Assembly: GCA_003249935.1 (NCBI GenBank)
Contig: QKHT01000016.1
Coordinates: 1-52,657, forward strand
Source of the DNA: Bacteroidota bacterium
GTDB lineage: Bacteria > Bacteroidota > Bacteroidia > Bacteroidales > UBA5342
Reading direction: 5' to 3'
Length of the DNA stretch: 52,657 nt
Below the pieces are notes generated by a model, which saw nothing but the letters and a program-made list of their open reading frames with translations, did not search any database and had not been told where the DNA came from. Made by a program: the position numbers and the translations under genes. Of this stretch, positions 1 to 52,657 are shown in pieces. How positions within the stretch are numbered: position 1 is the first letter of the stretch; the number at the start of each line of letters is the position of its first letter.

Positions 1-201
1 GCCATTTTGGATGAAGGCATCCAAAACACCATGGATGTGGAAGATGAGATTATTGCCGAATTGGAAGAAAAAGAGCGCCGCATCGAAGACATGAAAGACT
101 CCATTGCAAAAATGGGGCAAGTTATCAGCGAAAATCAAAAAGCACTAAGCGAAAAGGATAAAGAAATAGAAGAGCTAAAACGCAGATTGGGTGAAAAGTA
201 A
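1..201 (+). CDS. C-terminal fragment of unknown coiled-coil protein
   Basis: An open frame runs in from the left edge and stops at 199-201, so only the last 66 residues are visible. They are almost entirely charged heptad-like helix (many Glu, Lys and Asp), ending in a short basic tail. I do not recognise the protein. Similar Glu/Lys-rich tails end Rpn/PD-(D/E)XK transposase-like nucleases of Bacteroidota, but no catalytic region lies inside the window to test that. The in-frame TTG at 7 is very unlikely to be the true start because the frame is open to base 1. Confidence 0.6.
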   Translation, partial: AILDEGIQNTMDVEDEIIAELEEKERRIEDMKDSIAKMGQVISENQKALSEKDKEIEELKRRLGEK

Positions 202-296
202 TGGCATTCAGATTCCCGAATTAAAGGGCAAGGAACAAATTTGGGTTCCTATTCACACCACAGTCACATCGTATTAAACCTTTATAATTTTACAAT

Positions 297-584
297 ATGA
301 GTTTTGCAGGATACGTAATTGACCTGAACAGGCGGTTAGTAGAAAACCGGGCAAAACTTCGAAGTTCACATGAAAAGGTTCGTGAAAGGGCGCATTCAAT
401 CACTGTCTCAAATCATGCGGAATCTAACAGTAAAACGCATGTTAATGGTGTGCCTGATAAGATTTTGGATGAATTAAAACAAGAGAAGGAATTACGATTG
501 CATAAAGTAGAAAAGACTATATGGATGTTTTACGCTGTTTTTTTACTGTTTGCGTTGACAAACACCATTTTTATTTTTTTATAA
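297..584 (+). CDS. Small hypothetical membrane protein (95 aa)
   Basis: The product has a polar, helical N-terminal part (residues 1-75, rich in Arg, Lys and Glu) and one C-terminal hydrophobic segment (about residues 78-95) ending in Phe-Leu. This suggests a tail-anchored inner-membrane protein with a cytoplasmic helix. I recognise no family. The start ATG at 297 follows an AT-rich stretch without a Shine-Dalgarno sequence, as is normal in this lineage. It stands alone between the coiled-coil fragment and the convergent smpB gene, so context gives no function. Confidence 0.6.
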   Translation: MSFAGYVIDLNRRLVENRAKLRSSHEKVRERAHSITVSNHAESNSKTHVNGVPDKILDELKQEKELRLHKVEKTIWMFYAVFLLFALTNTIFIFL

Positions 585-695
585 CGTAGCAATTTTCTTC
601 TGAATCCGGGGGTAATGCAGGTGTGCGGAAGCCTGGCTGTAATCAATTCAATTTCGCCTCTGAAAACGTAACCAAGTTAAATCATGGATAATATT

Positions 696-1154
696 CTACA
701 TTTTCATATGTCGGTCCATTTCGCGTTTGTCGTCGCGTTCTTTAATACTCTCGCGTTTGTCGTAATTTTTTTTGCCTCTGGCAAGGGCTATTTCCAGTTT
801 TGCCAATCCTTTTTCGTTCGTGTATATTCGTACCGGAATAAGGGTTAACCCCATATCTTTTATGCTTTTTTCCAATCGTCGTAATTCGCGTTTGGTGAGC
901 AGTAGTTTTCTGTCGCGACGGTCGTTGTGATTGTTGTATGTCCCCCAATCGTAGGTGCCAATATAGATGCTCTTTACCCACAGTTCGCGGTTCACAAAAA
1001 AACAGTACGAATCGGTAAGACCCGCTTTGCCCATGCGTAACGATTTTATTTCGGTGCCTGTGAGTACCATTCCGGCCTGAAATTTTTCGATAAATTCGTA
1101 GTCGAAGCTGGCCCGTTTGTTTTTGATGTTTATGGTATTCGAAAATTTTGTCAT
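696..1154 (-). CDS. smpB: SsrA-binding protein SmpB
   Basis: SmpB binds tmRNA and delivers it to stalled ribosomes in trans-translation. The 152-residue product has the expected length. It carries the family's oligonucleotide-binding barrel motifs: the GTEIKSLR segment near residue 33, the [11 protein letters not shown] strand, the RDRKLLL segment and the [25 protein letters not shown] region. It ends in the basic, unstructured tail ([14 protein letters not shown]) that enters the mRNA channel. The gene begins 7 bases after the Yip1-family gene on the same strand and is probably co-transcribed with it. No tmRNA gene is seen in the window. Confidence 0.97.
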
Positions 1155-1161
1155 AATCTAT

Positions 1162-1719
1162 TTAGTTTTTAAAGAAGATGGTTTTAAGCAATACCTGAAT
1201 CAAAAACGGACTTAAAACAAGACCTAAAAAGGCCATAAACGAAAATCCAATACGGTTATCTTCATCAATTTTTAGCAGAACCGGTACGGCTTCCCATATA
1301 ATATAGGCCATATACAATATAGCGGCTTTAACAATAAACAGTTCGGGCATAAGACTCGATATTGCTTGGGTAAGATAGTAAATGCTGATGCTGTATCCGC
1401 ACATTTTCATTACACTGTCGTAGTCGGCATCCGACCCAAATTGGGGCAATATTTTATGAATAAAGTATCCGGCCATATAAAGGCCGCCAAATGCACAGGT
1501 TACCTCTTGTATTACAGTTTTCAAACCATGCTCCAAACCGCTGTCACTATTTATCCAACCGCCAATAAAAGCCGCAAGGGTTAATAATCCTATGAGCGGA
1601 ATGGTAAACTCGTTAATAACCTCTTTCCCTGTTCGCGGTTCAATCGATATTTTCACCCACTCTTTACCGGGTTGAATGACCAACATTTTTATTCGGTCTG
1701 CAATTTTTTTGTAATGCAT
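1162..1719 (-). CDS. Yip1-family integral membrane protein
   Basis: This 185-residue protein has a short cytoplasmic N-terminus (KIADRIKMLVIQPGKEWVKI) followed by about five hydrophobic segments, at roughly residues 38-58, 70-90, 105-130, 130-150 and 160-180. The PGKEW-type start followed by a multi-pass membrane body is the pattern of bacterial Yip1-domain proteins, whose molecular role is not established. It lies directly upstream of smpB in what looks like a two-gene operon. A TAnnTTTG promoter element sits about 25 bases upstream of the ATG. The family assignment is by pattern only. Confidence 0.75.
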   Translation of the reverse strand: MHYKKIADRIKMLVIQPGKEWVKISIEPRTGKEVINEFTIPLIGLLTLAAFIGGWINSDSGLEHGLKTVIQEVTCAFGGLYMAGYFIHKILPQFGSDADYDSVMKMCGYSISIYYLTQAISSLMPELFIVKAAILYMAYIIWEAVPVLLKIDEDNRIGFSFMAFLGLVLSPFLIQVLLKTIFFKN

Positions 1720-1742
1720 TTCCTGTCTTCTTTTTCGAATTG

Positions 1743-1771
1743 CAAAAATATAACATTCTAAGCTATTTCAA
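1743..1771 (-). promoter_or_regulatory. Promoter for Yip1-smpB operon
   Basis: Read on the minus strand, TATTTTTG (1750-1743) matches the Bacteroidota -7 consensus TAnnTTTG. A TTG (1771-1769) lies 18 bases upstream as the -33 element. It is back-to-back with the sirtuin promoter. Confidence 0.5.
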
Positions 1772-1811
1772 TAAGTTTATTTTGTCCTTCTCATTATTAT
1801 CGTGTTTGCGA

Positions 1812-1842
1812 TTTGCCACCGCAGGTTCATTTACTATTTTTG
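1812..1842 (+). promoter_or_regulatory. Promoter for the sirtuin gene
   Basis: TTTG (1812-1815), 19 bases, then TATTTTTG (1835-1842) is an exact match to the Bacteroidota housekeeping promoter TTTG-N19-TAnnTTTG. Transcription should start near 1847-1849. This rules out the GTG at 1802 as translation start and favours the TTG at 1862. Confidence 0.7.
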
Positions 1843-1861
1843 TAACAAAAACAACAGAAAA

Positions 1862-2548
1862 TTGAAAAATCTGGTTATTCTTACAGGTGCAGGTATTAGT
1901 GCCGAAAGTGGTATTCGCACTTTCCGCGATAGCGATGGGTTGTGGGAAGAGCATAATGTAATGGATGTATGTAGTGTTGAAGGTTGGACCCGAAATCCCA
2001 AAATGGTACTCGAATTTTATAATCAGCGGCGTAGGCAGTTACTGCATTCCGAACCCAACGATGCACATCGGTTGTTGGTTCAACTCGAAAAAAAATTTAA
2101 CACCCATATTATAACCCAAAATGTCGACGATTTGCACGAGCGAGCCGGTAGTACCAACGTGCTGCATCTGCATGGCGAGTTAATGAAGGTGCGATCTGAG
2201 AAAAACGAAGCGCATGTTTATGGTGTGAACCCGGACAATCCCGATGTTCATTTGGGGCAAAAGGATAGGCATGGGGCGCAATTGCGGCCGCATATCGTCT
2301 TCTTTGGCGAGGCGGTTCCTGCAATGGAAGATGCAATTCCGTTGTGTCGGCAGGCCGATATCTTCGTCATCATAGGCACTTCGATGGCGGTGTATCCCGC
2401 TGCGGGATTGCTAAACTACGTGCCCGATGATGCGCCATTGTTTCTGGTTGATCCGAAGCCGGCCGATTTGATGCGTACACGCCACTTAACAGTAATTGCC
2501 GAAGTGGCTACTAAAGGCGTTTCACAGCTAATTGAACAATTATTTTAG
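1862..2548 (+). CDS. cobB: NAD-dependent protein deacylase, Sir2/CobB type
   Basis: Sirtuins remove acyl groups from protein lysines using NAD. The 228-residue product has the NAD-binding GAGISAESGIRTFR motif (residues 9-22), TQNVDDLHERAG (85-96), the catalytic histidine in HLHG (His104) and GTSMAVYPAAGL near the C-terminus. Tyr53 and Arg56 form the YxxR signature of SIRT5-like enzymes that prefer succinyl or malonyl groups. The four zinc-binding cysteines are absent: the insert after His104 has none. I place the start at TTG 1862 because the family begins MKxLVxLTGAG and because a perfect promoter lies at 1812-1842, downstream of the alternative GTG at 1802. It is transcribed divergently from the Yip1-smpB pair. 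Confidence 0.92.
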   Translation: MKNLVILTGAGISAESGIRTFRDSDGLWEEHNVMDVCSVEGWTRNPKMVLEFYNQRRRQLLHSEPNDAHRLLVQLEKKFNTHIITQNVDDLHERAGSTNVLHLHGELMKVRSEKNEAHVYGVNPDNPDVHLGQKDRHGAQLRPHIVFFGEAVPAMEDAIPLCRQADIFVIIGTSMAVYPAAGLLNYVPDDAPLFLVDPKPADLMRTRHLTVIAEVATKGVSQLIEQLF

Positions 2549-2564
2549 CATTCGTAGCTTCAAA

Positions 2565-2591
2565 ATATATCAAATATGATATTTGTTATAT
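2565..2591. promoter_or_regulatory. 27-base AT-rich palindrome upstream of the C1 peptidase
   Basis: The arms 2565-2577 and 2579-2591 are complementary at 12 of 13 positions around a central G. The core CAAATAT-g-ATATTTG (2571-2585) is perfect. It lies between the sirtuin stop and the peptidase start and overlaps TAtatTTTG, a degenerate -7 element. It could be an operator, or a weak stem-loop ending the sirtuin transcript. Confidence 0.35.
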
Positions 2592-2643
2592 TTTGTGCAA
2601 TTGTAAAGCGTTTCTTTTGTTTTTTAATCAAAATGATAGTTAT

Positions 2644-3822
2644 ATGCGGAAATATTTAAGTGCTTTATTTATTCTTTGTGCTTCCTTCTTTACGTATGCA
2701 CAAGATACATCGTATGTGTTTACGCCAGTAAAAAACCTCGAAACTACCAGTGTAAAAGATCAGGCGCGCAGTGGCACTTGTTGGAGTTTTTCGAGCCTTT
2801 CGTTTCTCGAATCCGAAATGTTACGCACCGGAAAAGCCACCGTAGACCTTTCGGAAATGTTTGTGGTTCACAAATGTTACGAAGAAAAAGCGCAAAAATA
2901 TGTGCGTATGCATGGCAGTCTTAACTTTGGTGCTGGTGGTGCCTTTCACGATGCATTGTGGGTACTAAAAAATTACGGCATGATGCCCAACGACGTTTAT
3001 TCCGGGCTCAACTATGGCGAAGAAAAACATACCCATGGCGAATTGGATGAAATACTGAAAGGTTATGTGGATGCAGTTTTACTCAATAAAAACAAAAAGC
3101 TTTCAACCGCTTGGTATCCCGGTTATTGTGCTGTTTTAAACAGTTATCTTGGTGTTATTCCGGAGTCGTTTATTTACAATGGAAAGCGTTTTACGGCCCT
3201 TTCGTTTGCAAAGGAAATTGTAGGGTTGAACCCCGATGATTACGTATCGCTGACATCGTTTACGCACCATCCGTTTTATACATCTTTTATGATTGAAGTG
3301 CCTGATAACTGGCTTTGGAAAACATCGTACAACCTGCCTTTGGACGAATTGATGGAGGTGTTTAAAAATGCCCTTAACAACGGCTATACCGTGGCATGGG
3401 GTGGTGATGTGAGTGAGAAAGGATTTTCTCATAAGAACGGTCTGGCGATTGTGCCTCTCGAAGACGAAAATACACTCGAAGGAACAGAGCGTTCTAAATG
3501 GGAAAAACTCCCTAACAAAGACAAAAGTGGTGAGTTTTACAAGTTCGATCATCCACGCAAGGAGAAGGAAATTACCCAGGATTTGCGGCAGACTGCTTTC
3601 GATAATTATGAAACTACCGACGACCATGGCATGCATATTACCGGCTTATATAAAGATCAGAATGGAACCGTTTACTATAAAGTAAAAAATTCGTGGAATA
3701 CCGACAATAAATACGATGGTTATTTGTATATGTCCGAAGCTTTTGCACGGTACAAAACTATGAATATTGTGGTGCATAAAAATGCAATTCCCGAAAAACT
3801 CAAGAAGAAGTTAGGATTGTAA
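2644..3822 (+). CDS. Secreted C1 (papain/bleomycin-hydrolase-like) peptidase
   Basis: This is a cysteine aminopeptidase of the C1B type (PepC/bleomycin hydrolase relatives), 392 residues. Residues 1-20 form a signal peptide (lysine/arginine, then LSALFILCASFFTYAQ), so the enzyme is exported, probably to the periplasm. The catalytic cysteine is Cys46 in SGTCWSF, with the histidine in DDHGMHITG (His331) and the asparagine in KNSWNT (Asn349). The start at 2644 is preferred over a GTG at 2593 because it gives a clean signal peptide. It is a single gene closed by a strong terminator at 3847-3876, and may be controlled through the palindrome upstream. Confidence 0.92.
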   Translation: MRKYLSALFILCASFFTYAQDTSYVFTPVKNLETTSVKDQARSGTCWSFSSLSFLESEMLRTGKATVDLSEMFVVHKCYEEKAQKYVRMHGSLNFGAGGAFHDALWVLKNYGMMPNDVYSGLNYGEEKHTHGELDEILKGYVDAVLLNKNKKLSTAWYPGYCAVLNSYLGVIPESFIYNGKRFTALSFAKEIVGLNPDDYVSLTSFTHHPFYTSFMIEVPDNWLWKTSYNLPLDELMEVFKNALNNGYTVAWGGDVSEKGFSHKNGLAIVPLEDENTLEGTERSKWEKLPNKDKSGEFYKFDHPRKEKEITQDLRQTAFDNYETTDDHGMHITGLYKDQNGTVYYKVKNSWNTDNKYDGYLYMSEAFARYKTMNIVVHKNAIPEKLKKKLGL

Positions 3823-3846
3823 AAAGTAAGATTTTTTTATTAGAGA

Positions 3847-3876
3847 GGACTTCACGTTGTGGAGTCCTTTTTTTTT
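3847..3876 (+). terminator. Rho-independent terminator of the C1 peptidase gene
   Basis: Stem GGACTTCAC (3847-3855) pairs with GTGGAGTCC (3859-3867), with one G-T wobble and a GTT loop, followed by nine T (3868-3876). Confidence 0.85.
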
Positions 3877-4041
3877 CTTCGGGTGAACCGTTGTCGTCTT
3901 TCCACTTGTTTTGGCTATGAGTTTGGTTGTTACGTCTAACACTTTGCCCTCAAATGGTTCAATATTAACCCAATAAATGTATTGTGAATTAGGTTGCCCT
4001 CCAATTGTTTCAACTTTTAACCACTGGCTCTGGTTGAAGGT
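3877..4041 (-). pseudogene. Possible decayed coding fragment between the peptidase and ompH
   Basis: On the minus strand, one frame is open from 4041 (just after a TAA at 4044-4042) down through 3877. It reads like protein, for example WLKVETIGGQPNSQYIYW followed by VNIEPFEGKVLDVTTKL. No ATG or plausible start begins it, and the frame runs on into the terminator on the other strand. I do not recognise the family. It may be a remnant of a lost gene's interior; chance openness is the alternative. The remainder of this 294-base gap holds the two terminators. Confidence 0.3.
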
Positions 4042-4051
4042 TTAGATAAAA

Positions 4052-4086
4052 AAAATAAGCTTTTTCGGAGAGAAAAAGCTTATTTT
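4052..4086 (-). terminator. Terminator of the bamA-ompH operon
   Basis: A perfect 15-base-pair stem (4052-4066 with 4072-4086) encloses the loop GGAGA. Its A-rich left arm provides a U-tract for minus-strand transcripts and its right arm ends in T's, so it may also act on the plus strand. It lies about 30 bases past the last ompH stop. Confidence 0.75.
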
Positions 4087-4116
4087 GTATCAAATATTTT
4101 TACTAAAGAATGGCTG

Positions 4117-4641
4117 TTATTCCATCCCGAGTTTCTTTTTAACTAAACTGGTAATATCGGTGCTGCCGGTTCCAACATATACCACCGTACGGTTTGCTAC
4201 ATCCATTATATAAGTAAAACCGTTTTCTTTACCTACTTCATCAATCGCTTTCTGCACTTTCTCGATAATTGGTTTAATCATCTCTTCTTCTTTCTTCTGA
4301 AGATCCTGTTGTGCAATTTGGCTGTAAGTAGCAATGCGTTGCTGCAATTCTTGCAAATCCTTTTCTTTGGTTGCTTTAACCAATTCGGCAAGACTATCAC
4401 GTTGTACCAGATATTCCTGATATTTTTTGTTTAACTCGTCTTCCATTCTCTTTTGCTCTGTTTCGAGCTTTTTTGCATACTCTTGCATCGCCTTTTCAGC
4501 GTTAATTCTGTCTGGAAATACCTGAAGAATTTCCTGCGAATTTACATGTCCGAGTTTTACAGTTTGCTGAGCATTAACACTGTTACCGGTTACTACTGCT
4601 ATTACTACAGCAGCAAAAAGTACCTTAATCTTATTAATCAT
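4117..4641 (-). CDS. OmpH/Skp-family periplasmic chaperone (second copy)
   Basis: Skp-like chaperones hold unfolded outer-membrane proteins in the periplasm. The 174-residue product has a signal peptide (residues 1-24, cleavage after NAQ), then LGHVNSQEIL, the usual start of the mature domain. A long charged coiled-coil (about residues 45-130) forms the tentacle, and a C-terminal strand GFTYIMDVANRTVVYVGTG closes the core. This is the last gene of the minus-strand operon with bamA and follows its paralogue by about 50 bases. Sequence divergence from the upstream copy suggests an old duplication. Confidence 0.92.
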   Translation of the reverse strand: MINKIKVLFAAVVIAVVTGNSVNAQQTVKLGHVNSQEILQVFPDRINAEKAMQEYAKKLETEQKRMEDELNKKYQEYLVQRDSLAELVKATKEKDLQELQQRIATYSQIAQQDLQKKEEEMIKPIIEKVQKAIDEVGKENGFTYIMDVANRTVVYVGTGSTDITSLVKKKLGME

Positions 4642-4690
4642 AAATCGTTGTTGTAATATTTCTATTTATTTTCCATCCAAAATTAGGTAA

Positions 4691-5212
4691 TTATTTCGAA
4701 TATCCTAATTTGGCCAAAACTTCATCGCTAATATCGTATTTGGGATTGCCATAAATCAGGCTCTGATTACGGGCTTTATCCCAAATTGCCACATAATCTT
4801 TGGCATCCGCAATCTCTTTTATTGCATTAAATACTTCGTCTTGAATTGGTTTTACCAAGCTTTCACGTTTTTTAAACAGTTCACCTTCTGGACCAAAGTA
4901 TTTCTTCTTAAGTTCCATTCCCTCTTTTTCTTTGGCTACAATTTCGTTTTCACGCTTTACCTTGGCATCTTCCGATAGAAATACAAGATCGTTTTGATAT
5001 GTTTTATACATTTTCTTTACCTCATCCATAATCAAATCCACCTCTTGCTGCCACTTCTGCGAAGCTTTATCTAATTGATCTTGCGCAGCCTGATAAGCCG
5101 GTACATTCTTCAGAATATATTCCGAATCGATGAATGCATACTTTTGTGCCATGCCAATTCCAAAAGATGAAATCAGCAGAATTGTTGAAATAATTAATCG
5201 TTTCATTGCCAT
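4691..5212 (-). CDS. OmpH/Skp-family periplasmic chaperone (first copy)
   Basis: The product (173 residues) has a signal peptide ending at MAQ, the mature start KYAFIDSEYILKNVPAY, a charged coiled-coil from about residue 40 to 125 and the closing strand DYVAIWDKARNQSLIYGNP. It should act as a periplasmic holdase feeding the BAM complex, whose core subunit is encoded immediately upstream. Two starts are possible, ATG 5212 or ATG 5206; both give the same mature protein. The tandem arrangement with a second, different copy is typical of Bacteroidota. Confidence 0.92.
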   Translation of the reverse strand: MAMKRLIISTILLISSFGIGMAQKYAFIDSEYILKNVPAYQAAQDQLDKASQKWQQEVDLIMDEVKKMYKTYQNDLVFLSEDAKVKRENEIVAKEKEGMELKKKYFGPEGELFKKRESLVKPIQDEVFNAIKEIADAKDYVAIWDKARNQSLIYGNPKYDISDEVLAKLGYSK

Positions 5213-5251
5213 GTTTTTTTTTAATTATAGCAAATATCTTGCCAAATATTA

Positions 5252-7909
5252 CTAGAATTGTTGACCGATAATAAAGTGGAAATTCGATTTATTAGAGCCG
5301 GGACTTGTAACTACTTCATCAAAGCCATAACCCCAGTCAATACCCATCATACCAAACATTGGTAAAAAGATACGTAAGCCCATTCCCGCCGAACGATAAA
5401 GATTAAATGGGTTGAAGTCTTTTCTGCTTGCCCATGCATTACCCGCCTCCAGAAATCCTAAAGCATAAATGGTCGAAGATGTTTCGAGCATAATCGGATA
5501 GTGGAGCTCAAGTGTTAACCGATTGTAAATGTTGCCATCGTACGAAGTCCCTGTACTGTTGTACGGTGTTAGCGAGTTGTTCTTATAGCCTCTTAGGCCA
5601 ACGGTTTCGGTGCCATATAAGCTATATCCCGACATTCCATCACCTCCTAAAGTGAACTTTTCAAAAGGAGAGGTGAGTTTGTCGTTATAAGCCCCTAAAA
5701 AGCCATATTCCGCTCTGGCCATTAATATTAGCTTTTGATTTGGTGTAAGCGGCGTGTATGATACTGCTTTGAATTTCCATTTATGGTACTCGATAAACTT
5801 GTACATATCTTGCAAGGCTATATCCCGATCGGCCGAAGGTAAAGTCTTATCGATTGACTTGGCATACAGTCCATCGTAATCTTTGTTCGAAAACAACGAA
5901 TAAGGGGGCGTAAACTGAACCGATAATGAGAAACTTGAACCTTTACGTGTGAAAATCGGATTGTCGATCGAACTGCGACTCAACGAGGTACTTAAACTTA
6001 CAATTGTCGATTTCCCTGTTTGGAAGCCTAACATATTCCAGTTACGAAGATTGTAATGTTGGTACGACAATTCGTTGAACAACGTAAAATAGTCGTCGGG
6101 CCAGCTTAACCGCTTACCAAAGCCTACCGATGCACCCCAAACCTTGTTGTACTGATCGGGATTTGGATCGTAAAACGACATGTAATCGTACTGACTGCCT
6201 CCATAACTGCTGCCATAGCCTCCATAACCATAACCACCATAACTGCCATAACCGTATGGATTGCTATAATTCGAATTTTGACTCACCCCGGTTTGTATAG
6301 AACGGTAAACCGAAAGCGAAAAACTGTTTGGCCTTTTCCCGCCTAACCATGGATCGCTAAAAGAAAAACTGAACGACTTGTAAAACGAACCATTACTTTG
6401 AGCCCTAATGCTGAGCGACTGTCCGTCGCCTTGTGGCAGCGGACTATATGAACTTTTATCCAAAATATTGCGCAACGAAAAATTATTAAACGACAACCCG
6501 ATAGTTCCAACAAACATACCTGCACCCCAGCCTCCTGAAAGTTCGAGCTGGTCGGTTGGCTTTTCCTCCAGACCATACACAATATCCACAGTGCCATCTT
6601 CGGGATTTGGTTTTGGAACCGGATTGATTTTTTCGGGGTTAAAATGATTTAAATTTGCCAACTCTCTCACAGACCGTATCAATTCGGCTTTACTGAATAA
6701 ATCACCCGGTTTGGTACGTAATTCTCTGCGTACTACTTGCTCGTTTGTTCGGGTATTACCTTCAATAATTACTTGATTTATTGTTGCTTGAGGCCCTTCG
6801 ACAATACGCATTTCAAGGTCAATTGAGTCATTTTCGGCAACGACTTCAACCGGAACCAATCTGAAAAAAAGATACCCATTGTCCAGGTATAAATTGCTTA
6901 CAGCATCTTCGTCGTTGGTTAGTCTGTCGTTTAGCATCTTTTGATTGTAAACATCACCTTTGTTTATTCGTAACGAATGCTGTAATTCGGGTGTCGTGTA
7001 TTTTACATTTCCAACCCAGGATATATTCCTGATATGGTATTTATCTCCTTCCGATAGACTAAGGTATACATCAACGGTGTTTTCATCCTTCCCTTTAACT
7101 ACGCTGTCCGATAAAATTACGGCATCTCTGTAACCAAGCTCATTATATTTGTCTATCAATGCTGCTTTATCTTCTTCATATTTATCCTTTATATACTTTT
7201 TGGTTCTGAAGAAATTTAAAAGCTCACCTTTTGCGTTGGTCTTTTTCATCGTACTGTTTATTTTGTTGTACGACAAGTGTTTATTGCCTGTAATAATGAG
7301 ATTAGCTACTTTAACCTTTTGTTTTTTATCTACATAAATATCTACCGCAACACTGTTTTCTTTATTTAATTCATCCTTCTGAGCTACTTTTACTACCACA
7401 TTGGTAAATCCTTTGTCAACAAAGTGTGCCTTTATAACTTTTTCGGTATTGTTAATTAAATTTGGCGTAACCTGCGACCCTTTAATCATTTGTATTTTTG
7501 CCTCAAGATCAGAAATTTCCGATTTTTTTAATCCGTGGTAATAAATATTGTCGAGCCTTGGACGTTCTTGTAATTCTATTTTTATAAAAACTGTACTCCC
7601 CGAGATGCTATCAGCCACAATCGAAACATCCGAAAACAACCCATGTTTCCAGTACTTTTTTACCGCTTCTGTAATCTCATCACCCGGTATTTGAATCTCT
7701 TGCCCTACTGATAAACCCGAAAGGTTAATAAGCAGATTCTCTTCGTAGTGTTTAATCCCTTCGACTTTAATTCCGCCAATGGTATATTGTTTAGGCGATG
7801 AATAATATATTTCGGGGGCGATATTTTTTTGTGCTGAACCATCTTGTGCCTTAGAAATGCAAAATACTGTGGTGACTAATAAAAATATCAGGTGAAATTT
7901 TTTAACCAT
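5252..7909 (-). CDS. bamA: Outer-membrane protein assembly factor BamA
   Basis: BamA inserts beta-barrel proteins into the outer membrane. The 885-residue product has a signal peptide (residues 1-22, ending SKAQ), about five POTRA domains (to roughly residue 430; for example IGGIKVEGIKHYEE and INQVIIEGNTRTNE) and a C-terminal Omp85 barrel with GLRGYKNNSL and MMGIDWGYGFDE, ending in Phe as expected for barrel proteins. A Gly/Tyr-rich, low-complexity insert occupies about residues 545-575 in a barrel loop. The start at 7909 is chosen because it gives a proper signal peptide and begins 10 bases after uppS; an in-frame ATG at 7942 would overlap uppS. The ompH genes follow. Confidence 0.95.
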   Translation of the reverse strand: MVKKFHLIFLLVTTVFCISKAQDGSAQKNIAPEIYYSSPKQYTIGGIKVEGIKHYEENLLINLSGLSVGQEIQIPGDEITEAVKKYWKHGLFSDVSIVADSISGSTVFIKIELQERPRLDNIYYHGLKKSEISDLEAKIQMIKGSQVTPNLINNTEKVIKAHFVDKGFTNVVVKVAQKDELNKENSVAVDIYVDKKQKVKVANLIITGNKHLSYNKINSTMKKTNAKGELLNFFRTKKYIKDKYEEDKAALIDKYNELGYRDAVILSDSVVKGKDENTVDVYLSLSEGDKYHIRNISWVGNVKYTTPELQHSLRINKGDVYNQKMLNDRLTNDEDAVSNLYLDNGYLFFRLVPVEVVAENDSIDLEMRIVEGPQATINQVIIEGNTRTNEQVVRRELRTKPGDLFSKAELIRSVRELANLNHFNPEKINPVPKPNPEDGTVDIVYGLEEKPTDQLELSGGWGAGMFVGTIGLSFNNFSLRNILDKSSYSPLPQGDGQSLSIRAQSNGSFYKSFSFSFSDPWLGGKRPNSFSLSVYRSIQTGVSQNSNYSNPYGYGSYGGYGYGGYGSSYGGSQYDYMSFYDPNPDQYNKVWGASVGFGKRLSWPDDYFTLFNELSYQHYNLRNWNMLGFQTGKSTIVSLSTSLSRSSIDNPIFTRKGSSFSLSVQFTPPYSLFSNKDYDGLYAKSIDKTLPSADRDIALQDMYKFIEYHKWKFKAVSYTPLTPNQKLILMARAEYGFLGAYNDKLTSPFEKFTLGGDGMSGYSLYGTETVGLRGYKNNSLTPYNSTGTSYDGNIYNRLTLELHYPIMLETSSTIYALGFLEAGNAWASRKDFNPFNLYRSAGMGLRIFLPMFGMMGIDWGYGFDEVVTSPGSNKSNFHFIIGQQF

Positions 7910-7919
7910 AATGGGGTTG

Positions 7920-8666
7920 TTATACTTGTTGTATTTGTTCACTTATTTTTCCAAATCTGCGTTCTCTGTTCTGAAAAGCCACAATGGCTTCGTAAAAACT
8001 CTCTTTTCTGAATTCAGGCCAGTGTTGTTGCGTAAAATAAAATTCGGAGTAAGCAATTTGCCAAAGCAAAAAGTTGCTTATTCGCTGTTCTCCACTGGTA
8101 CGAATAATAAGTTCAGGATCGGGTATAAAGGCGGTAGTGAGATAGGATGAAAACAGATCGTCTGTAATCTCATTGTCCGATATTTTACCAGAACTAACAT
8201 CAGCCGAAATCTTCTTTACTGCATCTATTATTTCCCATCGGGCACTATAACTCAACGCTAAAACCAGTGCTAAACCGGTATTATTCGCCGTTCTTTCGAT
8301 ACAGGACATTAATTTTTGTCGAACTTTTTCGGGCAGTTGACTAATATTTCCAATAGTCAGAAGCTTAATGTTGTTATTCATTAAGGTCTTCGTTTCGTTT
8401 TCTATGGCATCAACCAGAATCTCCATAAGCGCATTAATTTCTGCTTCGGGTCGATTCCAATTCTCAGTCGAAAAGGCATAAAGTGTCAGGTATTTAATCC
8501 CCAGTTCAGTAGCTGCTTCAGTAACTTCACGTACCGATTCAACGCCGTGCTGATGACCAATTACACGATAAAACCCTCTTTCCTGAGCCCATCGTCCATT
8601 CCCATCCATTATGATAGCCACATGCTGTGGTAGCTTCTCTTTGTTTATTTGTTCTATATGCGACAT
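7920..8666 (-). CDS. uppS: Undecaprenyl diphosphate synthase (isoprenyl transferase)
   Basis: This cis-prenyltransferase makes C55 undecaprenyl diphosphate, the lipid carrier for peptidoglycan and surface glycans. The 248-residue product has all family motifs: [17 protein letters not shown] (residues 15-31, with the catalytic Asp), the GVESVRE segment, [13 protein letters not shown] and the C-terminal [23 protein letters not shown] signature with the binding arginines. It follows the DUF6089 gene by 10 bases and precedes bamA by 10, so envelope lipid carrier and outer-membrane assembly factor share one transcript. Confidence 0.97.
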
Positions 8667-8676
8667 TAATCAGTTT

Positions 8677-9399
8677 TTATAGGCTGATTTTTTTCTCTAC
8701 ACAATCCCATTCACGTTTAAAAAGACTAAAGGTTACAAAAAATCCGAATGTAGTATAATAGTCGTTATTAACCATTTTCGAACTGTTTAAACCTAACGGA
8801 TTGGTAAGTAGTTCACTATCTCCGGTGTACTCCAAATCATCCGAAAACAATTTTCGCATGCCCATATCTGCACCAATTGTTAAACGATCAAACAGTTTGT
8901 ACTTTATACCTATTCCAAATGGAACCATCAAAGCAAAATCAGATCTGCCTGTTTGAAAATAATCAAATCCAATACCTGCAAACACGTATGGCGACAAACG
9001 GGATGCAAAGTTAATCTTTTCGGTGGTAAACGGAAAAAAATTGTACTCACCTGTAAGGGAGCTTTCAAAAAAGCTGCTATTAAATGTTATATCCGTGTAG
9101 TTTGGCCATTGATACTTTTGCCCGGAACTGTTTCCGGAAACGGAGGTTCCCATTATCTGAAGTTTCATCGCGTATCTTGGTGTAAAGTTGTATTTCACCA
9201 AGCCTCCGATGGCCGATTGTGGCTCAGCAAATAGCTTTGTAGCATTGGCATCACCCAAATATGATGATCCGCCAACATATCCGCCAAATTCGAATTTGTA
9301 TTGTGCTAAAGCACAAATACCACTGGTAATAAGCATAATTAATACTGTGGTAAAATACTTTGTAATTAAGCCAAAATCAATTCTTTTCGCCAATTTCAT
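8677..9399 (-). CDS. DUF6089-type outer-membrane beta-barrel protein
   Basis: The 240-residue product has a signal peptide (to about residue 33, ending ALAQ) and then alternating amphipathic strands starting YKFEFGGYVGGSSYLGD, typical of small 8-stranded barrels. Bacteroidota carry this DUF6089 protein directly upstream of uppS and bamA; its function is not established. It is the first gene of the five-gene envelope operon. A TACTTTTG promoter element ends only 5 bases before the ATG, so either the mRNA is essentially leaderless or the start lies further in; no better start with a full signal peptide is apparent. Confidence 0.8.
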   Translation of the reverse strand: MKLAKRIDFGLITKYFTTVLIMLITSGICALAQYKFEFGGYVGGSSYLGDANATKLFAEPQSAIGGLVKYNFTPRYAMKLQIMGTSVSGNSSGQKYQWPNYTDITFNSSFFESSLTGEYNFFPFTTEKINFASRLSPYVFAGIGFDYFQTGRSDFALMVPFGIGIKYKLFDRLTIGADMGMRKLFSDDLEYTGDSELLTNPLGLNSSKMVNNDYYTTFGFFVTFSLFKREWDCVEKKISL

Positions 9400-9404
9400 G
9401 TTTG

Positions 9405-9433
9405 CAAAAGTAATATTTAATATTAAAATACAA
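9405..9433 (-). promoter_or_regulatory. Promoter for DUF6089-uppS-bamA-ompH operon
   Basis: On the minus strand, TTG (9433-9431), an 18-base spacer and TACTTTTG (9412-9405) match the Bacteroidota promoter consensus. The predicted transcription start coincides within a few bases with the annotated ATG at 9399. Confidence 0.55.
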
Positions 9434-9491
9434 CTTTGCCAATCCTTTTATATTGTTGTGCTGTGTTTTAGTTTGCAATTATTAACAGAAA

Positions 9492-9524
9492 CGCTCCGAT
9501 GTAGTCATCGGAGCGTCGTTTTTT
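9492..9524. terminator. Stem-loop terminator downstream of the EF-G-like gene
   Basis: A perfect 10-base-pair stem CGCTCCGATG (9492-9501) / CATCGGAGCG (9506-9515) with loop TAGT. T's follow on the plus strand and a weaker TTTCTGTT follows on the minus strand. It lies 23 bases past the stop of the minus-strand EF-G-like gene, which it most likely terminates. Confidence 0.75.
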
Positions 9525-9538
9525 CTAAATCATCGCAA

Positions 9539-11695
9539 TTACTCTTCTTTTTGTGTGGCCTCATAGGCTTTCAACAACTGATCCTGTATTTCTGGCGGAA
9601 CTTTTTCATAGCCGGACGATTTCATTTCGTATCTGGCTCTTCCTCCCGAAATTGAACTCAATGCAGTGGAGTAACCGTGCATCTCTTTTAGCGGAACTTT
9701 TGCCGAAATTTTTTCGAACCCTTTCTCGCTTTCCATTCCCATAATCATCGCTCTTCTGCCCTGTAAATCACTCATGATGTCGCCCATTTTTTCGCTCGGA
9801 CACCATACCGATACATCATATACCGGTTCAAGAAGTTTGGGCCCGGCTTCTTTAAAGGCTTTGCTGAAAGCATTTCTTCCAGCAAGTCGGAAGGATATTT
9901 CGTTGGAGTCTACCGGATGCATTTTCCCATCATATACAATCACCCTTATGTCGCGTGCATAGGACCCTGTTAATGGGCCTTCTTCCATTTTTTCCATTAT
10001 TCCCTTCATAATCGCAGGAAGAAAGCGAGCTTCTATTGCTCCGCCCACAATACTGTTAATAAAGACTAACTTACCTCCCCACGAAAGTGGAAACTCTTCA
10101 GTGTCGCGAACCGAAATTTTATGCTCCTGCCCGTCAAATTTGTACATTTCGGTAATTGGCATTCCTTCATAATACGGCTCAATTATCATATGTACCTCAC
10201 CAAACTGACCTGCTCCGCCCGATTGTTTTTTGTGTCGATAATCTGCATGGGCAATTTTTGTAATTGTTTCTCTGTACGGGATTTTGGGTTCAATGAAATT
10301 TACCATTAATTTTTCATTGTGTTCAAGTCTCCATTTAAGTGTGCGAAGATGAAATTCACCTTGACCGTTTACCAAAATCTGTTTCAATTCTTTCGAATAT
10401 TCGATAATCCATGTAGGATCTTCTTCGTGCATTCTGTTAAGAGCCTCTCCTAATTTTTCATCGTCCGATTCATTAACGGACTTTATGGCCGTACGGTATT
10501 TCGAATTAGGATACCGTAGTGGTGGCATTATTTTATCAAAGCCTTTGCTTCCCAGGGTGTGGTTGGTTTTTGTTTCCTTAAGTTTTACCGTTGCACCAAT
10601 ATCTCCAGCTACCATTTCCGATACCTTGGTTCGGTTCTGACCTGCAACACAATATATGGCCGACAACCGTTCTTTGGAACCCCTGTTTACATTGTACAAA
10701 TCATCGCCCTCTTTAATTTTTCCTGAAAGAACCTTAAAGTAGTTAACTTCGCCAAGGTGAGGTTCAACCGAGGTTTTAAAAACAAAAAGTATGGTGCTGG
10801 CATTTGTTTCACATGGTATTTTGGTGCCATCTTCGGTAGTAGGTGTCGGCATTTCTGACACAAATGGCACAACGTTGCCTAAAAATTCCATTAGGCGTCT
10901 TATGCCCATCGATTTTTTTGCGGAGACGCAAAATACAGGAAATAAATCTCTATGAATTAGCCCTTTGTGTATCCCTTCGCGCATCTGGTCTTCGGTGAGT
11001 GAACCCTCTTCGAGATACAATTCTAATAGCTGTTCATCATTTTCTGCTGCTGCTTCTACCAAAATATTGTGTAGTTCTTCTGCTTTTTCTTTTTCATTGT
11101 CCGGAATTTCTAAAATTTCAGGTGCTCCGCCCGTTTCCGGCCATTTATAGAGTTTCATCTTTAATACATCGATTAGGGCATTAAATCCCGAACCAGTGGT
11201 AATTGGGTATTGTATTTGAACCACCTTGTTTCCGAACGAAGTTCTTAACGATTCTAAAGAGACATCGTAATCGGCCTTTTCATGATCTAATTGGTTCAAA
11301 ACAAAAATAACGGGCTTGCTAAACTCTTGTGTGTGCCTGAAAATATTTTCACTGCCAACTTCTGCTCCCGATTGCGCATTGATTACCATTAATGCTGTAT
11401 CGGTTACCTGAAGTGCTCCAACGGCTCCCCCGATAAAATCATCGGAACCCGGGCAATCGATAAAGTTGAGTTTTTTACCCAGCCATTCGGTGTAAAGTAC
11501 AGTACTAAAAACAGAGTAACCGTATTCGTGTTCAACCGGAAAGTAGTCCGATACGGTGTTTTGGTTATCCACTGTGCCTCTACGATTGATCACCCCACCC
11601 TCAAACAGCATGGCTTCTGCAAGGGTGGTTTTTCCAGCGCCCGAGTTCCCAACTAAGGCGAAGTTTTTAATCTCGTTTCCTTGATATACTTTCAT
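9539..11695 (-). CDS. Elongation factor G-like GTPase (EF-G paralogue)
   Basis: A 718-residue translational GTPase, distinct from the true fusA at 18675. It has the P-loop GNSGAGKT (residues 16-23), the G3 motif DCPG, and NQLD in place of the usual NKxD. EF-G domains II-V follow, including GQGEFHLRTLKWRLE and the C-terminal GRRAMIMGMESEKG. Effector-region sequences (NTVSDYFPVEHEYGYS) differ from EF-G, as in the FusA2/EF-G-like group found beside ordinary EF-G in many Bacteroidota; no specific role is settled. It stands as a single gene with an AT-rich 422-base region upstream and a stem-loop downstream. Confidence 0.9.
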   Translation of the reverse strand: MKVYQGNEIKNFALVGNSGAGKTTLAEAMLFEGGVINRRGTVDNQNTVSDYFPVEHEYGYSVFSTVLYTEWLGKKLNFIDCPGSDDFIGGAVGALQVTDTALMVINAQSGAEVGSENIFRHTQEFSKPVIFVLNQLDHEKADYDVSLESLRTSFGNKVVQIQYPITTGSGFNALIDVLKMKLYKWPETGGAPEILEIPDNEKEKAEELHNILVEAAAENDEQLLELYLEEGSLTEDQMREGIHKGLIHRDLFPVFCVSAKKSMGIRRLMEFLGNVVPFVSEMPTPTTEDGTKIPCETNASTILFVFKTSVEPHLGEVNYFKVLSGKIKEGDDLYNVNRGSKERLSAIYCVAGQNRTKVSEMVAGDIGATVKLKETKTNHTLGSKGFDKIMPPLRYPNSKYRTAIKSVNESDDEKLGEALNRMHEEDPTWIIEYSKELKQILVNGQGEFHLRTLKWRLEHNEKLMVNFIEPKIPYRETITKIAHADYRHKKQSGGAGQFGEVHMIIEPYYEGMPITEMYKFDGQEHKISVRDTEEFPLSWGGKLVFINSIVGGAIEARFLPAIMKGIMEKMEEGPLTGSYARDIRVIVYDGKMHPVDSNEISFRLAGRNAFSKAFKEAGPKLLEPVYDVSVWCPSEKMGDIMSDLQGRRAMIMGMESEKGFEKISAKVPLKEMHGYSTALSSISGGRARYEMKSSGYEKVPPEIQDQLLKAYEATQKEE

Positions 11696-11930
11696 GGAAG
11701 TATTGTATTAGATGAATACTAAATGAAATGGTATGACTTTGCGAAAATTATCTGTTTTTTTGCTGTTTCACAATTATTTAACGAATTATTTATGCTATTT
11801 AAAAACATTGTTTACCAACATAGTTAAAGAACAGTTTTAATAATTGTGTGAGTATTAATAGATTTTTGATGTTGTGATTTGTATGTTTTGTGGCAATGTT
11901 TAAAATGAGATGATTGATACTTTTATTTTA

Positions 11931-12073
11931 ATAGTTCGTTAAACTTTTATAATACATTGATTTTAAGAACATTACATCATTGTGTGAATATTTGTAAATA
12001 ACTGTATATGAGCCTCTTAAATTTTGTCGAACGTCGAACGTCGAAAATCTAACGATCGATTGATTTTGAAAGG
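11931..12073 (+). repeat. Dispersed intergenic repeat, copy A
   Basis: About 143 bases align by eye to 17285-17427 with only small gaps. Shared blocks run in the same order: ATAG-TCGTTAAA-TTTTATAATA, TTAAGAA-ATTACAT, CGAACGATC and ATTGAAAG-like ends. Near the right end it holds a tandem heptamer (TCGAACG twice, then TCGAAAA). Its final TTTTG appears to supply the -33 box of the next gene. Confidence 0.6.
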
Positions 12074-12094
12074 ATGTAAAAAATATATATTTTG
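12065..12094 (+). promoter_or_regulatory. Promoter for the START-like gene
   Basis: TTTG (12065-12068) is followed after 17-19 bases by a TATAtTTTG-like -7 element whose TTTG is 12091-12094; the spacer inside the -7 element is not the canonical two bases. The ATG follows 23 bases later. Confidence 0.45.
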
Positions 12095-12117
12095 CCCCCT
12101 AATATAAAATACGATAT

Positions 12118-12501
12118 ATGTCTGAACTCAAAAAAGTTGTTTGCGAATACGTGGTAAAGACGAGTCCATCGGTCTTATATCCTTTTTTAAGTACGCCGGG
12201 GGGGTTATCGGAATGGTTTGCCGATGATGTGAATGTAAGGGGTAATGTCTTCCACTTTTATTGGGATGGTTCGGAGGAGTTGGCAGAGGTCATTTCTAAA
12301 CGCAGCAATTTATTTATAAGGTTCAGGTGGAAGAGGGATGTTGCAGATTTGGGCTATTTCGAATTCAAAATCGTTGTGGATGAACTTACAAATGAGGTGG
12401 CCCTTGTAATTACCGATTTAGTCGCACCCGACGAGGAGGAGGAGACCAGAGAATTGTGGGATACCCAAATTTTAAAACTTAAACAAGTTCTTGGATTTTA
12501 G
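12118..12501 (+). CDS. START-like (SRPBCC) domain protein
   Basis: A 127-residue cytosolic protein with one START/AHSA1-like hydrophobic-pocket fold: KVVCEYVVKTSPSVLYPFLSTP at the start, SEWFADDV, strands around FHFYWDGSEELAEV and FIRFRWKRD, and a C-terminal helix TRELWDTQILKLKQVLGF. Bacteroidota carry this short START-like protein as a conserved single-domain family; its ligand is unknown. It is followed 105 bases later by the LptF/LptG permease, which has its own candidate promoter. Family assignment is good, function unknown. Confidence 0.85.
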   Translation: MSELKKVVCEYVVKTSPSVLYPFLSTPGGLSEWFADDVNVRGNVFHFYWDGSEELAEVISKRSNLFIRFRWKRDVADLGYFEFKIVVDELTNEVALVITDLVAPDEEEETRELWDTQILKLKQVLGF

Positions 12502-12575
12502 TTTAAATGTGCTAAAAGCATATTGGTTCGCGCTTCACAAGAACGATTTTGTCCTGTAATTCCATTTAAAAAGAT

Positions 12576-12583
12576 TATTTTTG
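12576..12583 (+). promoter_or_regulatory. Candidate -7 element before the LptF/LptG gene
   Basis: TATTTTTG matches TAnnTTTG exactly, but no TTTG lies at the ideal distance upstream (the nearest is 24 bases away). Transcription from here would exclude the GTG start at 12523 and supports ATG 12607. Confidence 0.4.
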
Positions 12584-12606
12584 CTGCCGTAACAATCGTT
12601 TTATTG

Positions 12607-14055
12607 ATGAAGCGACTCTATTTGTATGTCTTAAAACTTTTTTTCGGTCCTTTATTTGCGACATTCTTTGTATCGTTATTTGTTTTGATGATGAATTTTC
12701 TTTGGAAATACATCGATCGATTAGTGGGTAAGGGATTGCCAATGAGTGTAATATTTGAGTTTTTTATACTCAGTGCTGCAAGTTTATTGTCGATGGCATT
12801 GCCATTGTCGGTGCTTCTTGCTGCCATTATGACCTTTGGTAATATGGGCGAACGATTTGAGTTACTTGCAGTAAAAGCAGCGGGCGTTTCAATCGTAAAG
12901 CTGATGCGCCCATTGATTGTTTTAATTTTAGGTTTTTCGGCCTTTTCGTTTTATTATAACGATCGAATTGCCCCGGTAGCGATGTTAAGGTTAAAAACGT
13001 TAATGCATGACATTACACAAACAAACCCTGAATTTTTTCTTAAAGAGAAAGTTTTTGTAAGTGAGATTCCAAATTATACCATAAAAGTTGAACGAAAAAA
13101 TGATTTGAATAATAATCTGTATGGCGTTATTATTTACGATCATCGTAGTTATGACACCAAAGCGGGCATTATTACGGCCGATTCGGGAAACTTGGTAAGT
13201 ACGGCCAATAAGGCTGCAATGATTCTAACATTGTATCATGGATATTCTTATTCCGAAATGCGTAATCAGGAAGGTAGAAATTATGCTGAAAAGCCTTTTC
13301 GTCGCGATTCATTTAAACAACAGATTGTAATACTGGATATGAATACTGGTATTTCGCGAAGTGACGATAAAATATTTAGCAATAGTTCAGATACAAAGAA
13401 TGTTACTGAACTAAATCTGGCTATTGATTCGTTAAGGAAAGAAGTAGCCGGAGGTCAGACTGTGTTCAGAGAACAAATTTCTCGAAATCTTATTACAAGA
13501 GAAACAGATACTTCAATGGTGAATTTAATGGGTTCGTACAATGATATTAAACCCGAAAGAATTCTGCCTTCGCTTACAAGAGAGGAGCAGAATCGGTTAA
13601 TTTCATTAGCAATAGCCAGAGTACGCGATGTAAAGACTTTGGTTGAACAGCGGATTGAAGGTTCGAAATTTGTAGATTCGCAACTGCGTAGGGCTACGCT
13701 TGAATGGCATAAGAAGTTTACCCTTTCGTTGGCCTGCCTGCTATTCTTTTTTATAGGCGCACCTTTAGGATCTATAATCAGGCGTGGCGGTTTTGGTCTT
13801 CCCGTGGTCGTTGCAGTTTTGTTCTTTATACTATATTACATTACCGATAATATTGGCAGACATATGGCCCTTGAGGGCATTTCGGATGTGAGAGTAGGGG
13901 TGTGGTTAAGTTCTATTATCCTGTTTCCGATTGGTGTTTTTATAACTTATAAAGCAACCCACGATTCGGCACTGTTAAATCCCGAAGCCTATAAGTTGTT
14001 TCTGAAAAGGATAAGTTCGGTATTTAGTTTTGTAAGGAACACAAAGAGGAATTAA
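12607..14055 (+). CDS. LptF/LptG-family lipopolysaccharide export permease
   Basis: This YjgP/YjgQ-type permease is the membrane part of the ABC exporter that extracts lipopolysaccharide from the inner membrane. The 482-residue product has the family architecture: an N-terminal block of hydrophobic segments (about residues 10-35, 55-85, 100-125), a large periplasmic beta-jellyroll (about 135-370) and three C-terminal membrane segments (about 375-470). Hallmarks are RLVGKGLP near residue 43, SLLSMALPLSVLLAA, and GAPLGSIIRRGGFGLPV. I choose the ATG at 12607 since MKRLYLYVLK is the usual beginning. LptF and LptG cannot be told apart here. ribBA follows after 40 bases. Confidence 0.93.
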   Translation: MKRLYLYVLKLFFGPLFATFFVSLFVLMMNFLWKYIDRLVGKGLPMSVIFEFFILSAASLLSMALPLSVLLAAIMTFGNMGERFELLAVKAAGVSIVKLMRPLIVLILGFSAFSFYYNDRIAPVAMLRLKTLMHDITQTNPEFFLKEKVFVSEIPNYTIKVERKNDLNNNLYGVIIYDHRSYDTKAGIITADSGNLVSTANKAAMILTLYHGYSYSEMRNQEGRNYAEKPFRRDSFKQQIVILDMNTGISRSDDKIFSNSSDTKNVTELNLAIDSLRKEVAGGQTVFREQISRNLITRETDTSMVNLMGSYNDIKPERILPSLTREEQNRLISLAIARVRDVKTLVEQRIEGSKFVDSQLRRATLEWHKKFTLSLACLLFFFIGAPLGSIIRRGGFGLPVVVAVLFFILYYITDNIGRHMALEGISDVRVGVWLSSIILFPIGVFITYKATHDSALLNPEAYKLFLKRISSVFSFVRNTKRN

Positions 14056-14058
14056 TTT

Positions 14059-14066
14059 TAAATTTG
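14059..14066 (+). promoter_or_regulatory. Candidate -7 element before ribBA
   Basis: TAAATTTG matches TAnnTTTG, 30 bases before the ribBA ATG; the nearest upstream TTTG (14029-14032) is 26 bases away, too far for the consensus. Confidence 0.35.
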
Positions 14067-14095
14067 AATACATATTTCGTAAAAAATATTGAAAG

Positions 14096-15328
14096 ATGGC
14101 TGAGCAGTTTACGATAAATAGCATAGAAGAGGCTATTGAAGACATAAAAAACGGTAAATTAATAATTGTTGTAGACGATGAAGATCGTGAGAATGAGGGA
14201 GACTTTATCTGTGCTTCTGAGAAGATTACACCAGAAATTATCAATTTTATGGCTACTCATGGTCGTGGGTTGATTTGTGTTTCCTTATCCGAAGAACGTT
14301 GTGAAGAGTTGGAACTGGATTTAATGGTTGGTCAGAGTACCGCTGTCAATTCTACCTCGTTTACTGTTTCAGTAGATTTAATTGGAGATGGTTGTACTAC
14401 TGGGATATCAGCATCGGACCGGGCAAAAACTATTTTGGCGTTGGTAAATAAAGATACGTCTCCGGAGGTATTAGGTCGCCCCGGACATATTTTCCCTCTG
14501 AGGGCAAAAAATCGTGGCGTACTTCGCAGGGCCGGTCATACCGAAGCTGCACTCGACCTTGCACGTTTGGCAGGTCTGTATCCTTCTGGAGTATTGGTCG
14601 AGATTATGAACGAAGATGGTACGATGGCGCGTTTGCCCGAACTTATTGAAGTATCTAAACGATTTGATTGTAAAATTGTAACCATAAAGGATTTAATTGA
14701 ATATCGTTTAAAAAATGAAAGCCTGATTGAACGTGGAGAGGAAGTTCAACTGCCCACAGCTTATGGTTCATTCCGGCTTATTCCATTTTTGCAATTGTCT
14801 AATGGGCAAGAACATGTGGCCTTGATTAAAGGAGAATGGATGGATGATGATTCTGTATTGGTACGGGTTCATTCAAGTTGTATGACCGGTGATATTTTTG
14901 GTTCTATGCGTTGCGAGTGCGGCGAACAGCTTCATAAAGCAATGCAATTAATAGAAAAAGAAGGTCGTGGTGTGGTCGTTTATATGAATCAGGAAGGTCG
15001 TGGTATTGGTTTGATGAATAAAATGAAAGCCTATAAATTACAAGAGCAAGGGCTTGATACCGTTGATGCTAATGTGCATTTGGGATTTAACGCTGATGAG
15101 CGTGATTATGGTGTTGGTGCTCAAATTCTGCGAAGTCTTGGCGTGAAAAAGATGAAACTAATGACCAATAATCCGGTTAAGAGAATCGGATTATCAGGTT
15201 TTGGACTTGAAATTTCTGAAAATGTACCACTTGAAATTGCACCTAATCGTTTTAACTACAAGTATATGCAGACAAAAAGAGACCGAATGGGGCACATACT
15301 AACAAATGTAGAAAAGAAGAATCCATAG
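14096..15328 (+). CDS. ribBA: Bifunctional DHBP synthase / GTP cyclohydrolase II
   Basis: The protein supplies both precursors of riboflavin: 3,4-dihydroxy-2-butanone 4-phosphate from ribulose 5-phosphate, and the pyrimidine from GTP. The 410-residue product has the RibB domain first (residues 1-205; [47 protein letters not shown]) and the RibA domain second (about 210-400; [20 protein letters not shown] with the zinc cysteines, [29 protein letters not shown]). All catalytic segments look intact. No FMN riboswitch is recognisable in the 40 bases upstream. A bidirectional terminator follows. Confidence 0.97.
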
Positions 15329-15345
15329 TAAAAATGGTGATACAT

Positions 15346-15379
15346 AAAAAAGGCGGTTCAATTCTGAACCGCCTTTTTT
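15346..15379. terminator. Bidirectional terminator between ribBA and the MORN lipoprotein
   Basis: AAAAAAGGCGGTTCA (15346-15360) pairs with TGAACCGCCTTTTTT (15365-15379) around ATTC. It has A's on one side and T's on the other and serves the two convergent genes. Confidence 0.88.
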
Positions 15380-15398
15380 ACGCAATGTTTTTTTGAAA

Positions 15399-16223
15399 TT
15401 ACTTTACAGTAAATGGTTTTGAGAATAATACTGATGTTCCTTTTGAAGTTGTATATTCAGCTACAACATTAACGTATTCAGGAAAACCGGTTGACTCGTA
15501 ATATAAAATTGACGCAGAACCGTCAGGATTCTTTTTCATTGTTTTTAGATTTGGATGGGTATATTTTCCTTCGATAAGCATACCCTCTTTAAATTCGACC
15601 TTTCCGCCAACATTTTGTCCACCTTTAACCAAGCGGGCAATAATTGTGTATTGACCTTTCGCAATACGGTCGTCTTTGGCCGAAACCACCAATTCGGGCA
15701 TCGTGAGTTCGGTTCCTTCCGAAGAATATTCTTTTGTGCCGGTTCCCAAGAGTCCATTTTTATATGGTGTTTCTGATTGAACTTTGCCGTTCTCGTAATA
15801 TTTGGTTACTATGCCATCTATTCTTCCTGCTACATAGTTCCACACAATATATTTTTTCCCCGATGGATAGTATTTGGTCGTGAGGCCTTCGCGCTTACCA
15901 TTTACATATGTTGCTTCAGATGCCAATGTATTTGCCGGCGACTGATAATACTCTTTGGTAATACCATTGAGTACCCAACCACCTTTTCCATTGGATGCAC
16001 TGGTAGACCAGGTTGCCCTCTTTTCGTGCCAAATGTTTTTGTTGTCGTTGCCGTAGTAGTCTTTAATAATACGCACTGTGTCTGAAGGTGAAGATGGCGT
16101 ATTACTGTCGCCGGTTGATTCGGTTGCTGAACCCGTTTTTTCGCCTTCGCTTGTTTTACCTTTACATCCGGTAATGGTTATTGCTGCAATAACTACAAGA
16201 CCCAATAAGTTTTTCGCTTTCAT
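15399..16223 (-). CDS. MORN-repeat (YwqK-like) lipoprotein
   Basis: The 274-residue product starts with a lipoprotein signal peptide (MKAKNLLGLVVIAAITITGC, with the lipobox cysteine at residue 20) and a Ser/Thr/Gly-rich linker. Several MORN_2/YwqK repeats follow at about residues 85-170 (GKREGLTTKYYPSGKKY, GRIDGIVTKYYENGKVQSE, NGLLGTGTKEYSSEG), then a C-terminal beta-sandwich-like region. YwqK proteins are often labelled antitoxins, but that label is not supported here: no partner toxin is present and the protein is exported. The start at 16223 gives the lipobox; a longer frame starts at 16271 and would overlap the upstream gene. It follows the TPR gene by 16 bases. Confidence 0.82.
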   Translation of the reverse strand: MKAKNLLGLVVIAAITITGCKGKTSEGEKTGSATESTGDSNTPSSPSDTVRIIKDYYGNDNKNIWHEKRATWSTSASNGKGGWVLNGITKEYYQSPANTLASEATYVNGKREGLTTKYYPSGKKYIVWNYVAGRIDGIVTKYYENGKVQSETPYKNGLLGTGTKEYSSEGTELTMPELVVSAKDDRIAKGQYTIIARLVKGGQNVGGKVEFKEGMLIEGKYTHPNLKTMKKNPDGSASILYYESTGFPEYVNVVAEYTTSKGTSVLFSKPFTVK

Positions 16224-16239
16224 CTTATACAATTTGTTT

Positions 16240-17100
16240 TTATTCGTATTTTTTCGCTTTTTCCCTTTCATTCATTTTTGTATAAATCGCAAAAAGCATC
16301 TTTTTTACATTTTCATCCGCTTTTTGCTCGTATGCTTTTTCTAAGTATTTGGCAGCTTTTGGGTAATAGTCGTTAATAATTGCAATGGTACTTTTGTTGA
16401 ATTTTGACCAAATAACTCGGTCCGGATTTTTAAGTTTGTCGTACGATGCTTTTTCTTTATCTATTTTGGCTGAACCTGTTTGATAATAGTAGCCGCCAAC
16501 TATCATATTGGCATTAAAATTATCGGGCGATATAGATAGGAGATTTTCGAATGTTTTTATGGCTTCAGCAGACTTGTTCTGCTTCTGAAGTGCCACACCA
16601 TACAGTTCAAGCATCTTTTCATCGGTACTGTCTGCTTTGGTAATTTCTTTGCCTAACTTTTCCAGAGCCATGTAGTTTTTGCTGTTGTTATAAACATACG
16701 CGAGCTTCTTTTGATATTCAATGGCGTTTAATGGGAAAATTGTAATCGCCTTCTTAAGTGTATTTTCCTGACAGGTCAAATCCTTTTGATCCCGGCAAAC
16801 ATCTACGAGAATTGAATATACAATGGGCTCCATAATGCCCCGGTCTACACTCGCCTGCATGTATTTGCGGGTTTCATCGGGTAAGTTTAGGTTTTTTGCA
16901 CATAGTCCTGCATACGAATAAATCAGTGCATTACCCTCTTTGGTGCTATCTAATTCAATTGCTTTTTGGAAATTCCTTAATGCAGTTACATTATCTCCAT
17001 CGTGCATTGCCAATTCACCTTTAGTTTTGTATTCGGTGTATGTTTGTGCTGAGGCCGATACGACTAAGCCTAAGCCAATAAATAATCCGCTGAATTTCAT
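16240..17100 (-). CDS. Secreted tetratricopeptide-repeat protein
   Basis: The 286-residue product has a signal peptide (residues 1-18, ending ASAQ) and then TPR-like helical pairs: YTEYKTKGELAMHDGDNVTALRNFQKAIELDS, a pair around IYSYAGLCAKNLNLPDETRKYMQ, LELYGVALQKQNKSAEAIKTFENLLSISPDNFNAN, and a last helix pair near AAKYLEKAYEQKAD. It is probably a periplasmic scaffold; no enzymatic motif is visible. It forms a two-gene operon with the MORN lipoprotein downstream, driven by a consensus promoter at 17123-17153. Confidence 0.85.
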   Translation of the reverse strand: MKFSGLFIGLGLVVSASAQTYTEYKTKGELAMHDGDNVTALRNFQKAIELDSTKEGNALIYSYAGLCAKNLNLPDETRKYMQASVDRGIMEPIVYSILVDVCRDQKDLTCQENTLKKAITIFPLNAIEYQKKLAYVYNNSKNYMALEKLGKEITKADSTDEKMLELYGVALQKQNKSAEAIKTFENLLSISPDNFNANMIVGGYYYQTGSAKIDKEKASYDKLKNPDRVIWSKFNKSTIAIINDYYPKAAKYLEKAYEQKADENVKKMLFAIYTKMNEREKAKKYE

Positions 17101-17122
17101 GTCTGTTATAATTTTAGAATTG

Positions 17123-17153
17123 CAAATTTAATTTCTTTACCACTGTTTTCAAA
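17123..17153 (-). promoter_or_regulatory. Promoter for the TPR-MORN operon
   Basis: On the minus strand, TTTG (17153-17150), exactly 19 bases, then TAAATTTG (17130-17123): a perfect consensus match, 22 bases before the TPR gene ATG. Confidence 0.7.
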
Positions 17154-17284
17154 ACTTTATCTTCTTTAATTCAATTAAACTATCGAATGAGACAAAATAT
17201 TTTAGTACTCGGACCATCAAATTTTATTCCTAAAGTGAGCCATTTTGGAGATTGTTGAGATTTTATGGTCTCTTTTTATGTGCA

Positions 17285-17427
17285 ATAGGTCGTTAAAATT
17301 TTATAATAACATGATATTAAGAATATTACATATAAACATGGATTTTTATAAATTACAGTATCTGCGCCGGTTAATTTTTTTGAACATTGAACATCTAAAA
17401 TCGAACGATCTATTGAAAGTGAAAAAT
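17285..17427 (+). repeat. Dispersed intergenic repeat, copy B
   Basis: This is the second copy of the element at 11931-12073, in the same orientation relative to the downstream gene. It keeps the GTCGTTAAA-TTTTATAATA, TTAAGAATATTACAT and TCGAACGATC blocks, and GAACATTGAACATC replaces the tandem heptamers. Confidence 0.6.
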
Positions 17428-17582
17428 CAAGTGTCTTTAGTCGTTTTAATTCCTTATCAAATGGTCGATTTATACAAAAAGGAACGCGGGCTTTGATTGA
17501 ATTTAATTAATTGAATGAAGTTTTTTAAATTTGGTTCAACGCACACTTAAAAATATAATTGGCAAAAATGATTGAATTACTG

Positions 17583-17613
17583 TTTGTTTTGTAAAAAAAA
17601 GGAATTACCTTTG
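17583..17613 (+). promoter_or_regulatory. Promoter of the str operon (rpsL)
   Basis: TTTG (17583-17586), 19 bases, then TACCTTTG (17606-17613) is a perfect Bacteroidota promoter, followed by CAGCCC. The predicted leader before the rpsL ATG at 17658 is only about 40 bases. Confidence 0.8.
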
Positions 17614-17657
17614 CAGCCCAATTTGTATAACACCAAATTATTAAAGAATAGAGATAT

Positions 17658-18071
17658 ATGCCAACAATTCAGCAGTTAGTGCGTAAAGGTCGCTTGAGCA
17701 TCGAAGACAAAAGTAAAGCTCCGGCACTTAACGCTTGTCCGCAGCGCAGGGGTGTTTGTGTAAGGGTGTACACTACAACGCCAAAAAAACCAAACTCTGC
17801 AATGCGTAAAGTGGCTAGGGTACGTTTAACGAATGGAAAAGAGGTTAATGCGTATATTCCCGGCGAAGGACACAATCTTCAGGAACACTCAATCGTGCTT
17901 GTTCGCGGTGGTAGGGTAAAAGACCTTCCGGGTGTACGTTATCACCTTGTTCGTGGTACTTTAGATGCAGCAGGCGTTAACGGTCGTAAACAACGTCGTT
18001 CGAAATATGGCGCCAAGAGGCCTAAACCAGGTGCAGCTCCGGCAGCTCCAGTTAAAGGTAAAAAGAAGTAA
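17658..18071 (+). CDS. rpsL: 30S ribosomal protein uS12
   Basis: uS12 lines the decoding centre of the small subunit and is the target altered in streptomycin resistance. The 137-residue product has the conserved [18 protein letters not shown] segment and [20 protein letters not shown], with the usual lysines present, so it looks like a streptomycin-sensitive form. A short Ala/Pro/Lys tail follows. It is the first gene of the str operon, directly after a consensus promoter. Confidence 0.99.
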
Positions 18072-18094
18072 TTAAAAATTTTGCCAATAAATCA

Positions 18095-18142
18095 GGTTGA
18101 GTAAATGGCTTAGCGTAGCCATTGAAGACTTACTAAGGCAAC
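18095..18142 (+). promoter_or_regulatory. Structured rpsL-rpsG intercistronic region
   Basis: A perfect hairpin AATGGCT (18104-18110) / AGCCATT (18117-18123), loop TAGCGT, sits in the 87-base gap. Flanking GTTG...AGTAA and TTACT...CAAC segments can extend it with internal bulges. In E. coli the S7 protein represses translation through this same intercistronic region; a similar role here is inferred. Confidence 0.45.
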
Positions 18143-18158
18143 CAAAAAGTAGTTTAAA

Positions 18159-18635
18159 ATGAGGAAGTCAAAACCAAAAAAGCGAATCTTGCTACCGGAT
18201 CCGGTATTCAATGATTCATTGGTAACAAGGTTTGTAAATAACCTTATGGAAAGCGGTAAAAAAAGTACTGCTTATCGTGTATTTTATGATGCACTCGACA
18301 TTGTAGCAGCCAAAACTGCAAACAGTGAAAAACCTGTACTCGAAGTTTGGAAACAAGCTCTTGATAACATTACACCTCATGTAGAGGTAAAAAGTCGTCG
18401 CGTAGGTGGTGCCACATTCCAGGTTCCAACCGAAATCCGTCCCGATCGTAAAGTTTCTATTTCAATTAAAAACATGATTCTTTTTGCAAAAAAGAGGAGT
18501 GGAAAATCTATGGCCGATAAACTCGGTGCAGAGATTGTAGCAGCGTTCAATCAGGAAGGTGGTGCGTATAAAAAGAAAGAAGATACTCACCGTATGGCTG
18601 AGGCTAACCGTGCTTTTGCACATTTCCGTTTCTAA
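18159..18635 (+). CDS. rpsG: 30S ribosomal protein uS7
   Basis: uS7 nucleates assembly of the 30S head by binding the 3' major domain of 16S rRNA. The 158-residue product has the expected [17 protein letters not shown] start, [17 protein letters not shown] and the [19 protein letters not shown] loop. The 87-base gap from rpsL is much longer than most gaps in this cluster and contains a hairpin, suggesting feedback control by S7. Confidence 0.99.
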
Positions 18636-18674
18636 CCCATCAATTTGAGTTTTTGAAACAAAATTTTTAAAATC

Positions 18675-20795
18675 ATGGCAAATTCAAAATTACAGTTTAC
18701 CAGAAACATTGGCATCATGGCTCACATCGACGCCGGAAAAACAACAACTTCCGAGCGTATTTTGTATTATACCGGTCTTACTCATAAGATTGGTGAAGTA
18801 CACGATGGTGCTGCAACCATGGACTGGATGGAGCAGGAGCAGGAACGTGGGATTACCATTACTTCTGCAGCTACGACTTGTTTCTGGAAATATCAGGATC
18901 AGGAGCATAAAATTAACATTATTGATACCCCCGGACACGTTGACTTTACCGTAGAAGTAGAACGTTCGTTGCGTATTCTGGATGGTGCTGTTGCTCTTTT
19001 TTGTGCAGTTGGTGGGGTTGAACCTCAGTCTGAAACGGTTTGGAGACAAGCTGACAAATATAACGTGCCACGTATTGGTTTTGTAAACAAAATGGACCGC
19101 TCCGGTGCAGACTTCTTTGAAGTTGTGCGTCAGGTTAAAGAGGTTTTGGGTGCAAATCCTGTTCCACTTCAAATACCAATAGGCGCAGAAGAAACCTTCC
19201 GTGGTGTAGTTGATTTAATTATAAATAAAGCAATTCTCTGGTTTGAGGATGGTGACAATGGTCTTCGTTTCGAAGAGCATGAAATTCCTGCCGATCTCGT
19301 TGAAACCGCTGCTGAATATCGCGAAAAATTGATTGAAGCAGTTGCCGAACACGATGATGCATTGCTCGAAAGATTTTTTGAAGATCCGGATTCAATTGGT
19401 GTTGAAGAACTTAAAGCAGTAATTCGCAAAGCCACTGTGGCAATGTCGATTACACCAATGCTTTGTGGTTCAGCATTCAAAAATAAAGGTGTACAACGCC
19501 TGCTCGATTGTGTTTGTGCTTATTTGCCAAGTCCACTCGATAATGGTATTGCTGTTGGACATGATGTCAATGATCCTGAGAAGGAAGTTGTTCGTCAACC
19601 CGATGATAGCGAACCACTAACTGCATTAGCATTTAAAATTGCAACCGACCCTTATGTGGGCCGTTTGTGTTTCTTTAGAGTGTATGCCGGAAAAATGGAA
19701 GCTGGTTCATATGTAATAAACAGCCGCACAGGAAACAAAGAGCGTATTTCCCGATTGTTTCAAATGCACTCGAACAACCGTAATCCAATGGAAGTAATTG
19801 GTGCCGGTGATATTGGTGCCGGCGTTGGGTTTAAAGATATTCGAACTGGCGATACATTATGTTCAGAAGGTAATGTCATTAAGTTGGAATCGATGGACTT
19901 TCCCGAACCGGTTATTGGTATTTCTGTTGAACCAAAATCGCAGAAAGATCTCGATAAATTAGGTATTGGTTTGTCTAAACTGGCCGAAGAAGACCCAACA
20001 TTCCGCGTAAATACCGATCCTGATTCAGGTCAGACCATTATTCGTGGTATGGGTGAGCTTCACCTCGAAATTATCATCGACCGTTTGCGTCGTGAGTTCA
20101 AGGTAGAATGTAACCAAGGTCGTCCACAGGTTGCTTATAAAGAAGCTATTACTAAAACTGTTGAGCTTCGCGAAGTTTACAAGAAACAAACTGGTGGTAG
20201 AGGTAAATTTGCAGATATACATGTAAGTGTAGGGCCAAAAGATCCGGAATTTGAAGGAGACTTCCAATTTGTAGACGTTGTTAAAGGTGGAAATATTCCA
20301 AAAGAATTTATTCCATCCATCCAGAAAGGTTTTCAGACTGCTATGCGTAATGGCGTATTAGCCGGATGGGCATTGGATAATCTGAAAGTTGTACTTAGTG
20401 ATGGTTCATTCCACCCCGTTGACTCTGACCAGTTGTCGTTCGAGATTTGTGCAATTCAGGCATTTAAAAATGCTTGTTCTAAAGCAAAGCCTACGCTTCT
20501 TGAGCCAATTATGAAAATGGAAGTAGTTACACCCGAAGAATATATGGGTGATATTATTGGTGACCTTAACAAACGTCGCGGGCAAGTTGAAGGCATGGAT
20601 TCGAACCGTTCTGGTGCTCGTGTTGTAAAAGCAAAAGTTCCACTTGCCGAAATGTTCGGTTATGTGACTTCTCTCCGTACCATTTCATCAGGACGCGCTA
20701 CTTCAAGCATGGAGTTCTCGCATTACGAAATGGTTTCGCCAAGTATTGCAAAAACAGTACTTGCAGAAGTTAAAGGAAAAGTAGAGTTATTATAG
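18675..20795 (+). CDS. fusA: Elongation factor G
   Basis: EF-G drives ribosomal translocation with GTP hydrolysis. The 706-residue product contains all G motifs: [19 protein letters not shown] (P-loop), [14 protein letters not shown] (switch I), [15 protein letters not shown] and [10 protein letters not shown]. Domains II to V end in the loop [15 protein letters not shown]. It lies in the str operon between rpsG and rpsJ. It is separate from the EF-G-like paralogue at 9539-11695, which has diverged G motifs. tuf is not in this cluster. Confidence 0.99.
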
Positions 20796-20806
20796 TATAA
20801 ATAATC

Positions 20807-21112
20807 ATGAATCAAAGAATTCGCATCAAACTGAAGTCTTACGATCACAATTTGGTTGATAAATCAGCCGAAAAAATCGTGAAGACTGTTAAAACCACCG
20901 GTGCAGTAGTAAGTGGGCCAATTCCACTTCCAACTCACGATAAGATCTACACAGTTTTGCGTTCTACATTTGTTAATAAGAAATCGCGTGAGCAGTTCCA
21001 GTTGAGCTCTTACAAACGTCTTATCGACATTTATAGTTCAACCGCAAAAACGATTGATGCTCTTATGAAGTTAGAGTTGCCAAGTGGTGTTGAAGTTGAA
21101 ATTAAAGTGTGA
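20807..21112 (+). CDS. rpsJ: 30S ribosomal protein uS10
   Basis: uS10 is a 30S head protein and, as NusE, a transcription antitermination partner. The 101-residue product has [20 protein letters not shown] and [18 protein letters not shown]. It starts 11 bases after fusA, so the str and S10 operons appear fused without a promoter or terminator between them. Confidence 0.99.
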
Positions 21113-21131
21113 TTTAAAAAAAAGTAAGAAC

Positions 21132-21749
21132 ATGCCAGGATTAATTGGAAAGAAAATCGGAATGACTTCCGTTTTCAGTGCCGAGGGAAAAAGTATTCCA
21201 TGCACTGTAATCGAAGCTGGCCCCTGTGTCGTTACTCAGGTTAAAACTGTAGAAACTGATGGCTACAACGCCGTTCAGTTGGGTTTTCTCGATAAAAAAG
21301 AGAAAAACGCTACAAAACCAGAGGTAGGTCATGCACAGAAGGCCGGCACTACGCCAAAAAGAAAGTACGTAGAGTTCAAAAGCTTCAAAAACGTTTTAGC
21401 CTTGGGCGAAACGATTACTGCCGACATTATTGCGGAAGATGTAGTTGTGGATGTTACAGGTGTTTCTAAAGGTAAAGGTTTTCAGGGTGTTGTACGTCGC
21501 CATGGATTTGGTGGTGTAGGTCAGAACACTCATGGTCAGCACAATCGTAACCGTGCACCAGGTTCTATTGGTGCGTCTTCGTTCCCTTCACGTGTATTTA
21601 AAGGAATGCGTATGGCGGGACGTATGGGGGGTGATAATGTAACGATTAAAAACCTTCGTGTGTTAAAAGTAATTCCAGAGCAAAACCTTATTATTGTAAA
21701 AGGTTCGTTGCCAGGAGCAAAAGGTTCACTTGTAATCATCGAGCAATAA
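21132..21749 (+). CDS. rplC: 50S ribosomal protein uL3
   Basis: uL3 is one of the earliest 23S rRNA-binding proteins and reaches toward the peptidyl-transferase centre. The 205-residue product starts [15 protein letters not shown] and contains the central extension [19 protein letters not shown] and HRAPGSIG-type loop ([17 protein letters not shown]). The ATG at 21132 fits the family; an in-frame upstream GTG at 21084 would overlap rpsJ. Its stop overlaps the rplD start by one base (TAATG). Confidence 0.98.
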
Positions 21750-22378
21750 TGGAACTAAGTGTATTTAATTTAAAAGGTGAAGATACCGGACGTAAAGTGG
21801 TATTGGCCGATGATGTATTTGGAATTCAACCAAACGATCATGCAATTTATCTCGATGTAAAACAGTATCTTGCAAATCAACGTCAAGGCACTGCGAAATC
21901 GAAGGAACGTAACGAAGTAAGTGGAAGTACTCGTAAGCTTAAAAAGCAAAAAGGTACGGGGGGTGCACGTGCAGGAAGCATTAAATCACCGGTATTTCGT
22001 GGTGGCGGTCGTGTTTTTGGTCCACAACCACGCGATTATCACTTCAAACTGAATAAAAAACTTAAACGATTGGCACGTATTTCTGCTTTAACCTATAAAG
22101 CTCAGAAAAACCAAATCGTAGTAGTTGAAGATTTCAATTTTGACATGCCAAAAACCAAAGATTTTGTTGCAATGCAAAAGAATTTGAAAGTAGCTGATAA
22201 AAAGTCACTTGTGGTTTTGGCAGAACAAAATAATAATGTATATTTGTCGGCTCGCAATTTGCAGAGAACATCCGTTGTAAATGTTTCTGACATAAATACT
22301 TACGGAATTCTTAATTGTAATTGTCTTGTGTTAACCGAGAAATCGGCAGCAGAAATTGGCAAAATGTTTAACGCTTAA
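21749..22378 (+). CDS. rplD: 50S ribosomal protein uL4
   Basis: uL4 binds domain I of 23S rRNA and its loop lines the exit tunnel. The 209-residue product has the tunnel-loop sequence [28 protein letters not shown] and the C-terminal globular part with a [17 protein letters not shown] end. Translation is likely coupled to rplC through the one-base overlap. In E. coli uL4 is the S10-operon autoregulator; no leader of that kind is visible here since the operon is joined to str. Confidence 0.98.
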
Positions 22379-22389
22379 TAAGGTTAAAA

Positions 22390-22680
22390 ATGGGAATTGT
22401 AATAAAACCAATTGTTACAGAAAAGATGACAGCGATGGGCGAAAAGCTCAATCGTTTCGCTTTTCAAGTTAACACTGGAGCAAACAAAATTGAGATTAAA
22501 CAAGCTATTGAAAGCTTGTATGATGTAACCGTTACTGATGTTAATACATTGAACCACAATGGTAAAGCAAAAAGTCGCTATACCAAAGCCGGTTTCATTT
22601 CAGGTCGTACCAATGCCACTAAAAAGGCAATCGTTACATTGAAAGAAGGTGATACTATTGATTTTTACAGCAATATCTGA
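22390..22680 (+). CDS. rplW: 50S ribosomal protein uL23
   Basis: uL23 sits at the tunnel exit and docks trigger factor and SRP. The 96-residue product has the family start IVIKPIVTEKMTAMGEKLNRFAFQV and the GRTNATKKAIVTL C-terminal segment. It lies 11 bases after rplD and 7 before rplB. Confidence 0.98.
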   Translation: MGIVIKPIVTEKMTAMGEKLNRFAFQVNTGANKIEIKQAIESLYDVTVTDVNTLNHNGKAKSRYTKAGFISGRTNATKKAIVTLKEGDTIDFYSNI

Positions 22681-22687
22681 TTAAACA

Positions 22688-23515
22688 ATGGCAGTTAGAA
22701 AGTTAAAGCCCACAACACCGGGGCAACGTCACAAAGTTATTGGCACATTCGAAACGATTACTAAGAGTGTACCAGAAAAGTCTCTTGTGGTAGGAATAAA
22801 TAAAAATTCCGGTGGCCGTAATAACGAAGGCAAAATGACCATGCGTTACATCGGTGGCGGTCATAAGAGAAAAATAAGAGTAATCGATTTCAAAAGGGAC
22901 AAAGACGGTGTTCCTGCAACAGTACACAGTATTGAATACGATCCGAATCGTTCGGCTCGTGTGGCTTTGTTGTTTTATGCTGATGGTGAAAAAAGATACA
23001 TCATCGCTCCCAATGGCCTCAAAGTAGGTCAGAAGGTTGTATCTGGTGCTGATGCTGCTCCTGAAATTGGAAATGCATTAATTTTAGGCAATATGCCGCT
23101 TGGTACCATCATTCACAACATTGAATTGCGTCCTGGTCAGGGTGCTGTAATGGCTCGCTCTGCAGGTGCATATGCTCAGTTGACTTCCCGTGATGGAAAG
23201 TATGCGATTATCAAATTGCCTTCAGGCGAAACACGTATGATTCTCACTACCTGCAAAGCTACCGTTGGTAGTGTTGGTAACAGTGATCACTCACTCGAAA
23301 GAAGCGGAAAAGCAGGACGTTCGCGTTGGCTGGGTCGTCGTCCAAGAGTACGTGGTGTTGTTATGAACCCTGTAGATCACCCGATGGGTGGTGGAGAAGG
23401 TCGTTCTTCTGGTGGACATCCACGTTCGCGTAAAGGTCTTTTAGCTAAAGGTTATAAAACCCGTAGCAAAAAGAAAGCTTCTAATAAATATATTATTGAA
23501 AGAAGAAAAAAATAA
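22688..23515 (+). CDS. rplB: 50S ribosomal protein uL2
   Basis: uL2 is needed for subunit association and peptidyl-transferase activity. The 275-residue product has [34 protein letters not shown], the C-terminal [19 protein letters not shown] and the signature [18 protein letters not shown] with its essential histidine. Length and motifs are standard. Confidence 0.99.
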
Positions 23516-23525
23516 TTAATCGGAT

Positions 23526-23801
23526 ATGAGTAGATCACTTAAAAAAGGACCCTTTATCGATATTAAGCTCGATAGCAAAGTAGCGAGCTTAAACGAAGCA
23601 GGTAAAAAGACCGTGGTAAAAACATGGGCTAGGGCATCGATGATTTCTCCCGACTATGTAGGACACACTATTGCTGTTCACAATGGTAACAAATTTATCC
23701 CGGTTTATGTAACCGAGAATATGGTAGGCCATAAATTAGGGGAGTTCTCACCAACCCGTACATACAGGGGTCATGGCGCTGATAAGAAAAAGAAACGTTA
23801 A
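23526..23801 (+). CDS. rpsS: 30S ribosomal protein uS19
   Basis: uS19 forms the head complex with uS13 near the A-site tRNA. The 91-residue product begins [15 protein letters not shown] and ends [20 protein letters not shown], the standard signature. It follows rplB by 10 bases; the 36 bases before rplV hold nothing notable. Confidence 0.99.
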
Positions 23802-23837
23802 GGCGCTCTATTGAGAATTTAGAAAAAAAAGTCAATT

Positions 23838-24242
23838 ATGGGTAAAAGAAAAAGCATAGCAGCAGAAAAAAGAGCGGAAGCCCGTAAACAGGTGGCTATA
23901 GCCAAACTGAACAATGTTCCCACTTCACCACGCAAAATGCGTTTAGTGGCCGATATGGTTCGGGGTATGGATGTAAATAAAGCCCTCGATGTATTACGCT
24001 TTTCGTCTAAAGAAGCCTCACGTGGTGTAGAAAAGCTCCTGCGTTCGGCCATTGCGAACTGGGCAGCAAAAAACGAAGGAGAACGCATTGAAGATGCAAA
24101 CCTCGTAGTAAAAGAGATATTTGTCGACGCTGGTCGCGCCTTAAAAAGATTACGTCCCGCACCTCAAGGTCGTGGACACCGTATCTTAAAGCGTTCGAAC
24201 CATGTCACTATTATTGTTGATAATTTAGATACTAAAAATTAA
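23838..24242 (+). CDS. rplV: 50S ribosomal protein uL22
   Basis: uL22 spans the 50S and its beta hairpin lines the exit tunnel near the macrolide site. The 134-residue product has [17 protein letters not shown], the [14 protein letters not shown] helix and the hairpin [29 protein letters not shown], with no obvious macrolide-resistance deletion in the tip. Confidence 0.98.
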
Positions 24243-24249
24243 TAGCCAG

Positions 24250-24957
24250 ATGGGACAAAAAATTAATCCGATTTCAAACCGTTTAGGTATTATTCGTGGA
24301 TGGGATTCAAATTGGTATGGCGGCAAAAACTATGGCGATAAAATCGTTGAGGATGCCAAAATCCGTAAATATTTGAATGCCCGTTTGGCTAAGGCAAGTT
24401 TGTCGCGCATCGTAATTGAACGCACATTAAAGCTCGTTACAATCACTGTTTGCACAGCTCGTCCGGGTATCATTATCGGTAAGGGTGGTCAGGAAGTTGA
24501 CAAACTGAAAGAAGAGTTAAAGAAAATAACTGATAAAGAGATTCAGATCAATATTTTCGAAGTAAAACGTCCGGAAATCGACGCGGTAATTGTTGCTAAT
24601 AATGTAGCACGCCAAGTTGAAGGCCGTATTGCCTATCGTCGCGCAACCAAAATGGCTATCGCCTCAGCCATGAGGATGGGTGCAGAAGGTATTAAAATTA
24701 TGGTATCTGGTCGTTTGAACGGTGCTGAAATGGCACGTTCCGAGATTTATAAAGAAGGTAGGATCCCTCTCCATACCTTCCGTGCCGATGTTGATTATGC
24801 TTTGGCTGAAGCATTAACCAAAACCGGTTTGCTCGGAATAAAAGTATGGGTCTTTAAAGGTGAGGTTTACGGTAAACGTGATCTTTCGCCAAATTTCTAT
24901 CAAAAAGAGTCTACCAATAATAATCGGAAATTCCGAAAAGGTGGTAGACGCAAGTAA
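24250..24957 (+). CDS. rpsC: 30S ribosomal protein uS3
   Basis: uS3 lies at the mRNA entry and has helicase-related residues. The 235-residue product has [23 protein letters not shown], the KH motif [18 protein letters not shown], and the C-terminal [32 protein letters not shown] basic tail follows. It begins 7 bases after rplV. Confidence 0.99.
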
Positions 24958-24983
24958 TCGTTTAACAATACAATTTAAGAACG

Positions 24984-25406
24984 ATGTTACAACCAAAGAA
25001 AACAAAATTTCGCAGGCAGCAAAAAGGGCGCATGAAAGGTGTAGCCCAAAGAGGCCACGAATTAGCATTCGGCTCATTCGGTATTAAATCGTTAGAGACG
25101 AAATGGCTTACAGGTCGTCAAATCGAAGCTGCCAGGGTTGCAGTTACGCGTTACATGCAGAGGCAAGGTCAAATCTGGATTAGAATTTTTCCCGATAAAC
25201 CCATTACAAAGAAACCTGCTGAGGTACGTATGGGTAAAGGTAAAGGTGCACCAGAAGGATTTGTGGCTCCGGTCACTCCGGGTCGTATCATTATCGAAAT
25301 TGATGGTGTTGGTTTTGAGATAGCAAAAGAAGCATTGCGTCTTGCTGCTCAAAAACTGCCTGTTACGACTAGATTTGTAGTTCGTCGCGATTATGTTGAA
25401 AACTAA
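24984..25406 (+). CDS. rplP: 50S ribosomal protein uL16
   Basis: uL16 helps position A-site tRNA on the 50S. The 140-residue product has [19 protein letters not shown], the [30 protein letters not shown] segment and the loop [16 protein letters not shown] that contacts tRNA. Standard length. Confidence 0.99.
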
Positions 25407-25419
25407 TGTATTCTGAAAA

Positions 25420-25620
25420 ATGAAAATCCGGGAAATTAGAGAACTAAGTACCAAGGAGTTAAATGAGCGTTTGGCCGAATCACGTGAAAATCTTTCACGT
25501 ATAAAGCTGGGGCATGCAATATCTCCTCTGGATAATCCATCAGAAATCAAGAAAACCCGCAGAACTGTGGCAAGGTTAATTACCGAGCTTGGTCAGCGCG
25601 AATCAAATGGTGTACAATAA
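25420..25620 (+). CDS. rpmC: 50S ribosomal protein uL29
   Basis: uL29 is a small two-helix protein beside uL23 at the tunnel exit. The 66-residue product begins [20 protein letters not shown] and ends with the [18 protein letters not shown] helix. It lies between rplP and rpsQ with gaps of 13 and 14 bases. Confidence 0.97.
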
Positions 25621-25634
25621 TCACAATTCGTAAG

Positions 25635-25898
25635 ATGGAAGAGATTAAAAGAAATCTGCGCAAAGAGCGGATCGGCGTGGTAGTTAGCAACAAAATGGAT
25701 AAAACCGTAGTTGTTGCAGTAAAGTGGAAAGAAAAACATCCCATGTATGGTAAGTTTGTAAATATTACAAAAAAATATCATGCTCACGACGACAGCAATA
25801 ATTGTGGTATCGGCGATACCGTGCGCATTATGGAAACCCGTCCTCTTAGCAAAACTAAGAGATGGAGATTAGTTGAAATATTAGAAAGAGCTAAGTAA
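25635..25898 (+). CDS. rpsQ: 30S ribosomal protein uS17
   Basis: uS17 is a primary 16S rRNA binder with an OB fold. The 87-residue product has [60 protein letters not shown], all typical. Only two bases separate it from rplN. Confidence 0.98.
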
Positions 25899-25900
25899 TT

Positions 25901-26266
25901 ATGATACAGCAAGAAAGTAGACTAACCGTAGCTGATAACAGCGGTGCAAAAACTGCACTGTGCATCAGAGTATTGGGCGGCACAGGCAAACGCTATGCCA
26001 CCGTAGGCGATACAATTGTTGTAACTGTAAAAAGTGCCCTGCCTTCTAGCGATATGAAGAAGGGAACTGTAAGCAAAGCTATTATTGTTCGTACAGCGAA
26101 AGAAGTTCGTCGTCAGGATGGTACTTATATTCGTTTCGATGACAATGCTTGTGTTTTGGTAAACAATGCTGGTGACATGAGAGGTAGCCGTATTTTTGGG
26201 CCTGTGGCTCGTGAAGTACGTGGAAAAAACATGAAAATTGTTTCTCTTGCACCTGAAGTACTTTAA
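25901..26266 (+). CDS. rplN: 50S ribosomal protein uL14
   Basis: uL14 forms part of the intersubunit bridge region. The 121-residue product has [27 protein letters not shown] and the [11 protein letters not shown]-type end ([26 protein letters not shown]). It opens the spc section of the cluster without an intervening terminator. Confidence 0.99.
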
Positions 26267-26283
26267 TTTTTAATCGCAAATTA

Positions 26284-26607
26284 ATGGCCAAAAAAATTCA
26301 TATCAAAAAAGGCGACGAGGTAATGGTTATTGCCGGTGCCTCTAAAGGCAAAAAAGGCAAGGTACTAGAAGTTATCGTTGATAAAGATAGGGCTATTGTT
26401 GAAAATGCTAATCTGGTTTCAAAACATACAAAACCTAATGCTGCTAATCCACAAGGTGGCATCATTAAAAAGGAAGCATCGATTCATATTTCTAATCTGA
26501 TGGTTATAGATCCAAAAACAAAGCAGCCAAGTCGTATTGGCCGTCGTTTGAATGATCTCGGTAAATTAGTTCGTTTCGCAAAAAAATCTGGGGAGGAGCT
26601 TAAGTAA
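26284..26607 (+). CDS. rplX: 50S ribosomal protein uL24
   Basis: uL24 is an early 50S assembly protein with a KOW motif, visible here as [24 protein letters not shown] (residues 7-30). The 107-residue product ends in a lysine-rich tail. Its TAATG junction overlaps rplE by one base, suggesting coupled translation. Confidence 0.98.
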
Positions 26608-27152
26608 TGGAATACAATGTTTCGTTAAAGAACGAGTATAAAACTCGTATCATCGAATCGCTTACAAAAGAATTCGGTTACAAAAATGTAATGCAAGTTC
26701 CTAAGCTTCAAAAGATCACTATTAATATTGGTCTTGGAGCAGCTTCTTCTGATAAAAAGTTAATGGAGGTAGGCTTGTCAGAGCTAACGACTATTACTGG
26801 ACAGAAAGCAGTCGCTTGTCTCTCTACTAAAGACGTATCGAATTTCAAATTACGTAAAAAAATGCCAATTGGTGCAAAAGTAACTTTACGTGACGAGAAA
26901 ATGTACGAATTCCTCGAAAGACTTGTACGTGTGGCGTTGCCCCGTATCCGCGATTTCAAAGGAATTAACAGTAAACTTGATGGTAAAGGTAATTACACAC
27001 TGGGTATTACCGAACAAATCATTTTTCCTGAGATAAATCTCGAAAGTATTAGTAAAATTCTCGGGATGAATATTACCTTTGTGACTTCTGCAAAAACAGA
27101 TGAAGAAGGTTTTGCATTGTTGAAGGAATTTGGATTACCATTCAAAAAATAA
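26607..27152 (+). CDS. rplE: 50S ribosomal protein uL5
   Basis: uL5 binds 5S rRNA and contacts P-site tRNA. The 181-residue product has the [16 protein letters not shown] segment, [15 protein letters not shown] and [31 protein letters not shown]. Length and motifs are standard. Confidence 0.99.
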
Positions 27153-27164
27153 TAAGCTGGTAAT

Positions 27165-27434
27165 ATGGCAAAAGAATCAATGAAAGCACGTGAAGTTAAA
27201 CGTGCAAAATTAGTAGAGAAATACGCTGAAAAGCGAGCCAAATTGAAAGCAGAAGGCGACGTGGAAGGTTTGCAAAAACTTCCACGTAACTCTAACCCAA
27301 TCCGTTTGCATAATCGTTGCAAAATGACTGGTCGTCCGAGAGGATATATGCGTCAGTTTGGTCTTTCAAGGATTCAGTTCCGTGAAATGGCTTCAGCTGG
27401 ATTAATTCCGGGAATTAAAAAAGCAAGTTGGTAA
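27165..27434 (+). CDS. rpsN: 30S ribosomal protein uS14 (zinc-free form)
   Basis: uS14 is a 30S head protein near the A site. The 89-residue product is the long C-minus form: it lacks the CxxC...CxxC zinc ribbon of the short form and has only one cysteine ([21 protein letters not shown]). It ends [21 protein letters not shown], as expected. No second copy is seen in the window. Confidence 0.98.
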
Positions 27435-27470
27435 TGGTTCGCCTTACCAACTTGAAACAATAGTGTTAAA

Positions 27471-27495
27471 TATTGTCCCGATTCGTCGGGATCAA
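27471..27495 (+). promoter_or_regulatory. Stem-loop in the rpsN-rpsH gap
   Basis: TCCCGA (27476-27481) pairs with TCGGGA (27486-27491) around a TTCG loop. Flanking ATTG (27472-27475) and CAAT (27493-27496) extend the stem past a one-base bulge. It sits in an unusually long 77-base gap. It could be a translational control site or a processing signal; no T-run follows directly, so termination is unlikely. Confidence 0.4.
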
Positions 27496-27511
27496 TTTAA
27501 TTTATTTTTTC

Positions 27512-27907
27512 ATGACAGATCCAATAGCAGATTATCTGACTAGAATCAGAAACGCCATTAGAGCGAAACACAAAGTGGTTGAGATTCCAGCTTCGAATCT
27601 TAAACGCGAGATGACAAAAATTCTTCTCGAAAAGGGTTATATCCTTAATTACAAATTCGTGGAAGAGGGTCCACAAGGCATTATTAAAATTGCCTTGAAA
27701 TATGATGCTGTTACTAAAGCAAATGCTATTAGTACCATCACAAGAGTGTCGAAACCTGGTTTGCGTAAGTATACCGGATTTCGTGATATGCCACGTGTGC
27801 TTAATGGTTTAGGCGTTGCAATTCTTTCTACTTCCAAAGGCGTAATGACCGATAAAGAAGCAAATGCGCAAAAAATCGGTGGTGAAGTTTTATGTTATGT
27901 TTATTAA
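27512..27907 (+). CDS. rpsH: 30S ribosomal protein uS8
   Basis: uS8 is a primary binder of the 16S central domain and, in E. coli, the spc-operon translational repressor. The 131-residue product starts MTDPIADYLTRIRNAIRAKHK and ends GVMTDKEANAQKIGGEVLCYVY. I use the ATG at 27512; the longer frame from 27473 runs through the stem-loop region and does not match the family. Confidence 0.98.
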   Translation: MTDPIADYLTRIRNAIRAKHKVVEIPASNLKREMTKILLEKGYILNYKFVEEGPQGIIKIALKYDAVTKANAISTITRVSKPGLRKYTGFRDMPRVLNGLGVAILSTSKGVMTDKEANAQKIGGEVLCYVY

Positions 27908-27912
27908 TCAGT

Positions 27913-27926
27913 AGGAGGAAAAGACA
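27913..27926 (+). promoter_or_regulatory. Strong Shine-Dalgarno before rplF
   Basis: AGGAGG (27913-27918) stands 8 bases before the rplF ATG. Such a full match is unusual here: the other starts I inspected in this window lack one, in line with the SD-poor translation known for Bacteroidota. Confidence 0.6.
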
Positions 27927-28484
27927 ATGTCACGAATAGGAAAATTGCCGATTTCAATACCTGCGGGTGTAACTGTAACTGTTTCACCTGAAAATGTTGT
28001 CAAAGTAAAAGGACCAAAAGGACAGCTTGAACAGGCTGTAAATGGCGATATTACTGTAAAAATATCAGAAGGCAACGTCGTATTAGAGCGTCCAAGCGAT
28101 AGTATACCACACCGTTCAATGCATGGTTTATACCGTTCATTGATTTATAATATGGTCATTGGTGTATCTAAAGGTTGGGAAAAACAACTTGAATTAGTAG
28201 GTGTAGGTTATCGTGCATCAAATACTGGTCAGGTTTTAGAGTTAAGCTTAGGTTTTTCTCATAACCTTGTTTTCCGCTTGCCCGAGGAAATTAAAGTCTC
28301 TACAAAGAGCGAACGTAATCAAAATCCATTAGTAATATTGGAAAGCCACGATAAACAACTTATTGGTCTTGTGGCAAACAAAATTCGATCGTTCCGTAAA
28401 CCTGAACCATACAAAGGAAAAGGTGTGAAATTTGTAGGTGAAGTAATTCGTCGCAAAGCAGGTAAATCGGCTAATGCAAAATAA
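27927..28484 (+). CDS. rplF: 50S ribosomal protein uL6
   Basis: uL6 has two tandem homologous domains near the sarcin-ricin loop. The 185-residue product begins MSRIGKLPISIPAGVTV and ends with the signature PEPYKGKGVKFVGEVIRRKAGKSANAK. The gene is preceded by a full AGGAGG ribosome-binding sequence, rare in this genome type. Confidence 0.99.
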   Translation: MSRIGKLPISIPAGVTVTVSPENVVKVKGPKGQLEQAVNGDITVKISEGNVVLERPSDSIPHRSMHGLYRSLIYNMVIGVSKGWEKQLELVGVGYRASNTGQVLELSLGFSHNLVFRLPEEIKVSTKSERNQNPLVILESHDKQLIGLVANKIRSFRKPEPYKGKGVKFVGEVIRRKAGKSANAK

Positions 28485-28499
28485 TTAAATTAAGAAGAA

Positions 28500-28856
28500 A
28501 TGGCATTCAGCAAAATAGAAAGACGGAATAAACTAAAACTGCGTATTCGTAGGAATATTTCCGGCACCGCGGCAAAACCAAGGATGTCGGTATATCGCAG
28601 TAACAAACAGATTTACGTGCAGTTTATTGATGATGTAGCAGGTACAACTTTATGTGCTGCATCTTCTGCCGAAAAGGAAGTTGTAGGTGCATTTAAAACA
28701 AAATGCGAACAAGCCGGTTTGGTTGGTAAAATTGCTGCAAAAAAGGCTCTTGAGGCTGGTATCTCTGAAGTAGTGTTCGATAGAAATGGTTATTTATATC
28801 ACGGCCGCGTGAAGAGTCTGGCTGAGGGTGCCCGCGAAGGTGGTCTTAAATTTTAA
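28500..28856 (+). CDS. rplR: 50S ribosomal protein uL18
   Basis: uL18 binds 5S rRNA in the central protuberance. The 118-residue product has [34 protein letters not shown] and the typical end [27 protein letters not shown]. It starts 15 bases after rplF. Confidence 0.98.
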
Positions 28857-28861
28857 TTTTT

Positions 28862-29380
28862 ATGACAAATTTTGGAAAAAAAGTTAAAACAACTAACGAT
28901 CTTGAATTAAAAGATCGATTGGTGGCCATAAACCGGGTTACTAAAGTTACTAAAGGTGGTCGTACATTTAGCTTTTCGGCTATTGTAGTAGTAGGTAACG
29001 AGAATGGTATTGTAGGTTATGGACTGGGTAAAGCCGGTGAAGTAACCAGTGCAATTGCAAAAGGAGTTGAAGCAGCAAAAAAGAATCTTGTAAAGGTACC
29101 TGTAAATAAAGGAACTATTCCTCACGAACAGGTGTGTCGTTTCGGTGGTGCAGAGGTTTTCATGAAACCTGCTGCGCATGGTACTGGTGTGAAAGCTGGT
29201 GGTGCGATGCGTGCAGTTCTTGAAAGTGTTGGTGTTACCGACGTTTTGGCAAAATCTAAAGGCTCTTCAAACCCTCACAACCTTGTAAAAGCAACAGTAA
29301 AGGCTTTGGCGCAAATGCGTGATGCTAATACAGTAGCTCGTATGCGGACTATTGCTCTGAATAAAGTGTTTAACGGATAA
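28862..29380 (+). CDS. rpsE: 30S ribosomal protein uS5
   Basis: uS5 affects decoding fidelity and lies near the mRNA entry. The 172-residue product has [54 protein letters not shown] and the C-terminal [19 protein letters not shown]. Standard length. Confidence 0.99.
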
Positions 29381-29391
29381 TTCTTTTTGAA

Positions 29392-29568
29392 ATGGCTAAA
29401 ATTAAAGTAAAGCAAATAAAAAGCAAAATCGGTTATCCCGAGGATCAGAAACGTACTCTGGCTGCACTTGGATTGCGTAAAATGCAACAAGTTGTAGAAC
29501 ATGATGATAATGCAGTTATCCGTGGTATGATTGAAAAGGTTAAACACTTGGTTAGTGTAGTTGAATAA
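29392..29568 (+). CDS. rpmD: 50S ribosomal protein uL30
   Basis: A 58-codon gene between rpsE and rplO, in its canonical position. The product begins [19 protein letters not shown] and contains [17 protein letters not shown] followed by [15 protein letters not shown], the conserved uL30 pattern. It begins 11 bases after rpsE and ends 22 before rplO. Confidence 0.97.
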
Positions 29569-29590
29569 TTAATTTTATAGAATTAATAAT

Positions 29591-30037
29591 ATGGAATTGA
29601 ACAACTTGAAACCTGCTGCAGGTGCTACGCATAGTGAAAAGCGTATAGGCCGAGGTCAAGGTTCAGGGCACGGTGGTACGTCTACACGTGGCCACAAAGG
29701 TGCTAAGTCAAGGTCGGGTTATTCCAGTAAACCGGGCTTCGAAGGTGGTCAGATGCCTTTGCAACGTCGTTTACCGAAATTCGGGTTTAAAAACATCAAT
29801 CGCAAAGAATTCAAAGCTATTAATGTGAGTACTTTACAAACTATTGCCGACGAACTGAATATTTCGGTAATTACGCCACAAGTACTTGTGTCTTCAGGCT
29901 ATGTTTCTAAGAATGTACTCATAAAAGTACTTGGCGAAGGAGAGTTGAAAGCCAAACTGGAAGTTAAGGCTAACGCATTTTCTAAAAAAGCCCAGGAAGC
30001 AATTATTGCCTCCGGGGGAACTGTTGAAATAATCTAA
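29591..30037 (+). CDS. rplO: 50S ribosomal protein uL15
   Basis: uL15 is a late-assembling 50S protein with a glycine-rich N-terminal extension. The 148-residue product has RIGRGQGSGHGGTSTRGHKGAKSRSG, GGQMPLQRRLPKFGF and the C-terminal globular part ending AFSKKAQEAIIASGGTVEII. Only two bases separate it from secY. Confidence 0.99.
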   Translation: MELNNLKPAAGATHSEKRIGRGQGSGHGGTSTRGHKGAKSRSGYSSKPGFEGGQMPLQRRLPKFGFKNINRKEFKAINVSTLQTIADELNISVITPQVLVSSGYVSKNVLIKVLGEGELKAKLEVKANAFSKKAQEAIIASGGTVEII

Positions 30038-30039
30038 AC

Positions 30040-31383
30040 ATGAATAGACTAATACAGACCATACGTAATATTTGGCATATCGAGGATCTTCGTAGCCGAA
30101 TAATTGCCACTTTAGGATTTGTAATGATTTACAGATTCGGATCATTTGTGGTTCTTCCCGGAGTGGATCCCGCACAATTAGACGCATTAAAGAATCAAAC
30201 AGCTGATGGTGTTTTAGGGTTACTCGATATGTTTTCGGGTGGTGCCTTTTCAAACGCTTCGGTATTCGCATTGGGTATCATGCCCTATATTTCTGCTTCA
30301 ATTGTCGTACAATTATTGGCTATCGCTGTTCCTGCCTTCCAACGTATGCAACGTGAAGGAGAAAGCGGACGTAGAAAGATTAACCAAATAACCCGTTATT
30401 TGACTCTGGGTATTTTATTATTTCAAGGTCCATCGTATCTTGTAAACTTAAAAGCTCAATTGCCCGAAACTGCTTTTGCACTACAAGGCATTTGGTTTAC
30501 TATTTCATCAACAATTATTCTTGCATCGGGTACCATGTTTACCATGTGGTTAGGCGAGAGAATTACAGATAAAGGTGTGGGCAACGGTGTATCTCTCATT
30601 ATTATGATTGGTATTATTGCTCGTTTACCTTTTGCTATTGTTGCCGAATTTGGATCAAGAGTTAATGAAACTGGTGGAGGTGGTCTGGTTATGCTTCTCA
30701 TAGAATTAGTTGTATGGGTATTTGTAATTTCTGGTGCAATTTTACTGGTACAAGGAACACGAAAAATTCCGGTACAGTACGCTAAACGCATGGTTGGAAA
30801 TAAACAATACGGTGGAGTACGTCAGTACATTCCCCTTAAAGTGAATGCAGCCGGTGTAATGCCAATTATTTTTGCTCAAGCGATTATGTTTATTCCTATA
30901 ACTTTGGTTGGATTTGCCCACAGTGAAAGTATGAATTCATTTGTTCAGGTGTTTGCAGATTATACGGGTTTCTGGCACAATTTTGTTGTGGTAATTCTCA
31001 TCGTTGCGTTTACTTATTTTTATACCGCCATAACAGTTAATCCAACGCAAATGGCAGAGGATATGAAACGCAATAATGGTTTTATTCCGGGTGTTAAGCC
31101 AGGAAAGAAAACATCTGAATATCTTGATCATATTATGTCCAGAATTACATTGCCAGGAGCAATTTTTCTTGCAATGATTGCCATTTTGCCCGCATTTGCC
31201 CGCATGGCTAATGTAAACAGTCATTTTGCGCAATTTTTTGGAGGAACCTCACTCTTAATTTTAGTGGGTGTAGTTTTGGATACTTTACAACAAATAGAAA
31301 GTCATTTACTTATGCGTCATTATGACGGTCTGATGAAGTCTGGCCGTATTAAAGGACGTACAGGAAATACTTCTGCTTACTAA
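30040..31383 (+). CDS. secY: Protein translocase subunit SecY
   Basis: SecY is the channel of the inner-membrane secretion translocon. The 447-residue product has the expected ten membrane segments, beginning with IATLGFVMIYRFGSFVVLPG, the plug-region sequence after FSGGAFSNASVFALGIMPYISASI, the cytoplasmic loop QGTRKIPVQYAKRMVG with the conserved arginines, and NPTQMAEDMKRNNGFIPGVKPGKKT. It lies in the spc section after rplO as usual, followed by map. Confidence 0.99.
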   Translation: MNRLIQTIRNIWHIEDLRSRIIATLGFVMIYRFGSFVVLPGVDPAQLDALKNQTADGVLGLLDMFSGGAFSNASVFALGIMPYISASIVVQLLAIAVPAFQRMQREGESGRRKINQITRYLTLGILLFQGPSYLVNLKAQLPETAFALQGIWFTISSTIILASGTMFTMWLGERITDKGVGNGVSLIIMIGIIARLPFAIVAEFGSRVNETGGGGLVMLLIELVVWVFVISGAILLVQGTRKIPVQYAKRMVGNKQYGGVRQYIPLKVNAAGVMPIIFAQAIMFIPITLVGFAHSESMNSFVQVFADYTGFWHNFVVVILIVAFTYFYTAITVNPTQMAEDMKRNNGFIPGVKPGKKTSEYLDHIMSRITLPGAIFLAMIAILPAFARMANVNSHFAQFFGGTSLLILVGVVLDTLQQIESHLLMRHYDGLMKSGRIKGRTGNTSAY

Positions 31384-31397
31384 GCGTTCTTTTTTTA

Positions 31398-32180
31398 ATG
31401 ATATATTTAAAGACAGACGAAGAAATTGAGCTACTTCGGCAGAGTAATCTGCTTGTATCGGAAACCCTCGCCGAAGTAGCCAAATTCATCAAACCGGGTA
31501 TAACAACACTCGAGCTCGACCACATTGCGTACGAATACATCCTGAGTAAGGGTGCAGTTCCGGCCTTTCTGAATTATGGTGGTTTTCCTAATACACTTTG
31601 TATTTCGGTAAATGATCAGGTTGTTCATGGAATACCTTCGAACTATGCATTAAAAAACGGAGATATCGTATCTGTCGATTGTGGTGTAAAAATGAATGGT
31701 TTCTTCGGAGATTCAGCATATACTTTTCCAGTTGGAGATGTAAATCCTGAAGTCCTCAAACTCTTGAAAGCAACAAAGGAGTCTTTATACGAAGGTATCC
31801 GATTTGCTGTTGAAGGAAAACGTGTAGGAGATGTAGGACATGCGGTTCAATATTATTGTGAAACCAGAGGTTTCTCTGTGGTTCGCGAAATGGTTGGACA
31901 TGGTGTTGGAAGATCGCTTCACGAAAAACCCGAAGTGCCAAATTATGGCAGACAAGGTTGGGGAACCAAATTAAAATCGGGAATGGTTATTGCCATTGAA
32001 CCGATGATAAATATGGGCAAAAAGGAATTGATTCTCGAGAGTGACGGATGGACTACTCGTACTACAGACGGAATGATGTCGGCTCATTACGAACATTCGG
32101 TCGCGATACGTAAAGGGAAGGCTGATGTATTATCAACTTTTAAGTATATCGAAGACGTACTTGGTACTAACGCAATTTAA
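31398..32180 (+). CDS. map: Methionine aminopeptidase, type I
   Basis: This metalloenzyme removes the initiator methionine from new proteins. The 260-residue product has [29 protein letters not shown] with His in VVHGIP, metal ligands in [46 protein letters not shown] and the last Glu in YEHSVAI. It lies between secY and infA, a common position. It lacks an N-terminal zinc-finger extension. Confidence 0.98.
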
Positions 32181-32188
32181 AGAAAACT

Positions 32189-32407
32189 ATGGCTAAGACA
32201 GCTGCAATAGAACAAGATGGGACAATTATAGAAGCATTATCAAATGCAATGTTTCGGGTTGAATTGCAAAATGGGCATATTCTTACGGCTCATATCTCTG
32301 GTAAGATGAGAATGCATTACATTCGAATTTTGCCAGGTGATAAGGTTCGGTTGGAAATGTCGCCATATGATTTAACAAAGGGAAGAATAGTATTTCGATA
32401 CAAATAA
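32189..32407 (+). CDS. infA: Translation initiation factor IF-1
   Basis: IF-1 occupies the A site during initiation. The 72-residue OB-fold product has [48 protein letters not shown] and ends GRIVFRYK, all typical. It follows map by 8 bases. Confidence 0.98.
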
Positions 32408-32419
32408 AATCATCAGAAC

Positions 32420-32536
32420 ATGAAAGTGAGAGCATCTCTTAAGAAGCGCACGCCTGACTGTAAAATCGTCCGTAGAAAGGGCGTGTTATACGTGATTAAT
32501 AAAAAAAATCCAAAGTATAAACAACGTCAGGGATAA
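32420..32536 (+). CDS. rpmJ: 50S ribosomal protein bL36 (zinc-free form)
   Basis: A 38-codon gene between infA and rpsM, beginning [20 protein letters not shown] and ending NPKYKQRQG. Of the usual three Cys and one His that bind zinc, only Cys14 remains: position 11 is Thr, the third Cys is Lys/Asn and the His is Tyr. This is the C-minus form, expected to work without zinc. Confidence 0.97.
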
Positions 32537-32540
32537 TTAT

Positions 32541-32548
32541 TAAATTTG
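32541..32548 (+). promoter_or_regulatory. Candidate internal promoter before rpsM
   Basis: TAAATTTG matches the -7 consensus exactly, 18 bases before the rpsM ATG. No TTTG lies 17-20 bases upstream, so it is weakly supported. If active it would allow separate expression of the alpha section rpsM-rplQ. Confidence 0.3.
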
Positions 32549-32566
32549 CAAAAATTTTTTTGATTT

Positions 32567-32938
32567 ATGGCAATTAGAATTTCAGGTGTTGACCTTCCGG
32601 AAAATAAGCGTGGAGAAATCGCGTTAACTTATATTTTCGGTATAGGTAGAAGCAGCGCCAAAGTAATCCTTGATAAGGCAGGTGTAAACCGAGACCTTAA
32701 AGTGAAGGAGTGGAACGATGAACAACTATCTAACGTTCGTGGTATTATAACCGAAGAATGTAAGGTAGAGGGTGAATTACGTTCCGAAATCCAATTAAAC
32801 ATTAAACGTTTAATGGATATCGGTTGTTATCGTGGTGTTCGTCACCGCGTAGGTTTGCCTGTTCGCGGACAGTCTACAAAAAATAATGCGCGTACTCGTA
32901 AGGGTAAACGTAAAACAGTTGCTAACAAGAAGAAGTAA
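32567..32938 (+). CDS. rpsM: 30S ribosomal protein uS13
   Basis: uS13 contacts uS19 and P-site tRNA in the head. The 123-residue product begins [27 protein letters not shown] and contains [32 protein letters not shown]. It opens the alpha section of the cluster. Confidence 0.99.
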
Positions 32939-32950
32939 TTAGTTTCGAAT

Positions 32951-33340
32951 ATGGCAAAAAAACAAGGTACCCAGAAGAAGAGGAAAGTTATCGTAGAGGC
33001 TACCGGACAGGCGCATATTCATTCTTCGTTCAATAATATCATTGTTTGTCTTACTAATAATGATGGTCAGGTTATCTCTTGGTCATCTGCTGGTAAACAA
33101 GGATTTAAAGGTTCGAAGAAGAATACACCTTATGCAGCACAATTGGCGGCACAAGACTGTTCAAAAGTTGCTTACGACCTCGGATTACGTAGAGTAAAAG
33201 TGTTTGTAAAAGGTCCAGGGAACGGAAGAGAATCTGCAATGCGTACTATTAATGCTTCGGGCATTGAAGTATTTGAAATTGTGGATGTTACGCCATTGCC
33301 GCACAACGGATGTCGTCCGCCTAAAAAACGGAGAGTTTAA
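32951..33340 (+). CDS. rpsK: 30S ribosomal protein uS11
   Basis: uS11 lines the mRNA exit in the 30S platform. The 129-residue product has [43 protein letters not shown] and ends [18 protein letters not shown], all conserved. Confidence 0.99.
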
Positions 33341-33472
33341 TTCACTTTTAAGATTATGAAAATGATTTTGAGTTTTGAATTATGGGTTGATTGCATTCTT
33401 TCTCTCGTAATCGCGGCTGTAAAGCATGATTCATAATTTGAAATCAACATTTAAAATCATTGTAAAGAAATC
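33341..33472 (+). promoter_or_regulatory. Structured rpsK-rpsD intercistronic region
   Basis: This 132-base gap is the longest inside the supercluster. Inverted segments AATGATTTT (33361-33369) / AAAATCATT (33453-33461) and AATTATG (33378-33384) / CATAATT (33432-33438) can pair, enclosing a less AT-rich loop around 33405-33420. uS4 autoregulates through a leader in several bacteria; whether this is such an element is an inference. Confidence 0.4.
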
Positions 33473-34078
33473 ATGGCAAAGTACATAGGACCAAAGACAA
33501 AGATTGCGCGGAAATTCGGTGAACCGATTTTCGGCCCAGATAAGGTGCTTGCTAAGAGGAACTATCCTCCGGGCATGCATGGTAACAACCGTAGAAAGAA
33601 AACTACTGAATACGGTACTCAGTTGAAAGAGAAGCAAAAAGCAAAGTATACTTATGGCGTTCTTGAGCGTCAGTTCCGCAACCTTTTCGAAAAGGCTGCC
33701 AGAGCAAAAGGTATTACGGGCGAAATTTTGTTGCAATATCTTGAAAGTCGTCTCGATAATGTTGTTTTTCGTATGGGCATTGCTCCAACCCGTGCTGCTG
33801 CACGACAGTTGGTTGGCCATAAACACATTACTGTTGATGGATTAGTTGTTAATATTCCATCTTTCCGCGTTAAAGCCGGTATGGTTATTGGAGTACGTGA
33901 AAAATCGAAATCTTTAGAAGTTATTTCTGAAGCACTTTCGGTACGTAATCACACAAAATATCCTTGGATTGAATGGAATAGCATGGATTTGAATGGTAAA
34001 TTCTTACATATGCCAACTCGCGAAGATATTCCTGAAAACATCAAGGAACAGTTGATTGTTGAATTGTATTCAAAATAA
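33473..34078 (+). CDS. rpsD: 30S ribosomal protein uS4
   Basis: uS4 is a primary assembly protein of the 5' domain. The 201-residue product has the start [52 protein letters not shown], and the S4 RNA-binding domain [31 protein letters not shown]. It lacks the N-terminal zinc cysteines. A long structured gap precedes it. Confidence 0.99.
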
Positions 34079-34088
34079 TAATTGATTT

Positions 34089-35081
34089 ATGGCTATACTA
34101 GCATTTCAAAAACCCGATAAGGTTATTATGTTAGAGGCGGACGATAAATTCGGACGTTTCGAATTTCGACCACTCGAACCCGGATACGGTATTACAATCG
34201 GTAATGCTTTACGCCGTATACTTTTGTCTTCGCTTGAGGGCTATGCCATAACGTCGGTAAAAATAGAAGGCGTCGATCACGAATTCAGCACCATTGCTGG
34301 TGTGATGGAAGATGTGGTAGACATCATTCTGAACATCAAACAAGTACGCTTTAAGCGTCTGGTAGACGAGGTGGAAAACGAAAAAGTAACCGTAAACATT
34401 AGTGGTGCTCAAAAGTTTACTGCCGGTGATATTAGTAAATTCCTTACAGGTTTTGAGGTGTTAAATCCCGATTTAGTACTCTGCCGTATGGACGAAAGCG
34501 TAAGCTTAACTGTAGACTTTACCATTGCGAAAGGTCGTGGTTACATGCCCGGTTCGGAATTTAAAGTGGCAGACGAAGAGTTTGGTGTAATACCGGTTGA
34601 TGCCATTCATACACCCGTCAGGAATGTGAAATTTTTCGTTGAAAACTTTCGTGTTGAGCAAAAAACCGACTACGAAAAGTTGATTCTCGAAATTACTACC
34701 GATGGTTCAATACATCCTAAAGATGCATTGAAGGAAGCAGCAAAAATTCTCATTTATCACTTTATGTTATTTTCTGATGAAAAGATTACTCTTGATACAG
34801 AAGAAAAGGTAGCCGGTGAAGAATTTGATGAAGAAATTTTGCACATGCGCCAACTCCTCAAATCAAAGTTGGTAGATATGGATCTCTCAGTAAGAGCACT
34901 TAACTGCCTCAAAGCTGCCGATGTAGAAACTTTGGCCGAGTTGGTTGTGTTCAATAAGAACGATTTGTTAAAATTCAGGAATTTTGGAAAGAAGTCGCTC
35001 ACAGAACTTGATGAACTTCTTGCAAACCTGAATCTTTCGTTCGGTATGGATATTTCAAAATATAAATTAGACAAGGACTAA
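34089..35081 (+). CDS. rpoA: RNA polymerase alpha subunit
   Basis: Alpha dimerises to nucleate RNA polymerase assembly. The 330-residue product has the N-terminal domain ([33 protein letters not shown]) and the C-terminal helix-hairpin-helix domain after a Glu-rich linker at about residue 240 ([41 protein letters not shown]). Both parts are intact. rplQ follows after 6 bases. Confidence 0.99.
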
Positions 35082-35087
35082 AAGACG

Positions 35088-35549
35088 ATGAGACATAATT
35101 GTAAAGTCAATCATCTTGGACGTAAAACAGCTCACCGCAAAGCCTTATTGTCGAACATGGCTATTTCGCTTATCGAGCATAAACGTATACACACTACCGT
35201 TGCAAAAGCAAAAGCGTTACGGGTTTATGTAGAGCCGTTAATTTCCAAGTCGAAAAACGACACTACCCATTCGCGTCGTGTTGTTTTTGGTTATCTTCAG
35301 GATAAAGATGCTGTAAGCACATTGTTCCGTGAAATATCGGCAAAAGTGGCAGACAGACCAGGTGGATACACCCGCATTCTTAAAACAGGTAATCGCTTAG
35401 GCGATAATGCTGAAATGTGTTTTATTGAGTTGGTAGATTACAACGAAAACATGTTATCGGCAACTGATTCGAAAAAGACTACTACTCGTAGCCGTCGTTC
35501 GAAAAAGAAGAGCACCTCTACTGAAGTAACTGATTCAGCTGCTGAGTAA
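35088..35549 (+). CDS. rplQ: 50S ribosomal protein bL17 with C-terminal tail
   Basis: bL17 sits near the tunnel exit. The 153-residue product has [25 protein letters not shown] and [30 protein letters not shown] (residues 1-123), which is the whole usual protein. About 30 more residues follow, rich in Ser, Thr, Lys and Arg and ending in an acidic stretch; similar tails are common in this phylum. It closes the supercluster, with a terminator 22 bases downstream. Confidence 0.98.
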
Positions 35550-35570
35550 TGAAACTCGCAAGATAAATTA

Positions 35571-35610
35571 CGGGGCATAAGGATGAATATCTTTATTGCC
35601 CCGTTTTCTT
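35571..35610 (+). terminator. Terminator of the ribosomal supercluster
   Basis: CGGGGCATAAGGAT (35571-35584) pairs with ATCTTTATTGCCCCG (35589-35603) around GAAT with a one-base bulge, followed by TTTTCTTTT. Confidence 0.82.
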
Positions 35611-35621
35611 TTATACTTTTT

Positions 35622-35629
35622 TACTTTTG
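35622..35629 (+). promoter_or_regulatory. Candidate promoter for eno
   Basis: TACTTTTG matches the -7 consensus just after the cluster terminator. A -33 element is not clear: TTG at 35596-35598 is 23 bases away and lies in the terminator stem. The leader to the eno ATG would be about 75 bases. Confidence 0.4.
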
Positions 35630-35689
35630 TATTCGTTTGATAATGATTAAATTTGTATCGAATTTTTACAAGCATATTAATTGAGTTAA

Positions 35690-36997
<1,308 letters not shown>

Positions 36998-37018
36998 TTT
37001 ATTATTTTATGATAAATG

Positions 37019-37046
37019 AAGGGGATGTCGAAAGCATCCCCTTTTT
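37019..37046 (+). terminator. Terminator of eno
   Basis: AAGGGGATG (37019-37027) pairs with CATCCCCTT (37035-37043) around TCGAAAG, followed by a T-run. Confidence 0.88.
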
Positions 37047-37067
37047 GATTTTAATATAAATTAGGGT

Positions 37068-37784
37068 ATGGAATGGACTTCGCGAACTGAACTTCTTTTT
37101 GGGAAAGAAGCGGTTGAAAAATTAAAAGAAAAAAATGTATTGGTAGTTGGCTTGGGTGGAGTTGGTGGTCATTGTGCCGAAATGTTATGTCGTGCAGGGA
37201 TTGGAAAACTTACGATTGTAGATGGCGATGTGGTTCAGCCTTCTAATATAAACAGGCAATTGGTGGCTATGCCCGAGAACATAAATCTTCGCAAGTGCAA
37301 TGTTCTTGCAGAGCGTCTTAAAGGGATAAATCCCCAACTGGAATTAACGGTGCTGTTTGAATATATCGAAAATCAAATAACCGAGCAGTTGTTAGACAGT
37401 CAGTCATTCGATTATGTGGTGGATGCAATTGATACATTAACTCCCAAATCGTTTCTTATTTTACATACACTAAATCGTAATATACCAATTGCTTCGTCCA
37501 TGGGTGCCGGAGGAAAGATCGACCCCACGAAAGTAACGATTACAGATATATCGAAAACAAGTACTTGTGCCTTAGCTCGTTCGGTGCGAAAACGGTTAGG
37601 TTCATTAGGTATTAAAAAAGGCGTAAAAGTTGTTTTTTCTACTGAACCGGTTAATAAAGATGCTGTTATTTTGGATGAGGAGTCGGAAAATAAACGGTCG
37701 ACTGTTGGTACGGTATCTTATATGCCGGCAGTATTTGGTTGTATGCTTGCCTCAATTGTTATTCGCGACTTAGTAAATGGTTAA
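37068..37784 (+). CDS. tcdA: tRNA threonylcarbamoyladenosine dehydratase
   Basis: This E1-like enzyme cyclises t6A37 of tRNAs to ct6A using ATP. The 238-residue product has the nucleotide motif VVGLGGVGGHCAEML (residues 26-40), IVDGDVVQPSNINRQ, YVVDAIDTLTPKSFLI and SSMGAGGKIDPTKV, the TcdA/YgdL pattern rather than MoeB or ThiF. The catalytic cysteine region (TSTCALARSVRKRL) is present. Its stop codon overlaps that of the convergent regulator by three bases (TTAA). Confidence 0.93.
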   Translation: MEWTSRTELLFGKEAVEKLKEKNVLVVGLGGVGGHCAEMLCRAGIGKLTIVDGDVVQPSNINRQLVAMPENINLRKCNVLAERLKGINPQLELTVLFEYIENQITEQLLDSQSFDYVVDAIDTLTPKSFLILHTLNRNIPIASSMGAGGKIDPTKVTITDISKTSTCALARSVRKRLGSLGIKKGVKVVFSTEPVNKDAVILDEESENKRSTVGTVSYMPAVFGCMLASIVIRDLVNG

Positions 37785-38944
37785 AGTTGATTTATTGTAT
37801 ACATTTTTACGTCTTCGGCCGTTACTTCATCGGTGCACAATATCATAAGGCGTTCTACAATATTCCGAAGTTCACGGATGTTTCCACTGTACTTTAATGC
37901 ACAGAGTGCTTCGATTGCATCATCGGAAAAGGTTATCATCTTCATAGACTGTTCTTCGGCAATTTGTTCGTTAAAATAGTTGATTAACAATGGTATATCG
38001 TTAGTTCTTTCTCGTAAAGGCGGAACATGAATTAAAATAACGCTAAGTCGATGATAAAGATCTTCCCGAAATCGTTGAGATGAAATTTCATCTGTAAGTA
38101 TTTTATTTGTCGCAGCCAAAACTCTTACATTCACTTTAATTGGTGTATCGCTCCCTACTCTGGTTATTACTTTTTCTTGCAATGCCCGAAGTACTTTTGC
38201 TTGTGCCGAAAGGCTCATGTCGCCAATTTCATCTAGAAACAAGGTGCCGCCGTCGGCTTGTTCAAATTTACCCTTACGTTGTTTAATTGCTGAGGTAAAT
38301 GCCCCTTTTTCATGGCCGAATAGTTCGCTTTCAATAAGTTCGGATGGTATGGCTGCACAATTTACTTCTATAAAAGGTTGTGTATTTCTGGGGCTCATTT
38401 CGTGAATTAACCGAGCGATAACTTCCTTTCCGGTGCCGTTTTCACCAGTAATTAAAACCCTGGCATCTGTTGGTGCTACACGTTCGAGTATTGATCGAAC
38501 ATGGTGAATGGGTTCGCTGTTTCCAATCATTTCGTATTTGCGCGAAATTTTCTTTCGGAGTACTTTGGTTTCTTCAATTAGTCCTTTACGGTCGATGCCA
38601 TTTTTTACTGTTATCAGCAACCTGTTTAAATCAATTGGTTTCTGAATGAAATCGAAAGCTCCTTTTTTTATGGCATCAACAGCAGTTTCGATATCACCAT
38701 GACCCGAAATCATTATAAATTGAGCATCCGGTTTTTCCTGACGTGAAGTTTGTAAAAGCTCCAAACCGTCTATTCCGGGCATTTTTATATCGCATAGAAC
38801 GAGGTCATAGTTATTCAAACGCATTTTTTCAAGTCCATCAAGTCCATCAATGGCTAAGTCTATCTCGTATTTTTCGTATTCGAGAATATCCTTAAGTGTA
38901 TTCCTTATGCTTCTTTCGTCGTCAATTACAAGAATTCGGGCCAT
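37781..38944 (-). CDS. NtrC-type response regulator lacking a DNA-binding domain
   Basis: The 387-residue product has a receiver domain (residues 1-120; acidic pair Asp8/Asp9, phosphoacceptor Asp52 in LCDIKMPG, Lys102 in QKP) and a sigma-54-activating AAA+ domain (about 135-370; Walker A GENGTGKE 167-174, GAFTSA loop 214-219, Walker B GGTLFLDEIGD). It stops at YTINQL just after the AAA+ lid, where the Fis-type HTH should begin. It may work from solution, or with a partner. GAFTSA replaces GAFTGA. No sensor kinase is adjacent. A TATATTTG element lies upstream. Confidence 0.9.
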   Translation of the reverse strand: MARILVIDDERSIRNTLKDILEYEKYEIDLAIDGLDGLEKMRLNNYDLVLCDIKMPGIDGLELLQTSRQEKPDAQFIMISGHGDIETAVDAIKKGAFDFIQKPIDLNRLLITVKNGIDRKGLIEETKVLRKKISRKYEMIGNSEPIHHVRSILERVAPTDARVLITGENGTGKEVIARLIHEMSPRNTQPFIEVNCAAIPSELIESELFGHEKGAFTSAIKQRKGKFEQADGGTLFLDEIGDMSLSAQAKVLRALQEKVITRVGSDTPIKVNVRVLAATNKILTDEISSQRFREDLYHRLSVILIHVPPLRERTNDIPLLINYFNEQIAEEQSMKMITFSDDAIEALCALKYSGNIRELRNIVERLMILCTDEVTAEDVKMYTINQL

Positions 38945-38970
38945 AACTTATGCTTTGTTTTGAATTTTTA

Positions 38971-38978
38971 CAAATATA
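38971..38978 (-). promoter_or_regulatory. Candidate -7 element before the HTH-less regulator
   Basis: On the minus strand TATATTTG matches TAnnTTTG, 26 bases before the ATG; no clear -33 box. Confidence 0.4.
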
Positions 38979-39052
38979 CTCCTATGATTAAATATATCCG
39001 ATAGTTCAACTATTTTAATGAATCAAATCGTAAGTTTTCAGCATCAATTATT

Positions 39053-39060
39053 TAACTTTG
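39053..39060 (+). promoter_or_regulatory. Candidate -7 element before corA
   Basis: TAACTTTG matches TAnnTTTG. Its position implies a transcription start near 39065, which favours ATG 39077 over ATG 39062. Confidence 0.5.
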
Positions 39061-39076
39061 CATGAAACGACATCAT

Positions 39077-40021
39077 ATGATTCGAATTTTCTATCGTCAA
39101 GATACAACCATAATCACATCTACAAGGTTGGATGTGTTAAATACCATTTCTATCGAAGATATAATTTGGATTGATTTATTGAATCCGATACAGGTTGAAA
39201 GGGAAACAGTCGAAAGTATTTTGGGTACAGAGCTTACAACCAGACAAGAAGCTGAAGAGATAGAAAGTTCGTCAAAGTATTCGGAAGATTCAAATGAAAT
39301 TTGTATTAATACCAACTTTCTTACTTTTAGCAAGGGTGAATATATTGTTGATCCGGTGTCGTTTATCTTGCGTAAGAATATACTGCTTTCTCAGCGAAAT
39401 ATGAAATTACGATCCTTTGAAGAAACGGTGAGAAAAGTTTTAAACCTTACCAACGTTGATGGATTTGTGGTTTTTTTGGTTCTTCTGGAAACGCGAATTG
39501 ATTTTGATGCAGATTTTATAGAACAAGTTTCATCTGAGATTTCTGTTATTAGTAGAAAATTGTCACTGAAGGGTACGCCAGACGGTGATTTATTGCTTAA
39601 AATCAATGCATTTCAGGAGCGAACAATGATGCTTAGGGAGAATTTTGTCGAAAAGCAACGCATACTCTCTTCAATTCTAAAAAGTCATTTTTTCCCGAAG
39701 GAAAATTATGAAAATATGCGCGTGATGATTAAGGATGTAGGCTCTTTATTGGACCATGTTGCATTTAATTTTGAGCGTCTGGAATACATGCAAAACACTT
39801 TTTTGGGTTTAATTGATATTGAGCAGAACCGCATTATAAAGATATTTACGGTGGTGACTGTTATTTTTATGCCTCCAACATTAATCGCTTCGATATACGG
39901 AATGAATTTTAAGTGGATGCCTGAATTGACCGAACCATGGGGTTATCCTTTAGCATTGCTTTTTATGGTATTTTCTTCGACAATTACCTTGTTTGTTTTC
40001 AGAAGAAAAAAATGGTTGTAA
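39077..40021 (+). CDS. corA: CorA-family divalent cation transporter
   Basis: CorA channels carry Mg2+ (or Co2+, Ni2+) across the inner membrane. The 314-residue product has a cytoplasmic N-terminal alpha/beta domain, long helices (about residues 150-250), and two C-terminal membrane segments (about 256-275 and 290-308). The selectivity signature YGMN lies between them (GMN at 275-277), and the basic end FRRKKWL follows. An in-frame ATG at 39062 would add MKRHH, but it precedes the predicted transcription start. No Mg riboswitch is visible. Confidence 0.92.
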   Translation: MIRIFYRQDTTIITSTRLDVLNTISIEDIIWIDLLNPIQVERETVESILGTELTTRQEAEEIESSSKYSEDSNEICINTNFLTFSKGEYIVDPVSFILRKNILLSQRNMKLRSFEETVRKVLNLTNVDGFVVFLVLLETRIDFDADFIEQVSSEISVISRKLSLKGTPDGDLLLKINAFQERTMMLRENFVEKQRILSSILKSHFFPKENYENMRVMIKDVGSLLDHVAFNFERLEYMQNTFLGLIDIEQNRIIKIFTVVTVIFMPPTLIASIYGMNFKWMPELTEPWGYPLALLFMVFSSTITLFVFRRKKWL

Positions 40022-40073
40022 ATTAATGGCTTATAAACCAATGAAAATCAGTTTTTTTGTTCGAAATAAGATA

Positions 40074-40081
40074 TAGTTTTG
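40074..40081 (+). promoter_or_regulatory. Candidate promoter for the S46 peptidase
   Basis: TAGTTTTG matches the -7 consensus; a TTTG at 40056-40059 is only 14 bases upstream. Transcription from here fits ATG 40105 rather than the in-frame start at 40057. Confidence 0.4.
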
Positions 40082-40104
40082 CCAAAATTTCAAATAAAAT
40101 AAGT

Positions 40105-42246
40105 ATGATAAAGCGATTATTGATTGTACTATGTGTTTTCTCGGCACTTAGAACAAATGTACGTGCCGACGAAGGGATGTGGTTGGTTTCGATGATTAGC
40201 GAGTATGGCCAAAAAAATCTTTCGGAATTGGGAGCTGAAATAACTCCCGAGGAGATATATTCTATTAACAGTAGTAGTTTGAAAGATGCCATTGTGATAT
40301 TCGGACGGGGATGTACCGGCGAATTAATTTCGAATGAAGGATTGATTCTAACCAATCATCATTGTGGTTATGCTTCAATTCAACAACATAGCACTGTCGA
40401 TCATGATTATTTAAAGGAAGGATTTTGGGCCAAAGAGAAGGCTGCCGAAATCCCTACGACGGGTTTAACCGTTTCATTTTTAAAAGAAATTGTGGATGTT
40501 ACGCAAGAGTTTCAGGATGCAATTAAAACAGGTGTTTCCGAACCTAAACGTCGTTCTGTTATTGATTCTATTACTTCGGTAGTTAAAAAATTATACTCCG
40601 ATTCCGTTTCGGGCTACGATATAAGCATTCGTGCATTTTATTCGGGAAATAAGTATTATTTGTTTAAATATCAAGTGTTTAACGATGTTAGATTTGTAGG
40701 AGCCCCCCCATCATCGATTGGAAATTTTGGAGATGAAACTGACAACTGGATGTGGCCTCGACATGTGGGGGATTTTAGTTTATTCAGGGTTTATTGTGCG
40801 CCTGATGGAAAACCTGCCAAATATTCGGCTAAAAATGTACCATATAAGTCAAAGTCTTTTCTGCCTGTATCTTTAAAAGGTTACGAAGCGGGTGATTTTT
40901 CGATGACCATGGGTTATCCGGGTTCAACCGACAGATATTTAACATCTTGGGGTATTGAAGAACGAATGAATCTTGTAAATCAATCGCGAATTAAAATACG
41001 CAAAGTAAAACAAGATGCATGGATGACTGATATGATGGCCAGTCAGGCTGTAAATATCAAATATGCATCAAAATTTGCCAGAAGTGCCAATTATTATAAG
41101 AATAGTATTGGAATGAACCTTGGTCTGAAAAAGTTGGATGTATTGAACAGTAAACGAAAATTGGAGAAAGATTTCGCGGATTGGATTGTTACAACAGGTT
41201 CACAAGATAAATATGGCGAAACTTTAAATAAACTTGCGCAAGGATATGAAGGAAGAGCTAAATTTTATAAACCAGATTTGTATTTAAATGAGGCATTGGT
41301 TAACGGTGCTGAAATATTTTCATTTGCTGGCAAAATTGGGCTATGGGCTTCCGGTCGCAAGCACATGAAAGTCAATCCGGGTTCAGCCGAAATTATTGAA
41401 ACCATACGTGATTTTTACAAGGATTACGATGTGTCTACCGATAAAAAGGCCTTGGTTGCTATATTGCCGGTATTTTTTGGTGAAATTGGTCCTGAATTTA
41501 TTCCCGCATCTATGCAGAAAGTTAAAAGTGGAAAGATGTCTGTTGAGGAATATGTCGATAAACTTTTTAAAAATTCTGTATTTGCTGATAGTACCCGGTT
41601 GATTTCGTTAATTAGGAAAGGTAAATTTGGCAAATTAGTTTTGGATGATGCCTATGTTTGCTATAATGAAATTCGGAATTTACGCAATAATCTCGAATCA
41701 GAACTGGCTTCGTATGCAGATTTGGTCTCTGCCGGACGGCGTGAATTTGAGGCCGGTTTGAAAGAAATGTATGGTTCGAGCAAGGTTCTATCGCCCGATG
41801 CCAATTTTACAATGCGGGCAAGTTTTGGACATGTTGGGGGTTATTCCCCTAAAGATGGTGTAAAATATTTGTATTATACATCTTATTCGGGGATTCTTGA
41901 GAAGGAAATACCAGGTGATAGAGAATTTTCGGTAGATCCAAGGTTGAAACTGTTGTTTTTGTCGAAAGATTTTGGCCCTTATGCAGATAAAGATGGGGTT
42001 TTGAGGATTAATTTTCTTACTAACAATGATATAACAGGTGGAAATTCAGGTAGTCCTGTTATAAATAAACGAGGTGAGTTGTTTGGTTTAGCTTTTGACG
42101 GGAACTGGGAAGCAATGTCTGGTGATATTGCATTTGAACCAAAACTTCAAAAAACGATATGTGTAGATATTCGTTACGTTCTTTTTGTAATAGATAAATT
42201 TGCAGGAGCCACCAATTTAATTGAAGAGTTGAAAATAGTGGATTAA
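40105..42246 (+). CDS. S46 dipeptidyl-peptidase, DPP7 type
   Basis: S46 peptidases release N-terminal dipeptides in the periplasm of amino-acid-fermenting Bacteroidota. The 713-residue product has a signal peptide (residues 1-21), catalytic His86 in LTNHHCGYA, Asp223 in RHVGDFSLF and Ser648 in TGGNSGSPV. Gly666 in FDGNWEAMSGDI sits where DPP11 enzymes have Arg, so a DPP7-like preference for hydrophobic P1 residues is inferred rather than Asp/Glu. Length equals the family norm. It is a single gene, start chosen by signal peptide and promoter position. Confidence 0.93.
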   Translation: MIKRLLIVLCVFSALRTNVRADEGMWLVSMISEYGQKNLSELGAEITPEEIYSINSSSLKDAIVIFGRGCTGELISNEGLILTNHHCGYASIQQHSTVDHDYLKEGFWAKEKAAEIPTTGLTVSFLKEIVDVTQEFQDAIKTGVSEPKRRSVIDSITSVVKKLYSDSVSGYDISIRAFYSGNKYYLFKYQVFNDVRFVGAPPSSIGNFGDETDNWMWPRHVGDFSLFRVYCAPDGKPAKYSAKNVPYKSKSFLPVSLKGYEAGDFSMTMGYPGSTDRYLTSWGIEERMNLVNQSRIKIRKVKQDAWMTDMMASQAVNIKYASKFARSANYYKNSIGMNLGLKKLDVLNSKRKLEKDFADWIVTTGSQDKYGETLNKLAQGYEGRAKFYKPDLYLNEALVNGAEIFSFAGKIGLWASGRKHMKVNPGSAEIIETIRDFYKDYDVSTDKKALVAILPVFFGEIGPEFIPASMQKVKSGKMSVEEYVDKLFKNSVFADSTRLISLIRKGKFGKLVLDDAYVCYNEIRNLRNNLESELASYADLVSAGRREFEAGLKEMYGSSKVLSPDANFTMRASFGHVGGYSPKDGVKYLYYTSYSGILEKEIPGDREFSVDPRLKLLFLSKDFGPYADKDGVLRINFLTNNDITGGNSGSPVINKRGELFGLAFDGNWEAMSGDIAFEPKLQKTICVDIRYVLFVIDKFAGATNLIEELKIVD

Positions 42247-42281
42247 CAAAAATGGAGTAGGCAGTACCGTAATTTTTTAAC

Positions 42282-42289
42282 TAACTTTG
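42282..42289 (+). promoter_or_regulatory. Candidate -7 element before cysE
   Basis: TAACTTTG matches TAnnTTTG, 22 bases before the ATG; the -33 region has no TTTG. Confidence 0.45.
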
Positions 42290-42311
42290 CGCAAAATAAA
42301 AGTAGTAGAAA

Positions 42312-43238
42312 ATGGATCAATTGCGATATACGCAACGCTTAGGGGGAGTAGTTGAAGAATTATCATCTTTCGACTCGTTCAGTTCTGTCTGTCATTCTCA
42401 CATGGCTGGAGAACCTATGCCTTCTGTACGTCGTTTGCAAGAAGTGGTGGATATTACCCGGGATGTACTATTTCCCGGGTATTTTGGGGATACTTCGCTC
42501 AATTTCACCACTGTAAAGTATCATTTGGGTGTAAATACCGAAAAACTATTTGATATTCTTTCGGAACAGATTCTTGCGGGGTTATGTTTCGCATGCGAAA
42601 ACAAAAAGGATTTGGAAATGCCTTTAATGCGTTCAAAGGCTCAGGAGATTACAACACAGTTTATCGAGACATTACCTTCGATAAGGGCTGTTTTGGTTAC
42701 AGATGTTAAGGCTGCTTATTATGGCGATCCGGCAGCACAAAGTTATGGCGAAGTTATTTTTTGTTATCCTGCGATAAGGGCAATTACGAACTATCGTATT
42801 GCTCACGCACTGGTTGGCCTTGGAGTCCCGCTTATTCCAAGAATTATTAGTGAAATGGCCCATTCTGAAACAGGGATAGATATTCATCCAAATGCACAGA
42901 TTGGTGAGTACTTTACAATAGATCATGGCACAGGTGTGGTTATTGGCGCAACAGCAATAATTGGTAAAAATGTAAAACTCTTTCAAGGGGTTACATTAGG
43001 CGCAAAATCGTTCCCTGTTGATGAAAATGGAAACCCTATAAAAGGCATTCCCCGTCATCCTATCCTGGAGGACAATGTTATTATTTACTCTAATGCTACA
43101 ATTTTAGGAAGGATTACATTGGGTGAAGGCTCGGTTGTTGGAGGTAATGTTTGGGTTACTAACAGTATTCCTCCGGGTTCTAGAATTGTACAAACAAGGG
43201 TTAAAGAGAATTTGTATTTAGATGGTGGTGGAATTTGA
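42312..43238 (+). CDS. cysE: Serine O-acetyltransferase
   Basis: The enzyme acetylates serine in the first step of cysteine synthesis. The 308-residue product has a helical N-terminal domain and a left-handed beta-helix of hexapeptide repeats from about residue 190 (GIDIHPNAQIGEYFTIDHGTGVVIGATAIIGKNVKLFQGVTLGA, then a loop, then NVIIYSNATILGRITLGEGSVVGGNVWVT). The HGTGVVIG segment with the catalytic His-Asp pair is intact. It corresponds to the plant/EpsC-like long form with an extended N-terminus. The next gene follows after 15 bases. Confidence 0.93.
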   Translation: MDQLRYTQRLGGVVEELSSFDSFSSVCHSHMAGEPMPSVRRLQEVVDITRDVLFPGYFGDTSLNFTTVKYHLGVNTEKLFDILSEQILAGLCFACENKKDLEMPLMRSKAQEITTQFIETLPSIRAVLVTDVKAAYYGDPAAQSYGEVIFCYPAIRAITNYRIAHALVGLGVPLIPRIISEMAHSETGIDIHPNAQIGEYFTIDHGTGVVIGATAIIGKNVKLFQGVTLGAKSFPVDENGNPIKGIPRHPILEDNVIIYSNATILGRITLGEGSVVGGNVWVTNSIPPGSRIVQTRVKENLYLDGGGI

Positions 43239-43253
43239 AATAAATAGCAGATA

Positions 43254-44540
43254 TTGGATAATTTAAAATTGATTGCCAAAACATTACCGGGTTTAGAACC
43301 TGTTTTGGTACAAGAATTAGAAGCTTTAGGCGCAAAAGAAATAGAAATTGTTAACAGTGCGGTATTGTTTAATGGCGATCAGGCGGTTTTGTACAAAGCA
43401 AATTTATGGTGCCGGACTGCATTGAAAATTCTTAAGCCCATAAAGTTGTTTCCGGCAGAGTCGCCCGATGATGTTTTTAAAGCTGTAAAAGAAATTGATT
43501 GGGAAGTATACCTGAGTCCGAAAGGCACTTACCATATTGAACCTGTAATACGCGGACATGAATTTGACCGAGGTTCCTTGGTGCCTCACAGAATTAAAGA
43601 TGGTATAACCGAGTATTTCAGAAAGAAATCAAACACTAAACCATCGGTTCGTTTAACAAATCCCGACTTAGTTATAAATATTCATATAAACGAGGGGCAA
43701 GCCACCATTTCGCTTGATAGTACCGGTGTTTCTCTTGGTAAACGTGGTTGGCGACAAGGTTCAACCGAGGCACAACTGAATGAAGTTTTGGCTGCTGGCT
43801 TGTTGATGATGTCTGGTTGGCAAGGTGACTCGAATTTATACGATCCAATGTGTGGGACCGGAACGATACTTATTGAAGCAGCCTTAATCGCACTAAATAT
43901 TCCACCGGGTATATTCAGGGATGGTTTTGCCTTTGAGCGCTGGAACGATTTTAACGAAGAACTTTATCGTGAAATTTATGATGACGATTCACAGGAGCGT
44001 GAATTCAATTATCTCCTTTATGGTTCTGATGTCTCATCTTCGGTGATTTCGATTGCAGGCGAAAATGTAAAAAGTGCCGGATTGAATAAATATGTTTCAT
44101 TATCGGTAAAATCATTTCAAAACTGGTCGCCAAAAAATGACCGGGGTGTAATATTTACATATCCGCCTCATGGCGAAAAGATTTTACCATCGGAGCAAGC
44201 AAATCTTTATTCGGTATTTGGAAGGCATATTAAACAGACATGTGCAGGGCATAAACTTAATTTGTTTATCCCCGATACAGAGATGGTTATGAATATTGGC
44301 ATAAGGCCACAAAACACCATAAAAATAAAAAATGGTCTTTTGCCATTTGAATTGCAAATGTGTGATATTCGCGATGGGATGACATTGAGTGCAAGGCGTG
44401 AAGGAAAAAACGAGCACTTTACACAAAGAGGCAATGAATCAACACAATTTGGCGAAAAGAAAGTTATCAGAAAAATTGGTTTAAGAGCTAATCATTCAAA
44501 TAAACCAACTTTTCGTAAAAGAGATGATACCAAGGATTAA
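43254..44540 (+). CDS. THUMP-domain RlmL-like RNA methyltransferase with altered motif IV
   Basis: The 428-residue product resembles the N-terminal half of RlmL, which makes m2G in 23S rRNA. It has an N-terminal ferredoxin-like/THUMP part (about residues 1-155) and a Rossmann methyltransferase with SAM motif I YDPMCGTGTILIEAA (196-210). Motif IV, normally NPPYGER, is YPPHGEK (303-309), so the catalytic Asn and Tyr are both changed. A basic, disordered tail closes it. It starts at TTG 43254 with MDNLKLIAKTLPGLE, matching the family; no ATG fits. It may be co-transcribed with cysE. Confidence 0.88.
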   Translation: MDNLKLIAKTLPGLEPVLVQELEALGAKEIEIVNSAVLFNGDQAVLYKANLWCRTALKILKPIKLFPAESPDDVFKAVKEIDWEVYLSPKGTYHIEPVIRGHEFDRGSLVPHRIKDGITEYFRKKSNTKPSVRLTNPDLVINIHINEGQATISLDSTGVSLGKRGWRQGSTEAQLNEVLAAGLLMMSGWQGDSNLYDPMCGTGTILIEAALIALNIPPGIFRDGFAFERWNDFNEELYREIYDDDSQEREFNYLLYGSDVSSSVISIAGENVKSAGLNKYVSLSVKSFQNWSPKNDRGVIFTYPPHGEKILPSEQANLYSVFGRHIKQTCAGHKLNLFIPDTEMVMNIGIRPQNTIKIKNGLLPFELQMCDIRDGMTLSARREGKNEHFTQRGNESTQFGEKKVIRKIGLRANHSNKPTFRKRDDTKD

Positions 44541-44549
44541 GATCCGAGG

Positions 44550-45953
44550 TCATATCTCAATATTGAATTTTGTTAAGCGGCGGTCCAATGCATTCCATTT
44601 TATGTTTAGCATTTGGGCCGCTTTGCTTTTGTTGTTTTCACAAATCTGCAATACTTTAATAATTGTCTGTTTTTCAAGTTCTTCGAGGTCGTAAATGTCG
44701 CAGCAATCGATGCCCGTAACAATCTGGTTTGAACCATCAATTGGTTGTGTCGTCGATTGGCTGCAAATGTCGGGAAAATGAGCTTTTCCCAAAATCTTTC
44801 CATCCGTAAGAATCATCGCACGCTCTATAAGATTTCTCAGTTCTCTCACATTTCCCGGAAATGAATAATTGGATAGTTCTTTTAGTGCATCTTTTTCTAT
44901 ACGTTCAATCTTTATTCTCATTTTACCCGAAAAATGATTAATAAAGTGGTTCACTAAAATAGGAATGTCTTCTCTTCTCTCTCTAAGCGGCGGAATATTT
45001 ATTATAAATGCTGCAATCCGGTGATATAGGTCGGTACGCAGCGTTTTGCCGGAAGCTAATTCTTCTTTAGTTTTGTTTGTTGCTGCAATAATTCTTACGT
45101 CAAATGGTATTTCTTTGCTTGAACCCACTTTAGAGTATTTTCGTTCTTCCAGTGCGCGTAACAGTTTTACTTGCAGCATTTCGGGTAAATCGCCGATTTC
45201 ATCTAAAAACATGGTGCCTTTATTAGCCACTTCAAGCCAACCGGCTTTGTCGGCGACTGCACCGGTAAAAGAACCTTTAGTATGCCCAAAAAATTCACTT
45301 TCAAAGAGCGTATCCTGTATAGCCGGGGTGTTTACTGCACCAAAGTAAAAGGGTGCTCTTTCGCTAAATTGGTGAATACCCTTAGCAACAAGCTCTTTTC
45401 CGGTTCCACTCTCACCAGTTATCAAAACTGAAGTGTCACGACTTTTCGAAACCTTTATTATCAAAGATTTTACTTGTTTTGCACTTGAACTTTCGCCAAT
45501 GAATGAAACGCCTTCTATTTCAGCCAAATCATCTTTTAGTCTCGCAGTTTGTTTGTTGAGCCGGTTAAGATCATTAAAAAGTACTTTCATCCTCATCGCC
45601 CTTTCCAATGAAATATTGACGCTATCTGTAGAAAAAGGCTTACACAAAAAATCTATTGCACCATTACGCATTGCACCGATAATGGTATCTGAATCGGTAT
45701 GAGAACTTACCATCACCACCAGAACATCCGGAAAATTTTCTCTTATGATGGAAAGGATCTGATGTCCATTCATTCCCGGCAAAGAATAATCACAAAATAC
45801 AAAATCAATGCTTTGGTCGTTCAGAATTTCGAAAGCATGTTTTGCTTCGTAGGCATTGTAAATCGTGATGTCAGTGTTTAATGATGATTTTATCATTTCG
45901 TGTATGATTTCGTCATCATCAATAATCAGTAATTTAAACGGGGTGTCATTCAT
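44550..45953 (-). CDS. NtrC-family sigma-54 response regulator
   Basis: The 467-residue product is a complete activator of sigma-54 promoters: receiver domain (residues 1-125; phosphoacceptor Asp55 in FCDYSLPG), AAA+ domain (about 150-385; Walker A GESGTGKE 180-187, GSFTGA loop 227-232, GTMFLDEIGD) and a C-terminal Fis-type HTH (about 425-467; IIKVLQICENNKSKAAQMLNIKWNALDRRL). It is convergent with the methyltransferase, leaving only 9 bases, and divergent from the LruC lipoprotein, whose upstream region carries a sigma-54-like promoter it might control. No histidine kinase is adjacent. Confidence 0.95.
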   Translation of the reverse strand: MNDTPFKLLIIDDDEIIHEMIKSSLNTDITIYNAYEAKHAFEILNDQSIDFVFCDYSLPGMNGHQILSIIRENFPDVLVVMVSSHTDSDTIIGAMRNGAIDFLCKPFSTDSVNISLERAMRMKVLFNDLNRLNKQTARLKDDLAEIEGVSFIGESSSAKQVKSLIIKVSKSRDTSVLITGESGTGKELVAKGIHQFSERAPFYFGAVNTPAIQDTLFESEFFGHTKGSFTGAVADKAGWLEVANKGTMFLDEIGDLPEMLQVKLLRALEERKYSKVGSSKEIPFDVRIIAATNKTKEELASGKTLRTDLYHRIAAFIINIPPLRERREDIPILVNHFINHFSGKMRIKIERIEKDALKELSNYSFPGNVRELRNLIERAMILTDGKILGKAHFPDICSQSTTQPIDGSNQIVTGIDCCDIYDLEELEKQTIIKVLQICENNKSKAAQMLNIKWNALDRRLTKFNIEI

Positions 45954-46263
45954 GAGCTTTGTATTATCTGGTTGTAAATATAGTTAAAAGTCATTTGTGA
46001 AAATACTAAAATGTTTAGACCTAAGTCGTTTAATTGAAATTTTAAGTTTTAATTAATATAATAATTTGCTGTTTTCAATTAATTATTGTAAAATTGATAA
46101 TAAATAAACATGAAATAGTTAGCTGATCATTTATTAATTATAAAAATCTTCATTTTCGAATAATAGTTTATGTGTGTTAGTTCGGTTAATATGTTGATAT
46201 ATAGTCTGATAAAGTTTGTGGCACATTATTTGTTTTTTGTATTTCAGAATAAAAAAGAAGAAT
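45954..46263. other. AT-rich divergent regulatory region
   Basis: This 310-base gap separates the NtrC regulator from the LruC lipoprotein gene. It is strongly AT-rich with several partial palindromes containing TTAATTA (near 46049-46056, 46076-46088 and 46131-46143), possible activator sites, and ends with the sigma-54-like element at 46219-46233. No ORF or RNA is credible. Confidence 0.5.
46219..46233 (+). promoter_or_regulatory. Sigma-54-like promoter upstream of the LruC lipoprotein
   Basis: TGGCAC (46219-46224), five bases, TTGT (46230-46233) matches the sigma-54 consensus TGGCAC-N5-TTGC at all but the last position. The start of transcription would be near 46244, 20 bases before ATG 46264. 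The neighbouring divergent gene encodes a full NtrC-type activator. Confidence 0.5.
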
Positions 46264-48345
46264 ATGAATATTATGAATTTGTTTAGAAAGTTTTCAATGC
46301 TAATTGCAGCAGGAGTTGTTGCAGTATCTTGCGTAGACGAGAACAATATCAGCAATAACCCAATTGTTGAAGAAGGTCCATTCTCGAAATATTTTGATTG
46401 GAAAACTACGCAACAGGTTGAATTAAAGCTTACTGTACTCAATGCTGGTAACGAGGCCTTGGAAAGTATCCCTTTAGCCGTTTATACTAAAAATCCGTTT
46501 GTTATTACATCTGAAGGTCAGGAAATAATGGGCGATAGTAGTTCGGAAAACATGGTTTTTAAAGGGATGACAGATGGTAATGGTAAAATCGAACTACCTT
46601 TAACAGTGGCTTCGCGATTCGATTCATTATTTGTTGCCACAACTTTCCCCGGTGTTCCCACGCTTACACCAATCGTTATTCGTAATCACTCGGCTGAAAT
46701 TGTAATTGGTGGTTCGGCAATTGCATCGAAAGCTGTTGTACGTAAGTCAGTAAATCTGGGTGCTGTTCCAACAGGATTTGGCAGCCTTGGTACTTGGAAC
46801 AGCGTGGGGCGACCAACCTATCTTACTGCACCCGATGCAATTACCGCAGACTTTCTTGCCGTAGTAAATAATTCACTTCCGGAGTATGTTCAGTTGCCCA
46901 TTTCACATCCTGAATATTTGGCAAAGGGCAGTGAAGCAAACGTTATTGTTAAGGAAAGGGCCGAAGTTTGGATTACTTTTGTAAATGAAGGTGCCGGTTG
47001 GTTAAACTCACTTTGCTATTTTTATTACAACACCAATAATCCTCCAAAAACAGCGAGCGAAATCAAAAATATGTATGTCGTATTTCCGAACGTTTCGATT
47101 ACATCATCGAATAGTCCGCTAATCTCGGGCGACAAGGTTCAACTTAAATACTACGATGAAACCACTAAGGCATTTACGAATATTTGGCCTGCAAATGTAA
47201 CCATTGGGTGGTGTTTACTTGCCAATGGATTCAGTTCAAGTTCAGGTAATGTAACAGTTGGTACGCACAAAGTATATTCAATCCCCGAGTTCAATCCGGA
47301 GTCAAGTGCTGATTTGAAGAAACACACCGTTTTGCTCTATGATAAAAACCGTCAGCGTTTAGTTATTGGTTTGGAAGATATGCGTAGAGATCAGGGTAGT
47401 GATAACGACTTTAATGATGCAGTATTTTACGCAACAGCCAATCCGATAACCGCAATTGAAACCGGTAATTTGCCGGCAGTAGATACTCCAAAAGATGAAG
47501 ATGGTGATGGTGTATCGGATAAATATGACGAGTATCCAAAGGATCCTGAGCGCGCATTCAACAACTATTATCCGTCAAATAAGCGGTTTGGAACTTTAGC
47601 ATTTGAAGATTTGTGGCCATCAAAGGGCGATTACGACTTCAACGATATGGTCCTTGATTATCAATATAAATATGTGACAAATGTTCGGAACGAGGTAGTT
47701 GACTTAAATGCAAACTTTTTGTTGCGAGCCAGAGGCGCAGCATATAATAATGGGTTCGCGATCATGTTGCCAATTAATCAAAATAAGGTAAAGTCTGTTT
47801 CTGGACAAAAAATAACTTCAGATGTGTTTAAATTAAATGCCAATGGCGTTGAAAACAGTTTGACAGAGGAGGCAGTTATTCCGGTTTTTGATCAGGCCTC
47901 GTCGGTTTTACGTGATTGGAATACCGACCCGGTTCAGCCTAAAAAAACATCAGAAGCTGTTAATTTAACTATTAACCTTCAGTCGCCCTTGGCTTTATCC
48001 AAATTAGGCTCATTCCCATTAAATCCATTTGTTATCCGGAATAAAGAACGGAACGTTGAGATACATCTTCCGCATTCGATGCCTTCGGGTTATGCAAATA
48101 AAGACTTGTTTGGCAAGTATAATGATAGAACCGACCTTTCAAAAGGTATTTCATATGTGTCTGACGGTGGCTTGCCATGGGCTCTGGATATTGCGGATAG
48201 TTTTGTTTACCCAATTGAACGAACCCCGATTTTTAAAGCATATAATTTCTTTGAAACCTGGGCTGGTTCGAACGGTACAAAATATGCCGATTGGTATTTG
48301 GATAAAACCAACTATAGAAATAGCAAGGAATTGTATACCAAATAA
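46264..48345 (+). CDS. LruC-domain outer-membrane lipoprotein
   Basis: The 693-residue product has a lipoprotein signal peptide (MNIMNLFRKFSMLIAAGVV, then AVSC; lipobox Cys near residue 22). The middle contains a DUF4114-like motif (RDQGSDNDFNDAVFYA), then a thrombospondin-3-type calcium loop, DEDGDGVSDKYDEYPKDPERA (about residues 413-433). An LruC/DUF4842 domain begins FEDLWPSKGDYDFNDMVLDYQY and extends to the end. Such proteins are probably calcium-binding surface lipoproteins; no biochemical role is known. Start chosen for the lipobox. It is a single gene with a sigma-54-like promoter and a strong terminator. Confidence 0.88.
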   Translation: MNIMNLFRKFSMLIAAGVVAVSCVDENNISNNPIVEEGPFSKYFDWKTTQQVELKLTVLNAGNEALESIPLAVYTKNPFVITSEGQEIMGDSSSENMVFKGMTDGNGKIELPLTVASRFDSLFVATTFPGVPTLTPIVIRNHSAEIVIGGSAIASKAVVRKSVNLGAVPTGFGSLGTWNSVGRPTYLTAPDAITADFLAVVNNSLPEYVQLPISHPEYLAKGSEANVIVKERAEVWITFVNEGAGWLNSLCYFYYNTNNPPKTASEIKNMYVVFPNVSITSSNSPLISGDKVQLKYYDETTKAFTNIWPANVTIGWCLLANGFSSSSGNVTVGTHKVYSIPEFNPESSADLKKHTVLLYDKNRQRLVIGLEDMRRDQGSDNDFNDAVFYATANPITAIETGNLPAVDTPKDEDGDGVSDKYDEYPKDPERAFNNYYPSNKRFGTLAFEDLWPSKGDYDFNDMVLDYQYKYVTNVRNEVVDLNANFLLRARGAAYNNGFAIMLPINQNKVKSVSGQKITSDVFKLNANGVENSLTEEAVIPVFDQASSVLRDWNTDPVQPKKTSEAVNLTINLQSPLALSKLGSFPLNPFVIRNKERNVEIHLPHSMPSGYANKDLFGKYNDRTDLSKGISYVSDGGLPWALDIADSFVYPIERTPIFKAYNFFETWAGSNGTKYADWYLDKTNYRNSKELYTK

Positions 48346-48353
48346 TAAAAGAG

Positions 48354-48388
48354 AAAAAAAGCGTGGAAAGCCTTCCACGCTTTTTTTT
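48354..48388. terminator. Bidirectional terminator after the LruC lipoprotein
   Basis: A-run (48354-48360), stem GCGTGGAA (48361-48368) / TTCCACGC (48373-48380) with loop AGCC, then eight T. It lies between convergent transcription units and can serve both. Confidence 0.9.
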
Positions 48389-48437
48389 TATCTTAATTAA
48401 AACCATGATGTTTCGGATGCCTTAAGTATGTCGTTGT

Positions 48438-49445
48438 TCATTTTATTTTTATCCTACCAACCGAAATTGCAAATAGTTTTGCAAATGCGATGGCTGCAAT
48501 TAAAGCCATTGGAAATACAATTATCGAATACGAAATATTAAATGATTTCAATACCAAACATATTATTTCGAACGATAAGAAATGGACCAAATAAAACTCA
48601 TACGAAATAGTACTTATGTAATTTATTGTTGAATGAACCCATGAAAAATAGGGCATCGATGTGATTTTATACACAAGAATTGTAAATGCAAAGTAGGCAA
48701 TTAGTGCAGGAAAATCATTGGTAATATTCCCAAATTGCCCCCCTTTAAGCGATAAAACCGACATCAACCCAAATGAAATGATGAATGCCAATAGTATTTT
48801 CGTAAAAGAGAAGCAATGAAAACAAAAGTTCGCACCTTTTTTTGCGATGATCATGCCCAATCCAAATTCCCAAATGTAGCGGATAAATAAGCTATTCCAG
48901 CTTCTTAAATCGCCTTTACCGATGGCGCCCAAAAAAACAATAAAACCCAAAGACAACATGACCGTAAGAATGATAAAAAGAGTCGACGACAGTTTTTCTC
49001 GTAGTTTGTAGATCAATGGAAAAAACAGGTAAAATTGAACAATGGTAGAAATGAACCACAGCTGATAGCCATAACTTCCAATGTAACTTTCGTAAAACAT
49101 TTTATAAAGAAAGATGTGGCTTAAATAGTATTTCAAACCAAGGTCGGCATAAATCGGAGTGAATTGCCCAACTAAAAATGCGATAGTCACAAATACATAA
49201 TAGGGAATCAGAATTTTTGTGAACCTTCGCTTTATAAAATCGAAGTATTTGCCGGGTGGTTTTAAGGCAAGACCAAACCCCGACATAAAAAAGAACAAAT
49301 GAATTCCGGTTCCACCAAACGCAATGGCTTTACTAAATAGTCCTCCCCAATGCAAGGCCTGGAGGTAATGAAATATTACAATAGTTAGAATTGCAAATCC
49401 CTTCGAGTAATCTACAAATTCATTTTTTTTAATTGCGGTCTGCAT
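48438..49445 (-). CDS. Acyltransferase-3 family membrane protein
   Basis: Acyltransferase-3 proteins O-acylate sugars of lipopolysaccharide, exopolysaccharide or related glycans. The 335-residue product has about ten hydrophobic segments and the family start FVDYSKGFAILTIVIFHYLQAL with the conserved His (residue 21), then FFFMSGFGLAL, RRFTKILIPYY and GYQLWFISTIVQFYLFFPLIY. It is the last gene of a three-gene glycan operon, starting 4 bases after the glycosyltransferase. The acyl donor and acceptor are unknown. Confidence 0.9.
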   Translation of the reverse strand: MQTAIKKNEFVDYSKGFAILTIVIFHYLQALHWGGLFSKAIAFGGTGIHLFFFMSGFGLALKPPGKYFDFIKRRFTKILIPYYVFVTIAFLVGQFTPIYADLGLKYYLSHIFLYKMFYESYIGSYGYQLWFISTIVQFYLFFPLIYKLREKLSSTLFIILTVMLSLGFIVFLGAIGKGDLRSWNSLFIRYIWEFGLGMIIAKKGANFCFHCFSFTKILLAFIISFGLMSVLSLKGGQFGNITNDFPALIAYFAFTILVYKITSMPYFSWVHSTINYISTISYEFYLVHFLSFEIICLVLKSFNISYSIIVFPMALIAAIAFAKLFAISVGRIKIK

Positions 49446-49449
49446 TTTT

Positions 49450-50652
49450 CTATTTTGCTCGTTTGGATCTTTCCCAATTTACACTTTGTTTCCCCTTCAA
49501 AAACCGTTTAAATCCCAAGAATACCGCGTAATTCATAATGAAAAAGTAGTATGGAATAAAAAGTATCTTAACCTTGATCTCTTTATTTTCGAGATACCAA
49601 CCCAATAGAGCCATAAAGTAAAACAGTACTTGTGCTGCCATGATCATTTCGTACAGCCCAACAGATTGTGTTTGCTGTTGTTGAAGAAAAACGATCCCTG
49701 CATTTAATAAAAAAATAAGCGGGAGTGCCAATGGTGCCAATGTCCATCGTAACACCCGATGCGAAATGTACTGAAATGATAATAAGCCATACCTGAACAC
49801 ATTTAAAAGTGCCGACAATCTTATTATAGACTGAATGCCACCTGCGGAGATGCGAATTTTGCGTTTCAATTCTTCTTTTACATTTGCCGAAGGTGCTTCA
49901 ATGGCATACGCTTCAGGATCATACTGAATAGTAAAACCTTTCATGGCAATTCGCAGCGAAATAATAAAATCATCCAGAAGCGTGTCTTTTTCCACTTCTT
50001 CAAAAAGTTCTTTTCTCACCGCAAAGAGTTCGCCGGCGGCACCAACCACCGAATAAAGTTCGGCATCCCATTTTTTAAGTGTCGATTCGTACTTCCAATA
50101 AATTCCTTCAGTTTCGGCGGCACTTTGTTTGTCTTTTTGAAAAATGCGTTTTTCGCCCGAGACACATCCAACTTTAGGATCGCTAAAAAGGTTCACAATG
50201 CGTCGAATACTTTCTTTTCCGAGCATGGTGTTGGCATCGGAGAATATAATGATTGGCGATTTAACAAATTCAATACCTCTGTTCATGGCCCCAATCTTTC
50301 CGCCACGCTGAGGAAGGTGGTAAACTTCAACACCCTGATTCTTATATTTTTTAAGTTGATCCGGAGTTCCATCATCCGAGCCATCCGTTACCCATACTTG
50401 TTTTATTTTATCCAACGGATATTCGAGCGAAAGCGAATTCTCCACCTTTGCATCTACATAATCTTTTTCGTTGTATGCCGCAACAAAGAGCGTTACTTCG
50501 GGCTCATAGCCTGCGTTCTTTGGTTGTGCCGATTTTTTCCCCTTAAAGATCCGTTTTACTTTCACCATGCAATAAAGTACAATTCCATAACCCAGATAGG
50601 CATAGAATACAACGAATATCAAAATCCAAAGTGCAATTATTAATCCATTCAT
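49450..50652 (-). CDS. Membrane glycosyltransferase, family 2
   Basis: A 400-residue glycosyltransferase with one N-terminal membrane segment (residues 5-28), a GT-A catalytic domain (about 50-280) and C-terminal membrane segments (about 300-375). Motifs are TLFVAAYNEKDYV, VTDGSDDGT, the DxD-like SDANT, GAAGELFAVRKELF, the acidic LLDDFIIS and a basic RKIRISAGG segment, typical of polymerising or lipid-linked-sugar GT2 enzymes. Middle gene of the operon, 16 bases after the upstream glycosyltransferase. The sugar is not predictable. Confidence 0.9.
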   Translation of the reverse strand: MNGLIIALWILIFVVFYAYLGYGIVLYCMVKVKRIFKGKKSAQPKNAGYEPEVTLFVAAYNEKDYVDAKVENSLSLEYPLDKIKQVWVTDGSDDGTPDQLKKYKNQGVEVYHLPQRGGKIGAMNRGIEFVKSPIIIFSDANTMLGKESIRRIVNLFSDPKVGCVSGEKRIFQKDKQSAAETEGIYWKYESTLKKWDAELYSVVGAAGELFAVRKELFEEVEKDTLLDDFIISLRIAMKGFTIQYDPEAYAIEAPSANVKEELKRKIRISAGGIQSIIRLSALLNVFRYGLLSFQYISHRVLRWTLAPLALPLIFLLNAGIVFLQQQQTQSVGLYEMIMAAQVLFYFMALLGWYLENKEIKVKILFIPYYFFIMNYAVFLGFKRFLKGKQSVNWERSKRAK

Positions 50653-50668
50653 AAAATATCCTTTTAAT

Positions 50669-51583
50669 TTATAATTTATTTGACCCTATTGTCTTTCTAT
50701 TCACAATATTCCATATTTCGGCGTCTAAAATAGCTTTGGCTAATTTAAATTCACCTTTCAAAAGGTAAAGCAAAATTCCTTTGGTTCCCGCAATCACGTA
50801 TAAAAAAAGAAGACTTAAGAGAAGTGTTAAGCCAGTATTATTTCTGCGTGAAAACAAAATTCGGTTTCTGTTGATATAGAAAATTTGCAAATAACTGTTT
50901 TTTACGGTGGAAATACTCTCTTTGTGCAACACCAACGATTCGCCGCAATAGTAAATTTTAAACCCGGCTTTTTGTATCCTGTGCGCCCAATCGTGTTCTT
51001 CGTAATATAAAAAGAAGTATGGGTCCATAACACCCACCTCATCAATAATTTTTTTAGGAACCAACATTGCCGCACCAAATATCGAACCTGTTTCACACGT
51101 ATATGAGTATTGTCCATTATCTTTTTCGCCGAACCCGATGGCTGCATTTCGAATTGTAATGGCACTTATTGGGGTGAACCCCGCAAATTGAAGGGTTTGT
51201 GGGGTGTGAAAGTATTGAATTCTTGGGCTTACCATGCCAATCTGGGGATTTTCCTGAAGTAACCTTACCAAAGGTTCAATAAATCCCGGTTCTACCTCCG
51301 TGTCATTATTCAAAAACAACAGGTATTCGCCTTTGCAAACCGGAATAGCAAGGTTGTTTCCACCTGCAAATCCAAGATTCTTTTTACTTTCAATGAGTAT
51401 TGTATTGGGGAAACGCTCCGAAATAATCTTCGGATTGTCTTTGGGTGAACCATTGTCTACCACAATCACTTCTATATTTGGATATGTTACCTTTTGAAGT
51501 GATTGTAGCATAAGGCAAGTGATTTCGCTCTGGTTGTAATTTACCGAAATTATCGATACCAATGGATACGTTTTGTTTCCCAT
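50669..51583 (-). CDS. Glycosyltransferase family 2 (rhamnosyltransferase-like)
   Basis: The 304-residue product is a WbbL/rhamnosyltransferase-like GT2 enzyme: VSIISVNYNQSEITCLMLQSL at the start, VIVVDNGSPKDN, NLGFAGGNNLAI, LFLNNDTEVEPGF (the DxD motif as NNDTE), GAAMLVPKKIIDEVG and YYEEHDWAHRIQKAGFKI. It has a short hydrophobic segment near residue 255, probably membrane-associated. First gene of the operon; the 139 bases upstream, shared with the divergent decarboxylase gene, have no consensus promoter on this strand. Confidence 0.9.
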   Translation of the reverse strand: MGNKTYPLVSIISVNYNQSEITCLMLQSLQKVTYPNIEVIVVDNGSPKDNPKIISERFPNTILIESKKNLGFAGGNNLAIPVCKGEYLLFLNNDTEVEPGFIEPLVRLLQENPQIGMVSPRIQYFHTPQTLQFAGFTPISAITIRNAAIGFGEKDNGQYSYTCETGSIFGAAMLVPKKIIDEVGVMDPYFFLYYEEHDWAHRIQKAGFKIYYCGESLVLHKESISTVKNSYLQIFYINRNRILFSRRNNTGLTLLLSLLFLYVIAGTKGILLYLLKGEFKLAKAILDAEIWNIVNRKTIGSNKL

Positions 51584-51666
51584 TATGAAATATTTAGATT
51601 ACTAAAATAGTTAAGTTTTTTAAAATAATAGGTATTCTAATCGAAAAAAAGTATTATCTTTATTTT

Positions 51667-51688
51667 CACTTAACTTTTAGTTTAAGTG
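51667..51688. promoter_or_regulatory. Inverted repeat between divergent glycan genes
   Basis: CACTTAA (51667-51673) and TTAAGTG (51682-51688) form a perfect 7-base inverted repeat with an 8-base spacer in the divergent promoter region. It is a possible operator, as no terminator context exists here. Confidence 0.35.
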
Positions 51689-51722
51689 TATTTGATTTTA
51701 GAAATAGTAAAAGCAGGATAAA

Positions 51723-52657
51723 ATGAAAAAAATTTTAGTCTCGGGAGGAGCCGGATTTATCGGTTCACATTTGTGTGAAAGATTATTGAATGAAGGCAAT
51801 GAAGTAGTTTGCCTGGATAATTATTTTACAGGCAGCAAACAAAACATCATTCATTTGTTAAATAATCCTTACTTTGAGTTAATCAGGCATGATGTTACTC
51901 AACCTTTTTTTATAGAAGTAGATGAAATTTACAATCTGGCTTGTCCTGCTTCTCCAATTCATTATCAGATAAATCCTATAAAGACTATCAAAACATCGGT
52001 AATGGGAGCTATAAATATGCTTGGATTAGCTAAGCGTATTAATGCCAGAATCTTACATGCTTCCACTAGTGAGGTATATGGTGATCCTCAGGTTCATCCT
52101 CAAAAAGAAGAGTATTGGGGATATGTAAATCCAATTGGACCACGGTCATGCTACGATGAAGGAAAACGGTGCGCTGAATCGTTGTTTTTCAATTATAACA
52201 TCCAAAACGGTGTAGATATTAAAGTGATACGTATTTTTAATACCTATGGCCCACGGATGAACCCGCACGATGGTCGGGTGGTATCGAATTTTATTGTTCA
52301 GGCATTGCAAGGCGAGGATATAACCATTTATGGCGATGGTCAACAAACCAGAAGCTTCCAGTATGTAAGTGACCTTGTTGATGGTATGCTTGCAATGATG
52401 AAAACGCCGAAAGATTTTGTGGGACCTGTAAACGTGGGTAACCCCGGTGAGTTTACAATGCTCGAATTGGCTGAAAAAGTCATTGCCAAAACCGGTTCAA
52501 AATCGAAACTGGTCTACAATCCATTGCCCAAAGATGATCCTACAAAAAGAAAACCGGATATTACATTGGCAAAAGAAAAATTGGGAGGGTGGTCGCCAAA
52601 GGTTTCGCTCGATGAAGGGTTGGATAAAACCATAGCTTACTTTAAAAGTGTATTGTA
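51723..52657 (+). CDS. UDP-glucuronate decarboxylase (UDP-xylose synthase)
   Basis: The enzyme converts UDP-glucuronate to UDP-xylose for surface glycans. 311 residues are present and the window ends with TA, so the stop codon is cut by one base and the protein is essentially complete. It has the Rossmann motif [10 protein letters not shown] (residues 8-17), [40 protein letters not shown], catalytic Tyr144 and Lys148 in CYDEGKR, and [21 protein letters not shown], which mark the UXS branch of the SDR family. It is divergent from the glycosyltransferase operon. Confidence 0.93.

Follow-up and report, generated by a model that had tools for sequence, protein, structure and literature searches.

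The closest precedent for the control region described here is the PrsK/PrsR system, to which it does not belong. PrsK/PrsR controls PEP-CTERM genes. In the accessible text of its description, an enhancer motif (motif 1) is followed by a spacer with a mean of 63 nucleotides and by a sigma-54 motif (motif 2), in an exopolysaccharide context (PMC1569441). The gene pepA is RpoN-dependent, according to the accessible part of PMC9850573.

Within the same phylum as the present genome, the sigma-54 (SM4) regulon of F. psychrophilum offers another comparison. It has exported proteins, lipoproteins, groES-groEL and skp behind mapped -24/-12 promoters, which resembles the present case, but no LruC gene is among the promoters selected for Table 2A (PMC9723704). 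As far as its accessible text goes, that paper neither links an activator to any promoter nor reports an enhancer site. Two surveys are broader still, and are cited here from their accessible text. One from 2025, on sigma-54 regulons, discusses chaperones, proteases and transporters of Bacteroidota (PMC12316311), and one from 2011 links sigma-54 with the exterior of the bacterial cell, which there includes lipoproteins and exopolysaccharides (PMC3162934).

Literature on LruC/DUF4842, on sigma-54 in Bacteroidetes/Bacteroidota, on PrsR and on RpoN, in a search that covers few subscription papers, contained no description of an LruC module or its dyad. Nor did the accessible text show an enhancer site at which a Bacteroidota sigma-54 activator would bind. 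The same search found no report on the role of LruC (DUF4842) lipoproteins in Bacteroidota. A search for the letters of the dyad returned unrelated papers only.

The DNA analysed here, called the window, is a stretch of 52,657 nucleotides, which is contig 326 of a Bacteroidota draft genome (4.27 Mb, 326 contigs). In it, two genes diverge from an intergenic gap at 45954-46263. An NtrC-type response regulator of 467 amino acids lies on the reverse strand (44550-45953), and an LruC-domain lipoprotein of 693 amino acids on the forward strand (46264-48345). The gap is very probably an enhancer-dependent sigma-54 control region, in which the divergent regulator would bind a dyad and fire the LruC promoter.

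An earlier note on this DNA, made from the letters alone, had suggested a locally controlled, sigma-54-dependent surface lipoprotein. That reading is supported and stands, because rpoN is intact, box and dyad recur in relatives and the -24/-12 spacing is enriched. Two corrections apply, which concern the enhancer site and the final T of the box. The rpoN gene is found in the genome by PF04552 (E 1.3e-52), in a frame with ARRTVAKYRE.

The lipoprotein has its lipobox cysteine at Cys23, which is invariant in an alignment of 40 sequences that includes the window protein; ATG 46273 is an alternative start. The protein scores 231.8 bits against TIGR04456 (threshold 36), which makes it an LruC-domain protein, and this is its only NCBIfam match at E <= 0.001. 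It carries DUF4842 and DUF4114 domains (PF16130, PF13448). Its predicted structure is confident (pLDDT 89), and the closest known structure is that of an uncharacterised Bacteroides lipoprotein, 3oqq, which adds nothing on function. The gene stands alone, and is followed by convergent acyltransferase and glycosyltransferase genes on the opposite strand. LruC (DUF4842) proteins have a match at E <= 1e-40 in 66 of the 393 genomes of the order. Two genomes of the same family contain no match to the window protein, so there is no close relative for comparison.

The earlier note rightly called the divergent neighbour a full-length NtrC-type activator: it has receiver, Sigma54_activat, AAA lid and HTH_8 domains. 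This is the arrangement of NtrC/AtoC-type enhancer-binding proteins, with receiver, sigma-54 interaction (AAA+) domain and Fis-type HTH in one protein. By eye, and using the customary names of the receiver, Walker and loop motifs, the receiver has its acidic pair, acceptor Asp and Lys, the Walker motifs are intact and the loop reads GSFTGA where GAFTGA is expected. Unlike the described NtrC/AtoC types, the protein scores below the curated cut-off in all 25 NCBIfam families listed (113 matched), and it would have a dyad of its own, CTTCRTTTTCGAAG. A second NtrC-type response regulator is found in the window at 37781-38944 on the reverse strand; it has no C-terminal HTH, and GAFTSA for GAFTGA.

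The likeness to PrsK/PrsR is one of logic, as far as the accessible description of that system goes. Both have an NtrC-type response regulator with a Fis-family HTH, and both have an enhancer motif, a spacer and a -24/-12 box; the spacer after the dyad in the LruC module is 56-77 nucleotides, and has a mean of 63 there. Both also have exported surface proteins as (here predicted) targets and are associated with exopolysaccharide genes. There are differences as well. The targets are LruC lipoproteins and not PEP-CTERM proteins, the hosts are Bacteroidota and not Proteobacteria, and the window activator reaches 336.6 bits against PrsR (TIGR02915), which has a cut-off of 502.6. In addition, the kinases of one relative (L201) have PAS, GAF and receiver domains.

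Sigma-54 promoters have TGGCAY at -24 and TTG at -12 with five bases between them (GG-N10-G), and a C after the -12 G. The window box TGGCACATTATTTGT, which is TGGCAC-N5-TTGT with the spacer ATTAT, lies at 46219-46233 on the forward strand with 30 bases between it and ATG 46264. It matches TGGCAY-N5-TTG and has T instead of C after the -12 G; as the note had said, this last base is its sole mismatch to TGGCAC-N5-TTGC. The accompanying remark that no equally good match was seen elsewhere did not hold. There are five places in the window with one mismatch, this box included, of which one other is intergenic, at 5230-5244 on the reverse strand ahead of an OmpH/Skp gene, and three are inside reading frames.

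With up to two mismatches allowed, the window has 41 matches where 37 are expected. In the genome, exact TGGCAC-N5-TTGY occurs 22 times and its reversal 20 times, and for TTGGCAY-N5-TTGWW the numbers are 12 and 13. TGGCAY-N5-WTGC is found 70 times versus 18, with the excess mostly inside frames among the checked loci (L002-L046). Genome-wide box counts were therefore dropped as evidence. An approximate sigma-54 weight matrix, used for orientation only, gave p <= 0.05 in 14 of 49 regions. The box by itself does not stand out from chance, so the sigma-54 claim rests on comparison: conservation at homologous genes and the upstream dyad do exceed what chance would give.

For this comparison, LruC genes came from two sources: the 393 genomes of the order, in each of which no more than two candidates were scored, and 79 named loci. 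The named loci came from an alignment-based contig search, of which the best 80 of 549 candidates were used; an earlier contig search with a single protein as query had found no relatives. Start codons were set by a lipobox rule, and matches open at the end of a locus, five of them from the genomes of the order, were left out. Removal of identical protein starts leaves 180 distinct genes, where paralogues within genomes are not independent. The background consists of 509 neighbouring genes, for which the first ATG was taken, uncurated.

The first set has 110 genes, one of which is in it twice (L130 and L168). In the 150 bases before the start, 17 of these genes have TGGCAY-Nk-WTG with k=5, versus 0-3 for any other k (1-9). 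For the second set of 86 genes, which overlaps the first, the numbers are 16 with k=5 and 0-2 elsewhere. Merged, this becomes 27/180 at k=5 and 0-3 at other k, versus 6/509 and 1-3 in the background, and 0.34 expected from shuffled LruC upstream regions. In 25 of the 27 boxes, TGG is 24-76 bases before the start. The other 153 of the 180 genes lack a strict box, so sigma-54 control would be common in the LruC family and not universal.

The base after WTG, which the pattern leaves free, is never C in these boxes: 21 have A, 5 have T and 1 has G. Judged by these counts, the final T of the window box is a usual variant in the LruC family and no flaw. The canonical TTGC ending was seen at two places in another genome (G363, discussed below) and at an intergenic candidate on C61 of the own genome.

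That spacing dependence also bears on another explanation, in which the box is a chance match and transcription of the gene starts at an ordinary sigma-A promoter of Bacteroidota (TAnnTTTG). The lack of over-representation of TGGCAC-N5-TTGY in the genome would suit this, and there is a one-mismatch -7 element, AAAGTTTG, at 46211. No perfect TAnnTTTG exists in 45954-46263, however, and neither the spacing-specific enrichment nor the recurrence of dyad plus box at two paralogous loci is expected from a chance match. We consider the sigma-A explanation very unlikely.

Sigma-54 control would need a site for the activator. The earlier note had placed palindromes in the AT-rich gap, and the gap does have 21% G+C, with three TTAATTA within 300 bases upstream of the second ATG at 46273. 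These are not a conserved element: TTAATTA is absent from 10 of 13 comparison upstream regions of 300 bases each. What is kept in relatives with an activator of the same clade nearby is the box together with an upstream dyad. In L092/L207, the other divergent pair, box and dyad survive in degraded form only, with a box of TGGCAC-N5-TCG and CTTCACCAATGAAG as the best spaced dyad; it is the dyad and the -12 that are degraded.

This dyad, CTTCR-TTTT-CGAAG, is the second element shared by the upstream regions of LruC loci near such activators. Its consensus was judged by eye, on a portion of the same sequences in which it was later counted. The window copy CTTCATTTTCGAAT, at 46148-46161 on the forward strand, has one mismatch to the consensus. 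It is the only match in the window at up to one mismatch, where 0.05 is expected. Located 71 bases upstream of the box, it is a predicted upstream activator site of the kind a sigma-54 promoter should have, and it, instead of the TTAATTA palindromes, is the likely enhancer site.

Among the 180 LruC upstream regions, 10 have the dyad at up to one mismatch (0.05 in shuffles) and 15 at up to two (0.5 expected). In 13 of the 15 there is a box with at most one mismatch 70-91 bases downstream; the exceptions are L092 and L175. The distances fall into groups of 70-71, 78-80 and 89-91, to which C158 adds 77, G035 adds 91 and both G363 places add 79. These three groups are about one helical turn apart, in a phase test for which the range was chosen post hoc, the G363 copies were counted once and the weaker L092 dyad was used. 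Such phasing is what a loop joining fixed faces of the DNA should show.

The 13 genes with dyad and box include two in the own genome. Nine of the other 11 have an activator of the window's kind nearby, though at L199 and L093/L211 it is only partly visible. No such activator is present in the stretch examined for L208 and L269. In L203, the first of two LruC genes sits close behind the activator and has no dyad of its own.

Dyad and box can also be searched for jointly, as CTTCNTTTTYGAA-N48-78-TGGYAY-N6-TG. The window, C20, C158 and several relatives were already known when this pattern was defined; its new hits are G035, G363 (two) and G058. In the 393 genomes, it occurs at 8 places in 4 genomes, with 2 for the reversed control, and the window has one match versus none in 100 shuffles. 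Half of the eight places belong to the own genome, and each of these four is at an LruC locus (window, C20, C158 and C40). At C158, the promoter precedes a small lipoprotein gene that comes before the LruC-domain gene, which is why it is not among the 27 boxes or the 15 dyads above. The C40 place closely repeats the start of the C20 gene and is truncated by the contig end. A fourth LruC gene, on C194, has no composite or box that could be found.

The composites of G035 and G363 look like promoters, and that of G058 is inside a reading frame. A small secreted protein follows in G035 and at one G363 place; the second of the G363 places lies where a contig ends. The sequence TTCRTTTTCGAA has twelve exact matches in the own genome. 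Three of these (window, C20 and C40) have a box downstream; the other nine are in or at the edge of reading frames, with no box within 330 bases.

On the assembly itself, L319:115-193 (C40:102-193) and L057 repeat, almost without change, the LruC promoter of C20 and the beginning of its gene. As the assembly breaks at this second copy, the genome may hold one more LruC gene than was assembled.

Given that the region is divergent, one dyad could serve both genes, and the dyad might even be an autoregulatory operator of the activator gene only, with the LruC gene as a bystander. The recurrence of the dyad before the C20 and C158 LruC loci, where the neighbours are not activators and there is no strong PF00158 match, and its fixed phase from the box make this extremely improbable. 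The same recurrence before two more LruC loci and the contig-end copy is why the activator instead seems dedicated to LruC surface lipoproteins.

It could also be that the lipoprotein is sigma-54-dependent, but activated by a different enhancer-binding protein of the genome, with the divergent activator a chance neighbour. There are candidates for this role: PF00158 is matched over its cut-off seven times in the genome, and two of the five strong matches are in the window. Most LruC genes of the named set, moreover, lack such an activator in the stretch examined.

The tree argues for the divergent activator. It groups the window protein with activators near LruC genes, with support 99/97, apart from the genome's other four. 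The clade has members from Paludibacter, Porphyromonadaceae, Marinilabiliaceae and other Bacteroidales records, and in several named genomes they are near LruC genes that bear the dyad. Ten such activators, two of them partial and outside the tree, share the recognition helix WNALxRR.

Neighbours from outside the clade behave differently. L224, L225, L248 and L251 have unrelated NtrC-type regulators near their LruC genes, and no dyad at up to two mismatches. The activator of L094, just outside the clade, has VQSLIRR in its recognition helix, and the region upstream of its LruC gene has different dyads, of the TTACGATTTCGTAA type (by eye). This locus has, at L094:3930-4060 upstream of the LruC gene, three dyads of the TTACGAWWTCGTAA type, one of which carries a base change; activator and site have possibly changed together there.

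G035 is informative because it was found by the composite pattern alone and was not used for the motif. It has an activator of the same clade within the same cluster, near a dyad, and its target is a different gene, in a DUF4402-type locus (so named from the Pfam match of 4865-5392, not from the small target gene). Since the clade activator keeps the dyad with another target, and loci with outside-clade activators lack it, the dyad by this comparison follows the activator rather than the target. Activation by another protein of the genome is thus unlikely.

In relatives, the neighbourhood adds kinases and exopolysaccharide genes. The order in L200, L201, L215 and L217 is a large kinase, a receiver-kinase, the activator, dyad plus box, and one to three LruC genes, followed by a single receiver and a sugar transferase (cut in L200). 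In longer loci, efflux-like, Wzz-like and flippase genes come next. A domain scan of L201 yields a hybrid PAS/GAF kinase, receiver-kinase, activator, receiver, sugar transferase and efflux-like protein; scans also identify the Wzz-like and flippase genes of L215 and an O-antigen ligase/polymerase in L278. The remaining assignments are by gene order, length and similarity. Of the named loci, 66 extend for 2.5 kb or more beyond the LruC gene, and in 8 of these both receiver and sugar transferase are downstream. In these relatives, the module of dyad and box would head exopolysaccharide operons.

The own genome is arranged differently. The relatives' sugar transferase has only partial matches, the best-scoring one 45% identical, so it was rejected as having an orthologue here and a co-regulated polysaccharide operon is not supported. 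No kinase gene adjoins the window activator. The receiver-kinase does have a full-length match (39%) on C3, behind a PAS/GAF hybrid kinase of 1489 amino acids, in a pair that ends at the contig end. This pair is the likely partner of the window activator, in trans.

Put together, the divergent activator would work as follows. A signal sensed by the kinase pair would lead to phosphorylation of the activator, with the phosphate probably coming from a hybrid kinase of several domains and a receiver-kinase, whose genes are not beside that of the activator. The phosphorylated activator would bind the dyad, and looping of the DNA, over about seven turns, would let its AAA+ ring contact the RNA polymerase-sigma-54 at the box. 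Remodelling of this polymerase would open the LruC promoter, with a transcription start predicted near 46245. The output would be LruC lipoproteins at the surface of the cell; relatives would probably make exopolysaccharide along with them.

The genome has further candidate sigma-54 promoters. Before groES-groEL (C253, L315:17547-17562), TTGGCACACTATCTGT is found some 55 bases ahead of groES with a -12 that ends in T. It is likely a sigma-54 promoter; in F. psychrophilum, these genes have a mapped one, according to the accessible part of PMC9723704. On the reverse strand of the window, TGGCAAGATATTTGC at 5230-5244 closely follows an Omp85/BamA-like gene, and 17 bases separate it from an OmpH/Skp gene (4691-5212) downstream. 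Because the skp promoter of F. psychrophilum has been mapped as sigma-54-dependent (PMC9723704, Table 2), this box may be a conserved sigma-54 promoter.

Without a dyad, TTGGCACGATAGTTGAA precedes a DUF2807 (GIN-domain) lipoprotein-like gene (L133/L320, C6:17771-17787), which is possibly another sigma-54 target with a different activator. The C61 candidate (L043, C61:13429-13443, reverse strand) is TGGCATAAAAATTGC, with a canonical -12; it is non-coding and 22 bases before a 492-codon frame.

As a tentative proposal, with a chance somewhat short of even, this may be a Bacteroidota counterpart of PrsK/PrsR. A kinase pair, an activator and its dyad would control sigma-54 promoters, with a -12 that often ends in A or T, for LruC lipoproteins and exopolysaccharide, and elsewhere for a DUF4402-type surface locus. 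The LruC proteins would then be matrix- or polysaccharide-linked surface partners, by parallel with the role thought for PEP-CTERM proteins in Proteobacteria. With a defined activator, site, promoter and target set, the predicted circuit is testable by one deletion and one reporter. It would tie LruC lipoproteins to exopolysaccharide genes in relatives.
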